From contig NZ_SZNH01000002.1 of the NCBI RefSeq assembly GCF_005869855.1, positions 106,643 through 161,295 of the forward strand: 54,653 nt of DNA, in the 5' to 3' direction. The first letter of the stretch is position 1. Every line of letters starts with the position of its first letter. Both the position numbers and the translations under genes were made by a program. Source of the DNA: Nostoc sp. PA-18-2419. GTDB lineage: Bacteria; Cyanobacteriota; Cyanobacteriia; Cyanobacteriales; Nostocaceae. The notes under the pieces are model-generated. The model had not been told where the DNA came from and searched no databases. It saw nothing but the letters and a program-made list of their open reading frames with translations. Below are positions 1-54,653 of the stretch, one piece after another.

Positions 1-1
1 T

Positions 2-1324
2 ATACAAGCTGGTGTTGCTATTATATTGATGGTCAAAAGGGAGAGCAGCAACAGTACACCTTGTAAAATATTCTACAATCGTCGCCCTGATTTTGATACA
101 GCAGAAACGAAATTAAAATTTTTAGCTGAAACTAAATTTAGTGATATTCATTTTGAACATATTACACCAGATAAAAATCATAACTGGATTAACCAGACAG
201 ATAATGATTTCGATCATCTTTTACCATTAGTTGATAAAGATGTAAAAGCTGGCAAAGTACAGGAAGCAGTTTTTAAGTTATTTTCTAGAGGAATTGCAAC
301 CCAAAGAGATGAATGGGTTTATGATTTATCAGATCAAAATTTAGCGGAAAGAATGAATTTTTGTATAAAAGTTTATCAGAAACAATTGGTTATTCAAGAT
401 TTTGAAGAACTTTCACAAGAAATCAAATGGGATGAAGATTTAAAAAGCTACTTGAAAAGAGGAATAAAAAAAGATTTTAAAGCAAGTAGTATCAAATCAA
501 GTCTCTCTAGACCTTTTTACAAGCAGTATTTATACTTTGACAAGCACTTCAATGGCAGAACATATCAATGGTTTGATATTTTTAATGGAAATGATCTACA
601 GAACAAATATATAGCTTTTTCAGCTTTGGGAAATACTAAACCATTCCATTGCTTAGGGAGCAACTTATTAATTGACTTGCACCTAACAGGAGATTCTCAA
701 TGCCTTCCCCTCTACCGCTACGACAAAGACGGAAACCGCATCGACAATATCACCGACTGGGGATTAACCCAATTCCAAATTCATTACAAGGACTCGACAA
801 TTAGCAAATTAGATATTTTCCACTACACCTACGCTGTCTTACACAATCCCGCCTATCGCATCAAATACGAACTCAACCTAAAACGAGAATTTCCCCGCCT
901 ACCCTTCTATGATGACTTTCACCAATGGGTTAACTGGGGTAAACAGTTGATGGATTTGCACATTAATTATGAAACTGTCGAACCTTATCCTTTAAAACGA
1001 ATTGATTTACCTCTCACTAAAAATAGGATACCAAAGGCAAAACTCAAAACTGATCCAGCCAATGGAACCATTATTTTAGATGATGTTACCACTCTAGAAG
1101 GTATCCCCAAAATTGCTTGGGAATATCGCCTCGGCAACCGTTGTGCTTTAGAATGGATTTTAAATCAATACAAAGAAAAGAAACCTAAAGACCCGACAAT
1201 AGCCGAAAAATTCAATACATATCACTTTGCAGATTATAAAGAAGAGGTAATAGATTTACTACAAAGAGTCTGCACAGTCAGCGTGGAAACAATGCAGATT
1301 ATTCAACAGATTGAGGTGTTGTAA
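2..1324 (+). CDS. Type ISP restriction-modification enzyme, C-terminal part (5' truncated by window edge)
   Basis: The frame is open from base 2 to the TAA at 1322-1324, so the gene continues upstream; the TTG/ATG at 26-31 is internal. The visible 440 residues resemble the C-terminal target-recognition half of single-chain type ISP enzymes (helicase-nuclease, N6-adenine methylase and specificity domains in one protein). Family-like stretches are SALGNTKPFHCLGSNLLIDL, the LTQFQIHY segment and LDIFHYTYAVLHNPAYRIKY. The methylase and helicase parts lie outside the window. The first 650 bases are more AT-rich than the rest and than neighbouring genes, which fits a transferred defence gene. The family call is from recognition only; whether the full enzyme is intact cannot be judged. 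Confidence 0.8.
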   Translation: MQAGVAIILMVKRESSNSTPCKIFYNRRPDFDTAETKLKFLAETKFSDIHFEHITPDKNHNWINQTDNDFDHLLPLVDKDVKAGKVQEAVFKLFSRGIATQRDEWVYDLSDQNLAERMNFCIKVYQKQLVIQDFEELSQEIKWDEDLKSYLKRGIKKDFKASSIKSSLSRPFYKQYLYFDKHFNGRTYQWFDIFNGNDLQNKYIAFSALGNTKPFHCLGSNLLIDLHLTGDSQCLPLYRYDKDGNRIDNITDWGLTQFQIHYKDSTISKLDIFHYTYAVLHNPAYRIKYELNLKREFPRLPFYDDFHQWVNWGKQLMDLHINYETVEPYPLKRIDLPLTKNRIPKAKLKTDPANGTIILDDVTTLEGIPKIAWEYRLGNRCALEWILNQYKEKKPKDPTIAEKFNTYHFADYKEEVIDLLQRVCTVSVETMQIIQQIEVL

Positions 1325-1355
1325 TCGATTTGCTATTTTTTAGTAGGATAGGTTC

Positions 1356-2072
1356 ATGCAAAATGTATTTCCTGGAGAAGTATTCGCTAACACTGCTGAT
1401 TTTGACACAGGTATTCGCCAACTGTTACCACGATACGATGAGATGTTAGAGGTAATTACCCGTTGTCTGCCTTCGACAACTGGACGTATTTTAGAATTAG
1501 GTTGTGGCACAGGCGAACTTAGTCTCAAAATACTCAACAGCCATCCAGATACTGAAGTAATTGCCTTAGATTACTCGCCTCGAATGCTACAATTTGCCCA
1601 AGAGAAAATCGCAGCAGCAGGATATCAACAACGATGGACTGGTATAGAAGCAGACTTTGGTGACTGGGCAAATAATCCAGAGAAGTTGGATATTGCTAGC
1701 AAATTTGATGCTTGTGTTTCATCCTTAGCAATTCACCATCTTCAGGATGAGATGAAATTGAAGTTATTTGAGCGAATTGCTACTAGCCTTACTCAAGACG
1801 GCTGTTTTTGGAATGCAGACCCTACTTTACCAGAATCACCAGCTTTAGCAGAAGTTTACCAAGCGGCACGTGAGAAATGGGCAGTTCAAGAAGGAATTAA
1901 TTTGACAGAGATTCACGCCAAACGCGGCACCAGTAGTACTCAAGGTTACTCCAGTCAAAACCAGGTAGCTACTTTAGATACCCATTTACAGATGTTAACT
2001 ACAGCTGGGTTTAAGACAGTGGCAGTACCTTGGAAATATTACGGTTTAACTGTATTTGGTGGCTGGCTGTAA
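1356..2072 (+). CDS. Class I SAM-dependent methyltransferase
   Basis: 238 residues with a standard class I fold: motif I ILELGCGTGELSL near residues 45-57, the acidic end of beta-2 at VIALDYSPRML, and a motif IV-like FDACVSSLAIHHL. This small stand-alone methyltransferase type includes ubiE-like and tRNA/small-molecule enzymes; the substrate is not predictable. ATG follows 31 bases after the restriction gene with no clear Shine-Dalgarno site, so co-transcription is possible. A strong inverted repeat 45 bases downstream probably ends the transcript. Confidence 0.85.
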   Translation: MQNVFPGEVFANTADFDTGIRQLLPRYDEMLEVITRCLPSTTGRILELGCGTGELSLKILNSHPDTEVIALDYSPRMLQFAQEKIAAAGYQQRWTGIEADFGDWANNPEKLDIASKFDACVSSLAIHHLQDEMKLKLFERIATSLTQDGCFWNADPTLPESPALAEVYQAAREKWAVQEGINLTEIHAKRGTSSTQGYSSQNQVATLDTHLQMLTTAGFKTVAVPWKYYGLTVFGGWL

Positions 2073-2117
2073 AAACTTTAGATTTTGAATGTCCGGATTT
2101 AGATTTAATAAAAAGTT

Positions 2118-2155
2118 AAAATTCCTGACTTATTTAAAAAGTCAGGAATTTTATT
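2118..2155 (+). terminator. Strong stem-loop terminator after methyltransferase gene
   Basis: Two perfect 14-base arms (2118-2131 and 2139-2152, core TTCCTGACTT/AAGTCAGGAA) enclose a 7-base loop. The A-run before and T-run after make it usable in both directions. It sits 45 bases after the methyltransferase stop. Confidence 0.8.
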
Positions 2156-2654
2156 ATTCACAAATTATTAAGTAATAATATAGCAATCAGCTTTAATTTT
2201 TGAACTTATTTGCGTAGTGCGCTTCGTGCAGTGCAATTGGGATAGATAGGCAATAAGCAACAGTTAACAAGACTCTTCAAGTTATACATAGCTTTGTAAT
2301 AATTAAATAGGAGTCAGATAGTAACAAAATGGCAATAAATAATATTATTTACTTTGAAAAGAACTATTATATAAACGCATCAGGTCTAGAAAGAGTAAGG
2401 AATTTCGAGTTCTGAGTACTAAGTAAAACTTTCTGACTTTACTTAGGAGATTAAACAAAGAACTTGTTTCTTTAGCAAAAGTACCCCATAAGGGTACTAT
2501 GCATACTCAACAGACTTATCTGAATATATAAAGTAGAAAATTTACTAACAAAAAGACACCAGGGGCACAGGATTTGGATTCATTTTTCTACTTTTTTTAA
2601 AAGTGTGGTTAAAGCCACTCGCCATCACTTAGTTTCAAAAGGAGAATATCTTGG
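2156..2654. other. Intergenic region upstream of the protealysin gene
   Basis: About 500 AT-rich bases without a convincing gene. It holds a fragment of a dispersed GCGTAGTGCGC-type repeat near 2210-2235 and an inverted repeat GTACCC-CATAA-GGGTAC at 2481-2497, about 160 bases before the protease start. A good Shine-Dalgarno AAAGGAGA lies at 2638-2645. Confidence 0.5.
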
Positions 2655-3734
2655 ATGGCTCGAAATAAAAAGAAATCAGCCCGGTTTAAGCATGAGCATC
2701 CACTTTACTCTAGATGCCCGATTTGTTGTATTGTCCCGCCACACATGCTGGAAAATGTCGTAGTGAATGGAAATTCCCAGCAGCGGAGTTGGGCTTTTCA
2801 TACATTAAATATTTCGGCACAATTTCTGGGACGGAGAAACATCGTAGGTAATATTTCTTTTGCACCTTCTCCGGGTGAGAAGCGCCGCACGATTTACGAT
2901 GCTAAAAGTGGGCAGCAACTTCCTGGCACAGTGGTACGTGCTGAGGGAGACCCTCTCAGCAGTGATATAGCAGTAAATGAAGCCTATGATGCTGCTGGTG
3001 CTACTTATGACTTGTTTTATGAGATATTTGATCGCAATTCCGTTGATGACAAAGGTCTGCGTTTAGATTCTACCGTGCATTATGGCGTCAAATACGATAA
3101 CGCCTTTTGGAACGGCGACCAAATGGTTTATGGTGATGGCGACGGAGAACTGTTTCAACGCTTTACAGCATCAATTGATGTAATTGGACACGAGCTAACT
3201 CATGGTGTCACTCAGTATGAAGCAGGGTTACTGTATTATGGCGAATCAGGGGCACTCAATGAATCCTTTTCTGATGTTTTTGGCTCCTTGGTGAAACAAA
3301 AAGTCAAAAATCAAACTGCACAAGAGGCAGACTGGCTAATTGGAGAAGGTCTTTTAGCCCCAACTGTCAAAGGTATTGCCCTCCGCTCGATGAAAGCACC
3401 GGGAACAGCATACGATGACTCAGTACTGGGTAAAGACCCCCAACCTGGGCACATGAAAGATAAGTATACTGGTACTGATGATAACGGTGGGGTGCATATC
3501 AACTCAGGCATCCCTAACTATGCCTTTTATTTAGCGGCTACCGAGATTGGCGGTTATGCCTGGGAAAAAGTCGGTAAAATATGGTACATAGCTTTGCGCG
3601 ATCGCCTGCGTGCAAAAGCAGATTTTAAAAAAGCTGCCAATGTCACGATTCAAATTGCTGGCGAACTTTACGGTAATGACAGTAATGAGCAGAAAGCCGT
3701 GCAGAACGCTTGGCAAAAGGTAGGGGTTATTTAG
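2655..3734 (+). CDS. Protealysin-like M4 family zinc metalloprotease
   Basis: 359-residue thermolysin-family (M4) protease. The zinc/catalytic motif is HELTHGVTQYE near residue 178, followed by the GALNESFSDVFG helix with the third zinc ligand Glu, and the late NGGVHINSGIPNYAFY segment with the active-site His. There is no classical signal peptide. The short N-terminus carries a C-P-I-C pair and the PPHMLENV motif of protealysin-type short propeptides, so this is the intracellular-type subgroup, shorter than secreted thermolysin precursors. ATG 2655 is supported by AAGGAG 10 bases upstream. The next gene encodes an emfourin-type inhibitor, the known partner of protealysins. Confidence 0.93.
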   Translation: MARNKKKSARFKHEHPLYSRCPICCIVPPHMLENVVVNGNSQQRSWAFHTLNISAQFLGRRNIVGNISFAPSPGEKRRTIYDAKSGQQLPGTVVRAEGDPLSSDIAVNEAYDAAGATYDLFYEIFDRNSVDDKGLRLDSTVHYGVKYDNAFWNGDQMVYGDGDGELFQRFTASIDVIGHELTHGVTQYEAGLLYYGESGALNESFSDVFGSLVKQKVKNQTAQEADWLIGEGLLAPTVKGIALRSMKAPGTAYDDSVLGKDPQPGHMKDKYTGTDDNGGVHINSGIPNYAFYLAATEIGGYAWEKVGKIWYIALRDRLRAKADFKKAANVTIQIAGELYGNDSNEQKAVQNAWQKVGVI

Positions 3735-3761
3735 TACAGACGCGATTAATCGCGTCTGTAC
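3734..3761. repeat. 28-bp perfect palindrome (dispersed Nostocales-type repeat) at protease stop codon
   Basis: A perfect self-complementary sequence centred on GCGATTAATCGC with GTACAGAC/GTCTGTAC ends. It begins on the last base of the protease stop codon. A diverged copy (GCGATTAATTGCGTCTGTA) is found inside the thiO-thiG linker at 33292-33318. Such GCGATTAATCGC palindromes are familiar as dispersed repeats in Nostoc-like genomes. As RNA it forms a stable hairpin that could attenuate read-through to the inhibitor gene. Confidence 0.85.
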
Positions 3762-3768
3762 AAGAGTG

Positions 3769-3858
3769 AGGAGTTGAGAAAAAACTTTAACTCCTAAGTT
3801 TACTTTTAGCCATGCTAGTTGTTGTTGCTAAACTGGGAGGTGAGAATTCTCATCTCCC
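3769..3858 (+). other. Two further inverted repeats between protease and inhibitor genes
   Basis: The first has 7-base arms AGGAGTT (3769-3775) and AACTCCT (3789-3795). The second, at 3835-3858, is a 24-base near-perfect palindrome (GGGAGGTGAGAA/TTCTCATCTCCC, one symmetric mismatch pair). Together with the 28-bp palindrome, three hairpins lie in the 171-base gap. Confidence 0.6.
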
Positions 3859-3905
3859 ATTCTTTGCATTTCTCCCAGCTAAATAACACAACAAACAGCA
3901 AAAAA

Positions 3906-4205
3906 ATGCGGATATCATTTGAACGCACAGGCGGCTTTGCTGGAATTAGCAAGAAAACAACGGTTGATACATCTGAACTCCCAGCAAACGAAGCTAATAC
4001 CCTTAAGAGACTAGTGGAAGCTGCTGATTTTTTTAGGCTACCTGAACAAATTACCTCGCCTAATCCCCAGAGCGATCGCTTTCAATATAAATTAACAGTG
4101 GAAGATAACGATAAGCACCACACGGTGATTGTCAGCGAGTCAGTATTGCCAGGAACCTTAAGACCCCTGATTGAATGGCTACAAAATTCAGCACAAAAAA
4201 GGTAA
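3906..4205 (+). CDS. Emfourin-type inhibitor of protealysin
   Basis: 99-residue soluble protein starting MRISFERTGGFAG, continuing with LPANEANTLKRLVEAADFF, a DRFQYKLTVED strand and ending in VLPGTLRPLIEWLQ. This matches the emfourin family, small proteins encoded next to protealysin genes that bind and block the M4 protease. A longer reading frame begins at 3819, but its first 29 residues look like non-coding leader, so ATG 3906 is preferred although no Shine-Dalgarno site is obvious. The order enzyme then inhibitor supports a cognate pair. Confidence 0.85.
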   Translation: MRISFERTGGFAGISKKTTVDTSELPANEANTLKRLVEAADFFRLPEQITSPNPQSDRFQYKLTVEDNDKHHTVIVSESVLPGTLRPLIEWLQNSAQKR

Positions 4206-4221
4206 TTTGCTCCAGAAGTTA

Positions 4222-5130
4222 ATGGAAAATAAATATAACTCTGCACCCGAACAAGAAGCTAGTGATTTTTTGCATCTAGCATCTGTAAAAGAGGATTGGG
4301 GTGGAGACGGTAGAGGGCGCATGAACCTGTCAGGAAGGCGCACAGCAATCTCCAAAGAGTACGTACCTCGTCAGTATCATTTTTTTGAAATAAATACTGT
4401 GCCAGAAGAGCATGGGTGGCGAGTAAGTGGAATGCCAGAAAATGTAGCACCTGGAAGCCGTCGATTACTGACTTGGCATGATAGTGGTGCATCTACTTCA
4501 AAAGTAGTTTTACCGCCTCAGTTTGAAGCGCCTTCTGGCTTTTTTACTGCCGATTTAGAGATTTTTGTACTTAGGGGTGCAATTCAATTAGGTGAGTGGC
4601 AATTAAATAAGCATGGCTACTCTTTTATCCCCGCAGGAGTGAGAGTAGGGCCTTGGAAAGCGTTAGGTGATGAGGTAACAGAAATCCTCTGGATGGAGAA
4701 TGGCCCAGTTCCGTTGAAGTATAAAAATGCAATAAACGATCATCCAGATGCTAGATTGCATGACTTCATTCCAGCATTGGATAGCAAATTGCTACCGTGG
4801 GGCAAGACAGATACAGTTCAATTTGAGGTATCTAAAAAAAAGTACCTCAGAAAAGATAGTAACGGCGGTGGAGTATGGTTGCTTGCTATCTTGCCACATT
4901 ACGATGGCAAGTATCAAATGATTCAATCTTATAACGAAGAAGCATATGGTTTAGTTGGATACTGTGATATAGGAAATTACAGTTTTGCAAAAGACCACTT
5001 TGGCTATTGTCCTAGCTTTAGCACTCTTCCTAAACACACAACGGACGATGGCGGTTTGTTCTTTGTCAGAGTTGATAGGGATTTATCACAAGTTGGAACA
5101 GTCTTGTCATATGCAGCTGAAGACGCATAG
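4222..5130 (+). CDS. Cupin-fold protein (possibly DUF4437-like)
   Basis: 302 residues. The N-terminal half reads as a cupin barrel: strands around FTADLEIFVLRGAIQLGEW and the HGYSFIPAGVRVGPW turn, typical of bicupin proteins. A second barrel-like half follows (GGVWLLAILPHYDG onward). The metal-binding His pattern is not complete, so it may be a sensor or isomerase-like cupin. The start is ATG 4222; an upstream in-frame ATG at 4171 would overlap the inhibitor gene. The 16-base gap from the emfourin gene suggests one transcript with the protease and inhibitor. It ends five bases from the convergent amidohydrolase. No specific substrate is suggested. Confidence 0.65.
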   Translation: MENKYNSAPEQEASDFLHLASVKEDWGGDGRGRMNLSGRRTAISKEYVPRQYHFFEINTVPEEHGWRVSGMPENVAPGSRRLLTWHDSGASTSKVVLPPQFEAPSGFFTADLEIFVLRGAIQLGEWQLNKHGYSFIPAGVRVGPWKALGDEVTEILWMENGPVPLKYKNAINDHPDARLHDFIPALDSKLLPWGKTDTVQFEVSKKKYLRKDSNGGGVWLLAILPHYDGKYQMIQSYNEEAYGLVGYCDIGNYSFAKDHFGYCPSFSTLPKHTTDDGGLFFVRVDRDLSQVGTVLSYAAEDA

Positions 5131-5135
5131 GCTTT

Positions 5136-6635
5136 TTAAGCATCAATGTTTCCGTAAGGATTACTAGAAGGTCTTTTTAAATAACGTCCAGTTGGCGAAC
5201 CCAAAACCTGTCCATTGTTGTAAATAAGATTTCCCCGCAAAAAGGTACTCTTCACCCGTCCAGTTAACTCTACTCCTTCAAAAGGTGTATAACCTTGTTG
5301 TGACTCCGACTCAGCCGCACGTACCACAAAGCTTTCATTAGGATCTACCAATACCAAGTCAGCATCATAACCAATGGCAATATCACCTTTCTCTAACAAC
5401 CCAAAGCGCCGCGATGGGTTCCAAGATAGTAACTTAGCCATGTGACTGTAAGACATTCCCCGCTTACTACCTTCACTAAATACACCAGAAAGTAAATATT
5501 CTGTACCGCCAAAACCAGACTTCGCTAACCAAATATTATTCGGTTGTTTTGCCCTTCTTTTTTGTTCCGCAGAACAGCAAGCATGGTCGCTAACTATCCA
5601 ATCTACTTGATTATTAAGTACTGCTTGCCATAAATATTCCACATCAGCACGGGGACGAATAGGAGGATTTACTTTTGCCCAAATTGTATTGGGAGTATCG
5701 ACATCTAATAATAAATGTCCGACAGTAACCTCTCGTCGAAAATTGATATGAGGAAAAGCAGTTTGCATAGTCAAAGCTGCTTCCATTGCCTTACGCGAAC
5801 TCAAGTGCAACAAATTGATATTTACACAGTTAGTCTCGTGTGCCAAATAAGCTGCAATGCAAATTGCTAACCCTTCAGAATGAGGTGGACGTGCTGCACT
5901 ATAGGCGTGTAGTCCGCTAAGACTAGAATCAGTTTCAACTATTTTGGTATAGGCGTTGAGAATTTCTGCAACTTCACAGTGCAAACTCAAACTGATAGTA
6001 TCTCGCGCTTGTGGATGTTCTGCCATCAAGCGAGTTAGACCACGCATAATAAACTCAAAATGAGCGAAATCGTAGCGTTCCTCTTTATTAATCATTAAAA
6101 ACAGGTTTTGCTGGTCTGACAAACCATGCAACCCATATCCACCATAAAACATGAAGATTTTAAACGAAGATATCCCGTATTCCTCAAACAAAACAGGTAT
6201 TTCATCGATATGCTGGCTAGCTATAGGTGCAACGTGATAGCTATAATCTACAAAAAAATTGCCTGCGGATAACGCTAACACCTCTGGAAAAAAATCTTGA
6301 TAAGAACCACCTTTATTGAGATAATACTGCCCTGTACGAATGTAATTTAAGCTAGTAGTTACGCCTCCCATTGCCGCTGCTTTGCTTTCAGTCACAGCAT
6401 CTTTGTCGAGGGGTTGATAGATACCAATGTGCATATGGGCATCCACAACCCCAGGAAAGCCCAGCAAGTTTTTGCCATCAAATACCTCTTTAGCTGTGTC
6501 TGGGCTAATATTAGGGGCAATCTGAGCAAATTTTCCATCCTTAATTCCTAAATCAAGTAGTTCGATTGCATCTTGATGGGGACGAACTACCCGCACATTT
6601 TTGATAACTCGATCTAATACGGGAGTTTCAGACAT
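5136..6635 (-). CDS. Dihydropyrimidinase/hydantoinase-family amidohydrolase
   Basis: 499-residue binuclear-metal amidohydrolase of the cyclic-amidase group (hydantoinase, dihydropyrimidinase, allantoinase, dihydroorotase). The full ligand set is visible: VDAHMH (HxH), SSFKIFMFYGG with the lysine that would be carbamylated, SLHCEVAEI, NLLHLSS, and catalytic Asp in WIVSDHA. The C-terminal GYDADLVLVDP composite-sandwich strand is also present. ATG 6635 is chosen over a GTG at 6647; AGG lies just before it. It diverges from the hydroxylase-like gene over 117 bases and converges with the cupin gene with a 5-base gap. The ring substrate is unknown; no hydantoin racemase or carbamoylase is nearby. 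Confidence 0.85.
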   Translation of the reverse strand: MSETPVLDRVIKNVRVVRPHQDAIELLDLGIKDGKFAQIAPNISPDTAKEVFDGKNLLGFPGVVDAHMHIGIYQPLDKDAVTESKAAAMGGVTTSLNYIRTGQYYLNKGGSYQDFFPEVLALSAGNFFVDYSYHVAPIASQHIDEIPVLFEEYGISSFKIFMFYGGYGLHGLSDQQNLFLMINKEERYDFAHFEFIMRGLTRLMAEHPQARDTISLSLHCEVAEILNAYTKIVETDSSLSGLHAYSAARPPHSEGLAICIAAYLAHETNCVNINLLHLSSRKAMEAALTMQTAFPHINFRREVTVGHLLLDVDTPNTIWAKVNPPIRPRADVEYLWQAVLNNQVDWIVSDHACCSAEQKRRAKQPNNIWLAKSGFGGTEYLLSGVFSEGSKRGMSYSHMAKLLSWNPSRRFGLLEKGDIAIGYDADLVLVDPNESFVVRAAESESQQGYTPFEGVELTGRVKSTFLRGNLIYNNGQVLGSPTGRYLKRPSSNPYGNIDA

Positions 6636-6752
6636 AGTAGACCTCACACTAAAATGAGTTTAGTCCGGAATTCCAACATCGAATCAGGACGAAGACCAAA
6701 TCCCATCATTATATAACGGTTTTTTATTAAATTATCTTCAGGAGAAAAGACA

Positions 6753-7547
6753 ATGGAAACCTTTAATGAATATCATCTAAACCCAGAGCAATTTCCTTTT
6801 CTCAAAAGCTTTCAAGATAATTGGCAAGTGATTAGAGATGAGTTTACACATTTTGTGAAAAATGCATCTAATGAGGAGTTTAAATTTACTTACGATATTC
6901 TCGGTCCCAAAAATAAGACAATTAAAACGAAGGGAAATTCTAAATACAGTGCTTTTGGTATTTTATTTCAAGGTCTTTTTATTGAAAAATATATTCAAAT
7001 ACATCAAATACAATATCCTGATTATGAAGCAGATAATGCATCAGGAAAAGCACTTGCCTTAAGAGAAAAATATTTTTTAAATTTAGCTAAAGTAATAGAA
7101 AAAGTTAACTTTAGTGATGATGAAATCATCAGAAATGTGTATTTTGGTACATTCCATCCCGGCTTGGATATCAAGCTACATGTAAACTATAACCCTCATA
7201 TGAATCGTGGTTATCTAGGATTGATTGTACCAGAGGGAGATGTGGCTATGAAGATATGCCACGAGCAGCTTTATTGGCATGAAGGAAAATTTTTGGTTTT
7301 AGATCATAGCTATCCACACTGTCCGCATAATTACACGAATTATGACAGAACTGTATTAGTTATAGACTTTTTTAAACCGGATAAATATAGAGAAGAAGTT
7401 ATCCAATTTGAAAAAGAACAAGTCATACAACGTATGCAAGATAATCCTTACAGCTTAGGTGTTTTTGGTAAAAGTGATAAAGCTAAAGAAGAAGATTTTA
7501 TTAAGTATGGTTTAGCTCATCAGTTAAAGTGGGATAAAGCTTTATAA
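6753..7547 (+). CDS. Aspartyl/asparaginyl beta-hydroxylase-domain protein
   Basis: 264 residues of the Asp_Arg_Hydrox family, Fe(II)/2-oxoglutarate-dependent oxygenases. Recognisable are the fHPGLDIKLHVNYNPH strand carrying the first iron ligand His, the GLIVPEGDVAMKI segment, and LVLDHSYPHCPHNYTNYDRTVLVIDFFKP with the distal His and the 2-oxoglutarate-binding Arg. AGGAG eight bases before ATG 6753 supports the start. Known relatives hydroxylate proteins, peptides or free amino-acid derivatives; no substrate can be named here. The gene faces away from the amidohydrolase, and the two may share a regulatory region. Confidence 0.85.
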   Translation: METFNEYHLNPEQFPFLKSFQDNWQVIRDEFTHFVKNASNEEFKFTYDILGPKNKTIKTKGNSKYSAFGILFQGLFIEKYIQIHQIQYPDYEADNASGKALALREKYFLNLAKVIEKVNFSDDEIIRNVYFGTFHPGLDIKLHVNYNPHMNRGYLGLIVPEGDVAMKICHEQLYWHEGKFLVLDHSYPHCPHNYTNYDRTVLVIDFFKPDKYREEVIQFEKEQVIQRMQDNPYSLGVFGKSDKAKEEDFIKYGLAHQLKWDKAL

Positions 7548-7797
7548 GCTTAATTTTATCTCTACACTGCCTGAGTAAAGTAATCCAGACGAGATAATGG
7601 CAGGGATTCAGAGAAAACAAAATAGCAAATTTTACTCAATTGAGGGAAAATTATTTAAATATAAAAAATATTACCAATACTTACTCAAGGTCAGTAAGAG
7701 TAAGTCCTAGTATCTGGTGATTTTTCACAATTTAAGGCTGCAAGGTAACGATATGAGCGGCCATCATGAAAAAGTTATATTCCTAAAGAGGTTAGTC

Positions 7798-9177
7798 ATG
7801 GGAACTCCTGATTCAGACGCACTGGTATTTTTTGGGGCAACAGGCGATCTGGCCTACAAGAAAATCTTTCCCAGCCTTCAGGCAATGGTACGGCGGGATA
7901 ATCTCAATGTCCCAGTAATTGGCGTTGCCGGACGATCTTGGACAACAGATCAACTTAGGGAAAGGGTACGTGATAGCCTAGAACATCATGGTGGTGTAGA
8001 TCAAGTCGCATTTGAGAAACTTTCCTCACAACTCCAGTACATTTCAGGTGACTACAACAAACCAGAAACTTACGAGAAATTACGTCAAGCCCTTGGTGAT
8101 GCAACTCATCCCCTTTACTATCTGGCAATTCCACCGAGCCTGTTTGCACAAGTCGTGGCAGGATTGGGCGAATCAGGCTGTGCTAAAAATGCTCGGGTGG
8201 TAATTGAAAAACCATTTGGACGGGATTTAGAATCAGCACGCGAATTAAATAAAGTTGTAACATCAGTTTTTCCCGAATCATCCATCTATCGCATCGACCA
8301 TTACCTGGGTAAAGAGCCACTGCTGAATTTACTCTATTTTCGGTTTGCCAACTCTTTTCTCGAACCAATCTGGAATCGCAACTATGTTGAAAGCATCCAG
8401 ATTGTCATGGCAGAGAACTTTGGCATTCAAGGAAGGGGGCGCTTCTATGAGGAGACTGGTGCGATTCGGGATGTGGTGGAAAACCATATGCTGCAAGTAT
8501 TAGCTTCAGTATGCATGGATGCTCCTGGCAGTACCGCTGCTGATGCGATTCGGGATGAAAAAGAGCGTATTCTCAAAGCTATACCTTCACTGCAACCCGA
8601 TGATATTATTCGCGGTCAATTTTGCGGCTACCGCAACGAAGAAGGTGTTTCTCCTGATTCCCAAGTAGAAACTTTTGTTGCTGTGCGGTTCTTTATTAAT
8701 ACGTGGCGGTGGTCAGGAGTTCCTATTTACATCAGGGCTGGGAAGAACTTGCCTGTTAAAACTACTGAGGTCATGGTCAAGCTCAAGTGTCCACCTCTAG
8801 ATGTGTTCCAGGAAGAAGGAAAAGAAAACACTAATTATGTTCGTTTTTTATTAGAGCCGGAGGTAATTGTGGCATTGGGTACTCGTGCCAAAATCCCTGG
8901 AGAAGACATGAGCGGCTCTGCGGTTGAACTGTTGTCCTTTTACGGAGGTGGCAACGAGATGGAACCCTATGAACGTTTATTGGGTGATGCTATGCGAGGC
9001 GATCCCACCTTGTCTGTACGGGAAGATACCGTAGAAGAGGAATGGCGAATTGTCCAGGCAATTCTCGATAACGTTACACCCGTTTACGAGTATGAGCCAA
9101 ATACATGGGGCCCGCCTGAGTCAGATAAACTGCTCTTGCCAAGCGATCGCTGGTATAATCCTTTGGCAAAAGAGTAG
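7798..9177 (+). CDS. zwf: Glucose-6-phosphate 1-dehydrogenase (stand-alone paralogue)
   Basis: About 459 residues. It oxidises glucose-6-phosphate to 6-phosphogluconolactone with NADP+. Visible motifs are the dinucleotide-binding [15 protein letters not shown], the [11 protein letters not shown] segment and the substrate-binding active-site signature [10 protein letters not shown]. In cyanobacteria the main zwf usually sits with fbp, tal and opcA; none of these is nearby, so this may be a second copy. Start ATG 7798 has AGAGG upstream and places the NADP loop at the usual distance; ATG 7753 with AAGG is an alternative that adds 15 residues. Confidence 0.9.
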
Positions 9178-9414
9178 CATATATTACTCAAAAATTTAAA
9201 ACTTGTTGTTGTTTCTATTTCAGGCACTTTTTGGACTTTGGATAAAAAGAAGCTGGTTGGCTAATTCATATAAACCGCAATTTCTGGGGTGAGACGCTAC
9301 GACATCTCAAAGCTTTGAGGATAGCGATCGCAATTCGCTAACAAAGTCAATATTTACAGGAACACAGCTTTTTTATCAAAGTCCAATACTGACTGACATG
9401 AAAAATAATAATTG

Positions 9415-10446
9415 ATGAATAAGCTAAACCTAAAGTTTGGAATGAACCTAAAAACTTACAAAAAATTAATAGCAAAGCAAATTAACCAAGATTTTAAATC
9501 TGCCGTTGAAATTGTTGAAATTCCTATTTCAAAACCTGCTGCTAGTGAACTTTTAATTCAAAACAAGTTTGCTGGCGTTAACGGTGGCTTTGATACCTTA
9601 CTTTGTCGTGGGGAGGTTCCCTATGTCAACTTAATGCCTCCCTTTGATTTAGGTGTGGAAGCTGTGGGAGAAGTTATCGCTATGGGTGAAAATGTTCAAG
9701 ATTTTCAAATTGGTGATGCTGTAGTAACTACCATACGTGGTGGTTATCGAGAATATCAGGTTATCGATGCAAATTTAGCTTTGAAGGTGCAACAAGCAAC
9801 GCCAGAGGTACTAACCTTAATACCTACAGGTGTATCAGCTTTGGTTGCATTGGAACAAGTGGGAGAGATGAAAAGTAATGAAGTGGTTTTAGTGACAGCA
9901 GCAGCAGGGGGAACTGGTCATATTGCGGTGCAATTAGCAAAACTCGCAAATAATCATGTGATTGGAACTTGTAGTTCTGAGGCGAAGGCAAAGTTATTGA
10001 GAGAATTAGGGTGCGATCGCATTATCAACTATCGCACAGAAAACCTCAATCAAGTCCTCAAGCAAGAATATCCCAACGGGATTAATCTCATTTTTGAATG
10101 TGTAGGCAAAGACGTATTTGATACCTGCGTTGAAAACTTGGCAGTGCGCGGTCGGTTAGTAGTGGTTGGTTTTATTTCTGAATACGCAAAGAATATCGAA
10201 CAAATTACACAACCACGCCTTTATCACCAGCTATTTTGGAAAGTAGCTTCTGTGAGAGGTTTTCTCATGCCTCATTATCAAGAATATATGGTAAAGGCAC
10301 GCGATCGCCTATTAAATTTGTTCTATACTGACAAGATAAAAGTTGCTATTGACCCAACTCAGTTTAACGGCATAGAATCCATTCCGGCTGCTGTCGAATA
10401 TTTGCTTAGTGGTCAAAATTGCGGTAAAGTAATTGTCAGATTTTAG
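9415..10446 (+). CDS. Zinc-independent MDR-family reductase (quinone/enone oxidoreductase type)
   Basis: 343 residues of the medium-chain dehydrogenase/reductase superfamily. It has an N-terminal GroES-like half (FAGVNGGFDTLLCRG, then FDLGVEAVGEV) and a Rossmann half with the AAAGGTGHIAVQLAK NADPH loop. The catalytic and structural zinc cysteines of alcohol dehydrogenases are absent. The overall pattern is nearest the quinone oxidoreductase and prostaglandin reductase-3 (ZADH2) types that reduce activated double bonds. ATG 9415 is preferred to TTG 9412. The substrate is unknown. Confidence 0.85.
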   Translation: MNKLNLKFGMNLKTYKKLIAKQINQDFKSAVEIVEIPISKPAASELLIQNKFAGVNGGFDTLLCRGEVPYVNLMPPFDLGVEAVGEVIAMGENVQDFQIGDAVVTTIRGGYREYQVIDANLALKVQQATPEVLTLIPTGVSALVALEQVGEMKSNEVVLVTAAAGGTGHIAVQLAKLANNHVIGTCSSEAKAKLLRELGCDRIINYRTENLNQVLKQEYPNGINLIFECVGKDVFDTCVENLAVRGRLVVVGFISEYAKNIEQITQPRLYHQLFWKVASVRGFLMPHYQEYMVKARDRLLNLFYTDKIKVAIDPTQFNGIESIPAAVEYLLSGQNCGKVIVRF

Positions 10447-10557
10447 TTATCAATAATTGCTGTACATTTAATACTCTATAAATAACCTTTAATGGTGATA
10501 AATTTATAACTTAAAAAGCAAAATTGTATAAAACTTAAATATTAAAGGCGAATCAGA

Positions 10558-10956
10558 ATGACACAAGAGTCAGAAAATACTTTAAAAGTTGCTCAGCAGG
10601 CATTTGAGAATCTGACGCATGGTATGGCAACAGGAGAGTGGGAAGCATTATTAGATATGCTCACAGAAGATTTTACTCTTTGGTTTCCTATGGGAAAATT
10701 CCACGGTTTAAATCAGGGAAAAGACCGAGCAAGAGAATTTTTCGAGTATGTTTCTGAATCTTTCAGTCCTGGTTTGAAGTTGACTAATCTAGACCGTGTT
10801 ACTAGCAATGAAACAACGGCTGTTTTTGAATTTCGTGATGAGGGACCTTTGTTTGGACAGCCTTACAAAAATCGGGTAGCGGTTTCCTTTGATGTGCGTG
10901 GAAACCAAATTTGTGGTTATCGAGAATATTTTGGTAGCGATGGAAAATCATATTAA
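10558..10956 (+). CDS. NTF2-like (SnoaL-type) protein
   Basis: 132 residues with the cone-shaped NTF2-like pattern: helix FENLTHGMATGEWEALLDML, then TEDFTLWFPMGKFHG, VFEFRDEGPLFG and a terminal VRGNQICGYREYFG strand. Members are small-molecule enzymes or binding proteins. AAAGGCGAATCAG precedes ATG 10558. It lies 111 bases after the reductase, so the two could act together, but that is inference. Confidence 0.8.
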   Translation: MTQESENTLKVAQQAFENLTHGMATGEWEALLDMLTEDFTLWFPMGKFHGLNQGKDRAREFFEYVSESFSPGLKLTNLDRVTSNETTAVFEFRDEGPLFGQPYKNRVAVSFDVRGNQICGYREYFGSDGKSY

Positions 10957-10998
10957 ATAATTACGAATTACGTAGCTTGCTTCTCGCCTTTGGCAAGT

Positions 10999-11023
10999 AT
11001 TACGAATTACGAATTACGAATTA
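10999..11023. repeat. Heptameric short tandem repeat (ATTACGA)n
   Basis: About 3.5 copies of ATTACGA. Just before is a CTCGCCTTTGGCAAG segment that recurs at 49374-49388 (CTCACCTTTGGCAAG), so the same composite repeat exists twice in the window. Confidence 0.85.
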
Positions 11024-11038
11024 TTTAATTGACTTTTG

Positions 11039-11527
11039 TTAGTTCCTTTCAGGGTTAAGTTCATTGATTTCTTTACATTTAGCTTCTGCTGCTTGATATG
11101 CTGCTAGATAGTCTTTACCACCTAACATTACGTCACCATAATATTCGTAAGGTGGGTCTCCATAGATAGGTAACGGATCGTCTTCTGGATAATCTTCTTT
11201 TGATTCTTCAATGATGGCTTTGAGTTTTTTCACTGTTAGCTTTTGTGCAGCAAAATACCAAAGTTGTTGAGGATTTTTTTTCAAGTGGGGTAATGTAGGA
11301 TCGATAATGCGTACTGGAGAGTCATTGCTGGAACCATCGCCTAGCTCAATCCAACTGTGTTCAATCGGTCTGTATGGCTTTCCAACAAAAGTTAAAAATC
11401 CTTGAACATATTTTGCTCCCTCAGTGGACAATGCTGCTTTGTAAGCATTATCAAACGGAGTGCTAGCTCTGCTGTTTATGCGTTCAGCAACTTTGATTGA
11501 CAGCGTTTCATCCAATAATTTGTTCAT
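11039..11527 (-). CDS. Hypothetical protein, 162 residues
   Basis: Soluble protein with no recognised domain. It contains a KYVQGFLTFVGKPYRPIEHSW stretch followed by IIDPTLPHLKKN, reminiscent of small proteins that process or bind modified peptides, and an acidic Pro/Asp/Tyr-rich part (YPEDDPLPIYGDPPYEYYGD). The start is taken at ATG 11527 instead of TTG 11536. It is isolated between repeat-rich spacers. Function unknown. Confidence 0.6.
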   Translation of the reverse strand: MNKLLDETLSIKVAERINSRASTPFDNAYKAALSTEGAKYVQGFLTFVGKPYRPIEHSWIELGDGSSNDSPVRIIDPTLPHLKKNPQQLWYFAAQKLTVKKLKAIIEESKEDYPEDDPLPIYGDPPYEYYGDVMLGGKDYLAAYQAAEAKCKEINELNPERN

Positions 11528-11570
11528 CAATAGCAAGGATTAGGGCAGCCATGAAAACATATTATCACTC

Positions 11571-11690
11571 ATTGGGGATGGGGATTTGGGGATGAGAAGG
11601 ATGAGGGAGATGGGGAGGATGGAGAAGGTGGGACCCCCTCTGGGGATAAGGGGAAATGGGGAGATGGGGAGTATGGGGGAGGCTTTGACA
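11571..11690. repeat. G-rich low-complexity mini-repeats
   Basis: A run of imperfect GGGGATGGGGA / GATGAGGGAGATGGGGA units. Units of the same type (as CTCCCCATCTCC on the plus strand) occur at 12470-12525 and inside coding sequences near 25835-25912, 34134-34240 and 41559-41618. Confidence 0.85.
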
Positions 11691-11748
11691 AATGAGCAAT
11701 GACTAATGACTTGAAATACTACTTGTAAAGGACTGACAAATAAAAAAA

Positions 11749-11832
11749 TATCCCAAATTTTCTTGTGGGATGGATGTCCTCACCCGTCCTATATTCAGGG
11801 CGGGCTTTCCTGCCTACCCCACAAGAGGGATA
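11749..11832. repeat. 84-bp imperfect palindromic repeat (MITE-like or IS-end-like)
   Basis: Nested inverted arms: TATCCC (11749-11754) with GGGATA (11827-11832); TCTTGTGGG (11761-11769) with CCCACAAGA (11818-11826); and inner CCCGTCCT/AGGGCGGG around a short loop. The CTTGTGGG...CCCACAAG class is a dispersed palindrome I associate with Nostoc-like genomes. There is no ORF inside. It lies 37 bases beyond the acetyltransferase stop and may also act as its terminator. Confidence 0.7.
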
Positions 11833-11868
11833 ATTTATTCTCTAGAAATCTCTTATCAGTCATCAATC

Positions 11869-12435
11869 TCAATCGAGCTTTATCCGGACTTTATTTGGAC
11901 GACAGGGGCTTCCCCAACAAACTTGCCCAGAGGGCATATTAGTAAAAACACTACTACGAGCGCCAATCACAGCATTAGCCCCAATTTTTACTCCTGGGCC
12001 AACGAAACAATCTGTCGCCACCCATGCGCCATTTTCAATCGTGATGGTCGCTGTTTTCAAACCAAAGGCAGGGTCTTGGATATCATGACTACCAGTACAG
12101 AGATAACTTTTTTGAGAAATTATGCAGTGTTCACCGATGTTAATTTGATCGAGGCTGTATAAAACTACGTTATCTCCAATCCAACTGTAATTGCCTATAG
12201 TAATTTTCCAAGGGTAAGTAAAACGGGCGGTGGGTCGAATTAATACGCCTTTACCAATACGAGCGCCAAATAATCGTAGTAGAGTACAACGTAGAATATT
12301 TAACGGTTGAGGAGTCAGCGGAAAGGCGATCGCTTGTATAACCCACCATAATAAAATATACCAACCCGGACGCCCGCGATCAAATCCAGATTGGTCATAT
12401 TTACGTAAATCTACGAAAGGTTTGTCATTAGTCAT
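11869..12435 (-). CDS. WcaF-type hexapeptide-repeat acetyltransferase (putative exopolysaccharide O-acetyltransferase)
   Basis: 188 residues with left-handed beta-helix hexapeptide repeats (IGKGVLIRPTARFTYPWKITIG, IGDNVVLYSLDQINIGEHC, IGANAVIGARSSV) and a C-terminal VCWGSPCRPNKVRIK. This is the WcaF/colanic-acid acetyltransferase type, which transfers acetyl groups from acetyl-CoA to sugars. The start codon lies inside a TCATTAG repeat array, giving MTNDKPF. It is followed on the same strand by two GT2 genes upstream in transcription order, so the three probably form one glycan unit. Cyanobacterial hormogonium-polysaccharide loci carry a similar acetyltransferase, but that assignment is only a possibility. 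Confidence 0.85.
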   Translation of the reverse strand: MTNDKPFVDLRKYDQSGFDRGRPGWYILLWWVIQAIAFPLTPQPLNILRCTLLRLFGARIGKGVLIRPTARFTYPWKITIGNYSWIGDNVVLYSLDQINIGEHCIISQKSYLCTGSHDIQDPAFGLKTATITIENGAWVATDCFVGPGVKIGANAVIGARSSVFTNMPSGQVCWGSPCRPNKVRIKLD

Positions 12436-12451
12436 TAGTCATTAGTCATTA
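12425..12451. repeat. Heptameric repeat array (TCATTAG)n containing the acetyltransferase start codon
   Basis: Nearly four tandem TCATTAG units; read on the minus strand they are ATGACTA, so each unit offers an ATG. The acetyltransferase start uses the one at 12433-12435. Confidence 0.85.
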
Positions 12452-12473
12452 ATTTTTCTCCGCTATCTCCCCA

Positions 12474-13427
12474 TCACCCTATCTCCCTCATCTCCCTCAT
12501 CTCCCTTATCTCCCTCATCTCCCCATCTGCTTGCTTTGGTGTAGTTGCAGTATTTAGATGACCACCACAGTTACGTAATTCGTAAAGTTTAACCCCAATT
12601 TGATATTCATATTGACTTAGCAAACGTGCATATATATATCCTGCTTTGCCATCCAAAAAACCGCGTTGAATAAAATAAAATAAAACAAATCGTAAAATCG
12701 GTTTAAATGGCAAATGTACCCATACTTTTTTTAAAAAGCGCTTGCGTTGCACTGCGTCACCAAATAAATTCGCGCCAATAGTGCCGCTATCATCTTCACC
12801 TGAAAGAATATTATAATAAACACGAGCTTCCCAATTTGAATAACGGTTATGTCGTTCTAACCAGTGATAAAGGTCACGGAAGTCCTCGTGGAGCATATCA
12901 TTTTTAAGATACCCGACTTTCCCCTGCAAAATTACATGTTCGTGAACTTCGTTGTCACCAGTGTTGGGAATATCTTCGGTATGTAGGTTTTCGTAGCGTC
13001 CTTTTTGATGTTTAAATAAACGTAAATTCCAATCTGGATATTTCCCACCATAACGAATCCATTTTCCTAAGAAAAATACTCGGCGATTGAGATAATAACC
13101 TGCATATTCATCGTCACAAATTGCTTGTTCTATTTCTTCCCAAAGTTCGGGAGGGATGCGTTCATCGCAATCTACAATTAGTACCCATTCGTTACGAAAA
13201 GGTAGATTATCTAAAGACCAATTTTTCTTTTTAGGCCAATGCCCATTAAATTTAAATTGGACAACATTTGCTCCATAAGTTTTAGCAATCTCAACACTAT
13301 TATCAGTACTTTGAGAATCGACTACAAATATTTCGTCTGCTTTGCTGAGGCTAGCGAGACAAGCTGGCAAGTTGACTTGTTCGTTTTTCGCTGGAATTAA
13401 TACGGAAACTGGTATTTTAGATGACAT
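12474..13427 (-). CDS. Glycosyltransferase family 2, WaaE/KdtX-like
   Basis: 317 residues. GT-A fold motifs: VSVLIPAKNEQVNLPACLAS at the N-terminus, FVVDSQSTDNS, the DxD-like LIVDCDERIPPE near residue 87, and the HEHVILQGKVGYL / LHEDFRDLYHWLERHNRYSNWEA region typical of WaaE-type glucosyltransferases. The last 15 residues (REIREMREMREIG) are encoded by an intergenic-type CATCTCCCT mini-repeat, so the C-terminus appears extended by repeat invasion. It lies 24 bases from the next GT2 gene, consistent with an operon. Confidence 0.85.
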   Translation of the reverse strand: MSSKIPVSVLIPAKNEQVNLPACLASLSKADEIFVVDSQSTDNSVEIAKTYGANVVQFKFNGHWPKKKNWSLDNLPFRNEWVLIVDCDERIPPELWEEIEQAICDDEYAGYYLNRRVFFLGKWIRYGGKYPDWNLRLFKHQKGRYENLHTEDIPNTGDNEVHEHVILQGKVGYLKNDMLHEDFRDLYHWLERHNRYSNWEARVYYNILSGEDDSGTIGANLFGDAVQRKRFLKKVWVHLPFKPILRFVLFYFIQRGFLDGKAGYIYARLLSQYEYQIGVKLYELRNCGGHLNTATTPKQADGEMREIREMREMREIG

Positions 13428-13451
13428 ATTGAGTATAATTTATGATATTGA

Positions 13452-14384
13452 TTACTTCTTATTTGATGTTGATAAAAGACCTTGAATAGCGGCATTTAAA
13501 TAGCCAATCTGACCGTAAGCATACACAAGTTTATCAAACCGTTCTGCTGGGTCAAAGAAATATTGCAATGCCTTATACAAGCCACGCAAAAATCGTTCGC
13601 CGCCTCGTTGCAACTGAGCAATACCAGCTTTGCCAGCGAGTTGTTCTCGATAGCACTCGCTAATACCTTGCCACCAGCCTCGGTTTAAAAACCAAGAGCG
13701 TTGGAGGCGTTCTGGAGCAACATTGTGAGCAACTAGTGCTTCGGGAAGATAAGCGACTTGCCAACCACGTTGTAAGGCAAATTCAGTCATTTGTAGTTCT
13801 TCGTTAGATAAGAGATTTTTCCCCACTCGACCAAGATGAGGATCGAAACCGCCAATTTCTTCTAAGAAACTGCGACGGATGGAGTAATTTAAGCCTCTCG
13901 GTGTTGAGCCGGGTTGCTCTATATAGATGGTACTGTCACCCAAATCGTATGCACCCAGATTTGCAGCTAGTCCTGGAGATAGCCACCGTGGTTGTTGGAT
14001 TCCTTCAGGCCACAGGAGAGTGACTTTGCCACCTGCGATCGCTAGTTTAGAGTTATTGTAATAGGCAAAATATAAAATTTGCAGCCAGCCCTTGCTTGCA
14101 ACGGCATCATCATCCAGATAAGCCAGAATATTAGCACTAGCTACTTTCGCACCCGTGTTGCGGGCAACAGATAAACCGATAGTGGGTTCAAAGACATACT
14201 TCAGGCGAGGATTATCAATTCTTTTTTCTACTACTTCACGCGTGCGATCGCTAGACCCATTATCAACTACTACAACTTCAAAATTAGCAGCGAAATCCTG
14301 CGCTAAAAGACTATCAATTGCAGCCCCTAAGTAGGCATCTCGATTGTGGGTACAGATAATGGCAGAGATTTGGATATCTGGCAT
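13452..14384 (-). CDS. Glycosyltransferase family 2
   Basis: 310 residues. It starts IQISAIICTHNRDAYLGAAI and has VVVDNGSSDRTREVV, the DxD motif as LAYLDDDAVASKGWL near residue 90, and the acceptor region GFDPHLGRVGKNLLSNEELQM with the conserved acidic ED-like pair. It is the promoter-proximal gene of the three-gene minus-strand glycan cluster. It resembles cyanobacterial polysaccharide glycosyltransferases (hormogonium polysaccharide type is one possibility). Sugar donor unknown. Confidence 0.87.
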   Translation of the reverse strand: MPDIQISAIICTHNRDAYLGAAIDSLLAQDFAANFEVVVVDNGSSDRTREVVEKRIDNPRLKYVFEPTIGLSVARNTGAKVASANILAYLDDDAVASKGWLQILYFAYYNNSKLAIAGGKVTLLWPEGIQQPRWLSPGLAANLGAYDLGDSTIYIEQPGSTPRGLNYSIRRSFLEEIGGFDPHLGRVGKNLLSNEELQMTEFALQRGWQVAYLPEALVAHNVAPERLQRSWFLNRGWWQGISECYREQLAGKAGIAQLQRGGERFLRGLYKALQYFFDPAERFDKLVYAYGQIGYLNAAIQGLLSTSNKK

Positions 14385-14518
14385 AGATTTAAATTTGGAA
14401 TTAGAGATTTGGGATTAGAGATTAAAATATAAATCTAATGCACATTTACTCTTTGTTAATTTAAACCAAAATTTATCTACCCACCAACCGAGTTTTTTCG
14501 GAAAAAATCTTTAAAACT

Positions 14519-15325
14519 TCATGTTTGTTGAATATGACTATGTAAAACTACAAGACTTTGAGCCAGTTGAGCCAGACGGGTTTCCAAAGTTTGCTTACGC
14601 CCTAGCAGTTGACGTAACTTTTGGTAACGAGCGATCGCTATGCTAACATTGGGAACCTGATCTGCTGGACATGGACGCGACCAAACTTTACCAGAATCGT
14701 CTACACCGCAGAGGCGATAGCTAGTACTAGACGATTGATAGGATACTTTTCCACCACTGGCACAAATTTCTTCTACGTAGTTCATTAAGCGGTCAATTTC
14801 TGCATGGCGGAGTGTTGCAGTTCCTCCTAGTTCCGGTTCCTGAGCATTGGATTCTAACCAACCATTGACAATTGGCCCTTCTAAATAAATATCTTGGATT
14901 TGCTGCAAAATATTTTGTAGTTCTATTTGCCAAGTAGCGACGCTTTCTTGAATTTCTTGCAGTAGATTCATCGCTAAGCCTGGATTTGCTCCGTGGCGAT
15001 GGCTACTGATGCTAGGAGTTTTGAACTTGGGTAGGCTGGGTGTTTTGCCACCGTTCTCTTCTGCTTGAAAGGTTTGCACAGAGTCATGGTGGCGAAATAA
15101 ATTTTGTTCAGTATCGACGCTAAGGTCAGCTGTTTGTCCTTGTGCTTTAACTTCACTATCTTCTTTATATGGACTCTGCTGTGTGCTTTTTGTCGGTTCG
15201 TTAGCATTGACGCTGATTCTAAAAGAAAAAGGCCGTTTGGTTGAATCTCCTACTTCCTCAGTATCAGTGCCACGAGTCCCTAAATCGTGTAGAGTTGCTT
15301 CAATACGTTTTAAGCCTGGTTTCAT
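14519..15325 (-). CDS. Cyanobacterial hypothetical protein, 268 residues
   Basis: Residues 1-110 are polar and low-complexity, probably disordered; residues 120-165 and 225-268 are predicted helical or coiled-coil (LLQEIQESVATWQIELQNILQQIQD; RQLLGRKQTLETRLAQLAQS). A middle SYRLCGVDDSGKVWSRPCPADQVP segment has two cysteines. ATG 15325 is chosen because AGGA lies seven bases upstream. No known domain recognised. Confidence 0.65.
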   Translation of the reverse strand: MKPGLKRIEATLHDLGTRGTDTEEVGDSTKRPFSFRISVNANEPTKSTQQSPYKEDSEVKAQGQTADLSVDTEQNLFRHHDSVQTFQAEENGGKTPSLPKFKTPSISSHRHGANPGLAMNLLQEIQESVATWQIELQNILQQIQDIYLEGPIVNGWLESNAQEPELGGTATLRHAEIDRLMNYVEEICASGGKVSYQSSSTSYRLCGVDDSGKVWSRPCPADQVPNVSIAIARYQKLRQLLGRKQTLETRLAQLAQSLVVLHSHIQQT

Positions 15326-15714
15326 AAACATATCCTATAGTGTGCTATCTGGTTATCAGTGGGGTTTGAATCCCGAGTTGAAAGATACAGCAGAATTGGT
15401 GAATTATCTAAGTCACAAGTAAAACAGGCTTTATCCCCAGCTACCAGACTTAGTTTCTTTACTTCACCAACTTGAAATCTACTATAATTATTAATTTTCC
15501 ATGATGCTGGTGCTGATTTTATCTTTTAAAAGTTATTTAAAATCAAAAATCTTAACTTATGAAATAAAAAACTGCCTTTAGTAATGCCGAGTTTTGAGTG
15601 AAATTCCTTAAATAATAGGGATTGAGGATTCGGTACTCAAGATTCAACACTAAGTACTGCTGTGATGATAAACTGCAAGCGTAGCCATATTGTGAAAATA
15701 CTTAGGAAATAAAT
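15326..15714. other. Divergent intergenic region before cobinamide kinase
   Basis: About 390 bases between divergent genes. No convincing ORF, tRNA or hairpin. I looked for a cobalamin riboswitch B12-box upstream of the cobinamide kinase and could not identify one. Confidence 0.4.
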
Positions 15715-16263
15715 TTGGGTAAAGTCGTCTTAGTAACAGGCCCAGCCCGATGTGGTAAAAGTGAATGGGCAGAAACTCTGGCCATGCAGTCGGGTAAAGC
15801 AGTTATTTACGTGGCAACAGCTACTGATAACCCAAATGATCGAGAATGGCACAAACGCATTTTAGAACACCAAAAACGTCGTCCTCAAGACTGGGTAACT
15901 CTATCTGTACCTGTGGAACTGTCTGCTACCCTTGCTGATGCCAAACCCCATAGCTGTGTGTTAGTTGATTCTTTAGGAACTTGGGTAGCTAATCTCTTAG
16001 AACAAGACGACCAAGCTTGGGAAAATATCCTTACAGAGTTATTAGAGACAGTAGATCTGGTGGCTGCTGATATGCTGTTTGTAGCAGAAGAAGTGGGTTG
16101 GGGTGTAGTGCCCGCTTATCCCACTGGCAGGACGTTCCGCGATCGCCTGGGTTCTTTAGTGCGACAGCTAGGTACTTTATGTGATACTGTTTATTTAATC
16201 ACTGGCGGTCATGTTCTCAATCTTAGTCTTCTTGGTTCACCATTGCCGACGCCAAAGTTTTAA
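15715..16263 (+). CDS. cobU: Bifunctional adenosylcobinamide kinase / adenosylcobinamide-phosphate guanylyltransferase
   Basis: 182 residues. It phosphorylates adenosylcobinamide and then transfers GMP in late cobalamin assembly. Motifs: P-loop VTGPARCGKSEWAE at residues 7-20, the guanylylated-His region (REWHKRILEHQKRRPQDW) and EEVGWGVVPAYPTGRTFRDRLG. There is no ATG; the in-frame stop at 15703 leaves TTG 15715 as the only reasonable start, supported by AGGA seven bases upstream. No other cobalamin gene is adjacent. Confidence 0.92.
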   Translation: MGKVVLVTGPARCGKSEWAETLAMQSGKAVIYVATATDNPNDREWHKRILEHQKRRPQDWVTLSVPVELSATLADAKPHSCVLVDSLGTWVANLLEQDDQAWENILTELLETVDLVAADMLFVAEEVGWGVVPAYPTGRTFRDRLGSLVRQLGTLCDTVYLITGGHVLNLSLLGSPLPTPKF

Positions 16264-16319
16264 TTCCAAATTAAACATTTAACCTGCGAAATATCCTCAT
16301 TAAAATCTAAAATTATGCT

Positions 16320-16739
16320 ATGGCTACCAAACAAGAAGTTAAAGCATATCTTGCCTACTGGTTTCAACTGGGTAAAAGAGTAATCGTAGGCAACGGCAAG
16401 GCAACTATTTTGCCTCAACGAGTGCTAGATGGCGATCACTATAGCGAAGAATTTGAACAATGCTGGCAAAAAATTCTCTCTCCAGAATCTAGTGACTGTT
16501 ATTTGGAGGGTACAGAGCAAACCATTAGCGAATTGCTGACATCGGCATGGGATATGGAGTCTTGCTGTCGCTGCACAATGCTGATACCTATAAAAAATCT
16601 GGGAATGCCACCTTCGTCATGTCCCTGCAATGATTTACCCACCTGGCCTAATACCGAATTACCAAGACCACGAGCTCCAATTAAAACTCAAGAGCAACTT
16701 CAAATCATTCGCGATCGGTTGTCGAATAATATTGTATAA
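16320..16739 (+). CDS. Cyanobacterial hypothetical protein with Cys cluster
   Basis: 139 residues. N-terminal helix-rich segment (ATKQEVKAYLAYWFQLGKRV), then a cysteine cluster MESCCRCTML...SSCPCNDL that could bind a metal or form disulfides, and a Pro-rich tail. It follows the cobinamide kinase by 56 bases on the same strand. Function unknown. Confidence 0.65.
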   Translation: MATKQEVKAYLAYWFQLGKRVIVGNGKATILPQRVLDGDHYSEEFEQCWQKILSPESSDCYLEGTEQTISELLTSAWDMESCCRCTMLIPIKNLGMPPSSCPCNDLPTWPNTELPRPRAPIKTQEQLQIIRDRLSNNIV

Positions 16740-17053
16740 ACTAACAACCAATTTGTGAATCTGACAGTTTTTGATCATATAGGCAATAGTCAATAAGGAA
16801 AAATTAATTACCTGTTATCTCTTGTCACTCACCTTAAGTTGTAGGGTATTTTTTCACTTAATTAAATTAGATTGCTATCGGAGTCCTAAATCATTTATAC
16901 AAAGTGAGATTGCCAATTTATTAAATAAGTTAAGGTAAGAACAGTACGAAGAATCAAAAAATTAATGCCAAAAAAGCTGAACTTCTTTGGCATAGTTTAT
17001 TTCTTAGCAGTTTATATTTGATGTAATTAAACTTGGGAATACTTTCTATTTTC
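16740..17053. other. Convergent intergenic region
   Basis: AT-rich spacer between two converging genes. It contains the stem-loop at 16955-16993; nothing else recognised. Confidence 0.4.
16955..16993 (-). terminator. Terminator of the TerB-like gene
   Basis: Minus-strand arms ATGCCAAAGAAG and CTTTTTTGGCAT (one G-T pair) around a 5-base loop, followed by a TAATTTTTTG T-run. Confidence 0.75.
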
Positions 17054-17500
17054 CTACCCTCGATTTTTAATCAAAATTACTTGTATAATCTGTATTGCTA
17101 TTTCACTGGAAACGCCTAAAGCTTGATATAAATCATTTAAAAAGTTTTTTTCTTCTTCAGCTACTATACCTTCAGCCAAGACTAAATCTGTAGCTACTGC
17201 AAAAGCTGTTTCGCGCAAGTCTTGAGATAGAGAATCTTTGGCAGCATTAAATAAATTATTAAAATGATCCCCTTGGAAAATAGATAAGATTTTATCGAAC
17301 AGACTTTTTGTCATCTCATAAGGATAGGTTTTAAAAAGTTTTGTTCGAGATAGCACACAAGTGATAAAATCTGCTTGCTCGACGGAAAGGTTACCGTCTG
17401 GGGCTGTTGCCGTCAAGACTATAACAGCAAAAGCTTCCGCTGGATTTAGTACTGGTTGGGTTTGACTTCCTGTAACCAACACAGTATCGAATAGACCCAT
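17054..17500 (-). CDS. TerB-like (tellurite resistance family) protein
   Basis: 148 residues. All-helical TerB fold with two repeats: NPAEAFAVIVLTATAPDGNLSVEQADFI and RETAFAVATDLVLAEGIVAEEEKNFL, each with the acidic turn seen in TerB/DjlA-type proteins that bind metals. Cyanobacterial members are common and of unclear role. AAGGAG eight bases before ATG 17500 confirms the start. A 45-residue membrane peptide gene lies 174 bases upstream on the same strand. Confidence 0.85.
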   Translation of the reverse strand: MGLFDTVLVTGSQTQPVLNPAEAFAVIVLTATAPDGNLSVEQADFITCVLSRTKLFKTYPYEMTKSLFDKILSIFQGDHFNNLFNAAKDSLSQDLRETAFAVATDLVLAEGIVAEEEKNFLNDLYQALGVSSEIAIQIIQVILIKNRG

Positions 17501-17674
17501 TGTAGTAACTCCTTATTTAAGGTCTCAAAAGCGATACAGCTACCTGTGTATTTGCTGGATTTTCAGGTAAGACTGCAACGCTGCGAGACTTTTATAGTTT
17601 AGTGTTCCCAAAATTGCTTCACAGCGAACACTTGTACCCAATGGTTTTTGGCAATAAGTACACTGGTATCTGTG

Positions 17675-17812
17675 TTAACGTTCTCCTGTCTTTTCTATTG
17701 TTTCAATTACTGCCAAACCTATACCAGAAGCTGCTATTAACAGTATTGCTGATATTAAAAAAGCGTTGGTCAGCATTCGTAGGGCTTCATCGAAAAAAAT
17801 GTAGGTGGTCAT
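17675..17812 (-). CDS. Small single-pass membrane protein, 45 residues
   Basis: Begins MTTYIFFDEALRML, continues with a hydrophobic span of about 20 residues (AFLISAILLIAASGIGLAVI) and ends ETIEKTGER. It is preceded by AGAAGG seven bases before the ATG, a good Shine-Dalgarno site, and its protein-like composition contrasts with the spacer around it. The positive C-terminus and acidic N-terminal turn suggest a single-pass inner or thylakoid membrane protein. It lies upstream of the TerB-like gene. No family recognised; it could be a photosystem/NDH-type small subunit or a regulatory peptide. Confidence 0.65.
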   Translation of the reverse strand: MTTYIFFDEALRMLTNAFLISAILLIAASGIGLAVIETIEKTGER

Positions 17813-18365
17813 TGCTTCACCTTCTTAACTTTGTACTGCTAGTACTTTTTAATTCTCCACATGGTGATAGGTGAATTTCGTGCAAAAAATGCTAGCAATT
17901 GCATCTTAACAAAACTTTAGCTCTTTCAGAAGACTGCCCAAACTTTTTATTTTTGAAGATTTGATGAATTTTCTAGAGGATTTGTCAAAGAAATTACTGA
18001 GGTTAAAATTATAACAAAGCTTGTGACACTTTAAATTTACGTAAATATCGTTGTTAAATTCCTCAATGAAATTAAAAATAGCCAAAAAACTAAATATTCA
18101 CAAACAGCCAATTTGTATAGCCTATCTTATGAAATTTCCAGAAAATATTTGAGAAAATTTACTGAAAAAATTACTATTTATATGCATCTATTTCAGTGCA
18201 TATACAAAAGGTAGTCAATCAATCATTCCGAGCTTACACTGAGAAAAAATAAAATCCCAAAATTGTTATCAAATAAAAAGACGTTATTTTTCCCTAAACC
18301 AGTGAAAGCTGTTGACAGGCGCTCGCACCTGCTCAATGTAAAGAAATGTTGTGATTCAGGTAGGG
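17813..18365. other. AT-rich intergenic region
   Basis: About 550 bases with no supported gene. It holds the promoter side of the 45-residue peptide gene and an inverted repeat TATGCA/TGCATA around 18180-18202. A 72-codon plus-strand frame at its right end overlaps the HDAC gene and looks spurious. Confidence 0.4.
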
Positions 18366-19319
18366 TTAAAGTAAACAATGTTCAATCGTGGCTAGAACCG
18401 ATTGAGAAAGTGCATCAAAATCATAGCCACCTTCTAAGCCAAAGAGAATTTTACGAGTTAGTCCTAGACAATAATCGGTAAACAAACCATAATCTTCTGA
18501 TTGCAAGTTGATACTTGCCAAAGGATCTGCTGCATTGGCATCATAACCAGCGCTGACAATCAGTAAATCTGGGCTAAAGTTAGCTAAAAACGGCACTACT
18601 TTTTTTTCAAATAACGGCTGATAGACTGCAATATCACTACCAGGAGGTATCGGTAAATTCAACACATTGTTGTGAAAGCCGCGTTCAGTTGCTCTGCCGG
18701 TACCAGGATAGCATGGATACTGATGTAGAGAACAATAGGCAATTTGTCGCTCGGCTTCAACTATTGCTTGAGTACCATTACCGTGATGTACATCCCAATC
18801 GAGAATGGCGACGCGATTAATTTGGGGTTGTTGTAAGGCAAAAAAAGCAGCGATCGCGGCGTTAGAAAACAGGCAAAAGCCCATACCTGCACTACTTTCG
18901 GCATGATGTCCTGGTGGACGCGCCAGTACAAAAGCCGGATTACCCGATTTTAATACAGCCTCAACTCCATCTAACCAAGCACTCACGGCCAACAAAGCCA
19001 CATCATAACTGCGCTCTGAAACTGGCGTATCTCCGTCCAAAGGGCCGCCGCCACTAGAGGCAATTTCCCGGACTTTTTTGATGTAAGCTGGCCTGTGAGC
19101 CTTAACTAACAAAGACATTAACTCTGGCTGCTCTAGTGCTGGTGTAGGCGATCGCCATGCAATTTTATTTGCAAACGTAGCTGCTTTTAGAGCGTTAGCG
19201 ATCGCCGTCAACCGTTCTGGTTTTTCCGGATGGTATTTTCCAGTCTTATGATCTAAAAATTCGTCGGAATAAATGACTGGCAGCATAGGGCGAAAAAGAA
19301 TACCAACACTGAATGCCAT
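18366..19319 (-). CDS. Histone deacetylase-family (acetylpolyamine amidohydrolase-like) protein
   Basis: 317 residues of the arginase/deacetylase fold. Zinc and catalytic motifs are complete: ARPPGHHAESSAGMGFCLFSN (catalytic His pair), ILDWDVHHGNGTQ (zinc Asp and His), SAGYDANAADPL (zinc Asp) and the FGLEGGYD Tyr. Bacterial members remove acetyl groups from polyamines, lysines or other amines. ATG 19319 has AAGGA close upstream; ATG 19286 (MLPVIYSDEF) fits the usual family N-terminus and is an alternative. Confidence 0.9.
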   Translation of the reverse strand: MAFSVGILFRPMLPVIYSDEFLDHKTGKYHPEKPERLTAIANALKAATFANKIAWRSPTPALEQPELMSLLVKAHRPAYIKKVREIASSGGGPLDGDTPVSERSYDVALLAVSAWLDGVEAVLKSGNPAFVLARPPGHHAESSAGMGFCLFSNAAIAAFFALQQPQINRVAILDWDVHHGNGTQAIVEAERQIAYCSLHQYPCYPGTGRATERGFHNNVLNLPIPPGSDIAVYQPLFEKKVVPFLANFSPDLLIVSAGYDANAADPLASINLQSEDYGLFTDYCLGLTRKILFGLEGGYDFDALSQSVLATIEHCLL

Positions 19320-19481
19320 TGTATCCTTACTTGTCTATAGCAGTCTGCTTTGGTTTTTGAACTTACTTGACTAGATGCACTTGCATTTGCAATCTTACTA
19401 TGCACTTGATTATGGGATAATAATTACGAATTACGTTAGCGCAGCGTTAGTCAGTCATCAAGTGTGATTACGAATTAGTAA

Positions 19482-20171
19482 TTATTTTGACAATTTGGTT
19501 ATTTTCAACATCTGATTTCCACCAGGTTGTAGTTCATATTCAACTTTTTCAATATTTATCTTGTAACCTTTTGCACTATAATATTTAACTATATTATCTA
19601 AATATTGCGAAGGCTTTGACATTAAAGTCATCAAGGGAAATATTCTGATTTCTTCAGCAATACGCAGCATTTCAGCCACTGAATTTAAGTGAAAATTATA
19701 ATCCAGATGGTCTGAATATAAAAACAATAAATGCGAACAAAGGGCTATGTCAAATTCTTGATTATGGGATGCTAAATTTGGCAATTCTCCAAATATATAT
19801 CTGTTATTCTGTTTGCCATTATCATAATCAGACAGAAATTTTTGAATAACTTTTACTCGACTTTGTCGCAAGTCATCTGGAGATTTATGATAGCTCCATA
19901 CCCAATCATTCGGTGTAGCCTTGACTTGGTTAATGATATTATCTATCACTTCATTAAATCTTTGCAATATTTCATTGCTGGAAAATTGGTAGAGTGGATC
20001 GACAGAAACTACACTTTTACCCTGATGTGTCATTTCCGCATTAAAACTTGCTGGACCATCCCCAACTCCAATAATTCTTTTATTTAAATCTGCATTTGTT
20101 AAATTGAATATTTTTATATATTCATCCATTGACCTGCCAAAAGGAACTATTTTATCTAAAATCATTGCCAT
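19482..20171 (-). CDS. Class I SAM-dependent methyltransferase-like protein
   Basis: 229 residues. NKRIIGVGDGPASFNAEM replaces the standard glycine loop, VVSVDPLYQF is the acidic beta-2 end, and FDIALCSHLLFLYSDHLDY matches motif IV/V. The VGDGPASF variant is seen in a bacterial family of unassigned methyltransferases. It lies 125 bases downstream of the phosphatase gene on the same strand. Substrate unknown. Confidence 0.75.
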   Translation of the reverse strand: MAMILDKIVPFGRSMDEYIKIFNLTNADLNKRIIGVGDGPASFNAEMTHQGKSVVSVDPLYQFSSNEILQRFNEVIDNIINQVKATPNDWVWSYHKSPDDLRQSRVKVIQKFLSDYDNGKQNNRYIFGELPNLASHNQEFDIALCSHLLFLYSDHLDYNFHLNSVAEMLRIAEEIRIFPLMTLMSKPSQYLDNIVKYYSAKGYKINIEKVEYELQPGGNQMLKITKLSK

Positions 20172-20246
20172 AGAGTTTACCTTGAATGAAATAACTTTCT
20201 AACTTACCTTCTCTAAAATTTCTTTTATCCAGGTTTCTTGCTCAAA

Positions 20247-20302
20247 GAGTAGCATTGGTTTTGAGCATTGTGAACAACCAATGTTGATACATTTTGCTAC
20301 TC
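20247..20302 (-). other. Two-helix RNA structure overlapping the phosphatase stop codon
   Basis: Outer arms GAGTAGC (20247-20253) and GCTACTC (20296-20302) and inner arms CATTGGTT (20253-20260) and AACCAATG (20276-20283), all perfect, form one coaxial hairpin. It covers the phosphatase stop codon at 20297-20299. No T-run follows, so it could be an attenuator or mRNA-end stabiliser. Confidence 0.55.
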
Positions 20303-20878
20303 GCGGCGGACTGTTAAACGGCAATTATTCAAAAGCATATCAAGGTCTTTTACAACTTTCAGAGGATTTTTGCCTCTAAATATAGCAGCGATCGCTGCTT
20401 CATAAGGATTTCTACCTGTTTTTTTAACCGCATTGATTGCAGTTTTATTTGATAATCCTCGGACACTAACTAGCCATGCCGCTAATACATGTCCAGTACG
20501 TCCTATGCCACCAGAACAGTGGATAACGACTTTCTCATTTTGCTGATCTGCTTCTATTAAAAAAGGAAGTATTTTCTGTGTGAGGGTTTCTAGATTCGAT
20601 AAATGGAAATCTGCAATCGGTGCCCAACAAACTAGTTGATTACCAAATTCCTGTCTGTATGTTCCGAGCAGATCCCAGTAAGAAGCTAGTTCTTGCTTTG
20701 GAAGAAGGCAACAAACTCGCTTAACACCTTGGTGTTTCATGAATTCTGTCCAATTCTCAACCATCTTATTAGTGTATCCAGGTCGCGCAGCACCAAAGAC
20801 TATTTGCTCGTTCTCACAAGCTGGGGCAAATTTATATGTCTTGAAGTGTCTGATTTCGGAATTTTGAAAGTTATTCAT
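20297..20878 (-). CDS. Tyrosine/dual-specificity protein phosphatase family protein
   Basis: 193 residues. The P-loop signature is complete: VIHCSGGIGRTGHVLAAWL (HCx5R) near residue 119, with a conserved downstream motif KTGRNPYEAA. An Asp in PIADFHLS is a candidate general acid. Members dephosphorylate phosphotyrosine/serine, phosphoinositides or RNA caps; the target is unknown. No clear Shine-Dalgarno site is seen before ATG 20878. Confidence 0.87.
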   Translation of the reverse strand: MNNFQNSEIRHFKTYKFAPACENEQIVFGAARPGYTNKMVENWTEFMKHQGVKRVCCLLPKQELASYWDLLGTYRQEFGNQLVCWAPIADFHLSNLETLTQKILPFLIEADQQNEKVVIHCSGGIGRTGHVLAAWLVSVRGLSNKTAINAVKKTGRNPYEAAIAAIFRGKNPLKVVKDLDMLLNNCRLTVRRE

Positions 20879-21221
20879 TAGTGTAATTAAATAGTTAGCT
20901 TTTTCTAGATGAAATTTATTATTTAACTAGAGCTTTAAAACTAAAAAATAGAGAACTTAAATTTGTATAAGTAATTAATCATACCATTATTAAATATTAC
21001 ATTTTGTTCATAATCAAATTTTTTAGAGAGAAATTGAAGTAAGTAAATGCCGAAAATAAATATATTATCCTGTATTCAATAGCAGTTTGGGCGATCGCTT
21101 GCAATCTGTGTTTGCGCTCGAACGATCAAAATTTGGCAATTGTCATCGGAATTGAGGCTCTCTATCACTAGGAACGGTAGAATATACCTAATTTTCGTAG
21201 CTTCAAAGCCGAACCATGACG
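20879..21221. other. Divergent intergenic region
   Basis: AT-rich at the left, with a GGGCGATCGCTTGC HIP1-bearing stretch at 21089-21104. No gene or clear structure seen. Confidence 0.35.
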
Positions 21222-21959
21222 ATGCATTCCATACTCCAACGTGCATTTACTAACCGCCGCGTCCTCAAAGTGATCGCCGGCTTAAATAATTTCGATGCCG
21301 CTAGCGTCGCCGCTACTGTCAAAGCTGCTGAATTTGGTGGTGCTACTTTCGTCGATATCGCTGCCGATCCTGCCTTGGTTCAGTTAGCTAAAAGTTTGAC
21401 AAAACTACCAATTTGTGTGTCAGCAGTAGAACCAGAGAAATTTGTTCCAGCTGTGGCAGCTGGTGCTGATTTAATTGAAATTGGGAATTTCGATTCTTTC
21501 TATGCTCAAGGACGCCGTTTTGATGCTTCAGAAGTACTAGCCTTAACTAAGCAAACCCGCGCTCTGTTTAGAGAAATAACCTTATCTGTCACCGTTCCTC
21601 ACATCCTGGAACTAGATCGACAGGTACAACTAGCAGAGGAACTGGTGAAAGCTGGAGCAGATATTATTCAAACCGAAGGTGGTACTAGCAGTAATCCAGT
21701 TCACCCTGGAACTCTAGGATTAATTGAAAAAGCTGCGCCTACCTTGGCAGCAGCTTATGAGATATCCTGTGCAGTGACAGTACCAATATTGTGTGCTTCA
21801 GGCATTTCTAGCGTTACTGCACCATTAGCGATCGCTGCTGGTGCTGCTGGTGTTGGCGTTGGTTCCGCCATCAACCAACTCAATAGCGAAGTCGCAATGA
21901 TTGCTGCTGTGCGTAGTTTGGTGGAAGCGTTAGCAACTGCAAATACAGTTAGGAGTTAG
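21222..21959 (+). CDS. ycf23: DUF561 protein, Ycf23 homologue
   Basis: 245 residues. Begins MHSILQRAFTNRRVLKVIAG and has the TIM-barrel-like repeats AAEFGGATFVDIAADP, AGADLIEIGNFDSFY, AGADIIQTEGGTSSNP and the phosphate-loop-like AAGAAGVGVGSAIN. This family is universal in cyanobacteria and encoded as ycf23 in some plastids; its reaction is not established. ATG 21222 is chosen; ATG 21216 adds only two residues. Confidence 0.88.
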   Translation: MHSILQRAFTNRRVLKVIAGLNNFDAASVAATVKAAEFGGATFVDIAADPALVQLAKSLTKLPICVSAVEPEKFVPAVAAGADLIEIGNFDSFYAQGRRFDASEVLALTKQTRALFREITLSVTVPHILELDRQVQLAEELVKAGADIIQTEGGTSSNPVHPGTLGLIEKAAPTLAAAYEISCAVTVPILCASGISSVTAPLAIAAGAAGVGVGSAINQLNSEVAMIAAVRSLVEALATANTVRS

Positions 21960-21972
21960 GAGCGATGAGTTA

Positions 21973-22018
21973 GGAGTTATGAGTTAACAGTTGAAGAAAC
22001 TTGTTAATTCATAACTCC
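21973..22018. terminator. Bidirectional stem-loop between convergent genes
   Basis: Arms of 16 bases (GGAGTTATGAGTTAAC and GTTAATTCATAACTCC, one mismatch) with a 14-base loop, between the DUF561 and DegT genes. It is built from GAGTTAGGAGTTA-type repeat units. Confidence 0.7.
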
Positions 22019-22046
22019 AAACTCCTACACTCCGAATTTCTGAGTT

Positions 22047-23195
22047 TTAACTCATAATTTCTTTAAGCGCATAAATCACCTGGTCTTGCTGTTGTTGTGT
22101 CAGTTCTGGGAACATAGGTAAAGATATGACTTCATGGCAAGCTTGCTCTGCCACTGGTAAGTCTCCAATTTGATAGCCCAGACTTTGATAAACTGGCTGC
22201 AAGTGTAGAGGGTAGGGGTAATAAACCATTGAACTGACGCCTTGCTCTTGCAATTGACTACGCACCCAATCTCGATATTTGGCGCTGGCACCATTTCGTC
22301 CTTCACCTGAGATGCGAATAGTGTATTGATTCCATACCCCAATACCCTCTGGTAGTTCTTGGGGCGGGACGATTCCCGGAATTTGACTGAGGAATTGATA
22401 GTAATAATTGGCAATCTCTCGCCGCCGTTCGTTCCAAATATCTAAATAACGCAGCTTAATTTGCAAAATAGCCGCTTGTAGAGCATCCAAGCGGCTATTT
22501 ACACCTATTTCCTCGTGTAAATATCGAATTTTACTTCCATGATCCCGTAATATTCGCAGTTTTGTGGCGATCGCTGGGTCGTTAGTCGTGATTGCTCCGC
22601 CATCGCCGCAACCACCAAGATTTTTGGTAGGGTAGAAACTAAAGCAACCAATATGTCCAATGCTTCCGACTTTTTGCTCGGCCCAAATTGTGCCTGTGGA
22701 TTGAGCGCAATCTTCAATTACTGATAAATTGTGAGAAATAGCGATCGCCATCAATGATGTCATATCCACTGGTTGCCCAAATAGGTGGACTGGGATAATC
22801 GCTTTGGTTTTTGGTGTAATCGCTGCTGTTATTTGCTCTACATCTAAGTTAAACGTAGTAGCATCAATATCAACGAAAACAGGTTTTGCACCCACAGCGC
22901 TAATCACTTCAGCAGTAGCGATAAAAGTGAAAGGGGTTGTAATCACTTCATCGCCTGCACCAATTCCTAACACTCGTAGAGCTAAATAAAGCGCATCGGT
23001 ACCAGAATTGCAAGCTATAGATTGACTAACACCATGATACGCGGCAAACTGTTGCTCAAAGCCTTCGACTAAGGGGCCGCCGATATAACGACCAGAAGCT
23101 AGAACTTCTAAAACTGCTGCACTTACTTCTGCTTCGATGCTGGTATATTGCTGCTTGATATCAAAAGCAGGGACGGGATTTACGCTTTGGATCAT
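22047..23195 (-). CDS. DegT/DnrJ/EryC1/StrS-family sugar aminotransferase
   Basis: 382 residues. PLP-dependent transaminase of nucleotide-linked keto-sugars. Visible: the GxY-like SGRYIGGPLVEGFE, CNSGTDALYLAL phosphate-binding stretch, VIEDCAQSTG (Asp to PLP nitrogen) and the Schiff-base lysine in SFYPTKNLGGCGDGGAI. The later RLDALQAAIL substrate loop is also present. No other nucleotide-sugar gene is adjacent, so the product sugar cannot be named. Confidence 0.92.
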   Translation of the reverse strand: MIQSVNPVPAFDIKQQYTSIEAEVSAAVLEVLASGRYIGGPLVEGFEQQFAAYHGVSQSIACNSGTDALYLALRVLGIGAGDEVITTPFTFIATAEVISAVGAKPVFVDIDATTFNLDVEQITAAITPKTKAIIPVHLFGQPVDMTSLMAIAISHNLSVIEDCAQSTGTIWAEQKVGSIGHIGCFSFYPTKNLGGCGDGGAITTNDPAIATKLRILRDHGSKIRYLHEEIGVNSRLDALQAAILQIKLRYLDIWNERRREIANYYYQFLSQIPGIVPPQELPEGIGVWNQYTIRISGEGRNGASAKYRDWVRSQLQEQGVSSMVYYPYPLHLQPVYQSLGYQIGDLPVAEQACHEVISLPMFPELTQQQQDQVIYALKEIMS

Positions 23196-23226
23196 GAGTT
23201 GTTATTATTTATCGGAGATACAAAGG

Positions 23227-23409
23227 ATGCACTTAGAGAGTCAATTTTTGCAGATTGAATTGTTAATCAAAGATCTGTTAAAAGACTATCGCCTAAATTA
23301 CGCATCTCTTAGGGTTTTTGCTGGAATTGTGGTGTATTCAACCGCAGATTTAATTTACAGGAAAGTAGTCTTACTAAGTGGTTGCCATGTTAAAGTTGTA
23401 CCATTTTGA
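23227..23409 (+). CDS. Possible small ORF, 60 residues
   Basis: Begins MHLESQFLQIELLIKDLLKD with GGAG nine bases upstream of ATG 23227. The rest (RVFAGIVVYSTADLIYRK) has no recognised family. It lies in the spacer between the DegT and FetB genes and could be non-coding. Confidence 0.25.
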   Translation: MHLESQFLQIELLIKDLLKDYRLNYASLRVFAGIVVYSTADLIYRKVVLLSGCHVKVVPF

Positions 23410-23518
23410 ATTTTAAATTGCTGAAGATAATATATATCAATCAAGAGCCAACACGTTGAATCAAAGTTCCTCTTATACGTGCTGCTTTGAGAAGAAAATA
23501 CCAGGAGATAGAAAACCC

Positions 23519-24295
23519 ATGCAGGAGCCAATCGAGCTAGATTTCGTGGATTTAGCTATTGCTTTAGGATTAATGGCGATCGCTATTGGTGTATCTAGCT
23601 GGGAAAAATTAGGACTAGAGTTGAACTTAGCCCTTGCTACTGGAAGAACCATCTTACAACTACTTGTATTGGGATACATCTTAGATTTCATCTTTGCTTG
23701 GAACAATGGTTGGGCAGTTTTAGCGATATTAGCAATCATGCTGACGATTACGGCGATTGTCGCACGAAATCGCATCAGTCAAAAAATTCCTGATGTATTG
23801 CCTTTGGTATGGGGTGCAATTTTTCTCAGTAGCGCCTTGACAGTGCTTTATACCAACTTCTTAATTCTTCAACCAGACAGATGGTATCAACCACAGTATG
23901 TGATTCCCTTAGCAGGGATAGTCATAGGTAATGCCATGAACGCAGCAGTGATCGCTGGGGAACGCCTTGTCAGCACGATTAATTCCAGCCAAGTGGAAAT
24001 AGAAACTCATTTGAGCTTAGGCGCAACACCAGAGCAAGCAGTTAGCCAGTACCGCAAAGACGCTATTAGGGTGGCATTGATTCCGACTATCAATCAAATG
24101 ATACTTATAGGTATGGTGGCAATACCAGGAATTACCACCGGACAGTTACTCGCTGGTGTCAAACCTTTAGATGCTGTGTCCTACGAAATTTTAATTACTT
24201 TCATGGTTGCTTTTGCTAACTTACTGACAACAGTTTTGTTGACTAAGGGATTGTATCGTCAGTTTTTTAACTCTGCCGCGCAGTTAATTAGGTGA
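23519..24295 (+). CDS. fetB: FetB-type ABC transporter permease (iron export family)
   Basis: 258-residue integral membrane protein with about seven hydrophobic spans, including LDFVDLAIALGLMAIAIGVSSW and the family-typical IPLAGIVIGNAMNAAVIAGERL and PGITTGQLLAGVKPLDAVSYEI loops. E. coli FetB works with ATPase FetA in iron export; no FetA-like gene adjoins here. AGGAG 11 bases before ATG 23519 favours this start over TTG 23456. Confidence 0.88.
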   Translation: MQEPIELDFVDLAIALGLMAIAIGVSSWEKLGLELNLALATGRTILQLLVLGYILDFIFAWNNGWAVLAILAIMLTITAIVARNRISQKIPDVLPLVWGAIFLSSALTVLYTNFLILQPDRWYQPQYVIPLAGIVIGNAMNAAVIAGERLVSTINSSQVEIETHLSLGATPEQAVSQYRKDAIRVALIPTINQMILIGMVAIPGITTGQLLAGVKPLDAVSYEILITFMVAFANLLTTVLLTKGLYRQFFNSAAQLIR

Positions 24296-24325
24296 AGCGT
24301 TAATATCTCAGAGTATTTCATCATC

Positions 24326-24350
24326 TTGCCCTGGTAAATCGAGGGCAATT
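24326..24350 (+). terminator. Stem-loop after fetB
   Basis: Perfect 7-base arms TTGCCCT and AGGGCAA with a 9-base loop, 30 bases after the stop; only a short T-run follows. Confidence 0.5.
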
Positions 24351-24406
24351 AATAGCAAATGACTTTTAACTTTTGACTTCCCCCTCGTAGGACGCACTTA
24401 ACTTTT

Positions 24407-26218
24407 CTATCCTCCTAAAGTCCGCGTATAAATTACCTGACCTTGCGAATCATAAAGGAAAACAGACAAATTGGCATTGTCACTAATTACAGCTAGGGCT
24501 TCTCGTAGGATTTGCAAGTGAGTGCTAAAGTCAACAGCAGTATCCAAATTATGTAAATTAGGATTAGCCAAGGTATTTTGTCTTAATTGGTCGTACTCAG
24601 GAGTTAACCGCACAATAATTCCTGCATTATCCATACTAAAAGTACAAATCCGAATTCCATTAACACAGGTTTTGTCTAAGTCAGTACGGGTTTGTTGCAA
24701 ACTACTAACAACTTGTAGTTTTTCTTGTACTTGTTTGAGGGCTGTTGAGTAGGGTTCGATTAAGGACTGAGCCGGAGTGGAGTACAAGCTATCTTGGGAA
24801 ACTTTTTTAACAGTTTCCAAAGCCTGCTCCCAGTATGTCGCCGCTGCTTGCCATTGGTTTTGTTGCTGATAGACTTTGGCTTGGTTGGCGATACTAACAG
24901 CTTGTTGGTAAGTTCTAGCAGCTAATTGTTCTTTAATAGTGCGATCGCGTGCTGCTACTAACTTAGGTTTATAATCTAACAACAACTTTTGGGCTTGTTG
25001 ATATGTGGGGCTAGTCTGGGGAATCACCCTCAAGGCATTAATGACTATCTGCCAGTTAGACTCCACTTTTTGCCAATCCTTCAAGGATTTAGCACTAGCT
25101 TGTCGGTTCTCGGCTGTATTTGCTACAGCTTTTGCTGCTGCTAGTTTTTTCAGCCATTTTTCTTCAATTAGTATCTGCTGATTCACAGCGTGCAAACTGA
25201 TACGATAGCTAAATAATTTTGCTTGCACTAGGGCATACAGTTCGCTATTAGGAGTTATAGCCTCCAGTGGTGCGATCGCCTGTCGCCATAAATGTTGTCT
25301 AGCTTGTATTTCTTCTAAACTACCTGCGGGAGTTTTAATTTTTTCTGCCGCCAAAGATGCGGTCTGCAAAGCCTTAACTACTTGGTCGATTTTTTCTGAC
25401 CGTCCAGTCAAATTTGCTTTGAGTTCTTCTGATACCTGGTAACGCGGCGACCAACTAGGAATTACGTTTAAGGCTGTGCTAGCCGCTGCAAGTCGCTGCT
25501 GCACTGCTACTAATTCTTTTTCTGACTTGGCGCGGCGCATCAATTCGGGGGATTGTGTTTTTAATTGCTCAGCAACTTCTATTTCTTTGCACTCAGACAT
25601 CATACAAGGGCGAGTCAGCAAATAGCCGCCAACGCCTAAAACGATAAATCCCACCAAGGCTACACCTACAAACAGAGGTTTGAGGCGTCCTGGTTTAGAA
25701 GCCGCTAAATTCGGTGCATCTGCAAATGGGTCAAATACTTCTTCTGGTTCAGTTTCATCAAATGATGGTAAATAGGTCAGAGCTGATGAGGCGGATGAAG
25801 AGTAGTCAGACAAAGCAGACAAGGAAGATATTGCTCCCTCATCTTTTTGCACTTCCTCATCTTCCCCTACTCCCCTTACTCCCCAAATCCCCATCTCCTT
25901 GTCTTCCCATCTTGTTCTTTGCTTGAGAGCTAGAAAACATTTGCTATAAGGAAGTTGTTCGCCAAAAACTCTGAGGAAACATTGCACTCGTTGCTCTCTG
26001 TAGGATGCTAAGGACTGAAGTACCTCCTCAATGACTGCAAAGATCACTTGAGCATCAACTATTACACTTGATGGGTGTTGAGTTAAAATCATTAGCTCGT
26101 CTTTATTGACGGCACATTTAACTTGAAACACTCCAGATGATGAGACTTCTACCAGCAATTGTTCCTGCAAAGTTTTAGCTAAAAGCTGTAAATCTTCCTG
26201 CTGGACTGCTACTTTCAT
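24407..26218 (-). CDS. Membrane-anchored coiled-coil protein, hypothetical
   Basis: About 603 residues. The N-terminal 110 residues form a small domain (VAVQQEDLQLLAKTLQEQLLVEVSS...). Then follows a low-complexity insert coded by C-rich intergenic-type repeats (25835-25912; residues about 100-130). One membrane span is KPLFVGVALVGFIVLGVGGYLL, followed by long helical repeats rich in Gln/Ala/Lys and a C-terminal domain ending SVFLYDSQGQVIYTRTLGG. ATG 26218 is chosen; a GTG at 26305 would add 29 residues. Function unknown; the helical part may scaffold or sense at the membrane. Confidence 0.7.
   Translation of the reverse strand: MKVAVQQEDLQLLAKTLQEQLLVEVSSSGVFQVKCAVNKDELMILTQHPSSVIVDAQVIFAVIEEVLQSLASYREQRVQCFLRVFGEQLPYSKCFLALKQRTRWEDKEMGIWGVRGVGEDEEVQKDEGAISSLSALSDYSSSASSALTYLPSFDETEPEEVFDPFADAPNLAASKPGRLKPLFVGVALVGFIVLGVGGYLLTRPCMMSECKEIEVAEQLKTQSPELMRRAKSEKELVAVQQRLAAASTALNVIPSWSPRYQVSEELKANLTGRSEKIDQVVKALQTASLAAEKIKTPAGSLEEIQARQHLWRQAIAPLEAITPNSELYALVQAKLFSYRISLHAVNQQILIEEKWLKKLAAAKAVANTAENRQASAKSLKDWQKVESNWQIVINALRVIPQTSPTYQQAQKLLLDYKPKLVAARDRTIKEQLAARTYQQAVSIANQAKVYQQQNQWQAAATYWEQALETVKKVSQDSLYSTPAQSLIEPYSTALKQVQEKLQVVSSLQQTRTDLDKTCVNGIRICTFSMDNAGIIVRLTPEYDQLRQNTLANPNLHNLDTAVDFSTHLQILREALAVISDNANLSVFLYDSQGQVIYTRTLGG
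25835..25912. repeat. C-rich mini-repeat inside the coiled-coil gene
   Basis: TTCCCCTACTCCCCTTACTC-type units identical in style to intergenic mini-repeats, read in-frame as an acidic Gly/Glu-rich insert. Confidence 0.65.
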
Positions 26219-26305
26219 AGAACTTTCGTACTGAATTTCTATATTGTTTTGATTATCTTTAAGGAGATGAAATGAACTTTTTGAATTTGTTGAATAAAGA
26301 TGCAC

Positions 26306-26991
26306 AGTTTAACCAACCACAGCCTGAAAATATAATCGAACAACTTTCTAACACAAATTCCAGCTTTTAACCAAAAATTAAAATATTAATGATTGTTCGC
26401 ATGAATACATTTTCAAGCTAGTAGATACAAGATTAGCTAATCTATCTGTAGGTATATATTTTTTGATAAAAAACGGGAACAATAGAATTTTTGAGCATTT
26501 TTACTGCATAATTCTATGACAATTAAATTTACAACAGCTAAGTAGAACGGTATAAATAAACCAAAGCATGTAAGGAAAATTAAAGTTAACTAAAATCCTC
26601 TTCTCTTCTGCCTTCTGTCCTCTATCCTCTGTTCTCTGCCCTCTACGTGATCTTAATGATAAATATTCACCCCGATTTACTTACTCTTTGGCAAGATTAT
26701 AGTTGCAGACAAATTGTGACAAAATTATCCACAAGTTAAGGAAATGTGGGAATGTCAGAGGTTTTTGACAGGTATGCTAGTTATCTTCTATGCTGGGAAG
26801 TCTACTGAGGAGATTAATTACATCTTCTGGGTAGGAAAATTAATTTGCCTCATCTGCTGAATTCGATAAAATTGATACGTAAAAAATAAGTTTTTCTAGT
26901 TGCCAAAAGTTTAATTATGTAATAAAAGTGCTGTCAAATATTTAGATAGTAGTAACCCTCAGCTTGGAAAGTGTCAATACAAGGTGTATCA
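26306..26991. other. Divergent intergenic region upstream of the SucC-like gene
   Basis: About 690 AT-rich bases. A pyrimidine-rich repeat (CTTCTGTCCTCTATCCTCTG type) occupies 26597-26647. No gene seen. AAGG precedes ATG 26992. Confidence 0.45.
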
Positions 26992-28215
26992 ATGGATTTA
27001 TTAGAGTATCAAGTGAAAGAATGGTTTGGCAAGATAGGCATTCCTGTATTGCCTTCGCAACGAATTGACCATCCTACAGATTTAAAACGTTTAAAAATTC
27101 GCTTTCCAATTGTATTAAAATCTCAAGTACATGGAGCAGAACGGGCAAAAGCAGGTGGGGTCAGGTTTGCCGAAACAACTATCGATGCGATCGCCGCTGC
27201 CCAAAATATCTTTAGTTTACCGATATGGGGAGAGTTGCCGGAAGTTGTCCTAGCAGAATCCCAATACGACGCCAACCAAGAATTTTATCTAGCAGTGGTT
27301 TTAGACACCGCTGTTTGCCGACCAGTGCTTTTAGGTTCCAAAGAAGCAAACATCGATTGGGAATCTGCTGGAGAAAAAATGCACTATGTGGTTGTCGAAC
27401 AAGAATTTTCTCCATTTTATGCGCGACGACTTGCTTTGAAAATGGGCTTGCAGGGAACACTGATGCAGTCGGTAAGCAGCGTTGTCCAGAAAATGTACCA
27501 GTTGTTTGTACAAAAAGACCTGGATTTAGTCGAAATTAATCCTTTGGCAGTCAATCCTAATGGTGAAGTTATGGCTCTCAATGGTAAAGTCAGGGTGAAT
27601 GAACGCTCAATCAAGCGTCATCCAGATGTTGCCCAAATGGCAGCAAAAATTATCAGCCGTCATCCAAGTAGTGAAATCAACGGTATTTTGGGCGACTGGG
27701 AAGGTGTGCAAATGCACGGAAAAATCGGGATTTTAGGTAATGGTACTGGTTCAGTAATGGCAACTTTGGATTTAGTCGCTAATGCTGGCGGAAAACCAGG
27801 TGTTTGTTTGAATCTACGCCATGCTTTCCTCACGGATACCACACCAACTACCTTTTGCGATCGCCTACAAACAGGTTTAAAAATTTTAGCTGCTGATAAA
27901 AGCATCGAAGTCATACTAATTAACTTCTTAGGTAGCATTCCTCAAGCCGAGGAAGTAACCCAAGTTATAGCCAAATTTATAGAACAAGACAATAACGAAC
28001 TCAAATTACAAGTTGTACGCTCTAATGGTAGTAAACACCAAGATGTGAATTTTCCATCCTTAGTTATCCGCCTTGCTGGTTCAGAGTTAAATTCAACTAA
28101 AAATTATTTAGCAAGACTTAAAACTAGCAGCAATACTCTTGCTGTGGTAGAAAATTTAGATGAAGCCGTGAAAGTTGCAGTTCGGATTGCTAAACCAAAT
28201 GCTAATAAGAAGTAG
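26992..28215 (+). CDS. SucC-like CoA-ligase beta subunit (divergent)
   Basis: 407 residues, same architecture as the beta subunit of succinyl-CoA synthetase: ATP-grasp N-terminus (MDLLEYQVKEWFGKIGIPVL; VLKSQVHGAERAKAGGV) and C-terminal ligase domain (ILGNGTGSVMATLDLVANAGG). EINPLAV is kept, but family landmarks differ: QVHAGGRGKAGGV is here QVHGAERAKAGGV, DVGGGA is NLRHAF, and VNIFGGI is INFLGSI. The partner alpha-like gene follows after 301 bases. It is probably a paralogue specialised for another acyl-CoA or a regulatory role; succinyl-CoA synthetase activity should not be assumed. ATG 26992 is preferred to GTG 26971. Confidence 0.8.
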   Translation: MDLLEYQVKEWFGKIGIPVLPSQRIDHPTDLKRLKIRFPIVLKSQVHGAERAKAGGVRFAETTIDAIAAAQNIFSLPIWGELPEVVLAESQYDANQEFYLAVVLDTAVCRPVLLGSKEANIDWESAGEKMHYVVVEQEFSPFYARRLALKMGLQGTLMQSVSSVVQKMYQLFVQKDLDLVEINPLAVNPNGEVMALNGKVRVNERSIKRHPDVAQMAAKIISRHPSSEINGILGDWEGVQMHGKIGILGNGTGSVMATLDLVANAGGKPGVCLNLRHAFLTDTTPTTFCDRLQTGLKILAADKSIEVILINFLGSIPQAEEVTQVIAKFIEQDNNELKLQVVRSNGSKHQDVNFPSLVIRLAGSELNSTKNYLARLKTSSNTLAVVENLDEAVKVAVRIAKPNANKK

Positions 28216-28516
28216 CCGCCAATAACTATTAATTTGTAATCTGTTTTGCTCAGCAACGCTAATGTAAATGAAAAGCGCCAAGCGCGATATGATTAAAAAA
28301 TAAAATTTGTCAAATGCCATCTAAATTTCCTACTTTTAAATCTGTAGGCTGATTTAGTTAAATTAGTATTACTTTTTAGTTGCGGAGATAAATTTCCAAA
28401 TGGAATACGAAAACTAATAAATTGCAGTAACTCCTAAAATTAATACAATACTGTATACATATCTTTTATGCCCAGTGGCTCGACTGACTGGTTTGCCAAG
28501 CTTACGGTAATTTATT
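28216..28516. other. Spacer between SucC-like and SucD-like genes
   Basis: 301 AT-rich bases with no recognised feature. This is unusually long for the two subunits of one enzyme, so a separate promoter for the alpha gene is possible. Confidence 0.35.
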
Positions 28517-29398
28517 ATGAACATAACGCCAGAGAGTAAAGTCTTAATTCAAGGCTTTTGTGAATTTATATCAGGCACTCACGTTACTCAAATGAAAGCT
28601 TACGGTACGAATTTGGTAGCTGGTGTTAATCCTGGATGCGGCGGACAGGAAATGCACGAACTGCCAGTATTTGATTTAGTAGAAGAGGTAGTACAAGAAT
28701 TTGGCGCAATTGACACAACAATTATCTGTGTAGATCCTTACGATGTTTTGGATGCGGCATTAGAAGCGATCGCATCTCAAATTCGCCAAATTATTATTAT
28801 CACCGCTGGCGTGCCACCTTTGGATATGGTGCAATTACTCCGCAAAGCCGAGGCCTGTGAAACTTTGGTAGTAGGGCCAAATAGTCCGGGGATTATTGTA
28901 CCGGGAAAAATTCTTTTGGGAACTCAACCTAGCGAGTTTTATACACCAGGGCCAGTGGGGATCGTCAGTCGTAGCAGCACCCTCACCTACGAAGTCGCCT
29001 ATGAATTAACAAAAGCTGGTTTGGGGCAGTCGATTAGTGTCAGTATTGGTAGTGATGCGATCGTCGGTTCCTCGTTTTTGCAATGGCTGCAAATTCTCGA
29101 TGAAGATGAAACTACACAAGCGATCGTTTTAGTCGGTCAACCCGGCGGCGGTAGTGAAGAAGCAGCGGCGCGGTACATTGCTGAGGCTATTGATAAACCA
29201 GTAATTGGCTACATTGCAGGCAGACAAGCACCACCAGGAAAAAGTTGGCGTCAAACTGGGACTTTAGCAACATTTATCGGACGCGATCCTAATTTTGGTA
29301 CAGCCCAAAGTAAATTAGCTGCTTTGAAAGAAGTACAAGTTCCTGTAGCTGAACGCCCTTCTCAAATTCCAGAATTGGTAAGAAAAAGGATAAATTAA
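28517..29398 (+). CDS. SucD-like CoA-ligase alpha subunit lacking the phosphohistidine
   Basis: 293 residues aligning end to end with the alpha subunit of succinyl-CoA synthetase: CoA-binding Rossmann part (MKAYGTNLVAGVNPGCGG), ITAGVPPLDM, GPNSPGIIVPG, VGIVSRSSTLTYEVAYELT and a C-terminal ligase half. In E. coli SucD the phosphorylated His246 sits in GKRMGHAGA; the same place here reads GKSWRQTGT, so His is Gln. The partner Glu208 in GEIGG is also Gln (GQPGG), and Cys123 of GPNCPG is Ser. The fold is kept but the phosphohistidine relay is not. See findings. Confidence 0.85.
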   Translation: MNITPESKVLIQGFCEFISGTHVTQMKAYGTNLVAGVNPGCGGQEMHELPVFDLVEEVVQEFGAIDTTIICVDPYDVLDAALEAIASQIRQIIIITAGVPPLDMVQLLRKAEACETLVVGPNSPGIIVPGKILLGTQPSEFYTPGPVGIVSRSSTLTYEVAYELTKAGLGQSISVSIGSDAIVGSSFLQWLQILDEDETTQAIVLVGQPGGGSEEAAARYIAEAIDKPVIGYIAGRQAPPGKSWRQTGTLATFIGRDPNFGTAQSKLAALKEVQVPVAERPSQIPELVRKRIN

Positions 29399-29469
29399 AT
29401 TTGGAGATAGTATTAGGTATTACAAAAAAAGTTGTTATGTTTTACTTGGAATACATATAGTTGATTAAA

Positions 29470-31677
29470 CTACAATTTTGACAAAATTTCTGGCAACAAC
29501 TGACTTGGAACTTTCGATAAAGCAAAATTTTGCCCTTGTATTCCTAATTCATTGTGAAAAGCACGGATAGTTTTCACCATATAGCCGAAGGTTGTTTGAT
29601 AAACTTCCGTTTGTTTATTCAATCCATTGAGAGCTTGCAAATGATGTTCTAATGCTACTTCTAGATGTTGAGAACGTATTGCTTTATCAGTATTAAAAGA
29701 TTTATCTATTACTAGCTGATAGTGTGCCAGTCCCAAGTTATTATGAGAGGCAAACAAGTCAAAACTTAAAGAGTTGCTGCTCAGTGAATGAGCCAAAGCT
29801 AGAGATTCTTCGTAAGCATTGATGCATAATTGCAGATATTTTTGCCGTGCTTCTTTAGGGGTTTGAGATAGATTTGCTAAATTCCAATAGGCAGTACCCA
29901 AATTATTTTGTGTGGCAGCACAAGCACTAGGAACGTTAGCTGGAGTACGATATTTCAGAGCTTCGTTATAGACATCAATAGCTAGTTGTAAATTTTCAGC
30001 AGATTGTTCGTATTGTGCTAAATTCCAATAGGCAGTACCAACGTTGTTTTGAATCATGCCATACTTGAGCGGTTCCTCTTGGGGATTATAGTGTATGAGT
30101 GCTTGGTTGTAAGCGGCGATCGCTTTGTTTAAATGCACAATCGGTTGATTATATTGTCCTAAATGCCAGTAAGCAGTTCCCAAATTATTTTGGCAAGCAG
30201 CATACTTTAATGAATCCATATCTGCTGTACGGTAATTAAGTGCTTCGCTGTAAGCTAAAACTGCTTGTTGCCAATTCTCAGATGGCTGAGAAAAACGAGC
30301 TAAATCACCATAAGCTGTCCCTAAGTTGTTTTGGACGCGGGCGTAAGTTTCTGGATGTGTCTGGGATGAGATTGTATTTAACGCCAACTGATAAAATTCT
30401 ATTGCTTGTTCTATATAAGTTTGTCCTTCTTCAGAATTAGGTGGTGTGCGGTATAACATCCAATAAAGTGTACCCAAGTCATTCAAAATATCTGGGAGTT
30501 GCGGTGAAATTTCGTTATAGCTAATTGCCTCTTGATAAGCAATGATTGCTACCATCAAATTTTCTAAGGTTGATTCTCCTTGCTCAATCCGAAGGCGGTA
30601 TAAGTTACCCAAGCGATGATAAGCTTCTGCCAGTATTTCTCCAGGAAGTTGTTGTAAATGTAATTCTTCAATTTCTAGCAAAATCAGCTGCGGTTGCCAG
30701 TCATCTTCTATATCTTGAGTAATCTTTGTGTTAATTGTTGCTAATACTAACTCCGTTAACTCACTGCTAATATGAGATAAAGAAGATAGTAATTGCTGCT
30801 CGTTTCCACTGCCAGATCTAATAGTAGATTCCTGTTGTGGCATAGTCTTCGATTCGATGATTGATGCAGTATCTGACTGTATTTTGTGTACATTATTTTC
30901 TGGTGTCTGTGCTGAAAAATTGGAATTCTTCTCAAACTTTAATTCACTAGCTGTTGTTTTGAATTCTGCTTGGGTAACAGATTCATCTGAAATCGACTGA
31001 TCAAGATTCCCTACATCCAAACTTCTAGAATTAGAAAAACGTTCTGGATACCTTGAATTCTGAGTTGCTGGTGTCGGTTCTCCAGCAAACACAAATACCC
31101 CAGTACGGCAATGCCAAAATTGTGGTGCTGATTGTTGGATAGCAGACAACCAAGGACGGGGTATCCACAACAGCAAGTTAGATTCTAGAAATCGACTGGA
31201 TCCTTGTGTGGAGAAATATTGCTCGCTTAAACGGAGATAATGCAAGAATAAACGCTGTGTTGCCACTGGTTGCTTAGTTAGCTGCTCCACACCTACAATT
31301 TGAAATGCTGGTATTGGAGAAACTTTTCCTGGAGTATCTTTTGATGCCCCAATAATTGGCGGTGGATAATTGGCCACCCATTGATTGATTTGAACTATGG
31401 GATTGGGATCGTTTAAATTCAACCGCAGCGTCACTAATCGTGGATAAGCTGGAGTGCTATTTTCTTGAGCATTTGATGGTTGATATAGCACTTGTCCCAC
31501 AGGATAAGCCAATGTAGAATGCAAACGAGCTGCTACTTGATTTCTTAAATGTAAATCATCACATACCGCTAAAAAAAGTTGTCGCCGCAAACCAAGACTT
31601 AAGGCAAGTTTTAAGCGCTGGTATACTTGTCGATTCCAAGTAAAATTATCGTTGTGTACAGTATCATTCACACTCAT
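29470..31677 (-). CDS. TPR-repeat protein with N-terminal degenerate ATPase-like domain
   Basis: 735 residues. Residues 1-210 contain a segment LRRQLFLAVCDDLHLRNQVAARL and LLLWIPRPWLSAIQQSAPQFWHCRTGVFVF, a cyanobacterial N-terminal module without a visible P-loop. After a low-complexity linker, residues about 330-700 carry at least seven tetratricopeptide units with recurring NNLGTAYWNLAQ and AIxxYNEAL patterns. TPR proteins bridge protein complexes; the partner is unknown. Confidence 0.85.
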   Translation of the reverse strand: MSVNDTVHNDNFTWNRQVYQRLKLALSLGLRRQLFLAVCDDLHLRNQVAARLHSTLAYPVGQVLYQPSNAQENSTPAYPRLVTLRLNLNDPNPIVQINQWVANYPPPIIGASKDTPGKVSPIPAFQIVGVEQLTKQPVATQRLFLHYLRLSEQYFSTQGSSRFLESNLLLWIPRPWLSAIQQSAPQFWHCRTGVFVFAGEPTPATQNSRYPERFSNSRSLDVGNLDQSISDESVTQAEFKTTASELKFEKNSNFSAQTPENNVHKIQSDTASIIESKTMPQQESTIRSGSGNEQQLLSSLSHISSELTELVLATINTKITQDIEDDWQPQLILLEIEELHLQQLPGEILAEAYHRLGNLYRLRIEQGESTLENLMVAIIAYQEAISYNEISPQLPDILNDLGTLYWMLYRTPPNSEEGQTYIEQAIEFYQLALNTISSQTHPETYARVQNNLGTAYGDLARFSQPSENWQQAVLAYSEALNYRTADMDSLKYAACQNNLGTAYWHLGQYNQPIVHLNKAIAAYNQALIHYNPQEEPLKYGMIQNNVGTAYWNLAQYEQSAENLQLAIDVYNEALKYRTPANVPSACAATQNNLGTAYWNLANLSQTPKEARQKYLQLCINAYEESLALAHSLSSNSLSFDLFASHNNLGLAHYQLVIDKSFNTDKAIRSQHLEVALEHHLQALNGLNKQTEVYQTTFGYMVKTIRAFHNELGIQGQNFALSKVPSQLLPEILSKL

Positions 31678-32090
31678 GGCGGCTAAAGAGCCAAAAGACA
31701 GTATATATCACCTTTATAGGTTCATCGAAGTTAGCTAAAAATTTCATTATCAGCAATGATTTATAGTGAGTGTTGTGCTCCTGAGGATAATAACAATTTT
31801 GGATTTTGCAGAAAGTTAAGCCAGTGCTACCTCAGCGCCTTGCATTGGCATCTTCTAGTGTCAAAGCTAAGACTTGCAGCGATTTTTTAGCGCAGCTCTG
31901 TTCGAGGTAGCAGCATCACTTTCTAAGACAGATTAGCAATTTTTGATTAAAATTCTTAATTACGAAGCTGTTCAGCGGAATTGCCAATAACATTACTTCT
32001 CCAATTTGGTATAAGTTAAACTTTTTAGGTTTGATAAAATAATAAAGTATGTAATTATACTTAGTAACTAAATTAATTTTCACAATAAAT
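31678..32090. other. Intergenic region between TPR gene and psb34 terminator
   Basis: About 410 bases, AT-rich apart from the inverted-repeat element at 31811-31923. No gene seen. Confidence 0.4.
31811..31923. ncRNA. Possible structured RNA or MITE-like inverted-repeat element
   Basis: A 113-base segment closed by perfect arms TGCTACCTC (31825-31833) and GAGGTAGCA (31904-31912), extended by GAAAGT...ACTTTC ends. The inner part has further pairs GCTAA (31866-31870)/TTAGC (31887-31891) and AGCGC/GCGC. There is no ORF. It lies between the psb34 terminator and the TPR gene. Strand cannot be assigned; either a small RNA or an immobile repeat is possible. Confidence 0.35.
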
Positions 32091-32123
32091 AAAAAAGCAG
32101 GCTCCTCCTGAAATCGGAACCTG
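32091..32123 (-). terminator. Rho-independent terminator of psb34
   Basis: Minus-strand arms CAGGTTCC and GGAGCCTG (one G-T pair) with a 10-base loop, followed by GC and six T residues, 50 bases beyond the psb34 stop. Confidence 0.85.
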
Positions 32124-32172
32124 AAAAATTATAAAAATGAAATTTTATTAAAATGTTTTACGCTCAACAGTT

Positions 32173-32343
32173 TTAGGAAACCAAGAAAGCGACTGAAATC
32201 AAGCCACCAACCAAAGCAGCAGCCGCAATTCCTACAAAAATATAGATTCGCTTTTGGCCTTCCGTAGCGGGTTCTGCTTGATAAATCTTAGGTTCCTTGG
32301 CAAAATTATTCAGGCGGCCGCCTTCTTCGGTTGTATAGGGCAT
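32173..32343 (-). CDS. psb34: Psb34 (ssl1498-family) photosystem II assembly protein
   Basis: 56 residues. Starts MPYTTEEGGRLNNFAKEPKI, the conserved N-terminus of the Hlip-like Psb34 family, followed by YQAEPATEGQKR and one transmembrane helix (IYIFVGIAAAALVGGLISVA). Psb34 binds CP47 and takes part in late photosystem II assembly at the thylakoid. AAGGA lies about nine bases before the ATG, and a terminator follows, so it is monocistronic. It is short enough to be missed by length-based gene calling. Confidence 0.9.
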   Translation of the reverse strand: MPYTTEEGGRLNNFAKEPKIYQAEPATEGQKRIYIFVGIAAAALVGGLISVAFLVS

Positions 32344-32498
32344 GAATCAATTCCTTTATCTTTATTCTTCATTTAATGTTACATAAATACGAGTTTTGCT
32401 CAAAAAATGCTAGACAAATCGTTACATTGGGGATTGGGTATTAGGAATTGCCCACTGGATATTAAGAGTTAAAAGAATTATTTCCTAGTCCCCATTCC

Positions 32499-34529
32499 CT
32501 AACTAGTAACCTTCCCAGTCAGAGGCGAACTAGCACTGGCGTAATCTTTAATGGGCATTCTGCCAGCAAGGTATGCTAAACGACCGGCAACTGTTGCTAA
32601 ATTCATCGCACGAGCCATTGCTGCCGGGTTTTGAGCTAGAGCGATCGCACTATTAATCAACAAAGCGTCTGCTCCCAATTCCATTGCCTGAGCGGCTTGG
32701 GAGGGTGAACCAATCCCAGCATCTACCACCACAGGTATATCGGCATTTTCAATGATGATTTGGATATTGGCGGTTGTTTTTAGCCCTTGTCCAGAACCAA
32801 TTGGCGAAGCTAAAGGCATCACCGTAGCACAGCCTACATCTTCCAAGCGTTTGGCTAGCATGGGGTCAGCGTTGATATAGGGCAATACTGCAAAACCTTC
32901 TTTAACTAGTTGTTCTGCTGCTTCTAGTGTGCCAATCGGGTCTGGAAGTAAATACTTAGAATCTGGTATTACTTCTAACTTAACAAAATTATTATCTTCT
33001 TGTCCCAATAATTTCGCCATTTCTCGCCCCAAACGCGCCACCCGAATCGCTTCATCGGCAGTTTGACAACCTGCGGTGTTGGGCAACATCCAGATTTTTG
33101 TCCAATCTAAAGCTTCTGCTAAACCTTCGTGTCCAGGGGCTTTGGTTTGTACTCGTCGGACTGCTACGGTAACAATTTCGCAATCACTGGCGGCAATACT
33201 TTGTTGCATTTGTTCAATGCTACGATACTTACCAGTTCCCGTCATCAAGCGGGATTGGAAGGTTTTGCCTGCGATAATTAGTGGCGAGTCGGTAGAGATG
33301 CGATTAATTGCGTCTGTAAGGAGTGGGGGGGTAGGGTGTCCGTTGGAGAAATTGGCAGAGTGAGTGAGCATGGGGGTGCGGGTAGATGGCTGGGACTGGA
33401 AGCGCGAATAATGGAAATCAGCAAGTAGGGGGTCAGATTTTTGTTCCAAAATGAAATCGGCAATCAATGCTGCTGTTACGGGTGCAAGTAGAATCCCGTT
33501 GCGGTAATGACCAGTGGCAAAGGTTAAATTTTCACAATGGCTAGTGCCGAGAATGGGTAATTCGTCAGCAGTGGCAGGGCGAAATCCCCACCAGAATTGG
33601 AGTATGGGATAATGCTTTAATTGCGGATACAACCGGATGGCAGCTTGTAATAATGTTTGAATCCCTTCAGGAGTGTTGTGGGGTGTAAAACCAACATCTT
33701 CGACTGTTGCCCCAATAATCAGCGAGCGATCGCGTCTCGGTACAATGTAAATATCTTCCCCGAACAAAATCCGCTGCAACGGCAATTCCGGTACAAATTC
33801 CGGTATTTTTAGACTCAATATTTGTCCTTTTCGAGGACGCACGGGTAATGGTAACAACTCATTCGCCCAAGCACCTGAAGCTAAAACATAATGGGCGGCG
33901 CGAATTACCCCAGTATTCGTTTGGATGCCAACAACTTGTCCCTGTTGCTGTAAAAATGCTTCTACTGTAACGCCATCTTTAAGTTCAACACCAATAGATT
34001 CGGCTGCTGTCCGCAGTACTTGAGCTAGAGCCTTATTATCGACTTGGGCATCTTCGGGATACCACCAGCCACCTACTACTTCGGTTCCCAATCCTGGCTG
34101 ATATTGATGAATTGCTTGTTTGTCTAACCAGTATGAGGGGGAATAGGAGGCAGGGGGGCGGGGAGCAGGGAGCAAAGCGGAAAGAGGTAATTTTTCATTT
34201 TCTCTCTTGCCCCTTACCCCTTGCCCCTGTGCCTCTTGAAAAACGGGTGTGAGGATACCGCAAGGCCAATAGTTGGTATTTAAGCCGCTCAATTCTTCCA
34301 GTTTACGCGTCCAGTCGGCATATAAAGCACGCGATCGCCAACACAAAGAACGCATTGCCTCGTTCGGGATTTTTTCGGCATCTGGTGCCAACATCCCAGC
34401 GGCAGCGTGGGTAGCAGCAGCCTGGAAATCACGACAAACCACGGTGACATTTGTCCCGCGCAGTTTAAGTTCAATGGCGATCGCTAAACCAATAACGCCG
34501 CCACCAATAATTACAATTTCACTAGTCAT
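32499..34529 (-). CDS. thiO-thiG: Bifunctional glycine oxidase ThiO / thiazole synthase ThiG
   Basis: 676 residues, a fusion known in cyanobacteria. The N-terminal half (1-365) is an FAD amine oxidase ([38 protein letters not shown]) that makes dehydroglycine. The C-terminal half (from about 420) is ThiG ([19 protein letters not shown]; Schiff-base lysine in [29 protein letters not shown]) that builds the thiazole phosphate of thiamin. Two parts appear to be repeat insertions: residues about 97-132 (34134-34240) and the inter-domain linker (33292-33318). The start ATG lies in a TCATTAG-type repeat. Confidence 0.93.
33292..33318. repeat. Diverged copy of the GCGATTAAT palindrome within thiO-thiG
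   Basis: GTAGAGATGCGATTAATTGC plus GTCTGTA matches the 3734-3761 palindrome at nearly all central bases. It encodes the linker residues TDAINRIST. Confidence 0.75.
34134..34240. repeat. Low-complexity mini-repeat insertion within the ThiO domain
   Basis: GGCAGGGGGGCGGGGAGCAG and CCCCTTACCCCTTGCCCCTG units flank an AAAGCGG...TTTTCTCTC core and are translated as a Pro/Glu/Lys-rich loop before [17 protein letters not shown]. Confidence 0.7.
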
Positions 34530-34722
34530 TAGTCATTTAGTCATTGCTCATTAGCCACCGAGCATTAGTGCATGACTAATAAATCATAACTAATAAAGGA
34601 ATAACTAAAGACTAGTAAAGCGGGCGCCTAAATAAACCAACCATCTCAAATGTCTAAAACGCTTAGGCAACGGTAATTACGAATTACTAATTACTAATCC
34701 TGCCAAGCGCTACTAGCAACCA

Positions 34723-35118
34723 TTACCACAAGGCTCGAATTGGTTCGCTGGGATTTGAATCACTTGATGAGCTATCGCTTGTGGAAGAGTCTGTATTAGA
34801 GTCTGTTGTATTGTCAGGAGATGAGGTTGAGTCGTTGCTAGGATTCTGGGCAACACTGCTCCTGTTATCAGGTCTTGGGGCGACAATGGAGCGTTTATTT
34901 TGATTTGTTTGAGTTGTGGGAGTTTCCTCAGTTGCAGTTTCTTCGTTCTGGCTGCCAGCACTGCTATTAACATTAATATTAGCTGGCAGAACTTCTGATT
35001 TTTTACCAGTCGGATTATTGGCGGTTTGTACGCCCATTGGAAAGTTAATGCCTAGTAATGTACCAAGCAAAATGGCTAGACCTCCAGCCATTAATATTAG
35101 GGGTGTCCATCTACCCAT
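34723..35118 (-). CDS. Ser/Asn/Thr-rich membrane-anchored hypothetical protein
   Basis: 131 residues. N-terminal single membrane span or uncleaved signal (WTPLILMAGGLAILLGTLLG), then a long disordered tail dominated by Ser, Asn, Asp and Thr (TTDSNTDSSTSDSSSSDSNP). AAGGAG nine bases before ATG 35118 is a strong ribosome site. A second minus-strand frame at 34713-34973 is its shadow. Probably extracytoplasmic; function unknown. Confidence 0.65.
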   Translation of the reverse strand: MGRWTPLILMAGGLAILLGTLLGINFPMGVQTANNPTGKKSEVLPANINVNSSAGSQNEETATEETPTTQTNQNKRSIVAPRPDNRSSVAQNPSNDSTSSPDNTTDSNTDSSTSDSSSSDSNPSEPIRALW

Positions 35119-35158
35119 CTTGTTTTACTCCTTTTTAACCTTTTGGTGTCCACACTTT

Positions 35159-35470
35159 TTAAGAACCTTGTCCCCAAAATCCATCAAACTTTTGTCACAT
35201 TCACGTCGTCTAAAACCTGCGTTTTACGGTTTATTACGTAGGTCTATTCTGGGAAAATGGGGAGGAAGCTAACGACGTGTTGCTTGCGCCAATTGGCTGC
35301 TGAGACTTCGCCCTCTACTTTAACCGTGCAGGTATTGTAACTGACAATAACCCGACAGTTTATTACCTTAGCATCGTCATTGTAGAGGTCAATACTATTT
35401 TGCTGCAAAATTTTGCGGAGATTGCTTGCTTGGATTTAATTGTTTTACCTTGAGCTAATACCTTAGGCAT
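35159..35470 (-). pseudogene. Decayed plant-type [2Fe-2S] ferredoxin-family gene
   Basis: Reading the minus strand from ATG 35470 gives MPKVLAQGKTIKSKQA, then after a frameshift NLRKILQQNSIDLYNDDAKV and VKVEGEVSAANW, then after another shift NRKTQVLDDVNVTK and finally KFDGFWGQGS before TAA at 35159. These pieces, in order, match a conserved cyanobacterial ferredoxin-like protein of about 105 residues. At least three frame changes are needed, and the cluster motif reads CRVIVSYNTC, where the family has a CxxxxCxxC arrangement, so ligands are lost. It lies between the Ser-rich gene and cimA and leaves no open product. Confidence 0.82.
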
Positions 35471-35546
35471 TTTTTAAATTGCCAAACTGGCTTTTTGTTG
35501 TATATTGACATATTGCCTCGAAAGTTGTCTCGTCGGCCCGAGTTTT

Positions 35547-37277
35547 ATGACTACAATTTCCTCACCTCAACTTTGGCTCTATGACACTACATTACGGGAT
35601 GGCACTCAGCGCGAGGGGCTATCTGTATCGATAGAAGATAAGTTACGCATTGCCAAAAGACTCGATCAACTGGGAATTCCCTTTATTGAAGGTGGTTGGC
35701 CTGGTGCCAATCCTAAGGATGTACAATTTTTCTGGCAACTGAGAGAAGATCCGCTCAAACATGCAGAAGTTGTTGCTTTTTGTTCGACTCGACGCCCTAA
35801 CACTTGTGCGGCAGAAGAACCGATGCTACAAGCGATTCTGGCTGCGGGAACTCGCTGGGTGACAATTTTTGGCAAGTCTTGGGATTTACATGTCACAGCC
35901 GGACTCAAGACGACGTTAGAAGAAAATTTAGCGATGATTCGTGACACAATTGAGTACCTCCGTTCTCAAGGGCGTCGCGCAATCTACGATGCCGAACATT
36001 GGTTTGATGGCTATAAGCACAATCCAGGTTATGCTTTACAGACATTAGAGGCAGCGATCGCATCTGGTGCCGAATGGCTAGTCTTGTGTGATACCAATGG
36101 CGGCACTTTACCCCACGAAGTTAGCCAAATTGTTCAAGATGTCATTAGTCATTTGTCATTAGTGAGCCAGTGCGTTGCGGAGGTTCCCTCCGTTGTTCGC
36201 GCAGCGTCTTTGTCAGGAGAAGCAACTGGCGTCATTCCTCAACAACCAATGACAAAGGACAAAGGACAAAGGACAATGCCCCAAATCGGAATTCACACTC
36301 ATAACGATTCGGAAATGGCGGTTGCTAATGCCCTAGCAGCTGTGATGGCAGGGGCAAAGATGGTACAAGGTACAATTAACGGTTACGGCGAACGTTGCGG
36401 TAATGCTAACCTCTGTTCACTAATTCCTAATTTACAACTGAAACTGGGTTACAGTTGTATCACAGAAGACCAGCTAACACAACTTACAGAAGCGAGTCGT
36501 TTTGTGAGTGAGGTGGTTAATCTTGCTCCTGATGAACATGCCCCCTTTGTCGGACGTTCGGCTTTTGCACACAAAGGTGGTATTCATGTATCTGCTGTGG
36601 AACGTAATCCCATAACTTACGAACACATGCAACCGGAAAAAGTGGGAAATCGTCGCCGCATTGTGATTTCCGAACAGTCGGGACTGAGCAATGTTTTAGC
36701 TAAAGCCCGCAGTTTTGGGATTGAATTGGATCAGTTAAAGGCAGAGGCGAAGCAAATTCTTCAGCGCCTCAAAGATTTGGAGAGTGAAGGATTTCAATTT
36801 GAAGCAGCAGAGGCTAGTTTTGCACTGTTGATGCATGAAGCTTTGGGAGGACGCCAAAAGTTTTTTGAAGTCAAAGGTTTTCAAGTCCACTGTGATTTGA
36901 TTGAGGGCAAAGAAACTACTAACGCTCTAGCCACAATCAAAATCGCTGTTGACGGTAAGAATATTCTGGAGGCGGCGGAAGGTAATGGCCCAGTTGCAGC
37001 GTTGGATGCTGCTTTACGCAAGGCTTTGGTGAACTTTTATCCTCAAATTGCAACTTTTGATTTGACGGATTATAAAGTGCGGATTCTCAACGGACATGCG
37101 GGTACTGCGGCGAAAACCCGCGTGTTTGTAGAATCAGGCGATGGTCGTCAACGCTGGACAACTGTAGGAGTTTCCACTAACATTTTGGAAGCTTCCTATC
37201 AAGCGGTGGTGGAGGGCTTGGAATATGGTTTGTTATTGCACTCCCAAGCCCAAGCAGCAGTAAAAGCTTCTAGTTGA
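35547..37277 (+). CDS. cimA: Citramalate synthase (with in-frame repeat insertion)
   Basis: 576 residues. Condenses pyruvate and acetyl-CoA to citramalate for the threonine-independent isoleucine route. Motifs: WLYDTTLRDGTQREGLSVS (metal Asp), LVLCDTNGGTLPHEV, IGIHTHNDSEMAVANAL (metal HxH), GTINGYGERCGNANL, and a C-terminal LeuA-like regulatory dimer domain from about residue 420. An insert of about 46 residues (bases 36141-36280), coded by TCATTAG/AAAGGAC heptamers around a palindromic repeat, interrupts the barrel just before the HxH strand. ATG 35547 is preferred to the TTG 35505. Confidence 0.92.
   Translation: MTTISSPQLWLYDTTLRDGTQREGLSVSIEDKLRIAKRLDQLGIPFIEGGWPGANPKDVQFFWQLREDPLKHAEVVAFCSTRRPNTCAAEEPMLQAILAAGTRWVTIFGKSWDLHVTAGLKTTLEENLAMIRDTIEYLRSQGRRAIYDAEHWFDGYKHNPGYALQTLEAAIASGAEWLVLCDTNGGTLPHEVSQIVQDVISHLSLVSQCVAEVPSVVRAASLSGEATGVIPQQPMTKDKGQRTMPQIGIHTHNDSEMAVANALAAVMAGAKMVQGTINGYGERCGNANLCSLIPNLQLKLGYSCITEDQLTQLTEASRFVSEVVNLAPDEHAPFVGRSAFAHKGGIHVSAVERNPITYEHMQPEKVGNRRRIVISEQSGLSNVLAKARSFGIELDQLKAEAKQILQRLKDLESEGFQFEAAEASFALLMHEALGGRQKFFEVKGFQVHCDLIEGKETTNALATIKIAVDGKNILEAAEGNGPVAALDAALRKALVNFYPQIATFDLTDYKVRILNGHAGTAAKTRVFVESGDGRQRWTTVGVSTNILEASYQAVVEGLEYGLLLHSQAQAAVKASS
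36141..36280. repeat. Composite repeat inserted in frame in cimA
   Basis: GTCATTAGTCATTTGTCATT heptamers on the left and ACAAAGGACAAAGGACAAAG on the right flank a palindromic unit (GTGCGTTGCGGAGG-TTC-CCTCC... closing with GCAACTGGCG). Length keeps the frame with no stop. Confidence 0.8.
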
Positions 37278-37320
37278 CAAATAACGCTATTTAGTGTAAG
37301 CAAAATCTACATTTTTCCAT

Positions 37321-37350
37321 GAGAATGGGAGGCGATCGCCTCCCATTCTC
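37321..37350 (+). terminator. 30-bp perfect palindrome centred on HIP1, likely cimA 3' hairpin
   Basis: GAGAATGGGAGGCGAT and its exact complement form a perfect 30-base palindrome around GGCGATCGCC, 43 bases after the cimA stop. No strong T-run follows, so it may work as an RNA 3' stabiliser or intrinsic stop. Confidence 0.65.
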
Positions 37351-37514
37351 GTGCAACACTTTTAGGCGATCGTAGTTTTGCATGTAGCCAGTGCAAATAA
37401 GTGTTTAAGAGTAAGTAATCAGGGGAAGGGTAACTGATTGTTTGTTGCTCAAAAACTTGCTTTTATTTCCTTAGTACAGATAGGATTTTCTCCTTCTTAT
37501 TTGTGTAATTAATA

Positions 37515-37558
37515 GTAAGTATAAATACTTACAAATTAATCACAAAAAAATATACATT
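37515..37558 (+). promoter_or_regulatory. Candidate NtcA-dependent promoter of the KaiC-like operon
   Basis: GTAAGTATAAATACTTAC (37515-37532) contains two overlapping, symmetric GTA-N8-TAC matches. A TACATT (-10 type TAN3T) at 37553 lies 20 and 24 bases from the two sites, inside the 20-24 base spacing of NtcA-activated promoters. Confidence 0.5.
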
Positions 37559-37779
37559 TGTAGGGTTATGGTTGATGATATCCTAATTGTCGGTGAATTC
37601 AAGCTTGAACTTTCAAGCTCCTGCTTGGTTAAAATTTATGCTGCAAAAGAGTGTACTTTCTAAGCTAGTACAAGCCCAAATTTTCCAAATTAAAATTAGC
37701 GCTTAAAACGTATGCAGCACGAAGAATATGCCATTCTGGGCTTGAGTTAAGTTAATAGGGAAAGGAAGACTGTTCGCAA

Positions 37780-39219
37780 ATGTCTGAAAATCGTTTGTCT
37801 TCGGGAATTTCGGGTTTAGACGAAGTTCTCTGTGGCGGTTATGTTCCAGATCGCACCTATTTAATTCGGGGTGGGCCGGGAGCTGGTAAAACAACACTGG
37901 GAATGCATTTCTTAACAACAGGGGCAGCAAATGGCGAACAGGTTTTGTTCATTACCTTGGGAGAAACCGTCACCCAACTAAAGCGTACTGCCCTTGGCCT
38001 GGGATTTGATTTAGAAGGTGTCACTTTTCTCGACCTTAGTCCTAGACCTGAATTTTTTGCCCAAGTTCAGACTTATGATATTTTCTCACCAGCTGAGGTA
38101 GAACGCGAACCAACAACGCGTCGGATTGTAGAGCAGGTAGAAGCCCTCAAGCCACAACGCATTTTTATTGATTCGATGACGCAGTTTCGCTACCTAGCGA
38201 GCGATACCTTTCAGTTTCGCAAACAAGTGCTGTCGTTTCTAAGATTTTTAGTAGAGCAAAGCACAACTGTTTTATTCACTTCAGAGAGCAGTGAAGAGGC
38301 GCCCGACGATGATTTACAGTTTATGAGTGATGCAGTAATCAATCTGAACTTTAGCAACAATGAGCGTACACTGTGTATATCTAAGTTTCGGGGAAGTGAT
38401 TTTCAAGATGGCTATCATGCAATTCGTTTAACCAGTAAGGGAATGCAACTCTTCCCCCGATTAGTACCGAAAGATTACGAACAAGCTTTTAGTACTGAAG
38501 TAGTTTCCTCCGGGATCCCAGAAATTGATGAGTTGCTGCACGGTGGTATTGAACGCAGCACGATTACTATCATTAGCGGCCCCAGCGGTGTGGGTAAAAG
38601 CACGTTGGGACTCCAGTTTATGAAAGAGGCCGCCGGGCGGGGCGAACATTCAGTGATTTATACTTTCGAGGAAAGAAAGGAAACGCTGCTGCGCCGTGCT
38701 GAAGGCATTAATATTGCGGTTGGTGCAATGCAAGATAAAGGGACACTCTCTGTTGTTCAAGTAGAACCGTTATATTATACACCCGATGAATTTGCTAACC
38801 TCGTGCGTCAGGAAGTAGAGCAAAAACAGGCGCGGATTGTGATGATTGATAGTGTATCCGGCTATCGGCTTTCGGTGCGCGGAAAAGACTTGATTAGCCA
38901 CATCCATTCGCTATGTAAGTATTTGCAAAACATGGGCGTTGCTGTGCTGCTGATCAACGAGATTGAAACGATTACAGGAGAATTTAGAGTTACAGAAATT
39001 GGAATTAGTTATTTGGCAGACACGATTATATTTCTGCGCTACTTAGAAATGCAAGGCGAACTACGGCGAACGATTGGCGTTCTTAAGAAGCGAATGACTG
39101 ACTTTGAGAAAACCTTGCGCGAATTTGAAATTAGTCGTTACGGTATCAAAGTTGGTAAGCCACTCACACAGCTGCGAGGCGTGTTGACTGGAGTGCCTGA
39201 AATACTAGATGAATTGTGA
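37780..39219 (+). CDS. KaiC-like tandem RecA ATPase
   Basis: 479 residues with two RecA/KaiC domains. Walker A loops are GGPGAGKTTLG (residues 31-41) and SGPSGVGKSTLG (266-277); Walker B strands are RIFIDSMTQ and RIVMIDSVS. The second domain keeps the EE pair (TFEERKETLL) needed for KaiC kinase activity; the first has GE. At the place of the KaiC phosphosites S431/T432 it reads GISYLADT, so Ser is kept (S410) and Thr is Tyr. KaiA and KaiB genes are absent. The kinase gene follows after 61 bases, suggesting a KaiC-like signalling pair. Confidence 0.9.
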   Translation: MSENRLSSGISGLDEVLCGGYVPDRTYLIRGGPGAGKTTLGMHFLTTGAANGEQVLFITLGETVTQLKRTALGLGFDLEGVTFLDLSPRPEFFAQVQTYDIFSPAEVEREPTTRRIVEQVEALKPQRIFIDSMTQFRYLASDTFQFRKQVLSFLRFLVEQSTTVLFTSESSEEAPDDDLQFMSDAVINLNFSNNERTLCISKFRGSDFQDGYHAIRLTSKGMQLFPRLVPKDYEQAFSTEVVSSGIPEIDELLHGGIERSTITIISGPSGVGKSTLGLQFMKEAAGRGEHSVIYTFEERKETLLRRAEGINIAVGAMQDKGTLSVVQVEPLYYTPDEFANLVRQEVEQKQARIVMIDSVSGYRLSVRGKDLISHIHSLCKYLQNMGVAVLLINEIETITGEFRVTEIGISYLADTIIFLRYLEMQGELRRTIGVLKKRMTDFEKTLREFEISRYGIKVGKPLTQLRGVLTGVPEILDEL

Positions 39220-39280
39220 TAGCGTCATTATAAATTACTAATTGGGATGACAGTATTACCTGCCAGCAAAAGAATGAGCG

Positions 39281-40381
39281 ATGAGTCGAATTTTAATAGT
39301 TATAGAGCAATTTGAGAATCGTCGCCTGTTAGCAGAGTGGCTAAGTATATATTATGAGGTTGCGATCGCCGACTCAGTTGTGCAGGTAGGAAAAGCTGTA
39401 CCGCTCTTAGATGAACCATTTGATTTATGCATTCTCGACGGGCCAGCACTTGATCGCCTCTGGGAATGGGTGCAAGCAAGAAAATCCCAAGAACAACCCG
39501 TTTTTTTGCCCTTTTTGCTAATTACTTTACGTACTGACGTCAAACTATTGACACGGCATTTGTGGCAAACTATCGATGAGCTAATTACGAAACCGTTGGA
39601 AAAGTTAGAGTTGCAGGCACGAGTGGAAATGCTATTGCGATCGCGCCGACTTTCACTAGAGCTTCAGAGCGCGCTAGAGCAAGAACGCGAACTTAGAGAA
39701 CTAAAATCGCGCTTTGTCTCAATGGTTTCCCATGAATTTCGCAACCCCTTAAGTACAATTTCCGGTTTCACTCGTTTACTGCAAGAGCGTAACTTGCCTC
39801 CAGAACAGCGAGATGACTTTTTCAGACGCATTCTAGCTGCTGTTGGCCGAATGATTACCTTGCTGGATGATGTTTTAATCCTGGGAAAATCTGAAGCCGC
39901 TCCTCTGGTGTCTAATCCCGTTAAACTTGCACTTGAGCCTTTTTGCCGCAAGCTAATCGAAGAAATCAAATTTAGTACAGGCAGTAATCACACAATTAAT
40001 TTTAATTGCGAAGACGAATGTGTAGCAGTTCAGATGGATGAAGCCTTACTGCGGCACATTTTAACCAATTTATTATCTAATGCCATTAAATACTCTCCAG
40101 CAGATAGCAGCATTCAAGTGAGACTGCAATGTAAATCTGAAGCCGTGATATTTAAAGTGCAGGATGAGGGCATCGGCATTGCTTCAGCAGACCAAGAACG
40201 ATTATTTGAATCCTTTTATCGTGCTAGTAACGTAGGCAAAATTCCAGGAACCGGATTAGGGCTGACGATTGTTAAACAGGCAGTTGAGCGATATGGCGGA
40301 ACGATCGCCCTCAAAAGCCAAATCAATGTTGGGACAACGTTCACCGTCACTTTGCCCTTGCAAAATGAAATTTTTGACTAG
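39281..40381 (+). CDS. Receiver-histidine kinase hybrid, partner of the KaiC-like protein
   Basis: 366 residues. Residues 1-120 form a receiver-like domain with phosphoacceptor-position Asp53 (LCILDGPAL) and Lys104 (ITKPLEK), but the acidic pocket is ILIVIEQF where a typical receiver has VDD. HisKA H-box is FVSMVSHEFRNPLSTISGF (His151); the ATPase domain has HILTNLLSNAIKYSP, VQDEGIGI and GTGLGLTIVK. No membrane span, so cytosolic. It probably receives input from the KaiC-like ATPase upstream. Confidence 0.9.
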   Translation: MSRILIVIEQFENRRLLAEWLSIYYEVAIADSVVQVGKAVPLLDEPFDLCILDGPALDRLWEWVQARKSQEQPVFLPFLLITLRTDVKLLTRHLWQTIDELITKPLEKLELQARVEMLLRSRRLSLELQSALEQERELRELKSRFVSMVSHEFRNPLSTISGFTRLLQERNLPPEQRDDFFRRILAAVGRMITLLDDVLILGKSEAAPLVSNPVKLALEPFCRKLIEEIKFSTGSNHTINFNCEDECVAVQMDEALLRHILTNLLSNAIKYSPADSSIQVRLQCKSEAVIFKVQDEGIGIASADQERLFESFYRASNVGKIPGTGLGLTIVKQAVERYGGTIALKSQINVGTTFTVTLPLQNEIFD

Positions 40382-40651
40382 ATTCCAAAGCTTGATTTGC
40401 GATCAAACCTTTTCCTTGTGAATCAGCTTTTTGATTTTTGCCTTTTAAAGCAGCAATACTACTGTCCATTGCTGGTATGGTTAATTTAATTGGCTATGTA
40501 CCGTCAATGTCAAAATACCAGCCCAATTATCTATTTCATCAAAATAATCATTCTCATTTAGAGAAAATGTGTAGGCGTAGCCCGCTGCAAGCATCGCCAA
40601 TATTCCAAAATATTCCAATATTTAGACGCGCAATTGCGGATTGCTTTCATT
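40382..40651. other. Intergenic spacer with GCGTAGC repeat fragment
   Basis: 270 bases between convergent genes, holding a GGCGTAGCCCGCTGCAAGCA dispersed-repeat fragment at 40573-40592. The 116-codon plus-strand frame here is not protein-like. Confidence 0.4.
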
Positions 40652-40885
40652 TTACGAGAATTTTTCCCAAGCTTGGGCAACTAATTGGCTCAACCAGCGG
40701 CGTTGTTGCTGGTCTAGCAATGGATCTTCCGCTAGCAACTGAGCAGTTAATTCTTCCAAAGATTGACCCTGAGCGCGGACAATTTTAATAACTCCAGCGA
40801 TCGCACTGGCAACTAGTTCTTCATCAATCGGCTGTTGTCGTAGAGCTACAATTTCCTGGGGACTGTCTGGAATGGGATAATTCAT
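40652..40885 (-). CDS. Small cyanobacterial hypothetical protein, 77 residues
   Basis: Begins MNYPIPDSPQEIVALRQQPI and is mostly helical (EELVASAIAGVIKIVRAQGQ; RWLSQLVAQAWEKF). Soluble and acidic-neutral. It diverges from the CruA/CruP-like gene. Function unknown; its protein-like composition supports coding. Confidence 0.6.
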   Translation of the reverse strand: MNYPIPDSPQEIVALRQQPIDEELVASAIAGVIKIVRAQGQSLEELTAQLLAEDPLLDQQQRRWLSQLVAQAWEKFS

Positions 40886-41045
40886 GGCGTGGGTTTACAC
40901 TTTTTCAAAATGAACAATAAATTTGACAAAATCTTAAAATTTCTTCACTGAATCTTTACGTAACTAATAGGGCGGAGTTTACCCTATTATGCGCCTTCAT
41001 AAAATCTGTCTTTGTGAATAGATTGTTTAGAGATGTCAGGAAAAG

Positions 41046-43157
41046 ATGAAAGAAATCCTTTATTTAGAAGTTCCAACTGCGGATATCGCTGCTGTGCGTA
41101 ACTGGTTGCGAACAGATTTTCAACCAAGACATGGGGAAAAAGTACTGACCCCAGAAGGCTTCCGTCTCAAAATCACTACCGCTACTACAACTGTTAGTGA
41201 CGCAATTTCCGAAAACTTGCCTGCGGAACTTTCTGTATTTGTTTGGTCAGTGCAACGAACTACCTATTTAAAAGTGTTTCGTTGGGCACAACAACCCTTC
41301 CCCCAAGAGAAAGAAATCCTGCAACACCTGAAAAAAGAAACTAGAAGCCGTTTTGGGCATCATTACCCCCAACCACCAGCTATTGATTTATCCCGGCAAT
41401 CTATTTTTGCAGCCCTTGCCCCTTACTACCCTCTCACCGTCAAATATTTTCAGAAAATGCCCAACGGGGAATATGACCTTAAGCGTGCCTACTGGTGGGA
41501 ACAGCGATGGCGCGAAGGGGTACAGAATCCACAGCAGCCCCGACAGGTGGTGTTTTCTAGTTCTGGGGACTGGGGAGGAGGAAATGCCAATAGCCAATCC
41601 CCAATACCTAATCCCCAGTACGATCTGATTTACATCGGTGGCGCATTGGGTGTCATCCATGCAGCAGTGATGGCAAAACTTGGATATAAAATTTTGCTGG
41701 TAGAACGAATGCCTTTTGGCCGAATGAACCGAGAATGGAATATTTCCCGCGATGAAATTCAAAGTTTGCTTAACTTGGATTTAATCACCCCCGCAGAGTT
41801 AGAAACCATCATTGCTAGAGAATACAAAGATGGATTTAATAAGTTTTTTGATGGCAATAATCCAAGTAAATTGCGATCGCCAGTGCTGCACACACCTACA
41901 GTCCTAAATTTAGGCTTAGATTCCGAAAAGTTGCTGCAACTATGTGGGCAAAAGCTGCAAGCCGCAGGCGGAGAAATTTGGGATGAAACAGAGTTTATCC
42001 GTGCAGATATTAATGAATCACAAGTAGTAATAAAAGTCAAGCATTTACCTAGTGAAATTGAAAAACAAGTAGGTGGGCGGCTACTAGTAGATGCGATGGG
42101 AACAGCGTCTCCCATTGCTTGGCAATTAAATAGTGATCGCGCCTTTGACAGTGTATGTCCGACGGTGGGAGCGGCAATTGAGAGCGGATTTGAACCACAG
42201 GTATGGGATTGTGAATATGGAGATGTCTTAAACAGTCATGGGGATATTTCGCGCGGCAGACAGCTAATTTGGGAATTGTTTCCTGGCGTAGATGAGGAAC
42301 TGACGATTTATTTATTTCATTACCACCAAGTCAATGTTGAAAATCCCGGTTCCTTGCTGGAGATGTACGAGGACTTTTTCACAATTTTGCCAGAGTATCG
42401 CAGATGCGATATGGATAAATTAGTCTGGAAAAAGCCGACATTTGGGTATATACCGGGGCATTTTAGTGTCGGGAGTAGCGATCGCACAGTAGCCTTTGAT
42501 CGCTTGATTGCGATCGGTGATGCTGCATCACTCCAGTCTCCTTTGGTTTTCACAGGTTTTGGTTCGCTGGTTCGTAACTTAGAGCGCTTAACAACGCTAT
42601 TAGATACTGCTCTCAAGCATGACTTATTGAGTTTGGCACACTTAAATCAAATTCGTGCTTACCAAAGTAACGTTTCAGTCACATGGCTATTTTCCAAAGG
42701 CATGATGGTACCTACAGGAAAATTTTTACCACCGCAGCGGGTAAATGCCATGCTCAATACCTTCTTTGGACTGTTAGCAGACGAACCTCAACAGGTGGCA
42801 GATAACTTCATTAAAGATAGATTTGATTGGTTAACCTTTAACCGCTTAGCACTCAAAGCAGCAAAGAAAAATCCAGCCTTACTTTTATGGATTTGGGAAC
42901 TTGCTGGACCTAAGGATTTAGGGCGATGGCTGGGCAGTTATTTTAACTTTTCTCGTCATGCCTTGGTTAGTGCTTTATTGAGTCCGTGGTTCCCGCAGTT
43001 TTTGAGCAGGGTAGGCTCTTGGCTAGAACCCCGAAATCCGGGATTGTGGTTGCGGCTATTAGCAATTAATTATGCCATCGCCACAGGCAAACCGCGATCG
43101 GCTACTCAGGTAGCAAAAACTAACCCAGAAGCCATTATTCAGAAATTTAGTCATTAG
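41046..43157 (+). CDS. FAD-dependent oxidoreductase of the CruA/CruP lycopene-cyclase group
   Basis: 703 residues. FAD-binding strand LIYIGGALGVIHAAVMAKLGYKILLVERM (around residue 195), the MNREWNISRDEIQSL segment, LLVDAMGTASPIAWQL and a late FDRLIAIGDAASLQSPLVFTGFGS FAD-closing motif match CruA/CruP proteins, made by cyanobacteria and plastids. CruA acts in lycopene cyclisation in some groups; CruP has been linked to carotenoid/oxygen-stress functions. The length and lack of a cruA-type partner favour CruP, without certainty. A Gly/Pro/Asn-rich insert (bases 41559-41618), coded by mini-repeats, precedes the FAD motif. AGGA precedes ATG 41046. Confidence 0.75.
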   Translation: MKEILYLEVPTADIAAVRNWLRTDFQPRHGEKVLTPEGFRLKITTATTTVSDAISENLPAELSVFVWSVQRTTYLKVFRWAQQPFPQEKEILQHLKKETRSRFGHHYPQPPAIDLSRQSIFAALAPYYPLTVKYFQKMPNGEYDLKRAYWWEQRWREGVQNPQQPRQVVFSSSGDWGGGNANSQSPIPNPQYDLIYIGGALGVIHAAVMAKLGYKILLVERMPFGRMNREWNISRDEIQSLLNLDLITPAELETIIAREYKDGFNKFFDGNNPSKLRSPVLHTPTVLNLGLDSEKLLQLCGQKLQAAGGEIWDETEFIRADINESQVVIKVKHLPSEIEKQVGGRLLVDAMGTASPIAWQLNSDRAFDSVCPTVGAAIESGFEPQVWDCEYGDVLNSHGDISRGRQLIWELFPGVDEELTIYLFHYHQVNVENPGSLLEMYEDFFTILPEYRRCDMDKLVWKKPTFGYIPGHFSVGSSDRTVAFDRLIAIGDAASLQSPLVFTGFGSLVRNLERLTTLLDTALKHDLLSLAHLNQIRAYQSNVSVTWLFSKGMMVPTGKFLPPQRVNAMLNTFFGLLADEPQQVADNFIKDRFDWLTFNRLALKAAKKNPALLLWIWELAGPKDLGRWLGSYFNFSRHALVSALLSPWFPQFLSRVGSWLEPRNPGLWLRLLAINYAIATGKPRSATQVAKTNPEAIIQKFSH
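41559..41618. repeat. Mini-repeat inserted in frame in the CruA/CruP-like gene
   Basis: CTGGGGACTGGGGA and TCCCCAATACCTAATCCCCA units form an inverted pair; translated as SSSGDWGGGNANSQSPIPNP directly before the FAD-binding strand. Confidence 0.75.
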
Positions 43158-43225
43158 TCATTGGGAGTGTGGGAGCGGTAAGAATGAAATTCTGTCCCTA
43201 TCTCACCATCTCCCCACTTCCTCTT

Positions 43226-44707
43226 CTAACTATTTCCTTTGGGGCGAAAATTTGGTAGTTCCACAGATGCTAATGACTTACGTCCTTTGGCTGGACGCTG
43301 GGGATAAACTACGGGTGAGGGTGAATTGGCATCATCGGCATTATCATTTGATGATGGAGACAATTCCAACTGTGTTAATTGTGGGACTTCTGACCAATAG
43401 TCTTCAGTTTCTTCAACAAATATCTTGGTGCCAGATGAAGTGGAGGTAGTTGTAGGAAGGTTAATTTCTACCTGCAACTGCTGCTGTTGTGGATTTTCTA
43501 CTTCCTCTTCATCCTCCAGAATTGTTACTAAAGTTTCCCAGGCAGGCGCATCACCCACATTACTATCCATATCTGTTTTTGCCGCAACTGCTGGTGATGC
43601 AGATACAGGCTGGGAGGTAAAAAACATTTGGATGAGATTATCTAATTGCTGATCTAAGTTTGATGACTCTAAAGGTGAAACAGTTTCTGCTACATCTGGT
43701 AAATCACCAATTTCAGGCGAACAAACAGGTTGCGCTGGTGTTGGCGTATCTTCTTTAACTGACAAATTCCAAGAAGATGAGGAAGTCGGCGTGGGTTGAT
43801 TTGTTTGAAATGGCCGCGGTGGTGATGGTTCTCCCCAAGAATTATCTAGATTATCACTCAAGGATTCTGGCTCTGCTGACCAAGCTTTAATTGGCTGTGC
43901 ATTAGGAAATAAAGACCGAGCTTTTCGAGAAAATCTTCCTTGTGTAGAAGTGATGTCTTTAGGATGTTTTGCAGTATCATCTAGAGAGTCATAACCAGGA
44001 ACAGGTGTGTCTAGACATTTCTCCAGAGCCGCTTTAAATTGCAAGGTCTGGCGTTGTTGCCGCATGAGTCTAATACGTAATTCCCGAGAAGCATTTTCTG
44101 ATTGCAATAACTTTTGAGACTGTTCATTGTTAGTTGTGTGTAGCAACGTACATTCCCGTTCTAGCTGAGCGAGGCGTTGTTGGCTAATTTGTAGCTGTCC
44201 TTTATAAGTTTCAATGAAAACTTCTTGGCGTTGAACAGTTTGTACAGCAGTTTCCAATTGTTGAAATAGTGATTTAATTTGTTCTTGAGCAGCAGCTAGT
44301 TCCTGAGTTTGTTGGTTAAGCATCGACTCAGTAACGCTGGAACGCGTTTTTTGCCACTGCAAAACTTTTTCAGACTCAGCTAGGTTGTCTTTTAGCTGCT
44401 CTACTTGTTCATACAAGTTATTATTAGCCGCACCCAATTCTTCGTTCAATGCCAGCAGCTTCTGAAATTCTGAGTCAAGAAGTGCTTGTTTACCGCTTTC
44501 GGGCTCTGCAACCCAGTCCTGCTGAGAACTATCTTCCAAAAATTGTGTATCTTGAGCCGGCATGAGTAGTGGCAATTTTGAAATTGCCATATTCTCATTA
44601 GGCATAACTGAGTAAAAGGGACAATTCGCCTGCTTTGATTCTGGCGAACTAGCAGAATTTAGAGATTCCATCATAGCCCCCTTGTTTGAGGTGTCAGCTT
44701 GATTCAT
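43226..44707 (-). CDS. Coiled-coil hypothetical protein, 493 residues
   Basis: Residues about 70-245 form a long coiled coil (LLALNEELGAANNNLYEQVEQL; LERECTLLHTTNNEQSQKLL; RELRIRLMRQQRQTLQFKAALEKCL). The rest is Pro/Ser-rich, probably disordered, with an acidic segment WETLVTILEDEEEVE and a basic end RPAKGRKSLASVELPNFRP. Conserved end motifs suggest a protein-interaction adaptor. ATG 44707 is preferred to GTG 44710. No known family. Confidence 0.7.
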   Translation of the reverse strand: MNQADTSNKGAMMESLNSASSPESKQANCPFYSVMPNENMAISKLPLLMPAQDTQFLEDSSQQDWVAEPESGKQALLDSEFQKLLALNEELGAANNNLYEQVEQLKDNLAESEKVLQWQKTRSSVTESMLNQQTQELAAAQEQIKSLFQQLETAVQTVQRQEVFIETYKGQLQISQQRLAQLERECTLLHTTNNEQSQKLLQSENASRELRIRLMRQQRQTLQFKAALEKCLDTPVPGYDSLDDTAKHPKDITSTQGRFSRKARSLFPNAQPIKAWSAEPESLSDNLDNSWGEPSPPRPFQTNQPTPTSSSSWNLSVKEDTPTPAQPVCSPEIGDLPDVAETVSPLESSNLDQQLDNLIQMFFTSQPVSASPAVAAKTDMDSNVGDAPAWETLVTILEDEEEVENPQQQQLQVEINLPTTTSTSSGTKIFVEETEDYWSEVPQLTQLELSPSSNDNADDANSPSPVVYPQRPAKGRKSLASVELPNFRPKGNS

Positions 44708-45717
44708 CACTCTTGACCCACCCGCTTAAAAATATTCAGCACTGCTCGTGTTAGCATTGCCGATTGACTGTGTGCGATCGCGGTTTGCTTTAGAAGCTAA
44801 GTTTAACTCTCTCTAACCACGAGTAATTAATCATCAATCGGTTATTACTCATTTTGTATCTAGACTGATGTCGTTATAACACTATGATCCTCTTTCCCGT
44901 CAAGAAGAGTGGAGGTTGAGGGAAGAAAGGAAGATGAGGAAAAAGCCAAACCCTATACTTCAAAACTAGATTGTATTCCTTGATTTAGCTGTTTACCCCG
45001 GAAGACTTGGCAATTTTATAGTTTTGGCTTTCTACTTACATCTATCTAAAGATATATCTATATGTATATTTAAAGACATAATTTTGTATTGATTTATTTT
45101 TTACCTTAGACTAATGTCTCTATAAACATTTAGTATTCTATATAATTTTTCAATTCTGGGCGTAGCTTGCCGCCGTAGGCATCGTAACTGGATCGAGTAA
45201 ATGACTAAGAATTTCTATCAAAAAATATGTTCTGAAATCTTGACATTTAAGTATAAATATTTAATTAAGTTAGATAAATAAGTATAAAAATATTAAGTAT
45301 ATACATAAAACTTTTTTGAACGACAATCTCAACTTATTAGCAGGTTTTTTAACGAGAAACACATTCTTGGCAAGAATTTTAGGTTTAGTTGGTAAGAAGA
45401 TTTTTTGAGCAGCTTGGTTTCAATTTGTGAAGTTTATTTAATAACTATATAAAAATCAATTTAAGTATACTTACATACAGTATTATATTTATTACAATGT
45501 ATAAAAAACTAAAAGATAAGTTTTTTAAATAAGTAAAAATACGAGTTACTTTTTTGAATTATTTATTAAACAATAATTGAAATCACTAGTATTTTCCTTA
45601 GCAATCAAGTAATTTAAAACACTAAAATTATTGGATGCAATGCGATGAGTTTGCAAGGGAAACCTTTGTGATATTAAGCTTATCCAAAAATAAAAATTTA
45701 AAATTTTGGTGGGAAAA
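44708..45717. other. 1-kb AT-rich regulatory spacer before the sulfur cassette
   Basis: No gene seen. It holds a GCGTAGCTTGCCGCCGTAGG repeat fragment at 45159-45178, four TAAGTATA octamers (45248, 45279, 45294, 45462) and a GTA-N8-TAC site at 45465-45478. A GGTGGG ribosome site precedes ATG 45718. Confidence 0.55.
45465..45478 (+). promoter_or_regulatory. Candidate NtcA site upstream of the PLP enzyme
   Basis: GTATACTTACATAC fits GTA-N8-TAC; a TATAAA box starts 21 bases further on. In AT-rich DNA this match can occur by chance. Confidence 0.35.
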
Positions 45718-47172
45718 ATGACTGATATATTTACGCTAAGTGCAAATGACAACCAAGTAAATGCTCATTTACCGTTATTTGGAGAAAACTTTCATAGTTT
45801 TTGGGACAAAGAAATTAGACCATTATTCACACAAGAATCTCTATCTTTCAGAGTGAAAACCTTGAATGGAAACTATGTTAAGTACGTGAACCTGGATAAT
45901 GGAGCAACAACCACTCCCTTTGCAACTCTCAAGCAGTATATAGATGAAATGCTTGACACTTATGGCAGTGTGCATCGAGGTTCTGGGCAGAAATCCATCA
46001 TTACTACACAAAAATATGACGCTAGTCGGAAGATAATTCGGGACTTTGTGGGGTCATCTTCACAAAACTATGTAATCTTTGCGAAAAATACAACAGAAGC
46101 AATTAATGGAGCCGCTACACTTTGGGCAAAAATACCTGGAAAAATCTTAGTCTCTGATATTGAACATTCATCAAACTTGTTGCCTTGGGTAACTAGAGAT
46201 GAAGTTGTGCAGTACAGAACCCAGCCAGATGGAAGTGTCAGTCTGACTGAAATTGAAAATATCTTCAAGGCACACCAAAATCATCCGAAAGTTGAGCAAA
46301 TCAAGTTAGTTACCATTACAGGTGCTTCGACAATTACAGGTTACAGACCTCCGATTTACGAAATTGCAGCTTTAGCACATCGGTATGGTGCAAAGATGTT
46401 TGCCGATGTGTGTCAATTAATTCAGCACGAACGAGTAGACATGCGTCCAGATAATGACCCATGTCATTTAGATTTTGTAGCTTTCTCTGGACACAAAATG
46501 TATGCACCTTATGGAACTGGGGTTTTGCTAGGACCTAAAGAATTTTTTGATAGCTCCTACCCCTATCAAATCGGCGGTGGAAACCTGCCTTATATCACCA
46601 GAAAGTTAGAAATCAAGCGTTTTTACACAGAACGGGCGCATGATCCGGGAACACCAAACGCAATGGGTGCGATCGCTATTGCTAAAGCGATTCAAATTAT
46701 TGAAGCACTTGGACGTGATCGCATTGCTCAGTACGAACACTCCTTAGTTGAATTTACATATACACGGCTTGAGAGTATTCCTGGTGTGAAAGTACATATT
46801 CCAGGAGATAATTTAGCCCATGTTATTCCTTTTGATATTGATGGGTTTGACGGACGCTTAGTAGCAGAAATTCTGGCACAAGAATACGGCATTGGGGTTC
46901 GGGCTGGAGCTTTCTGCACATACGAATACATTCGCAAACTCAAAAATATTTCAGACGAGCAAGACTTGGAGATTGCCAAGGAAGTAGAAAAAGGAATTAC
47001 GCGCAACATTCCTAGTATTATCCGAGCCAGCTTCGCTGTATATAATACATTGGAAGATTGCGATCGCTTTATTGATGCGATCGCTCAAATAGCTAAAAAT
47101 GGATTCAATTACTATTTGCCCTACTACACACAAGATGAAATTACTGGTGTTTGGACAGTGATAGACAAATAG
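45718..47172 (+). CDS. Class V aminotransferase / cysteine desulfurase-like PLP enzyme
   Basis: 484 residues from ATG 45718. The fold-type I PLP set is complete: LDNGATTTPF, DIEHSSNLLPW (stacking region, His150), FADVCQLIQH (Asp230), and Schiff-base Lys260 in FSGHKMYAPYGTG. The SufS/CsdA active-site cysteine loop RxGHHC is here RAGAFC (Cys400), so the nucleophile is kept but the histidines are not. Cysteine desulfurase, cysteine-sulfinate desulfinase or another C-S lyase are the candidate reactions. A sulfite-oxidase-like gene starts 42 bases later. A long N-terminal extension (about 55 residues) precedes the usual family start. Confidence 0.85.
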   Translation: MTDIFTLSANDNQVNAHLPLFGENFHSFWDKEIRPLFTQESLSFRVKTLNGNYVKYVNLDNGATTTPFATLKQYIDEMLDTYGSVHRGSGQKSIITTQKYDASRKIIRDFVGSSSQNYVIFAKNTTEAINGAATLWAKIPGKILVSDIEHSSNLLPWVTRDEVVQYRTQPDGSVSLTEIENIFKAHQNHPKVEQIKLVTITGASTITGYRPPIYEIAALAHRYGAKMFADVCQLIQHERVDMRPDNDPCHLDFVAFSGHKMYAPYGTGVLLGPKEFFDSSYPYQIGGGNLPYITRKLEIKRFYTERAHDPGTPNAMGAIAIAKAIQIIEALGRDRIAQYEHSLVEFTYTRLESIPGVKVHIPGDNLAHVIPFDIDGFDGRLVAEILAQEYGIGVRAGAFCTYEYIRKLKNISDEQDLEIAKEVEKGITRNIPSIIRASFAVYNTLEDCDRFIDAIAQIAKNGFNYYLPYYTQDEITGVWTVIDK

Positions 47173-47182
47173 TCTGGCTATA

Positions 47183-47229
47183 ACAAATGACAAATGACAA
47201 AGGACAAATAACAAATGACAAATGACAAG
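47183..47229. repeat. AAATGAC heptamer array spanning the sulfite oxidase start
   Basis: ACAAATGACAAATGACAAAG-type units continue across the ATG at 47215, so MTND is repeat-encoded; an AAGGAGG lies just inside the gene at 47226-47232. Confidence 0.75.
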
Positions 47230-48486
47230 GAGGATTATCTAAAAGCACGGATTGAAGAGTACATCTGGCAAAAAAGCACAGATGCAGGTATTTCCCGCCA
47301 GCGTTTTCTGCAAATACTAGCGACTATGGTTGGTGCAACAGCCATTGGGGGGTTGGCTAAACCTGCGCCAGCTTATAGTCAGGTAGGTGTTAAAACCAAA
47401 GAAAGTAAAATACTTAAGCCATTGCCACCAGGGTATATCTCTCATAGCAAAGGCACATTAGAGATGAACTGGGAAGCAATGTATGGGCGTGGCTATATAG
47501 TACCAAACGATTGGTTTTACGTTCACAACCGCAGTACCCCTCCTCCCTTTGACCCATCTACATGGCGTTTGCAAATTCACGGAACTGGCGTTTCTACCCC
47601 CTGTGAGTTCACTTACGATCAAATCATTGCGATGCCATCGATTTCGGTCACTTGCGCCATTGAATGTGCTGCTAATGGTCGGCGCTTTTTTGAAGAAGCT
47701 TATAATATTCCACTCTCTGGAACCCGATGGAGGCTTGGGGCTATTGGTGTAGCTGAGTGGACTGGTGTACCACTTGGATTATTATTAGAGCGAGCTGGAC
47801 TAAAATCTACAGCAAAAGATGTACTCGTTCAGGGTGCAGATTTGGATTCGCTAGATTCAAAGGGAACCAGAAAGTCCAAGTTTAGCAGCGTAGTTCCGAT
47901 TACCAAGGCATTAGCAGATAACTCGCTCGTGGTCTATGCAATGAACGGAGAACCATTACCTCCAGATCACGGTCGGCCATGCCGTGTATTATTTCCTGGT
48001 TGGGGAGGAAACGCTAACGTTAAATGGATTGAGCGGATTGAAGTTTGCGAAACGCCGATATACACTCCGTGGGTGACAGAGCAAATGGTGCTGATTGGTG
48101 CAGACTACCCAGCGATTGCACCGTATAAAGGTAAACTAATTACGTACCAAAATGTGAAAAGCGCCTTTGAATTGGCTTGGCCAGCCAGACTTTCTCCAGG
48201 AAGTTACTTACTGCGTGGGCGTTCTTGGTCTGGCAAAGGAAAAATTGTACGTGTGGAAGTTAGCCTTGATGGCGGTAGAACTTGGCAATTTGCAAGACTG
48301 AGAGAACCAAATTTTCCATTTGCATGGGTACGTTGGGATATCGAATGGAACCCACTTCCTGGGGAATATTTTCTGCAAGCTCGTGCTACAGACAATTTAG
48401 ATAACACACAACCGAGTACAGTTCCGTGGAATGATACTGGATTGCTCTATGGAGGCGTTGTCAGTCATCCAGTGACAGTAGGGTGA
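47215..48486 (+). CDS. Sulfite oxidase-like molybdopterin oxidoreductase
   Basis: 423 residues. N-terminal SRQRFLQILATMVGATAIGGLA resembles a Tat signal with RQR in place of RR. The molybdopterin domain has the Mo-ligating cysteine in IECAANGRRFFEE (Cys151), GVAEWTGVPLGLLLERAGL and PLPPDHGRPCRVLFPGWGG with sulfate/sulfite-site arginines. The C-terminal dimer domain is Ig-like (VEVSLDGGRTWQFARLREPN). This is the sulfite oxidase/SorA-type family; periplasmic or lumenal if exported. It sits between the PLP enzyme and the TauE permease, pointing to sulfite as substrate. Confidence 0.88.
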   Translation: MTNDKEDYLKARIEEYIWQKSTDAGISRQRFLQILATMVGATAIGGLAKPAPAYSQVGVKTKESKILKPLPPGYISHSKGTLEMNWEAMYGRGYIVPNDWFYVHNRSTPPPFDPSTWRLQIHGTGVSTPCEFTYDQIIAMPSISVTCAIECAANGRRFFEEAYNIPLSGTRWRLGAIGVAEWTGVPLGLLLERAGLKSTAKDVLVQGADLDSLDSKGTRKSKFSSVVPITKALADNSLVVYAMNGEPLPPDHGRPCRVLFPGWGGNANVKWIERIEVCETPIYTPWVTEQMVLIGADYPAIAPYKGKLITYQNVKSAFELAWPARLSPGSYLLRGRSWSGKGKIVRVEVSLDGGRTWQFARLREPNFPFAWVRWDIEWNPLPGEYFLQARATDNLDNTQPSTVPWNDTGLLYGGVVSHPVTVG

Positions 48487-48572
48487 GTATGGGAAGTAGG
48501 GGGGTAGAGGGTAGAATTCCTAACTCCTAACTCCCCCTCGGAACTATCAGTTTTGTAGAAAAAGAATTGTTT

Positions 48573-49364
48573 ATGAATGATTTTAGTTGGTTGATTTTAA
48601 TTGCTGGGGGCTTAATATCTGGAGTGATAGCTGGACTTTTAGGAATAGGTGGGGGTATTATTACAATTCCTCTTTTAGTCACGCTAGGTTATACTCCCGT
48701 TCAGGCGATCGCAACTAGTAGCCTTGCTATTGTAATTACTTCAATTTCTGGAAGTTTACAGAATTGGTGGATGGGCTATTTTGACTTTAAACGAGTATTT
48801 TATTTAGGAATCCCAGCTTTTTTAACTACTGGAATAGGTGTATATTTCGCTAATAAAATTCCATCATATATAATACTTTTTACATTTGGTATCATATTAC
48901 TTGCTAATATTTATTTAATAGACCTTCGTAAACAACTATCCTTGAAAGAAAAAGAGGATACTGCACCAATATTTAACCCATTACTTTCTAAAATTGGCAC
49001 TGGAGGAGCAGCAGGAATTTTAGCAGGTTTATTTGGCTTAGGTGGCGGTACGATTATGGTGCCACTGCAAATTTTGCTATTAGGAGAAGAAATTAAAGTA
49101 GCAATTCAGACTAGTTTAGGTGTGATTGTAATCACTGCTTTAGCTGCTTGTACAGGACATACATTAGAGGGAAATATTCTATTTATTCAAGGGATAATTT
49201 TGGGATTGGGAGGTCTTGTAGGCGTTCAGATGAGTACTCGCACTTTACCAAAACTACCAGATTTAACTATAAGTTTAGTCCTCCGTATCTTCTTAGGAAT
49301 ACTATCAATTTATATTTTTTGGCAAGCTTGGATAAATTACCAACAAATAATTATTAATTATTAA
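48573..49364 (+). CDS. TauE/SafE-family sulfite/sulfonate exporter-like permease
   Basis: 263 residues, about eight membrane spans. Two-fold repeat of the family signature: SGVIAGLLGIGGGIITIPLL and AGILAGLFGLGGGTIMVPLQ, each a glycine-rich half-helix. Family members move sulfite, sulfoacetate or related anions. It follows the sulfite-oxidase-like gene by 86 bases on the same strand. Its stop codon overlaps a hairpin that fills the gap to the next gene. ATG 48573 is preferred to TTG 48567. Confidence 0.9.
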   Translation: MNDFSWLILIAGGLISGVIAGLLGIGGGIITIPLLVTLGYTPVQAIATSSLAIVITSISGSLQNWWMGYFDFKRVFYLGIPAFLTTGIGVYFANKIPSYIILFTFGIILLANIYLIDLRKQLSLKEKEDTAPIFNPLLSKIGTGGAAGILAGLFGLGGGTIMVPLQILLLGEEIKVAIQTSLGVIVITALAACTGHTLEGNILFIQGIILGLGGLVGVQMSTRTLPKLPDLTISLVLRIFLGILSIYIFWQAWINYQQIIINY

Positions 49365-49399
49365 TTCGTAATACTCACCTTTGGCAAGTATTACGAATT
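49363..49399. terminator. 13-bp-arm hairpin filling the gap between two convergent genes
   Basis: Perfect arms AATTCGTAATACT (49363-49375) and AGTATTACGAATT (49387-49399) with an 11-base loop. It overlaps the TauE stop codon and ends two bases from the opposing stop, so it can serve both genes. Confidence 0.85.
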
Positions 49400-49400
49400 C

Positions 49401-50900
49401 TCAAGGTAGCCAACGGGGATGAAATCCGGATAAGGGGAGTTGTTCTGGTTTAATTTCGACAGTTGCAGCGTCGGCGATCGGCAATAGAGGCATTAACCAT
49501 AAGCTACTGGTTGCAATGGTATCTCCATCATCAGTTTTCAAAGTGTTTGTAGGTAATGTTGTTGGTGGGTTTTTCTGCGGTACTATTTGGTCAAATAACA
49601 AGCCTAAACCGTCAGCAGATAAACTCATTTGCACGTTTCGCTGATCAACAGGCAGTAATAACAGTGGTTTCTGTTGCCCAGTTTTTAGGTCAATTGCCAC
49701 TACATAAGGTTGTTCTATGTATTGTTCCTTGGATACTAACTGTGTTAGCAAGCAATAAAGGGTGGGTGAGGCGGTATCAAATTGGCAACTAACAATTGAG
49801 CCTGTTGTTTTTACTAGTTGTTTCTGCACGCCTTGGTTTGTAACTAAAAACAAATCTCGTGTGTAATCTGTATTAAATTTTACCATTGCGGCTTGAGAAC
49901 CATCTTTGGAGAAAGCCTGTACTAAGCCAAACTGTGGCAGAAAATCTAAGGGTTTACTGGCGTCTCCTTGCAGTGGTAAGATTGCTGCTCCCTGTCCTTG
50001 GGCAACTGCTACGGCTTTACTATCTGGGGTAATCATAAAGTCTCCCCCAGGTTGGCTTTTTAAACGTTTGGGGCTGGGTTTTTCTGCCGAACTGCCACTG
50101 GTTGCTGGCATAAACCAGAGCCCAAAGTCGCCAGGATTAGCTTTGTTTCCCCGTTGAATAACAATAGTTTGTCCGTCGGGTGATAAATCAAATTTCAGGT
50201 TTTGATAATCTTTACTATCTAAAATCAGATCTACTCTGCTTGCTGGTTCTGCTTGTTGCCCAGATTTACCAGAAACGCCCGTTGTTACTGTGTACAACTG
50301 GGCTGAAAGTAAGTCTTGGTTATTACTGCTGCGAGCTGAAAATAAAATTTTCTCGCCATCTGGAAATGACTCAAAGTCTAATACTACCAAGTCTTTGGGG
50401 GTAAGTATCTTTTTTTGCTCTTGAGTTAAGTTGTAAAGAATTAACTTTCCTTGTTCTTCATGCTCGGTTCCAATGTAGAGAATAACCCGATCGCGTGTAC
50501 GGAAGTTGCCGACAAAAGTCTGGATCGTCCGATTTTTACCTTCAAGCTCGGCAAACTTATCTTTGGCTCCCTGTAACTGCACTTTATAATTTGTGCCATA
50601 GGGTGCTGGTGTGAGCAATGTATAAACCATTCGCCGCCCTGCCCAACTGAATTTACCTGCTAGAGGCGGCTCAATTTTCAAGTTATCCTCTACGCTTTTA
50701 CTGTCCATTGGGCGGCTAAAGGTGAGGGCGAAGGAGTTATCTTCTGCACCTATTTGTTGATTTTGCCAAGTAAAATCTCGGACGCGAGCTGTTACCACAT
50801 CACCTTGCAATATCATCAACCCAATCAGCACACTCAGTAATAGCATCAGTGTGATCGCTATCCGATCCAGTGGTTGAATAAATGCTTTTGATTTAGTCAT
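49401..50900 (-). CDS. Membrane-anchored Ig-like/beta-propeller protein
   Basis: 499 residues. One N-terminal span (RIAITLMLLLSVLIGLMILQG), a bacterial Ig-like domain (FALTFSRPMDSKSVEDNLKI ... VYTLLTPAPYGTNYKVQL), then TolB/WD40-type blades (FDLSPDGQTIVIQRGNK; MITPDSKAVAVAQG; AFSKDGSQAAMVKF; MSLSADGLGLLFDQ). Probably extracytoplasmic. It is the last of three co-directional genes with the TIGR03943 and permease genes; whether they work together is unknown. Confidence 0.8.
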   Translation of the reverse strand: MTKSKAFIQPLDRIAITLMLLLSVLIGLMILQGDVVTARVRDFTWQNQQIGAEDNSFALTFSRPMDSKSVEDNLKIEPPLAGKFSWAGRRMVYTLLTPAPYGTNYKVQLQGAKDKFAELEGKNRTIQTFVGNFRTRDRVILYIGTEHEEQGKLILYNLTQEQKKILTPKDLVVLDFESFPDGEKILFSARSSNNQDLLSAQLYTVTTGVSGKSGQQAEPASRVDLILDSKDYQNLKFDLSPDGQTIVIQRGNKANPGDFGLWFMPATSGSSAEKPSPKRLKSQPGGDFMITPDSKAVAVAQGQGAAILPLQGDASKPLDFLPQFGLVQAFSKDGSQAAMVKFNTDYTRDLFLVTNQGVQKQLVKTTGSIVSCQFDTASPTLYCLLTQLVSKEQYIEQPYVVAIDLKTGQQKPLLLLPVDQRNVQMSLSADGLGLLFDQIVPQKNPPTTLPTNTLKTDDGDTIATSSLWLMPLLPIADAATVEIKPEQLPLSGFHPRWLP

Positions 50901-50959
50901 TGGTTATTGAGCATGGAGCATAGAGCATTAGCAAATGACAAAGGATTAATGACAAATCA

Positions 50960-51733
50960 CTAATAACTATAAGGATTCTGCGGTTGGGGAATCTTTTTGA
51001 GCGAATTAGCAACAATGGTAAGTTGACGTTTCCCTGACAAATTTTCTGTTGCCATTTGTCCTTCTACTTCCAACCAGGTATCAGCAGAGTAAGCCTGTTG
51101 ATTATTTGGCAGTTTAACAGGCAATCCTACAGGATATGCGTCTGCTGCACAGCAAGTTAAGACAAATCGTGCTAAGAACAAATATTCTTTTGCCAAATCT
51201 GACGGGTGGATGACAAATCCCTGTACCTTGACTTTTTGTCCTGTATATGTGTCTGGTTCTGGATAGACATTTAAGGTGCGTACCCACTCTACAAGCGATC
51301 GTTCCTCTGGACGTACAGTTGCCCGAAAGGCTTGAGGTTTAACGCGTGTGGTTCCCAATAAATCAGCCGTCACACCCCTTTGCAGTGCATTGTCACTAGC
51401 AAAAACTTGGGGTGTAAAGATGAAACCCAAAATTGCTGCAATCAACAACAAGGAACTACCCCAACCAGGAGGAAATAAACTAATATGCTGGGTGTTTGGT
51501 ATGACATCACGACGACGCCGATGCCAAAGTTCCAGCATTTTGAAGAAACCAAAAATTATTAAACTGATACCAGTCACAACCACAAACCAAATGTAATTTG
51601 GGTGAATCAACAGGTTCAGCTTGTTAGTTAGCCAATATCTCAACATCAAAATGCCCCAAGCTGTAATTGCCAAAGCATCCAGCCAAGGGAGTAAGAGATG
51701 TAGGATTTGAGGTTTGGAATTTTTATTAGTCAT
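50960..51733 (-). CDS. TIGR03943/YcgQ-like membrane protein
   Basis: 257 residues. N-terminal membrane spans (LLLPWLDALAITAWGILMLRYW; YIWFVVVTGISLIIFGFFKML; LLLIAAILGFIF), then a soluble OB-fold-like part with the family motif FVLTCCAADAYPVGLPVKLP, containing a CC pair. This family is always paired with a PF03773-type permease, as here (72 bases upstream on the same strand), and the pair is thought to form a transport unit of unknown substrate. The start lies in a repeat-rich leader giving MTNKNSK. Confidence 0.87.
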   Translation of the reverse strand: MTNKNSKPQILHLLLPWLDALAITAWGILMLRYWLTNKLNLLIHPNYIWFVVVTGISLIIFGFFKMLELWHRRRRDVIPNTQHISLFPPGWGSSLLLIAAILGFIFTPQVFASDNALQRGVTADLLGTTRVKPQAFRATVRPEERSLVEWVRTLNVYPEPDTYTGQKVKVQGFVIHPSDLAKEYLFLARFVLTCCAADAYPVGLPVKLPNNQQAYSADTWLEVEGQMATENLSGKRQLTIVANSLKKIPQPQNPYSY

Positions 51734-51805
51734 TAATCATTGGTTACAAACAACAAAGGACAAAAGATAAAGGGCAACAGACAAATGACAAATGACAAAG
51801 AATTT

Positions 51806-52858
51806 TTAAAATACGTGCAAGTTGAGGAAAAGGGTCAAAACAAATGTTAACTGTGCTGCTAAGGCAAATAAGTAAAACACTGTTTTGGGCTTAAAAATTG
51901 ATAACATCAAACCAATACCTTTGATGTCAATCATGGGACCAAATACGAGAAATGCCAGTAATGAACCACTGCTAAAAGTTGAAGCAAAAGACAGGGCAAA
52001 GAAAGAATCAACTGTAGAACAAATTGACACGACTGCTGCTAATATCAGCATGACTACAATTGAGCTAATGGGCCCAGCACCCAAACTGAGAATTAATTCA
52101 CGCGGTGCTAGGACTTGAATAGCTGCGGCGATCGCACTCCCTAAAACCATGACCCCGCCTAGTTCCCGCAATTCTTGGATGCTATTATCTACCACTAGAC
52201 GCAATTTATCTGCAAGGGGTTTATTTGGAGTAGAGATGATAGTCGGCGGTACTAAATTCGCATCTATCCGCATCGGTAAACCTGCTTTTCCTCCTAAAAT
52301 ATAAGTCCCTGATTGCAAGAGATTCGGTACTGCTGCTGACTGTTCTACTTGATAACCTTTACTACGTCGTTTGGTTTCAGGTGGCGCAGGAGGATTAAAT
52401 TTCATATATCGAGCGATCGCAGGTTGGACTATAGGATTTAAGTCCTTTTGAAAACTGAAAACAAAGCCAACAATTGTGGCAATCAATAGGGAAAATACAA
52501 CCCGTAATACTACTATTTCTGGCTGATCGCGAAACGCTGTCCAAGTTGCCCAAATGACAACTGGGTTAATTGTTGGTGCTGCTAGTAAAAAACCAATTGC
52601 TACAGGTGTGGGCACTCCTTGAATTAGAAACCGCCGCGCTACTGGCACATTCCCACACTCACACACTGGAAATAAAAAGCCGATTGCACTGCCAACTAAA
52701 GCACCCAATAGCGGATTTTTGGGCATTTTTTCTACCAATTTGCGCTCATCAACGAAAAACAGCAGCAAACTGGACAATAAAACCCCAAGAAGCAAAAAAG
52801 GCATCGCCTCGACTAGCAGACTTAGAAATAGCGTAAAACCATTGTTGAGTTGATTCAT
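51806..52858 (-). CDS. PF03773-family permease (YraQ/YcgR/ArsP-like)
   Basis: 350 residues, eight or more membrane spans. Two conserved motifs identify it: IGFLFPVCECGNVPVARRFL (CEC-G-VP) and GFLLAAPTINPVVI near the N-terminus, with a matching half in VSICSTVDSFFALSF and LLAFLVFGPMIDIKG. Related proteins include the methylarsenite exporter ArsP. The cysteine motif suggests a soft metal or metalloid substrate. ATG 52858 is preferred to TTG 52873. A 19-bp palindrome lies about 100 bases upstream. Confidence 0.88.
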   Translation of the reverse strand: MNQLNNGFTLFLSLLVEAMPFLLLGVLLSSLLLFFVDERKLVEKMPKNPLLGALVGSAIGFLFPVCECGNVPVARRFLIQGVPTPVAIGFLLAAPTINPVVIWATWTAFRDQPEIVVLRVVFSLLIATIVGFVFSFQKDLNPIVQPAIARYMKFNPPAPPETKRRSKGYQVEQSAAVPNLLQSGTYILGGKAGLPMRIDANLVPPTIISTPNKPLADKLRLVVDNSIQELRELGGVMVLGSAIAAAIQVLAPRELILSLGAGPISSIVVMLILAAVVSICSTVDSFFALSFASTFSSGSLLAFLVFGPMIDIKGIGLMLSIFKPKTVFYLFALAAQLTFVLTLFLNLHVF

Positions 52859-53823
52859 GGGCGTCGCTGTCAAAAGCGGTTTTGAGTTTTAAGATTCTGC
52901 CTAGTCATTCTATCGAAATGGGGATCAAAAGCAGTTCGGGAAATTAAAGTTCGTTTGGATGACAAATTGTCATCCGGTTTCAACTAACCCTTAAACGCTA
53001 CAAGGCTTAGATTTCAAGGAGAGAGTAATATTTACCTGAGTGCATTTACTGATGATGACCATTCCTAAGATTGCCTAAGTTCAGAAATTGTTCCGATTCT
53101 AGGGAGCAAGTAGCTGCACAGATGATTTTAAATTTCCCTATGTTTATACTTACAGTAATTTCCTAAAATCAGATATTAGCTAGGCTATATTTTCATCAAG
53201 GATTTACAGTTATTCAACATTTGGGGATCGCTCTTAGTCGTCGGTCTTTTGTCAGTCCTCCTTGGTTATTTGTCCTTTGTTGGTTGTAACCAATGACTAA
53301 TAACTAATAGCTATGGCTAGTTTCAGCAAAATGTCATTTGAGCTTTGGTTGATTTTGTACTACAAAAACTATAAAAATGCAAGAGCAAAGTTTAGCAGAT
53401 ACTAAAAATGGGAGAATCGAGGGTGTGGGGAGAGAGAAATTATTGAGTGATAGCTATTTTTCCTACCCATCCTCCCTTTCCACCCCTCCCACACTGCCTG
53501 TTTTGCTTATGGTTCATAGTTATACCAATTGAAATAAGAATGTGACAGATGTATGGGCAGAGGCGTACAACTGTACGAATATACAGCCAATTCATTTGTT
53601 ACAAAGATTTTTGCAAATGGTATTATTACGCAAACAAACCTGATTTTTAGAAAAATTTGTCTTTTTGGCAACTATTTAGAACTCCTATTTGATTGCAACA
53701 AAAGCTCCAGCTCCCATTCCACTCAAAAAGGCTGATTCACTACTGCCTACTCCCTTTTGATTAATGGCAGAGGCTAAAATATTAGCTTATTGTTGACTTG
53801 TCTCATCAAAATTAGGGTGTCTA
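52859..53823. other. Divergent intergenic region with several palindromes
   Basis: 965 bases without a convincing gene. Contains the 19-bp palindrome at 52957-52975, TTGGTTGTAACCAA near 53279, CGTACAACTGTACG near 53565 and a C-rich mini-repeat at 53458-53500. A 60-codon plus-strand frame at 53553 looks spurious. Confidence 0.45.
52957..52975. promoter_or_regulatory. 19-bp palindrome, candidate operator of the permease operon
   Basis: GGATGACAA-A-TTGTCATCC is a perfect 9-1-9 inverted repeat about 100 bases before the permease start. The 7-1-7 core arrangement (ATGACAA-A-TTGTCAT) resembles Fur/Zur-family sites in layout, not in exact sequence. Confidence 0.5.
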
Positions 53824-54653
53824 GTGCCAGAAGAATTCAGTTGTCAAATTTCACCGCCATTTTTGTCTGAGGGTAGCGATCGCGATCTGAGTTTAGATTC
53901 AACCCTCCAAGAACTACCAATGTACAACTTCTCGGTGGAAATTAGCTGCACTGGGATGGAAGTAGCTAGTTTTTTGGAAAAACATCCGCTGTTACCAGGA
54001 GTAATTTTGGTAGAACAAGGAAAGTTCGTGGGAATGATTTCGCGGCGGCGACTGTTAGAATTTTTAATTCGTCCTTATGGACAAGAATTACTTGTTCAGC
54101 AACCATTAGGTCTTCTTTACGGCTATGCACGGACAACGATTTTGCTGCTTGCTGATACGACATTGATTTTAAGTGCGATGCAACTTAGTTTAAAGCGATC
54201 GCCAGAATTGTTAGCAGAACCAATTGTAGTCCAAACTGTTTGCGGTGCTTACAAATTATTAGATGTGCAGGAATTAAATTTTATTTCTTGGCAAATTCGC
54301 GGAATCAAAAATTTCGTGCGATATGAACGCAGCCAAGCCCAAATGATTCAAAACGATAAAATGGCGAATCTGGGGCGTTTGGTAGATGGGGTAGTACATG
54401 AAATTTTAGACCCTGTGGGTTTTATTTGGGGTAACATAACTTATGTCTCAAATTACAGCCAAGACTTACTCAAGTTAATAGCGGCTTATGATCGAGAGTT
54501 ACCTTCAGCTTCCCAGACAATTGAGCAAATTAAAGAAGAGATTGAATTTGATTTTTTAGAACAAGATTTATTACAAGCACTTGCTAGTATCCGGACTGGA
54601 GCCGAAAGATTAAAAAAACTTGTCACCAGTTTACAAAATTTTTGTCATCTCGA
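53824..54653 (+). CDS. Sensor histidine kinase, N-terminal part (cut by window edge)
   Basis: At least 276 residues from GTG 53824; the frame runs off the window without a stop. N-terminal half looks like a paired CBS-type region (VASFLEKHPLLPGVILVEQGKFVGMISRRRLLEFL and later EPIVVQTVCGAYKLLDVQEL), followed by a helical linker and the H-box MANLGRLVDGVVHEILDPVG (His192) of cyanobacterial histidine kinases. The ATPase domain lies beyond the window. The GTG start has only a weak GGG upstream. The preceding in-frame stop is at 53794. Confidence 0.8.
   Translation, partial: MPEEFSCQISPPFLSEGSDRDLSLDSTLQELPMYNFSVEISCTGMEVASFLEKHPLLPGVILVEQGKFVGMISRRRLLEFLIRPYGQELLVQQPLGLLYGYARTTILLLADTTLILSAMQLSLKRSPELLAEPIVVQTVCGAYKLLDVQELNFISWQIRGIKNFVRYERSQAQMIQNDKMANLGRLVDGVVHEILDPVGFIWGNITYVSNYSQDLLKLIAAYDRELPSASQTIEQIKEEIEFDFLEQDLLQALASIRTGAERLKKLVTSLQNFCHL

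Follow-up and report, generated by a model that had tools for sequence, protein, structure and literature searches.

A conserved succinyl-CoA synthetase-like gene pair of Nostocaceae without the phosphohistidine: possibly a nucleotide-responsive, non-catalytic complex

Introduction

The catalytic residues of E. coli succinyl-CoA synthetase (SCS, SucCD) are given in a section of PMC10342173 as His246, Glu208 and Glu197. FdrA, a SucD relative of E. coli, is described in part of PMC8550087 as lacking SCS activity and as a likely oxamate carbamoyltransferase. For cyanobacteria, passages of a metabolic review (PMC7133116) and of a proteome study (PMC9175036) draw the SucCD-annotated pair into the TCA cycle as SCS; SCS is listed as absent in a passage of another review (PMC11546870). 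A literature search judged by title, with subscription journals mostly outside its range, found no paper on a pseudoenzyme SCS, and term searches of the accessible parts of heterocyst and Anabaena expression papers (PMC4363197, PMC4046671, PMC10406281) did not find the pair named. Here we analyze a pair annotated in this way in Nostoc sp. PA-18-2419. It lies in a stretch of 54,653 nucleotides (contig NZ_SZNH01000002.1, positions 106,643 to 161,295, forward strand), referred to as the window, and coordinates are positions in it.

Results

The two genes follow each other in beta-alpha order, and both frames are open:

26992..28215, + strand: SucC-like beta subunit, 407 aa; open frame, Pfam ATP-grasp_2, AF2 model matched by Foldseek to SCS beta chains; ATP-grasp domain at about residues 1-222, CoA-ligase-like domain at about residues 240-400
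28216..28516, + strand: beta-alpha gap of 301 nt, from beta stop to alpha start
28517..29398, + strand: SucD-like alpha subunit, 293 aa, with a Rossmann-like CoA_binding domain and a CoA-ligase domain

For beta we chose the ATG at which the match to the SucC chain begins; the mechanical start is a GTG 21 nt upstream. The gap has a median of 198.5 nt over 108 Nostocaceae loci versus 57 nt over 33 other cyanobacterial loci, both medians being approximate because the starts at those loci were set by BLAST. ATP-grasp_2 (PF08442) is found on beta with 107.2 bits, above the Pfam cut-off of 29.5, while Ligase_CoA (PF00549, cut-off 24.5) is above the cut-off on alpha (43.5 bits) and below it on beta (21.4 bits). 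In AF2 models of the single chains, alpha (mean pLDDT 86, below 50 in the loop 240-255) has the SCS fold, with a Foldseek E-value of 4e-30 to an SCS alpha chain and a TM-score of 0.9 to the E. coli and Thermus enzymes. The best Foldseek matches of beta are SCS beta chains (E 6e-35), so that the fold is that of SCS here as well; its whole-chain TM-score is only 0.56-0.6, with the placement of the domains unsure (pTM 0.56). The curated SCS models all score below their cut-offs in the window (TIGR01019, 282.7 vs 353.2; PRK05678, 285.3 vs 336; TIGR01016, 202 vs 375.55; PRK00696, 214.9 vs 370), and the same holds for two relatives that retain the phosphohistidine (loci L116 and L125).

Residues were compared by alignment to SucC and SucD of E. 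coli K-12, whose numbering is used for His246, Glu208, Cys123, Asp213 and all other positions named in this way. The Nostocaceae alpha set comprises 116 rows with 108 distinct sequences, the window protein being included more than once. For comparison outside the family, 41 rows were chosen from 66 genomes of the same order or class with an alpha match, one or a few per family; G296, whose match is a frame of >900 aa, was omitted. Five order genomes are listed as having no alpha match, and one of these (G237) has beta. In alpha, the replaced positions are:

28553..28582, + strand: CoA loop GFCEFISGTH (E. coli GFTGSQGTFH); the Gly18 position is Glu in 116/116 Nostocaceae rows
28805..28807, + strand: Ala97 replacing Glu97; A 90, P 15, G 11 of 116 Nostocaceae rows, E in 7/7 canonical rows
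29138..29140, + strand: Gln208 replacing Glu208, in 116/116 Nostocaceae rows
29252..29254, + strand: Gln246 replacing the phosphohistidine His246; Q 112, K 2, E 1, T 1 of 116 Nostocaceae rows

A first-pass annotation made from the letters alone had read Gln at the positions of His246 and Glu208 and Ser at that of Cys123, and the alignment bears it out; the canonical members sampled elsewhere in the phylum have His246 and Glu208 throughout (7/7 each). The alignment adds losses that the annotation did not list, namely alpha Glu97 (Ala), Lys42 (Cys) and the CoA loop Gly18 (Glu), as well as beta Asp213 (Asn). We take the glycine-rich loop and Lys42 of alpha to bind CoA. The pair of residues that stabilizes the phosphohistidine is half gone in the window, alpha Glu208 being replaced by Gln and beta Glu197 being kept. 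Four other alpha residues, S153, T155, E159 and G248, are invariant in the family (116/116).

The position-246 motif is not uniform across the family, since 7 of the 116 rows, the window not among them, carry a His one residue early, at the Gly245 position. The window alpha has just two His, at residues 22 and 47, and none after residue 47, which leaves no His that could act from a shifted position in the swinging loop; this alternative, raised along with the first reading, is rejected for the window. A different acid in place of the phosphohistidine had also been proposed; this fits the Asp found at position 246 in 14/41 of the other cyanobacterial rows, but not the Nostocaceae, which have Gln.

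In beta, the corresponding features are:

27124..27159, + strand: ATP-grasp glycine loop QVHGAERAKAGG, residues 45-56 (E. coli QVHAGGRGKAGG), by alignment with E. coli SucC
27529..27591, + strand: Mg/nucleotide region VEINPL...ALNGKV, residues 180-200; Glu181 (E197) and Asn183 (N199) kept, Asn197 replaces Asp213
27811..27828, + strand: NLRHAF, residues 274-279, replacing the DVGGGA loop of the CoA-ligase domain; the second-Gly position is His in 111/111 Nostocaceae rows

The replacement of DVGGGA by NLRHAF and of GGRGKAGG by AERAKAGG, both noted at first pass, holds in the alignment with E. coli SucC. At the Gly53 position, Glu is found in 99/111 Nostocaceae rows and Gly in 39/41 other cyanobacterial rows. 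Asn199 and Asp213 are presumably Mg ligands; Asp213 is replaced by Asn in every Nostocaceae row (111/111) and is Asp in all 41 other cyanobacterial and all 7 canonical rows, while 11 of the 111 have His or Ser in place of Asn199. The remaining K46, E99, E107 and E197 are kept in all 111 rows, bar one gap at K46. Outside Nostocaceae, K46, E99, E107, E197, N199 and D213 are intact in 41/41 genomes sampled, although the alpha partner lacks His246 in 26 of these. Over 52 rows, 40 of the 41 invariant beta columns fall in residues 9-198.

This constraint on the ATP-grasp site speaks for a new catalysis without a phosphoenzyme, in which the ATP-grasp domain would phosphorylate a carboxylate directly and the acyl-phosphate would be used, or passed to a non-CoA acceptor, in a remodelled alpha pocket. 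FdrA, without Glu208 and His246 and a likely oxamate carbamoyltransferase according to the part of PMC8550087 cited above, may offer an analogy as a branch with carbamoyl- or acyl-transfer. In four distant families beta is immediately preceded by an SDR oxidoreductase gene, which would also suit such an enzyme. Against this stand the Nostocaceae changes at Asp213 and Asn199, the loss of the DVGGGA loop, and the absence of an SDR gene beside beta from all Nostocaceae loci surveyed and from 15 of the 19 other 18-kb loci with beta; we consider this explanation somewhat unlikely. The SDR survey covered 20 non-Nostocaceae loci of 18 kb, 19 of them with beta, and the gene directly precedes beta in 4/19 (L177, L179, L188, L195) but not at L178 and L180, which belong to families f3 and f4 as well. 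A divergent protein of 600-680 aa lies upstream in 66 of the 74 Nostocaceae loci with enough sequence and matches no NCBIfam model. Neither neighbour points to a function for the pair.

A search for an authentic His-bearing pair elsewhere, proposed with the first reading, found no second Ligase_CoA or His-bearing SucCD pair in the window's 99.99%-complete genome, nor any match to OGDH E1, MetA-type or CoA-transferase models. Across 217 Nostocaceae genomes no match to E. coli SucD exceeds 228 bits, and the matches listed are 42-46% identical to it; many of these genomes give a second match, probably to a fused ADP-forming acyl-CoA synthetase of >900 aa, judging from the listed frames. A still working SCS or other acyl-CoA ligase, for example one that tolerates Gln246 or is phosphorylated at a residue nearby, would agree with the intact overall fold, with Cys123Ser being a crystallised E. 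coli mutant enzyme (title of PDB 2NU7) and with the Synechocystis pair being treated as a probable SCS in a passage of PMC7133116. The joint loss of His246, Glu208, Glu97, Lys42 and the CoA loop, the scores under the NCBIfam SCS cut-offs, and a genome without OGDH E1, MetA-type or CoA-transferase matches make this very improbable.

In the tree, the window and its cyanobacterial relatives form one clade (56 rows, support 100), in which Nostocaceae group with a sister family, f3 (support 99.6). The two rows of this sister family, whose alpha is 69-75% identical to that of the window, retain His246, Glu208 and Asp213, and the loss of all three in Nostocaceae is derived for this reason. A second large clade of cyanobacteria has lost His246 too. 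The test modestly rejects one shared origin of these losses (p-AU 0.021, from a quick tree and with the group named after the tree had been seen), and the His state changes 4 times on the tree keeping the trait columns and 3 times on a smaller set without them. Outside Nostocaceae, the His-less alpha rows have also lost Glu208 in 23/26 cases; the His-bearing cyanobacterial rows keep Glu208 in 15/15 and Lys42 in 0/15. We infer that the CoA determinants were probably lost first and then, in two or more lineages, His246 together with Glu208; in Nostocaceae Asp213 went as well.

The alpha of family f8 has diverged, with 28-37% identity over the part matched, while its beta, matched in the first 215-231 residues, is held at 49-57%. 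Together with the lineage-wide retention of proteins without SCS catalytic residues, this would be expected if a protein-protein interface were primary and the pair, or beta alone, served another enzyme as a structural or assembly partner, with nucleotide binding being incidental. Conservation tracks the nucleotide-binding half of beta, which counts against this explanation, and we regard it as improbable.

Over up to 20 picked Nostocaceae rows, using only pairs with dS 0.2-1.5, the median dN/dS is 0.085 for alpha, 0.074 for the beta ATP-grasp half and 0.205 for the beta CoA-ligase half, a sign of strong purifying selection on the pair. Median within-group identities of the two beta halves (ATP-grasp/CoA-ligase) are 0.80/0.56 in Nostocaceae, 0.70/0.36 in His-bearing and 0.63/0.26 in His-less relatives, versus 0.44/0.46 in canonical SCS; constraint in the class has shifted to the ATP-grasp half, while the CoA-ligase half drifts. 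The alpha ligase domain in Nostocaceae is conserved to the same extent as ATP-grasp (median identity 0.80 each). Strong matches (E <= 1e-55) occur in 210/217 Nostocaceae genomes, with no internal stops among the matches listed. Three Nostocaceae genomes, 93-100% complete, have neither gene, whereas the query used found a match in each of the 43 Nostocaceae genomes of a control set; such joint absence is the expectation for one functional unit, and it follows that the function is dispensable in some lineages. These absences, and the faster evolution of the beta CoA-ligase half, are what ordinary decay of a dispensable gene pair could account for. A median dN/dS of 0.07-0.09 over alpha and ATP-grasp, retention in nearly all genomes and fixed replacement residues refute decay in Nostocaceae and leave it the most improbable explanation, as the first-pass annotation had held in calling both frames intact.

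Discussion

We suggest, at a probability of roughly one half, that the pair is a cyanobacteria-specific SCS offshoot that no longer makes succinyl-CoA and that in Nostocaceae forms a nucleotide-responsive, non-catalytic complex. The pair retains the SCS fold and, in the ATP-grasp domain, most of the nucleotide side, and the Nostocaceae beta may still bind adenine nucleotide; with no His acceptor and a weakened Mg site, it would be unable to pass phosphate on. Binding without phosphate transfer would make alpha/beta a regulatory or scaffolding complex responsive to nucleotides, in the simplest case an energy-state sensor acting on another protein. The regulatory pseudoenzyme is the best fit to the Nostocaceae pair among the three options first proposed. 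A direct acyl-phosphate mechanism may still apply, mainly in other cyanobacteria with an intact ATP-grasp site; where these lack the His, the ATP step could still occur onto another acceptor. The new CoA-ligase chemistry of the first-pass annotation is unlikely, because the loss began with the CoA determinants: the CoA loop and Lys42 are already gone in His-bearing relatives, and no part of the pair is under weaker constraint than the CoA-ligase half of beta.

Some observations speak against a pseudoenzyme. The conserved alpha ligase domain with its four invariant residues could mean a new reaction there, and most ATP-grasp residues persist, a single lost Mg ligand being no proof of inactivity. 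Since Gln, and not Ala, is so constant at 208 and 246, these positions may have a positive role.

The catalytic residues are lost and yet the family keeps the proteins almost unchanged; the pair therefore probably has another job, and the SCS label is probably wrong. The residue census supports the absence of SCS activity, while the proteins stay conserved. Across photosynthetic cyanobacteria as a whole, we would propose, tentatively and a little short of even odds, that the SCS-annotated pair is a separate family in which CoA binding was dropped early, the phosphohistidine was lost in several lineages, and the ATP-grasp half took on a new role in photosynthetic cells, either ATP-dependent or ATP-sensing. 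If this is true, metabolic maps of cyanobacteria would owe their standard SucCD step to an annotation error. The close His-bearing and His-less relatives offer a ready experimental contrast for the conversion of an acyl-CoA synthetase.

Comparison with known systems

The pair resembles SucCD (TIGR01016, TIGR01019, PRK00696, PRK05678) in both folds, in the beta-alpha gene order, and in beta K46, R54, E99, E107 and E197 and alpha S153/T155/E159; unlike SucCD, it is without the phosphohistidine, Glu208, Glu97, Lys42 and the CoA glycine loop, and beta Asp213 is Asn. ATP-citrate lyase and citryl-CoA synthetase share the superfamily fold but are <=30% identical in the fold alignment, and the window's genome shows no further Ligase_CoA match. 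E. coli FdrA (NF004760) is, like the window alpha, SucD-related and lacks Glu208 and His246 in the alignment; it differs in its length of 555 aa and its adjoining partner gene ylbE, and its model scores 32.6 bits on the window alpha, versus a cut-off of 433, over residues 78-238 only.

Relatives of the sort of Synechocystis sll1023/sll1557, annotated SucC/SucD, fall in the window's clade, sll1557 being compared through genome G076. There, the gene before alpha encodes a type 2 IPP isomerase, a function that we take K01823 to denote. A list in part of PMC8385029 has sll1556 (K01823) and sll1557 (sucD), and from this isomerase neighbour only G076 would seem to be Synechocystis kin. The protein of G076 falls in the other clade that lacks the His, where Asp or Asn is common versus Gln in Nostocaceae, and that clade keeps beta Asp213.

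The pair and its substitutions

The SucC-like and SucD-like genes are open frames on the forward strand, and both flanking genes lie on the reverse strand:

24407-26305, - strand: 632-aa protein, divergent from beta, with one hydrophobic segment by eye and no NCBIfam match
26992-28215, + strand: SucC-like beta subunit, 407 aa
28517-29398, + strand: SucD-like alpha subunit, 293 aa, starting 301 nt after beta
29470-31677, - strand: 735-aa protein downstream of and convergent with alpha, weakly matching an FxSxx-type TPR model

Pfam finds ATP-grasp_2 in beta (107.2 bits) and both CoA_binding and Ligase_CoA in alpha; Ligase_CoA in beta scores slightly below its cut-off. NCBIfam models of succinyl-CoA synthetase (SCS) match over most of the length, yet score far below their curated cut-offs. 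AlphaFold2 models searched with Foldseek place alpha in the SCS fold (mean pLDDT 86, TM 0.9 to E. coli SCS alpha) and likewise beta (mean pLDDT 82), whose top matches are SCS beta chains, with a whole-chain TM of only ~0.6.

The first-pass annotation had described the loss of alpha His246, Glu208 and Cys123 and of two glycine-rich beta motifs, and every substitution it named is real when the pair is aligned to E. coli K-12 SucCD, whose residue numbers we use. The same alignment reveals changes that it had overlooked: Glu97 to Ala, Lys42 to Cys and, in the glycine-rich CoA loop, Gly18 to Glu in alpha, and Asp213 to Asn in beta. In SCS, alpha Lys42 contributes to CoA binding, and beta Asn199 and Asp213 are Mg ligands. 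Glu97 is likely to be important in SCS alpha, since the human E105Q alpha mutant holds succinyl-phosphate according to its PDB title and the alignment ranges are offset by 8. Ser123 is by itself uninformative, because a C123S E. coli enzyme has been made and crystallised (PDB title). The sole His residues of the window alpha are His22 and His47. The catalytic set of E. coli SCS is given as His246, Glu208 and Glu197 (PMC10342173).

When alpha, beta, PF00549 and PF08442 are used as queries, the source genome (7.6 Mb, 99.99% completeness) yields one alpha and one beta. The remaining matches were weak (E 9e-4 or worse, and below the family cut-off where one exists), and these searches returned no authentic His-bearing pair elsewhere; as far as tested, the window pair is the only copy. 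In the same genome there were no matches to the OGDH E1 model, the MetA-type HTS family or the CoA-transferase family, for which control searches were positive in 7, 8 and 6 of 14 known genomes, respectively.

Conservation within Nostocaceae

An E. coli SucD query matched 214 of 217 Nostocaceae genomes (210 strong matches at E <= 1e-55, the other 4 weak), with no match above 228 bits; identity to E. coli SucD was 42-46% among the matches listed, and the canonical SucD proteins sampled have a median identity to each other of 55-62% by domain. G420, G430 and G553 (genomes 93-100% complete) have neither a beta nor a proper alpha, with only a weak match inside a frame of >900 aa. In G472 (72% complete) beta is missing and alpha is present as a fragment; both subunits are absent from three further genomes (54-89% complete). 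The beta query behind these absences had a positive control. The 217-genome search and the follow-up of these seven weak or empty genomes thus indicate that the pair is nearly universal in Nostocaceae and is not absolutely required, and that alpha and beta appear to be lost together, as one unit.

Some genomes carry extra matches. G393, with an estimated contamination of 6%, has two alpha copies of equal score (C1:584428-585285 and C1:2521965-2522822). In G051, a 231-bp second copy of the beta 5' end (L205:2697-2927; G051:C1:1011196-1011426) shares 97% identity with the beta gene of that genome and meets a stop shortly after; G233:C1:721759-721989 is a similar match (the G051 copy alone was read as sequence).

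The Nostocaceae alpha set has 116 rows, 108 of them distinct, with the window protein occurring more than once; position 208 is Gln in all and position 246 is Gln in 112, the rest being Lys (2), Glu (1) and Thr (1). Beta 213 is Asn, not Asp, in 111/111 rows, and beta Lys46, Arg54, Glu99, Glu107 and Glu197 are retained, with one gap at Lys46. Asn199 is replaced by His in 10 of the 111 rows and by Ser in 1; the His replacement is a further step of ATP-grasp change in those Nostocaceae (rows L021, L022, L026, L028, L030-L032, L096, L102 and L104, two of them named Dolichospermum). The replacements evolve under selection rather than by drift, with a low median dN/dS (alpha 0.085, beta ATP-grasp 0.074, beta CoA-ligase half 0.205).

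The divergent gene upstream of beta, coding for 632 aa in the window, is conserved at 600-680 aa in 66 of the 74 Nostocaceae loci with enough sequence, and is also found in some distant families (L184, L188, L189). An SDR oxidoreductase gene precedes beta by 28-189 nt on the same strand in 4 of 19 18-kb loci holding beta (L177, L179, L188 and L195, from four distant cyanobacterial families) and was not found in the Nostocaceae loci examined. We regard both neighbours as leads only.

History of the loss

An alpha tree was built from 64 rows: 56 from Cyanobacteriia (the window's class, taken as the photosynthetic members), seven canonical, His/Glu-bearing rows from other parts of the phylum, plus E. 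coli. The 56 form one side of a branch with support 100, and a beta ATP-grasp tree gives the same split (support 99). Outside Nostocaceae, 15 of 41 Cyanobacteriia rows have His246, all 15 with Glu208; Glu208 is also gone in 23 of the 26 His-less rows. The family nearest Nostocaceae, f3, groups with it at support 99.6, and its two rows (69 and 75% identical) retain His, Glu208 and beta Asp213. The minimum number of changes in His state is 4 on the full tree and 3 on a reduced set stripped of the trait columns; one shared loss was modestly rejected (p-AU 0.021). The CoA site probably changed ahead of His, since Lys42 occurs in 0/15 His-bearing cyanobacterial rows and Glu replaces Gly18 in 11/15.

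The two beta halves are similarly conserved in canonical SCS (median identity 0.44 for ATP-grasp and 0.46 for CoA-ligase); in the three cyanobacterial groups (Nostocaceae, other His-bearing and other His-less) ATP-grasp is held at 0.63-0.80 and the CoA-ligase half drifts at 0.26-0.56, with 40 of 41 invariant beta columns within residues 9-198. In another family, f8, alpha has diverged to an extreme degree, with 28-37% identity across its matched portion (L155, L157, L159, L161), and is unlinked from a well-kept beta (L156, L158, L160, L162).

Possible function

The SCS cycle in its accepted form is beyond this pair, because alpha is without the phosphate carrier, Glu208, Glu97 and the CoA loop; what is conserved as the core is the nucleotide half of beta. 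For Nostocaceae the simplest reading, given that Asp213 has changed as well, is that beta binds nucleotide without phosphate transfer, and that the nucleotide state would be read out via the alpha-beta interface, making the pair a putative sensor or regulator. In the other cyanobacteria the six checked ATP-grasp residues are complete in 41/41 rows, and for these a direct phosphorylation step onto a different acceptor is no less probable. There is precedent in the superfamily: E. coli FdrA, like the window alpha, lacks Glu208 and His246 in our alignment, and is reported to lack SCS activity and to be, in all likelihood, the oxamate carbamoyltransferase (PMC8550087). The first-pass observation is confirmed, and its interpretation is supported in part, though not as regards a new CoA-ligase chemistry.

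The His-less state probably extends to Synechocystis. K01823, the assignment of sll1556, denotes IPP isomerase. In genome G076, the gene for an alpha with Asp at position 246 comes directly after, and on one strand with, that of a type 2 IPP isomerase, just as Synechocystis sucD (sll1557) adjoins sll1556 in number (PMC8385029); we thus infer that the sll1557 protein is probably His-less too. The pair is treated as SCS with a 'probably' in one review (PMC7133116) and as SCS in a proteome study (PMC9175036), and SCS is entered as absent in another review (PMC11546870). A search of titles and abstract beginnings found no report of a missing phosphohistidine in cyanobacteria.

We conclude that the pair represents a family derived from SCS that does not itself qualify as SCS.
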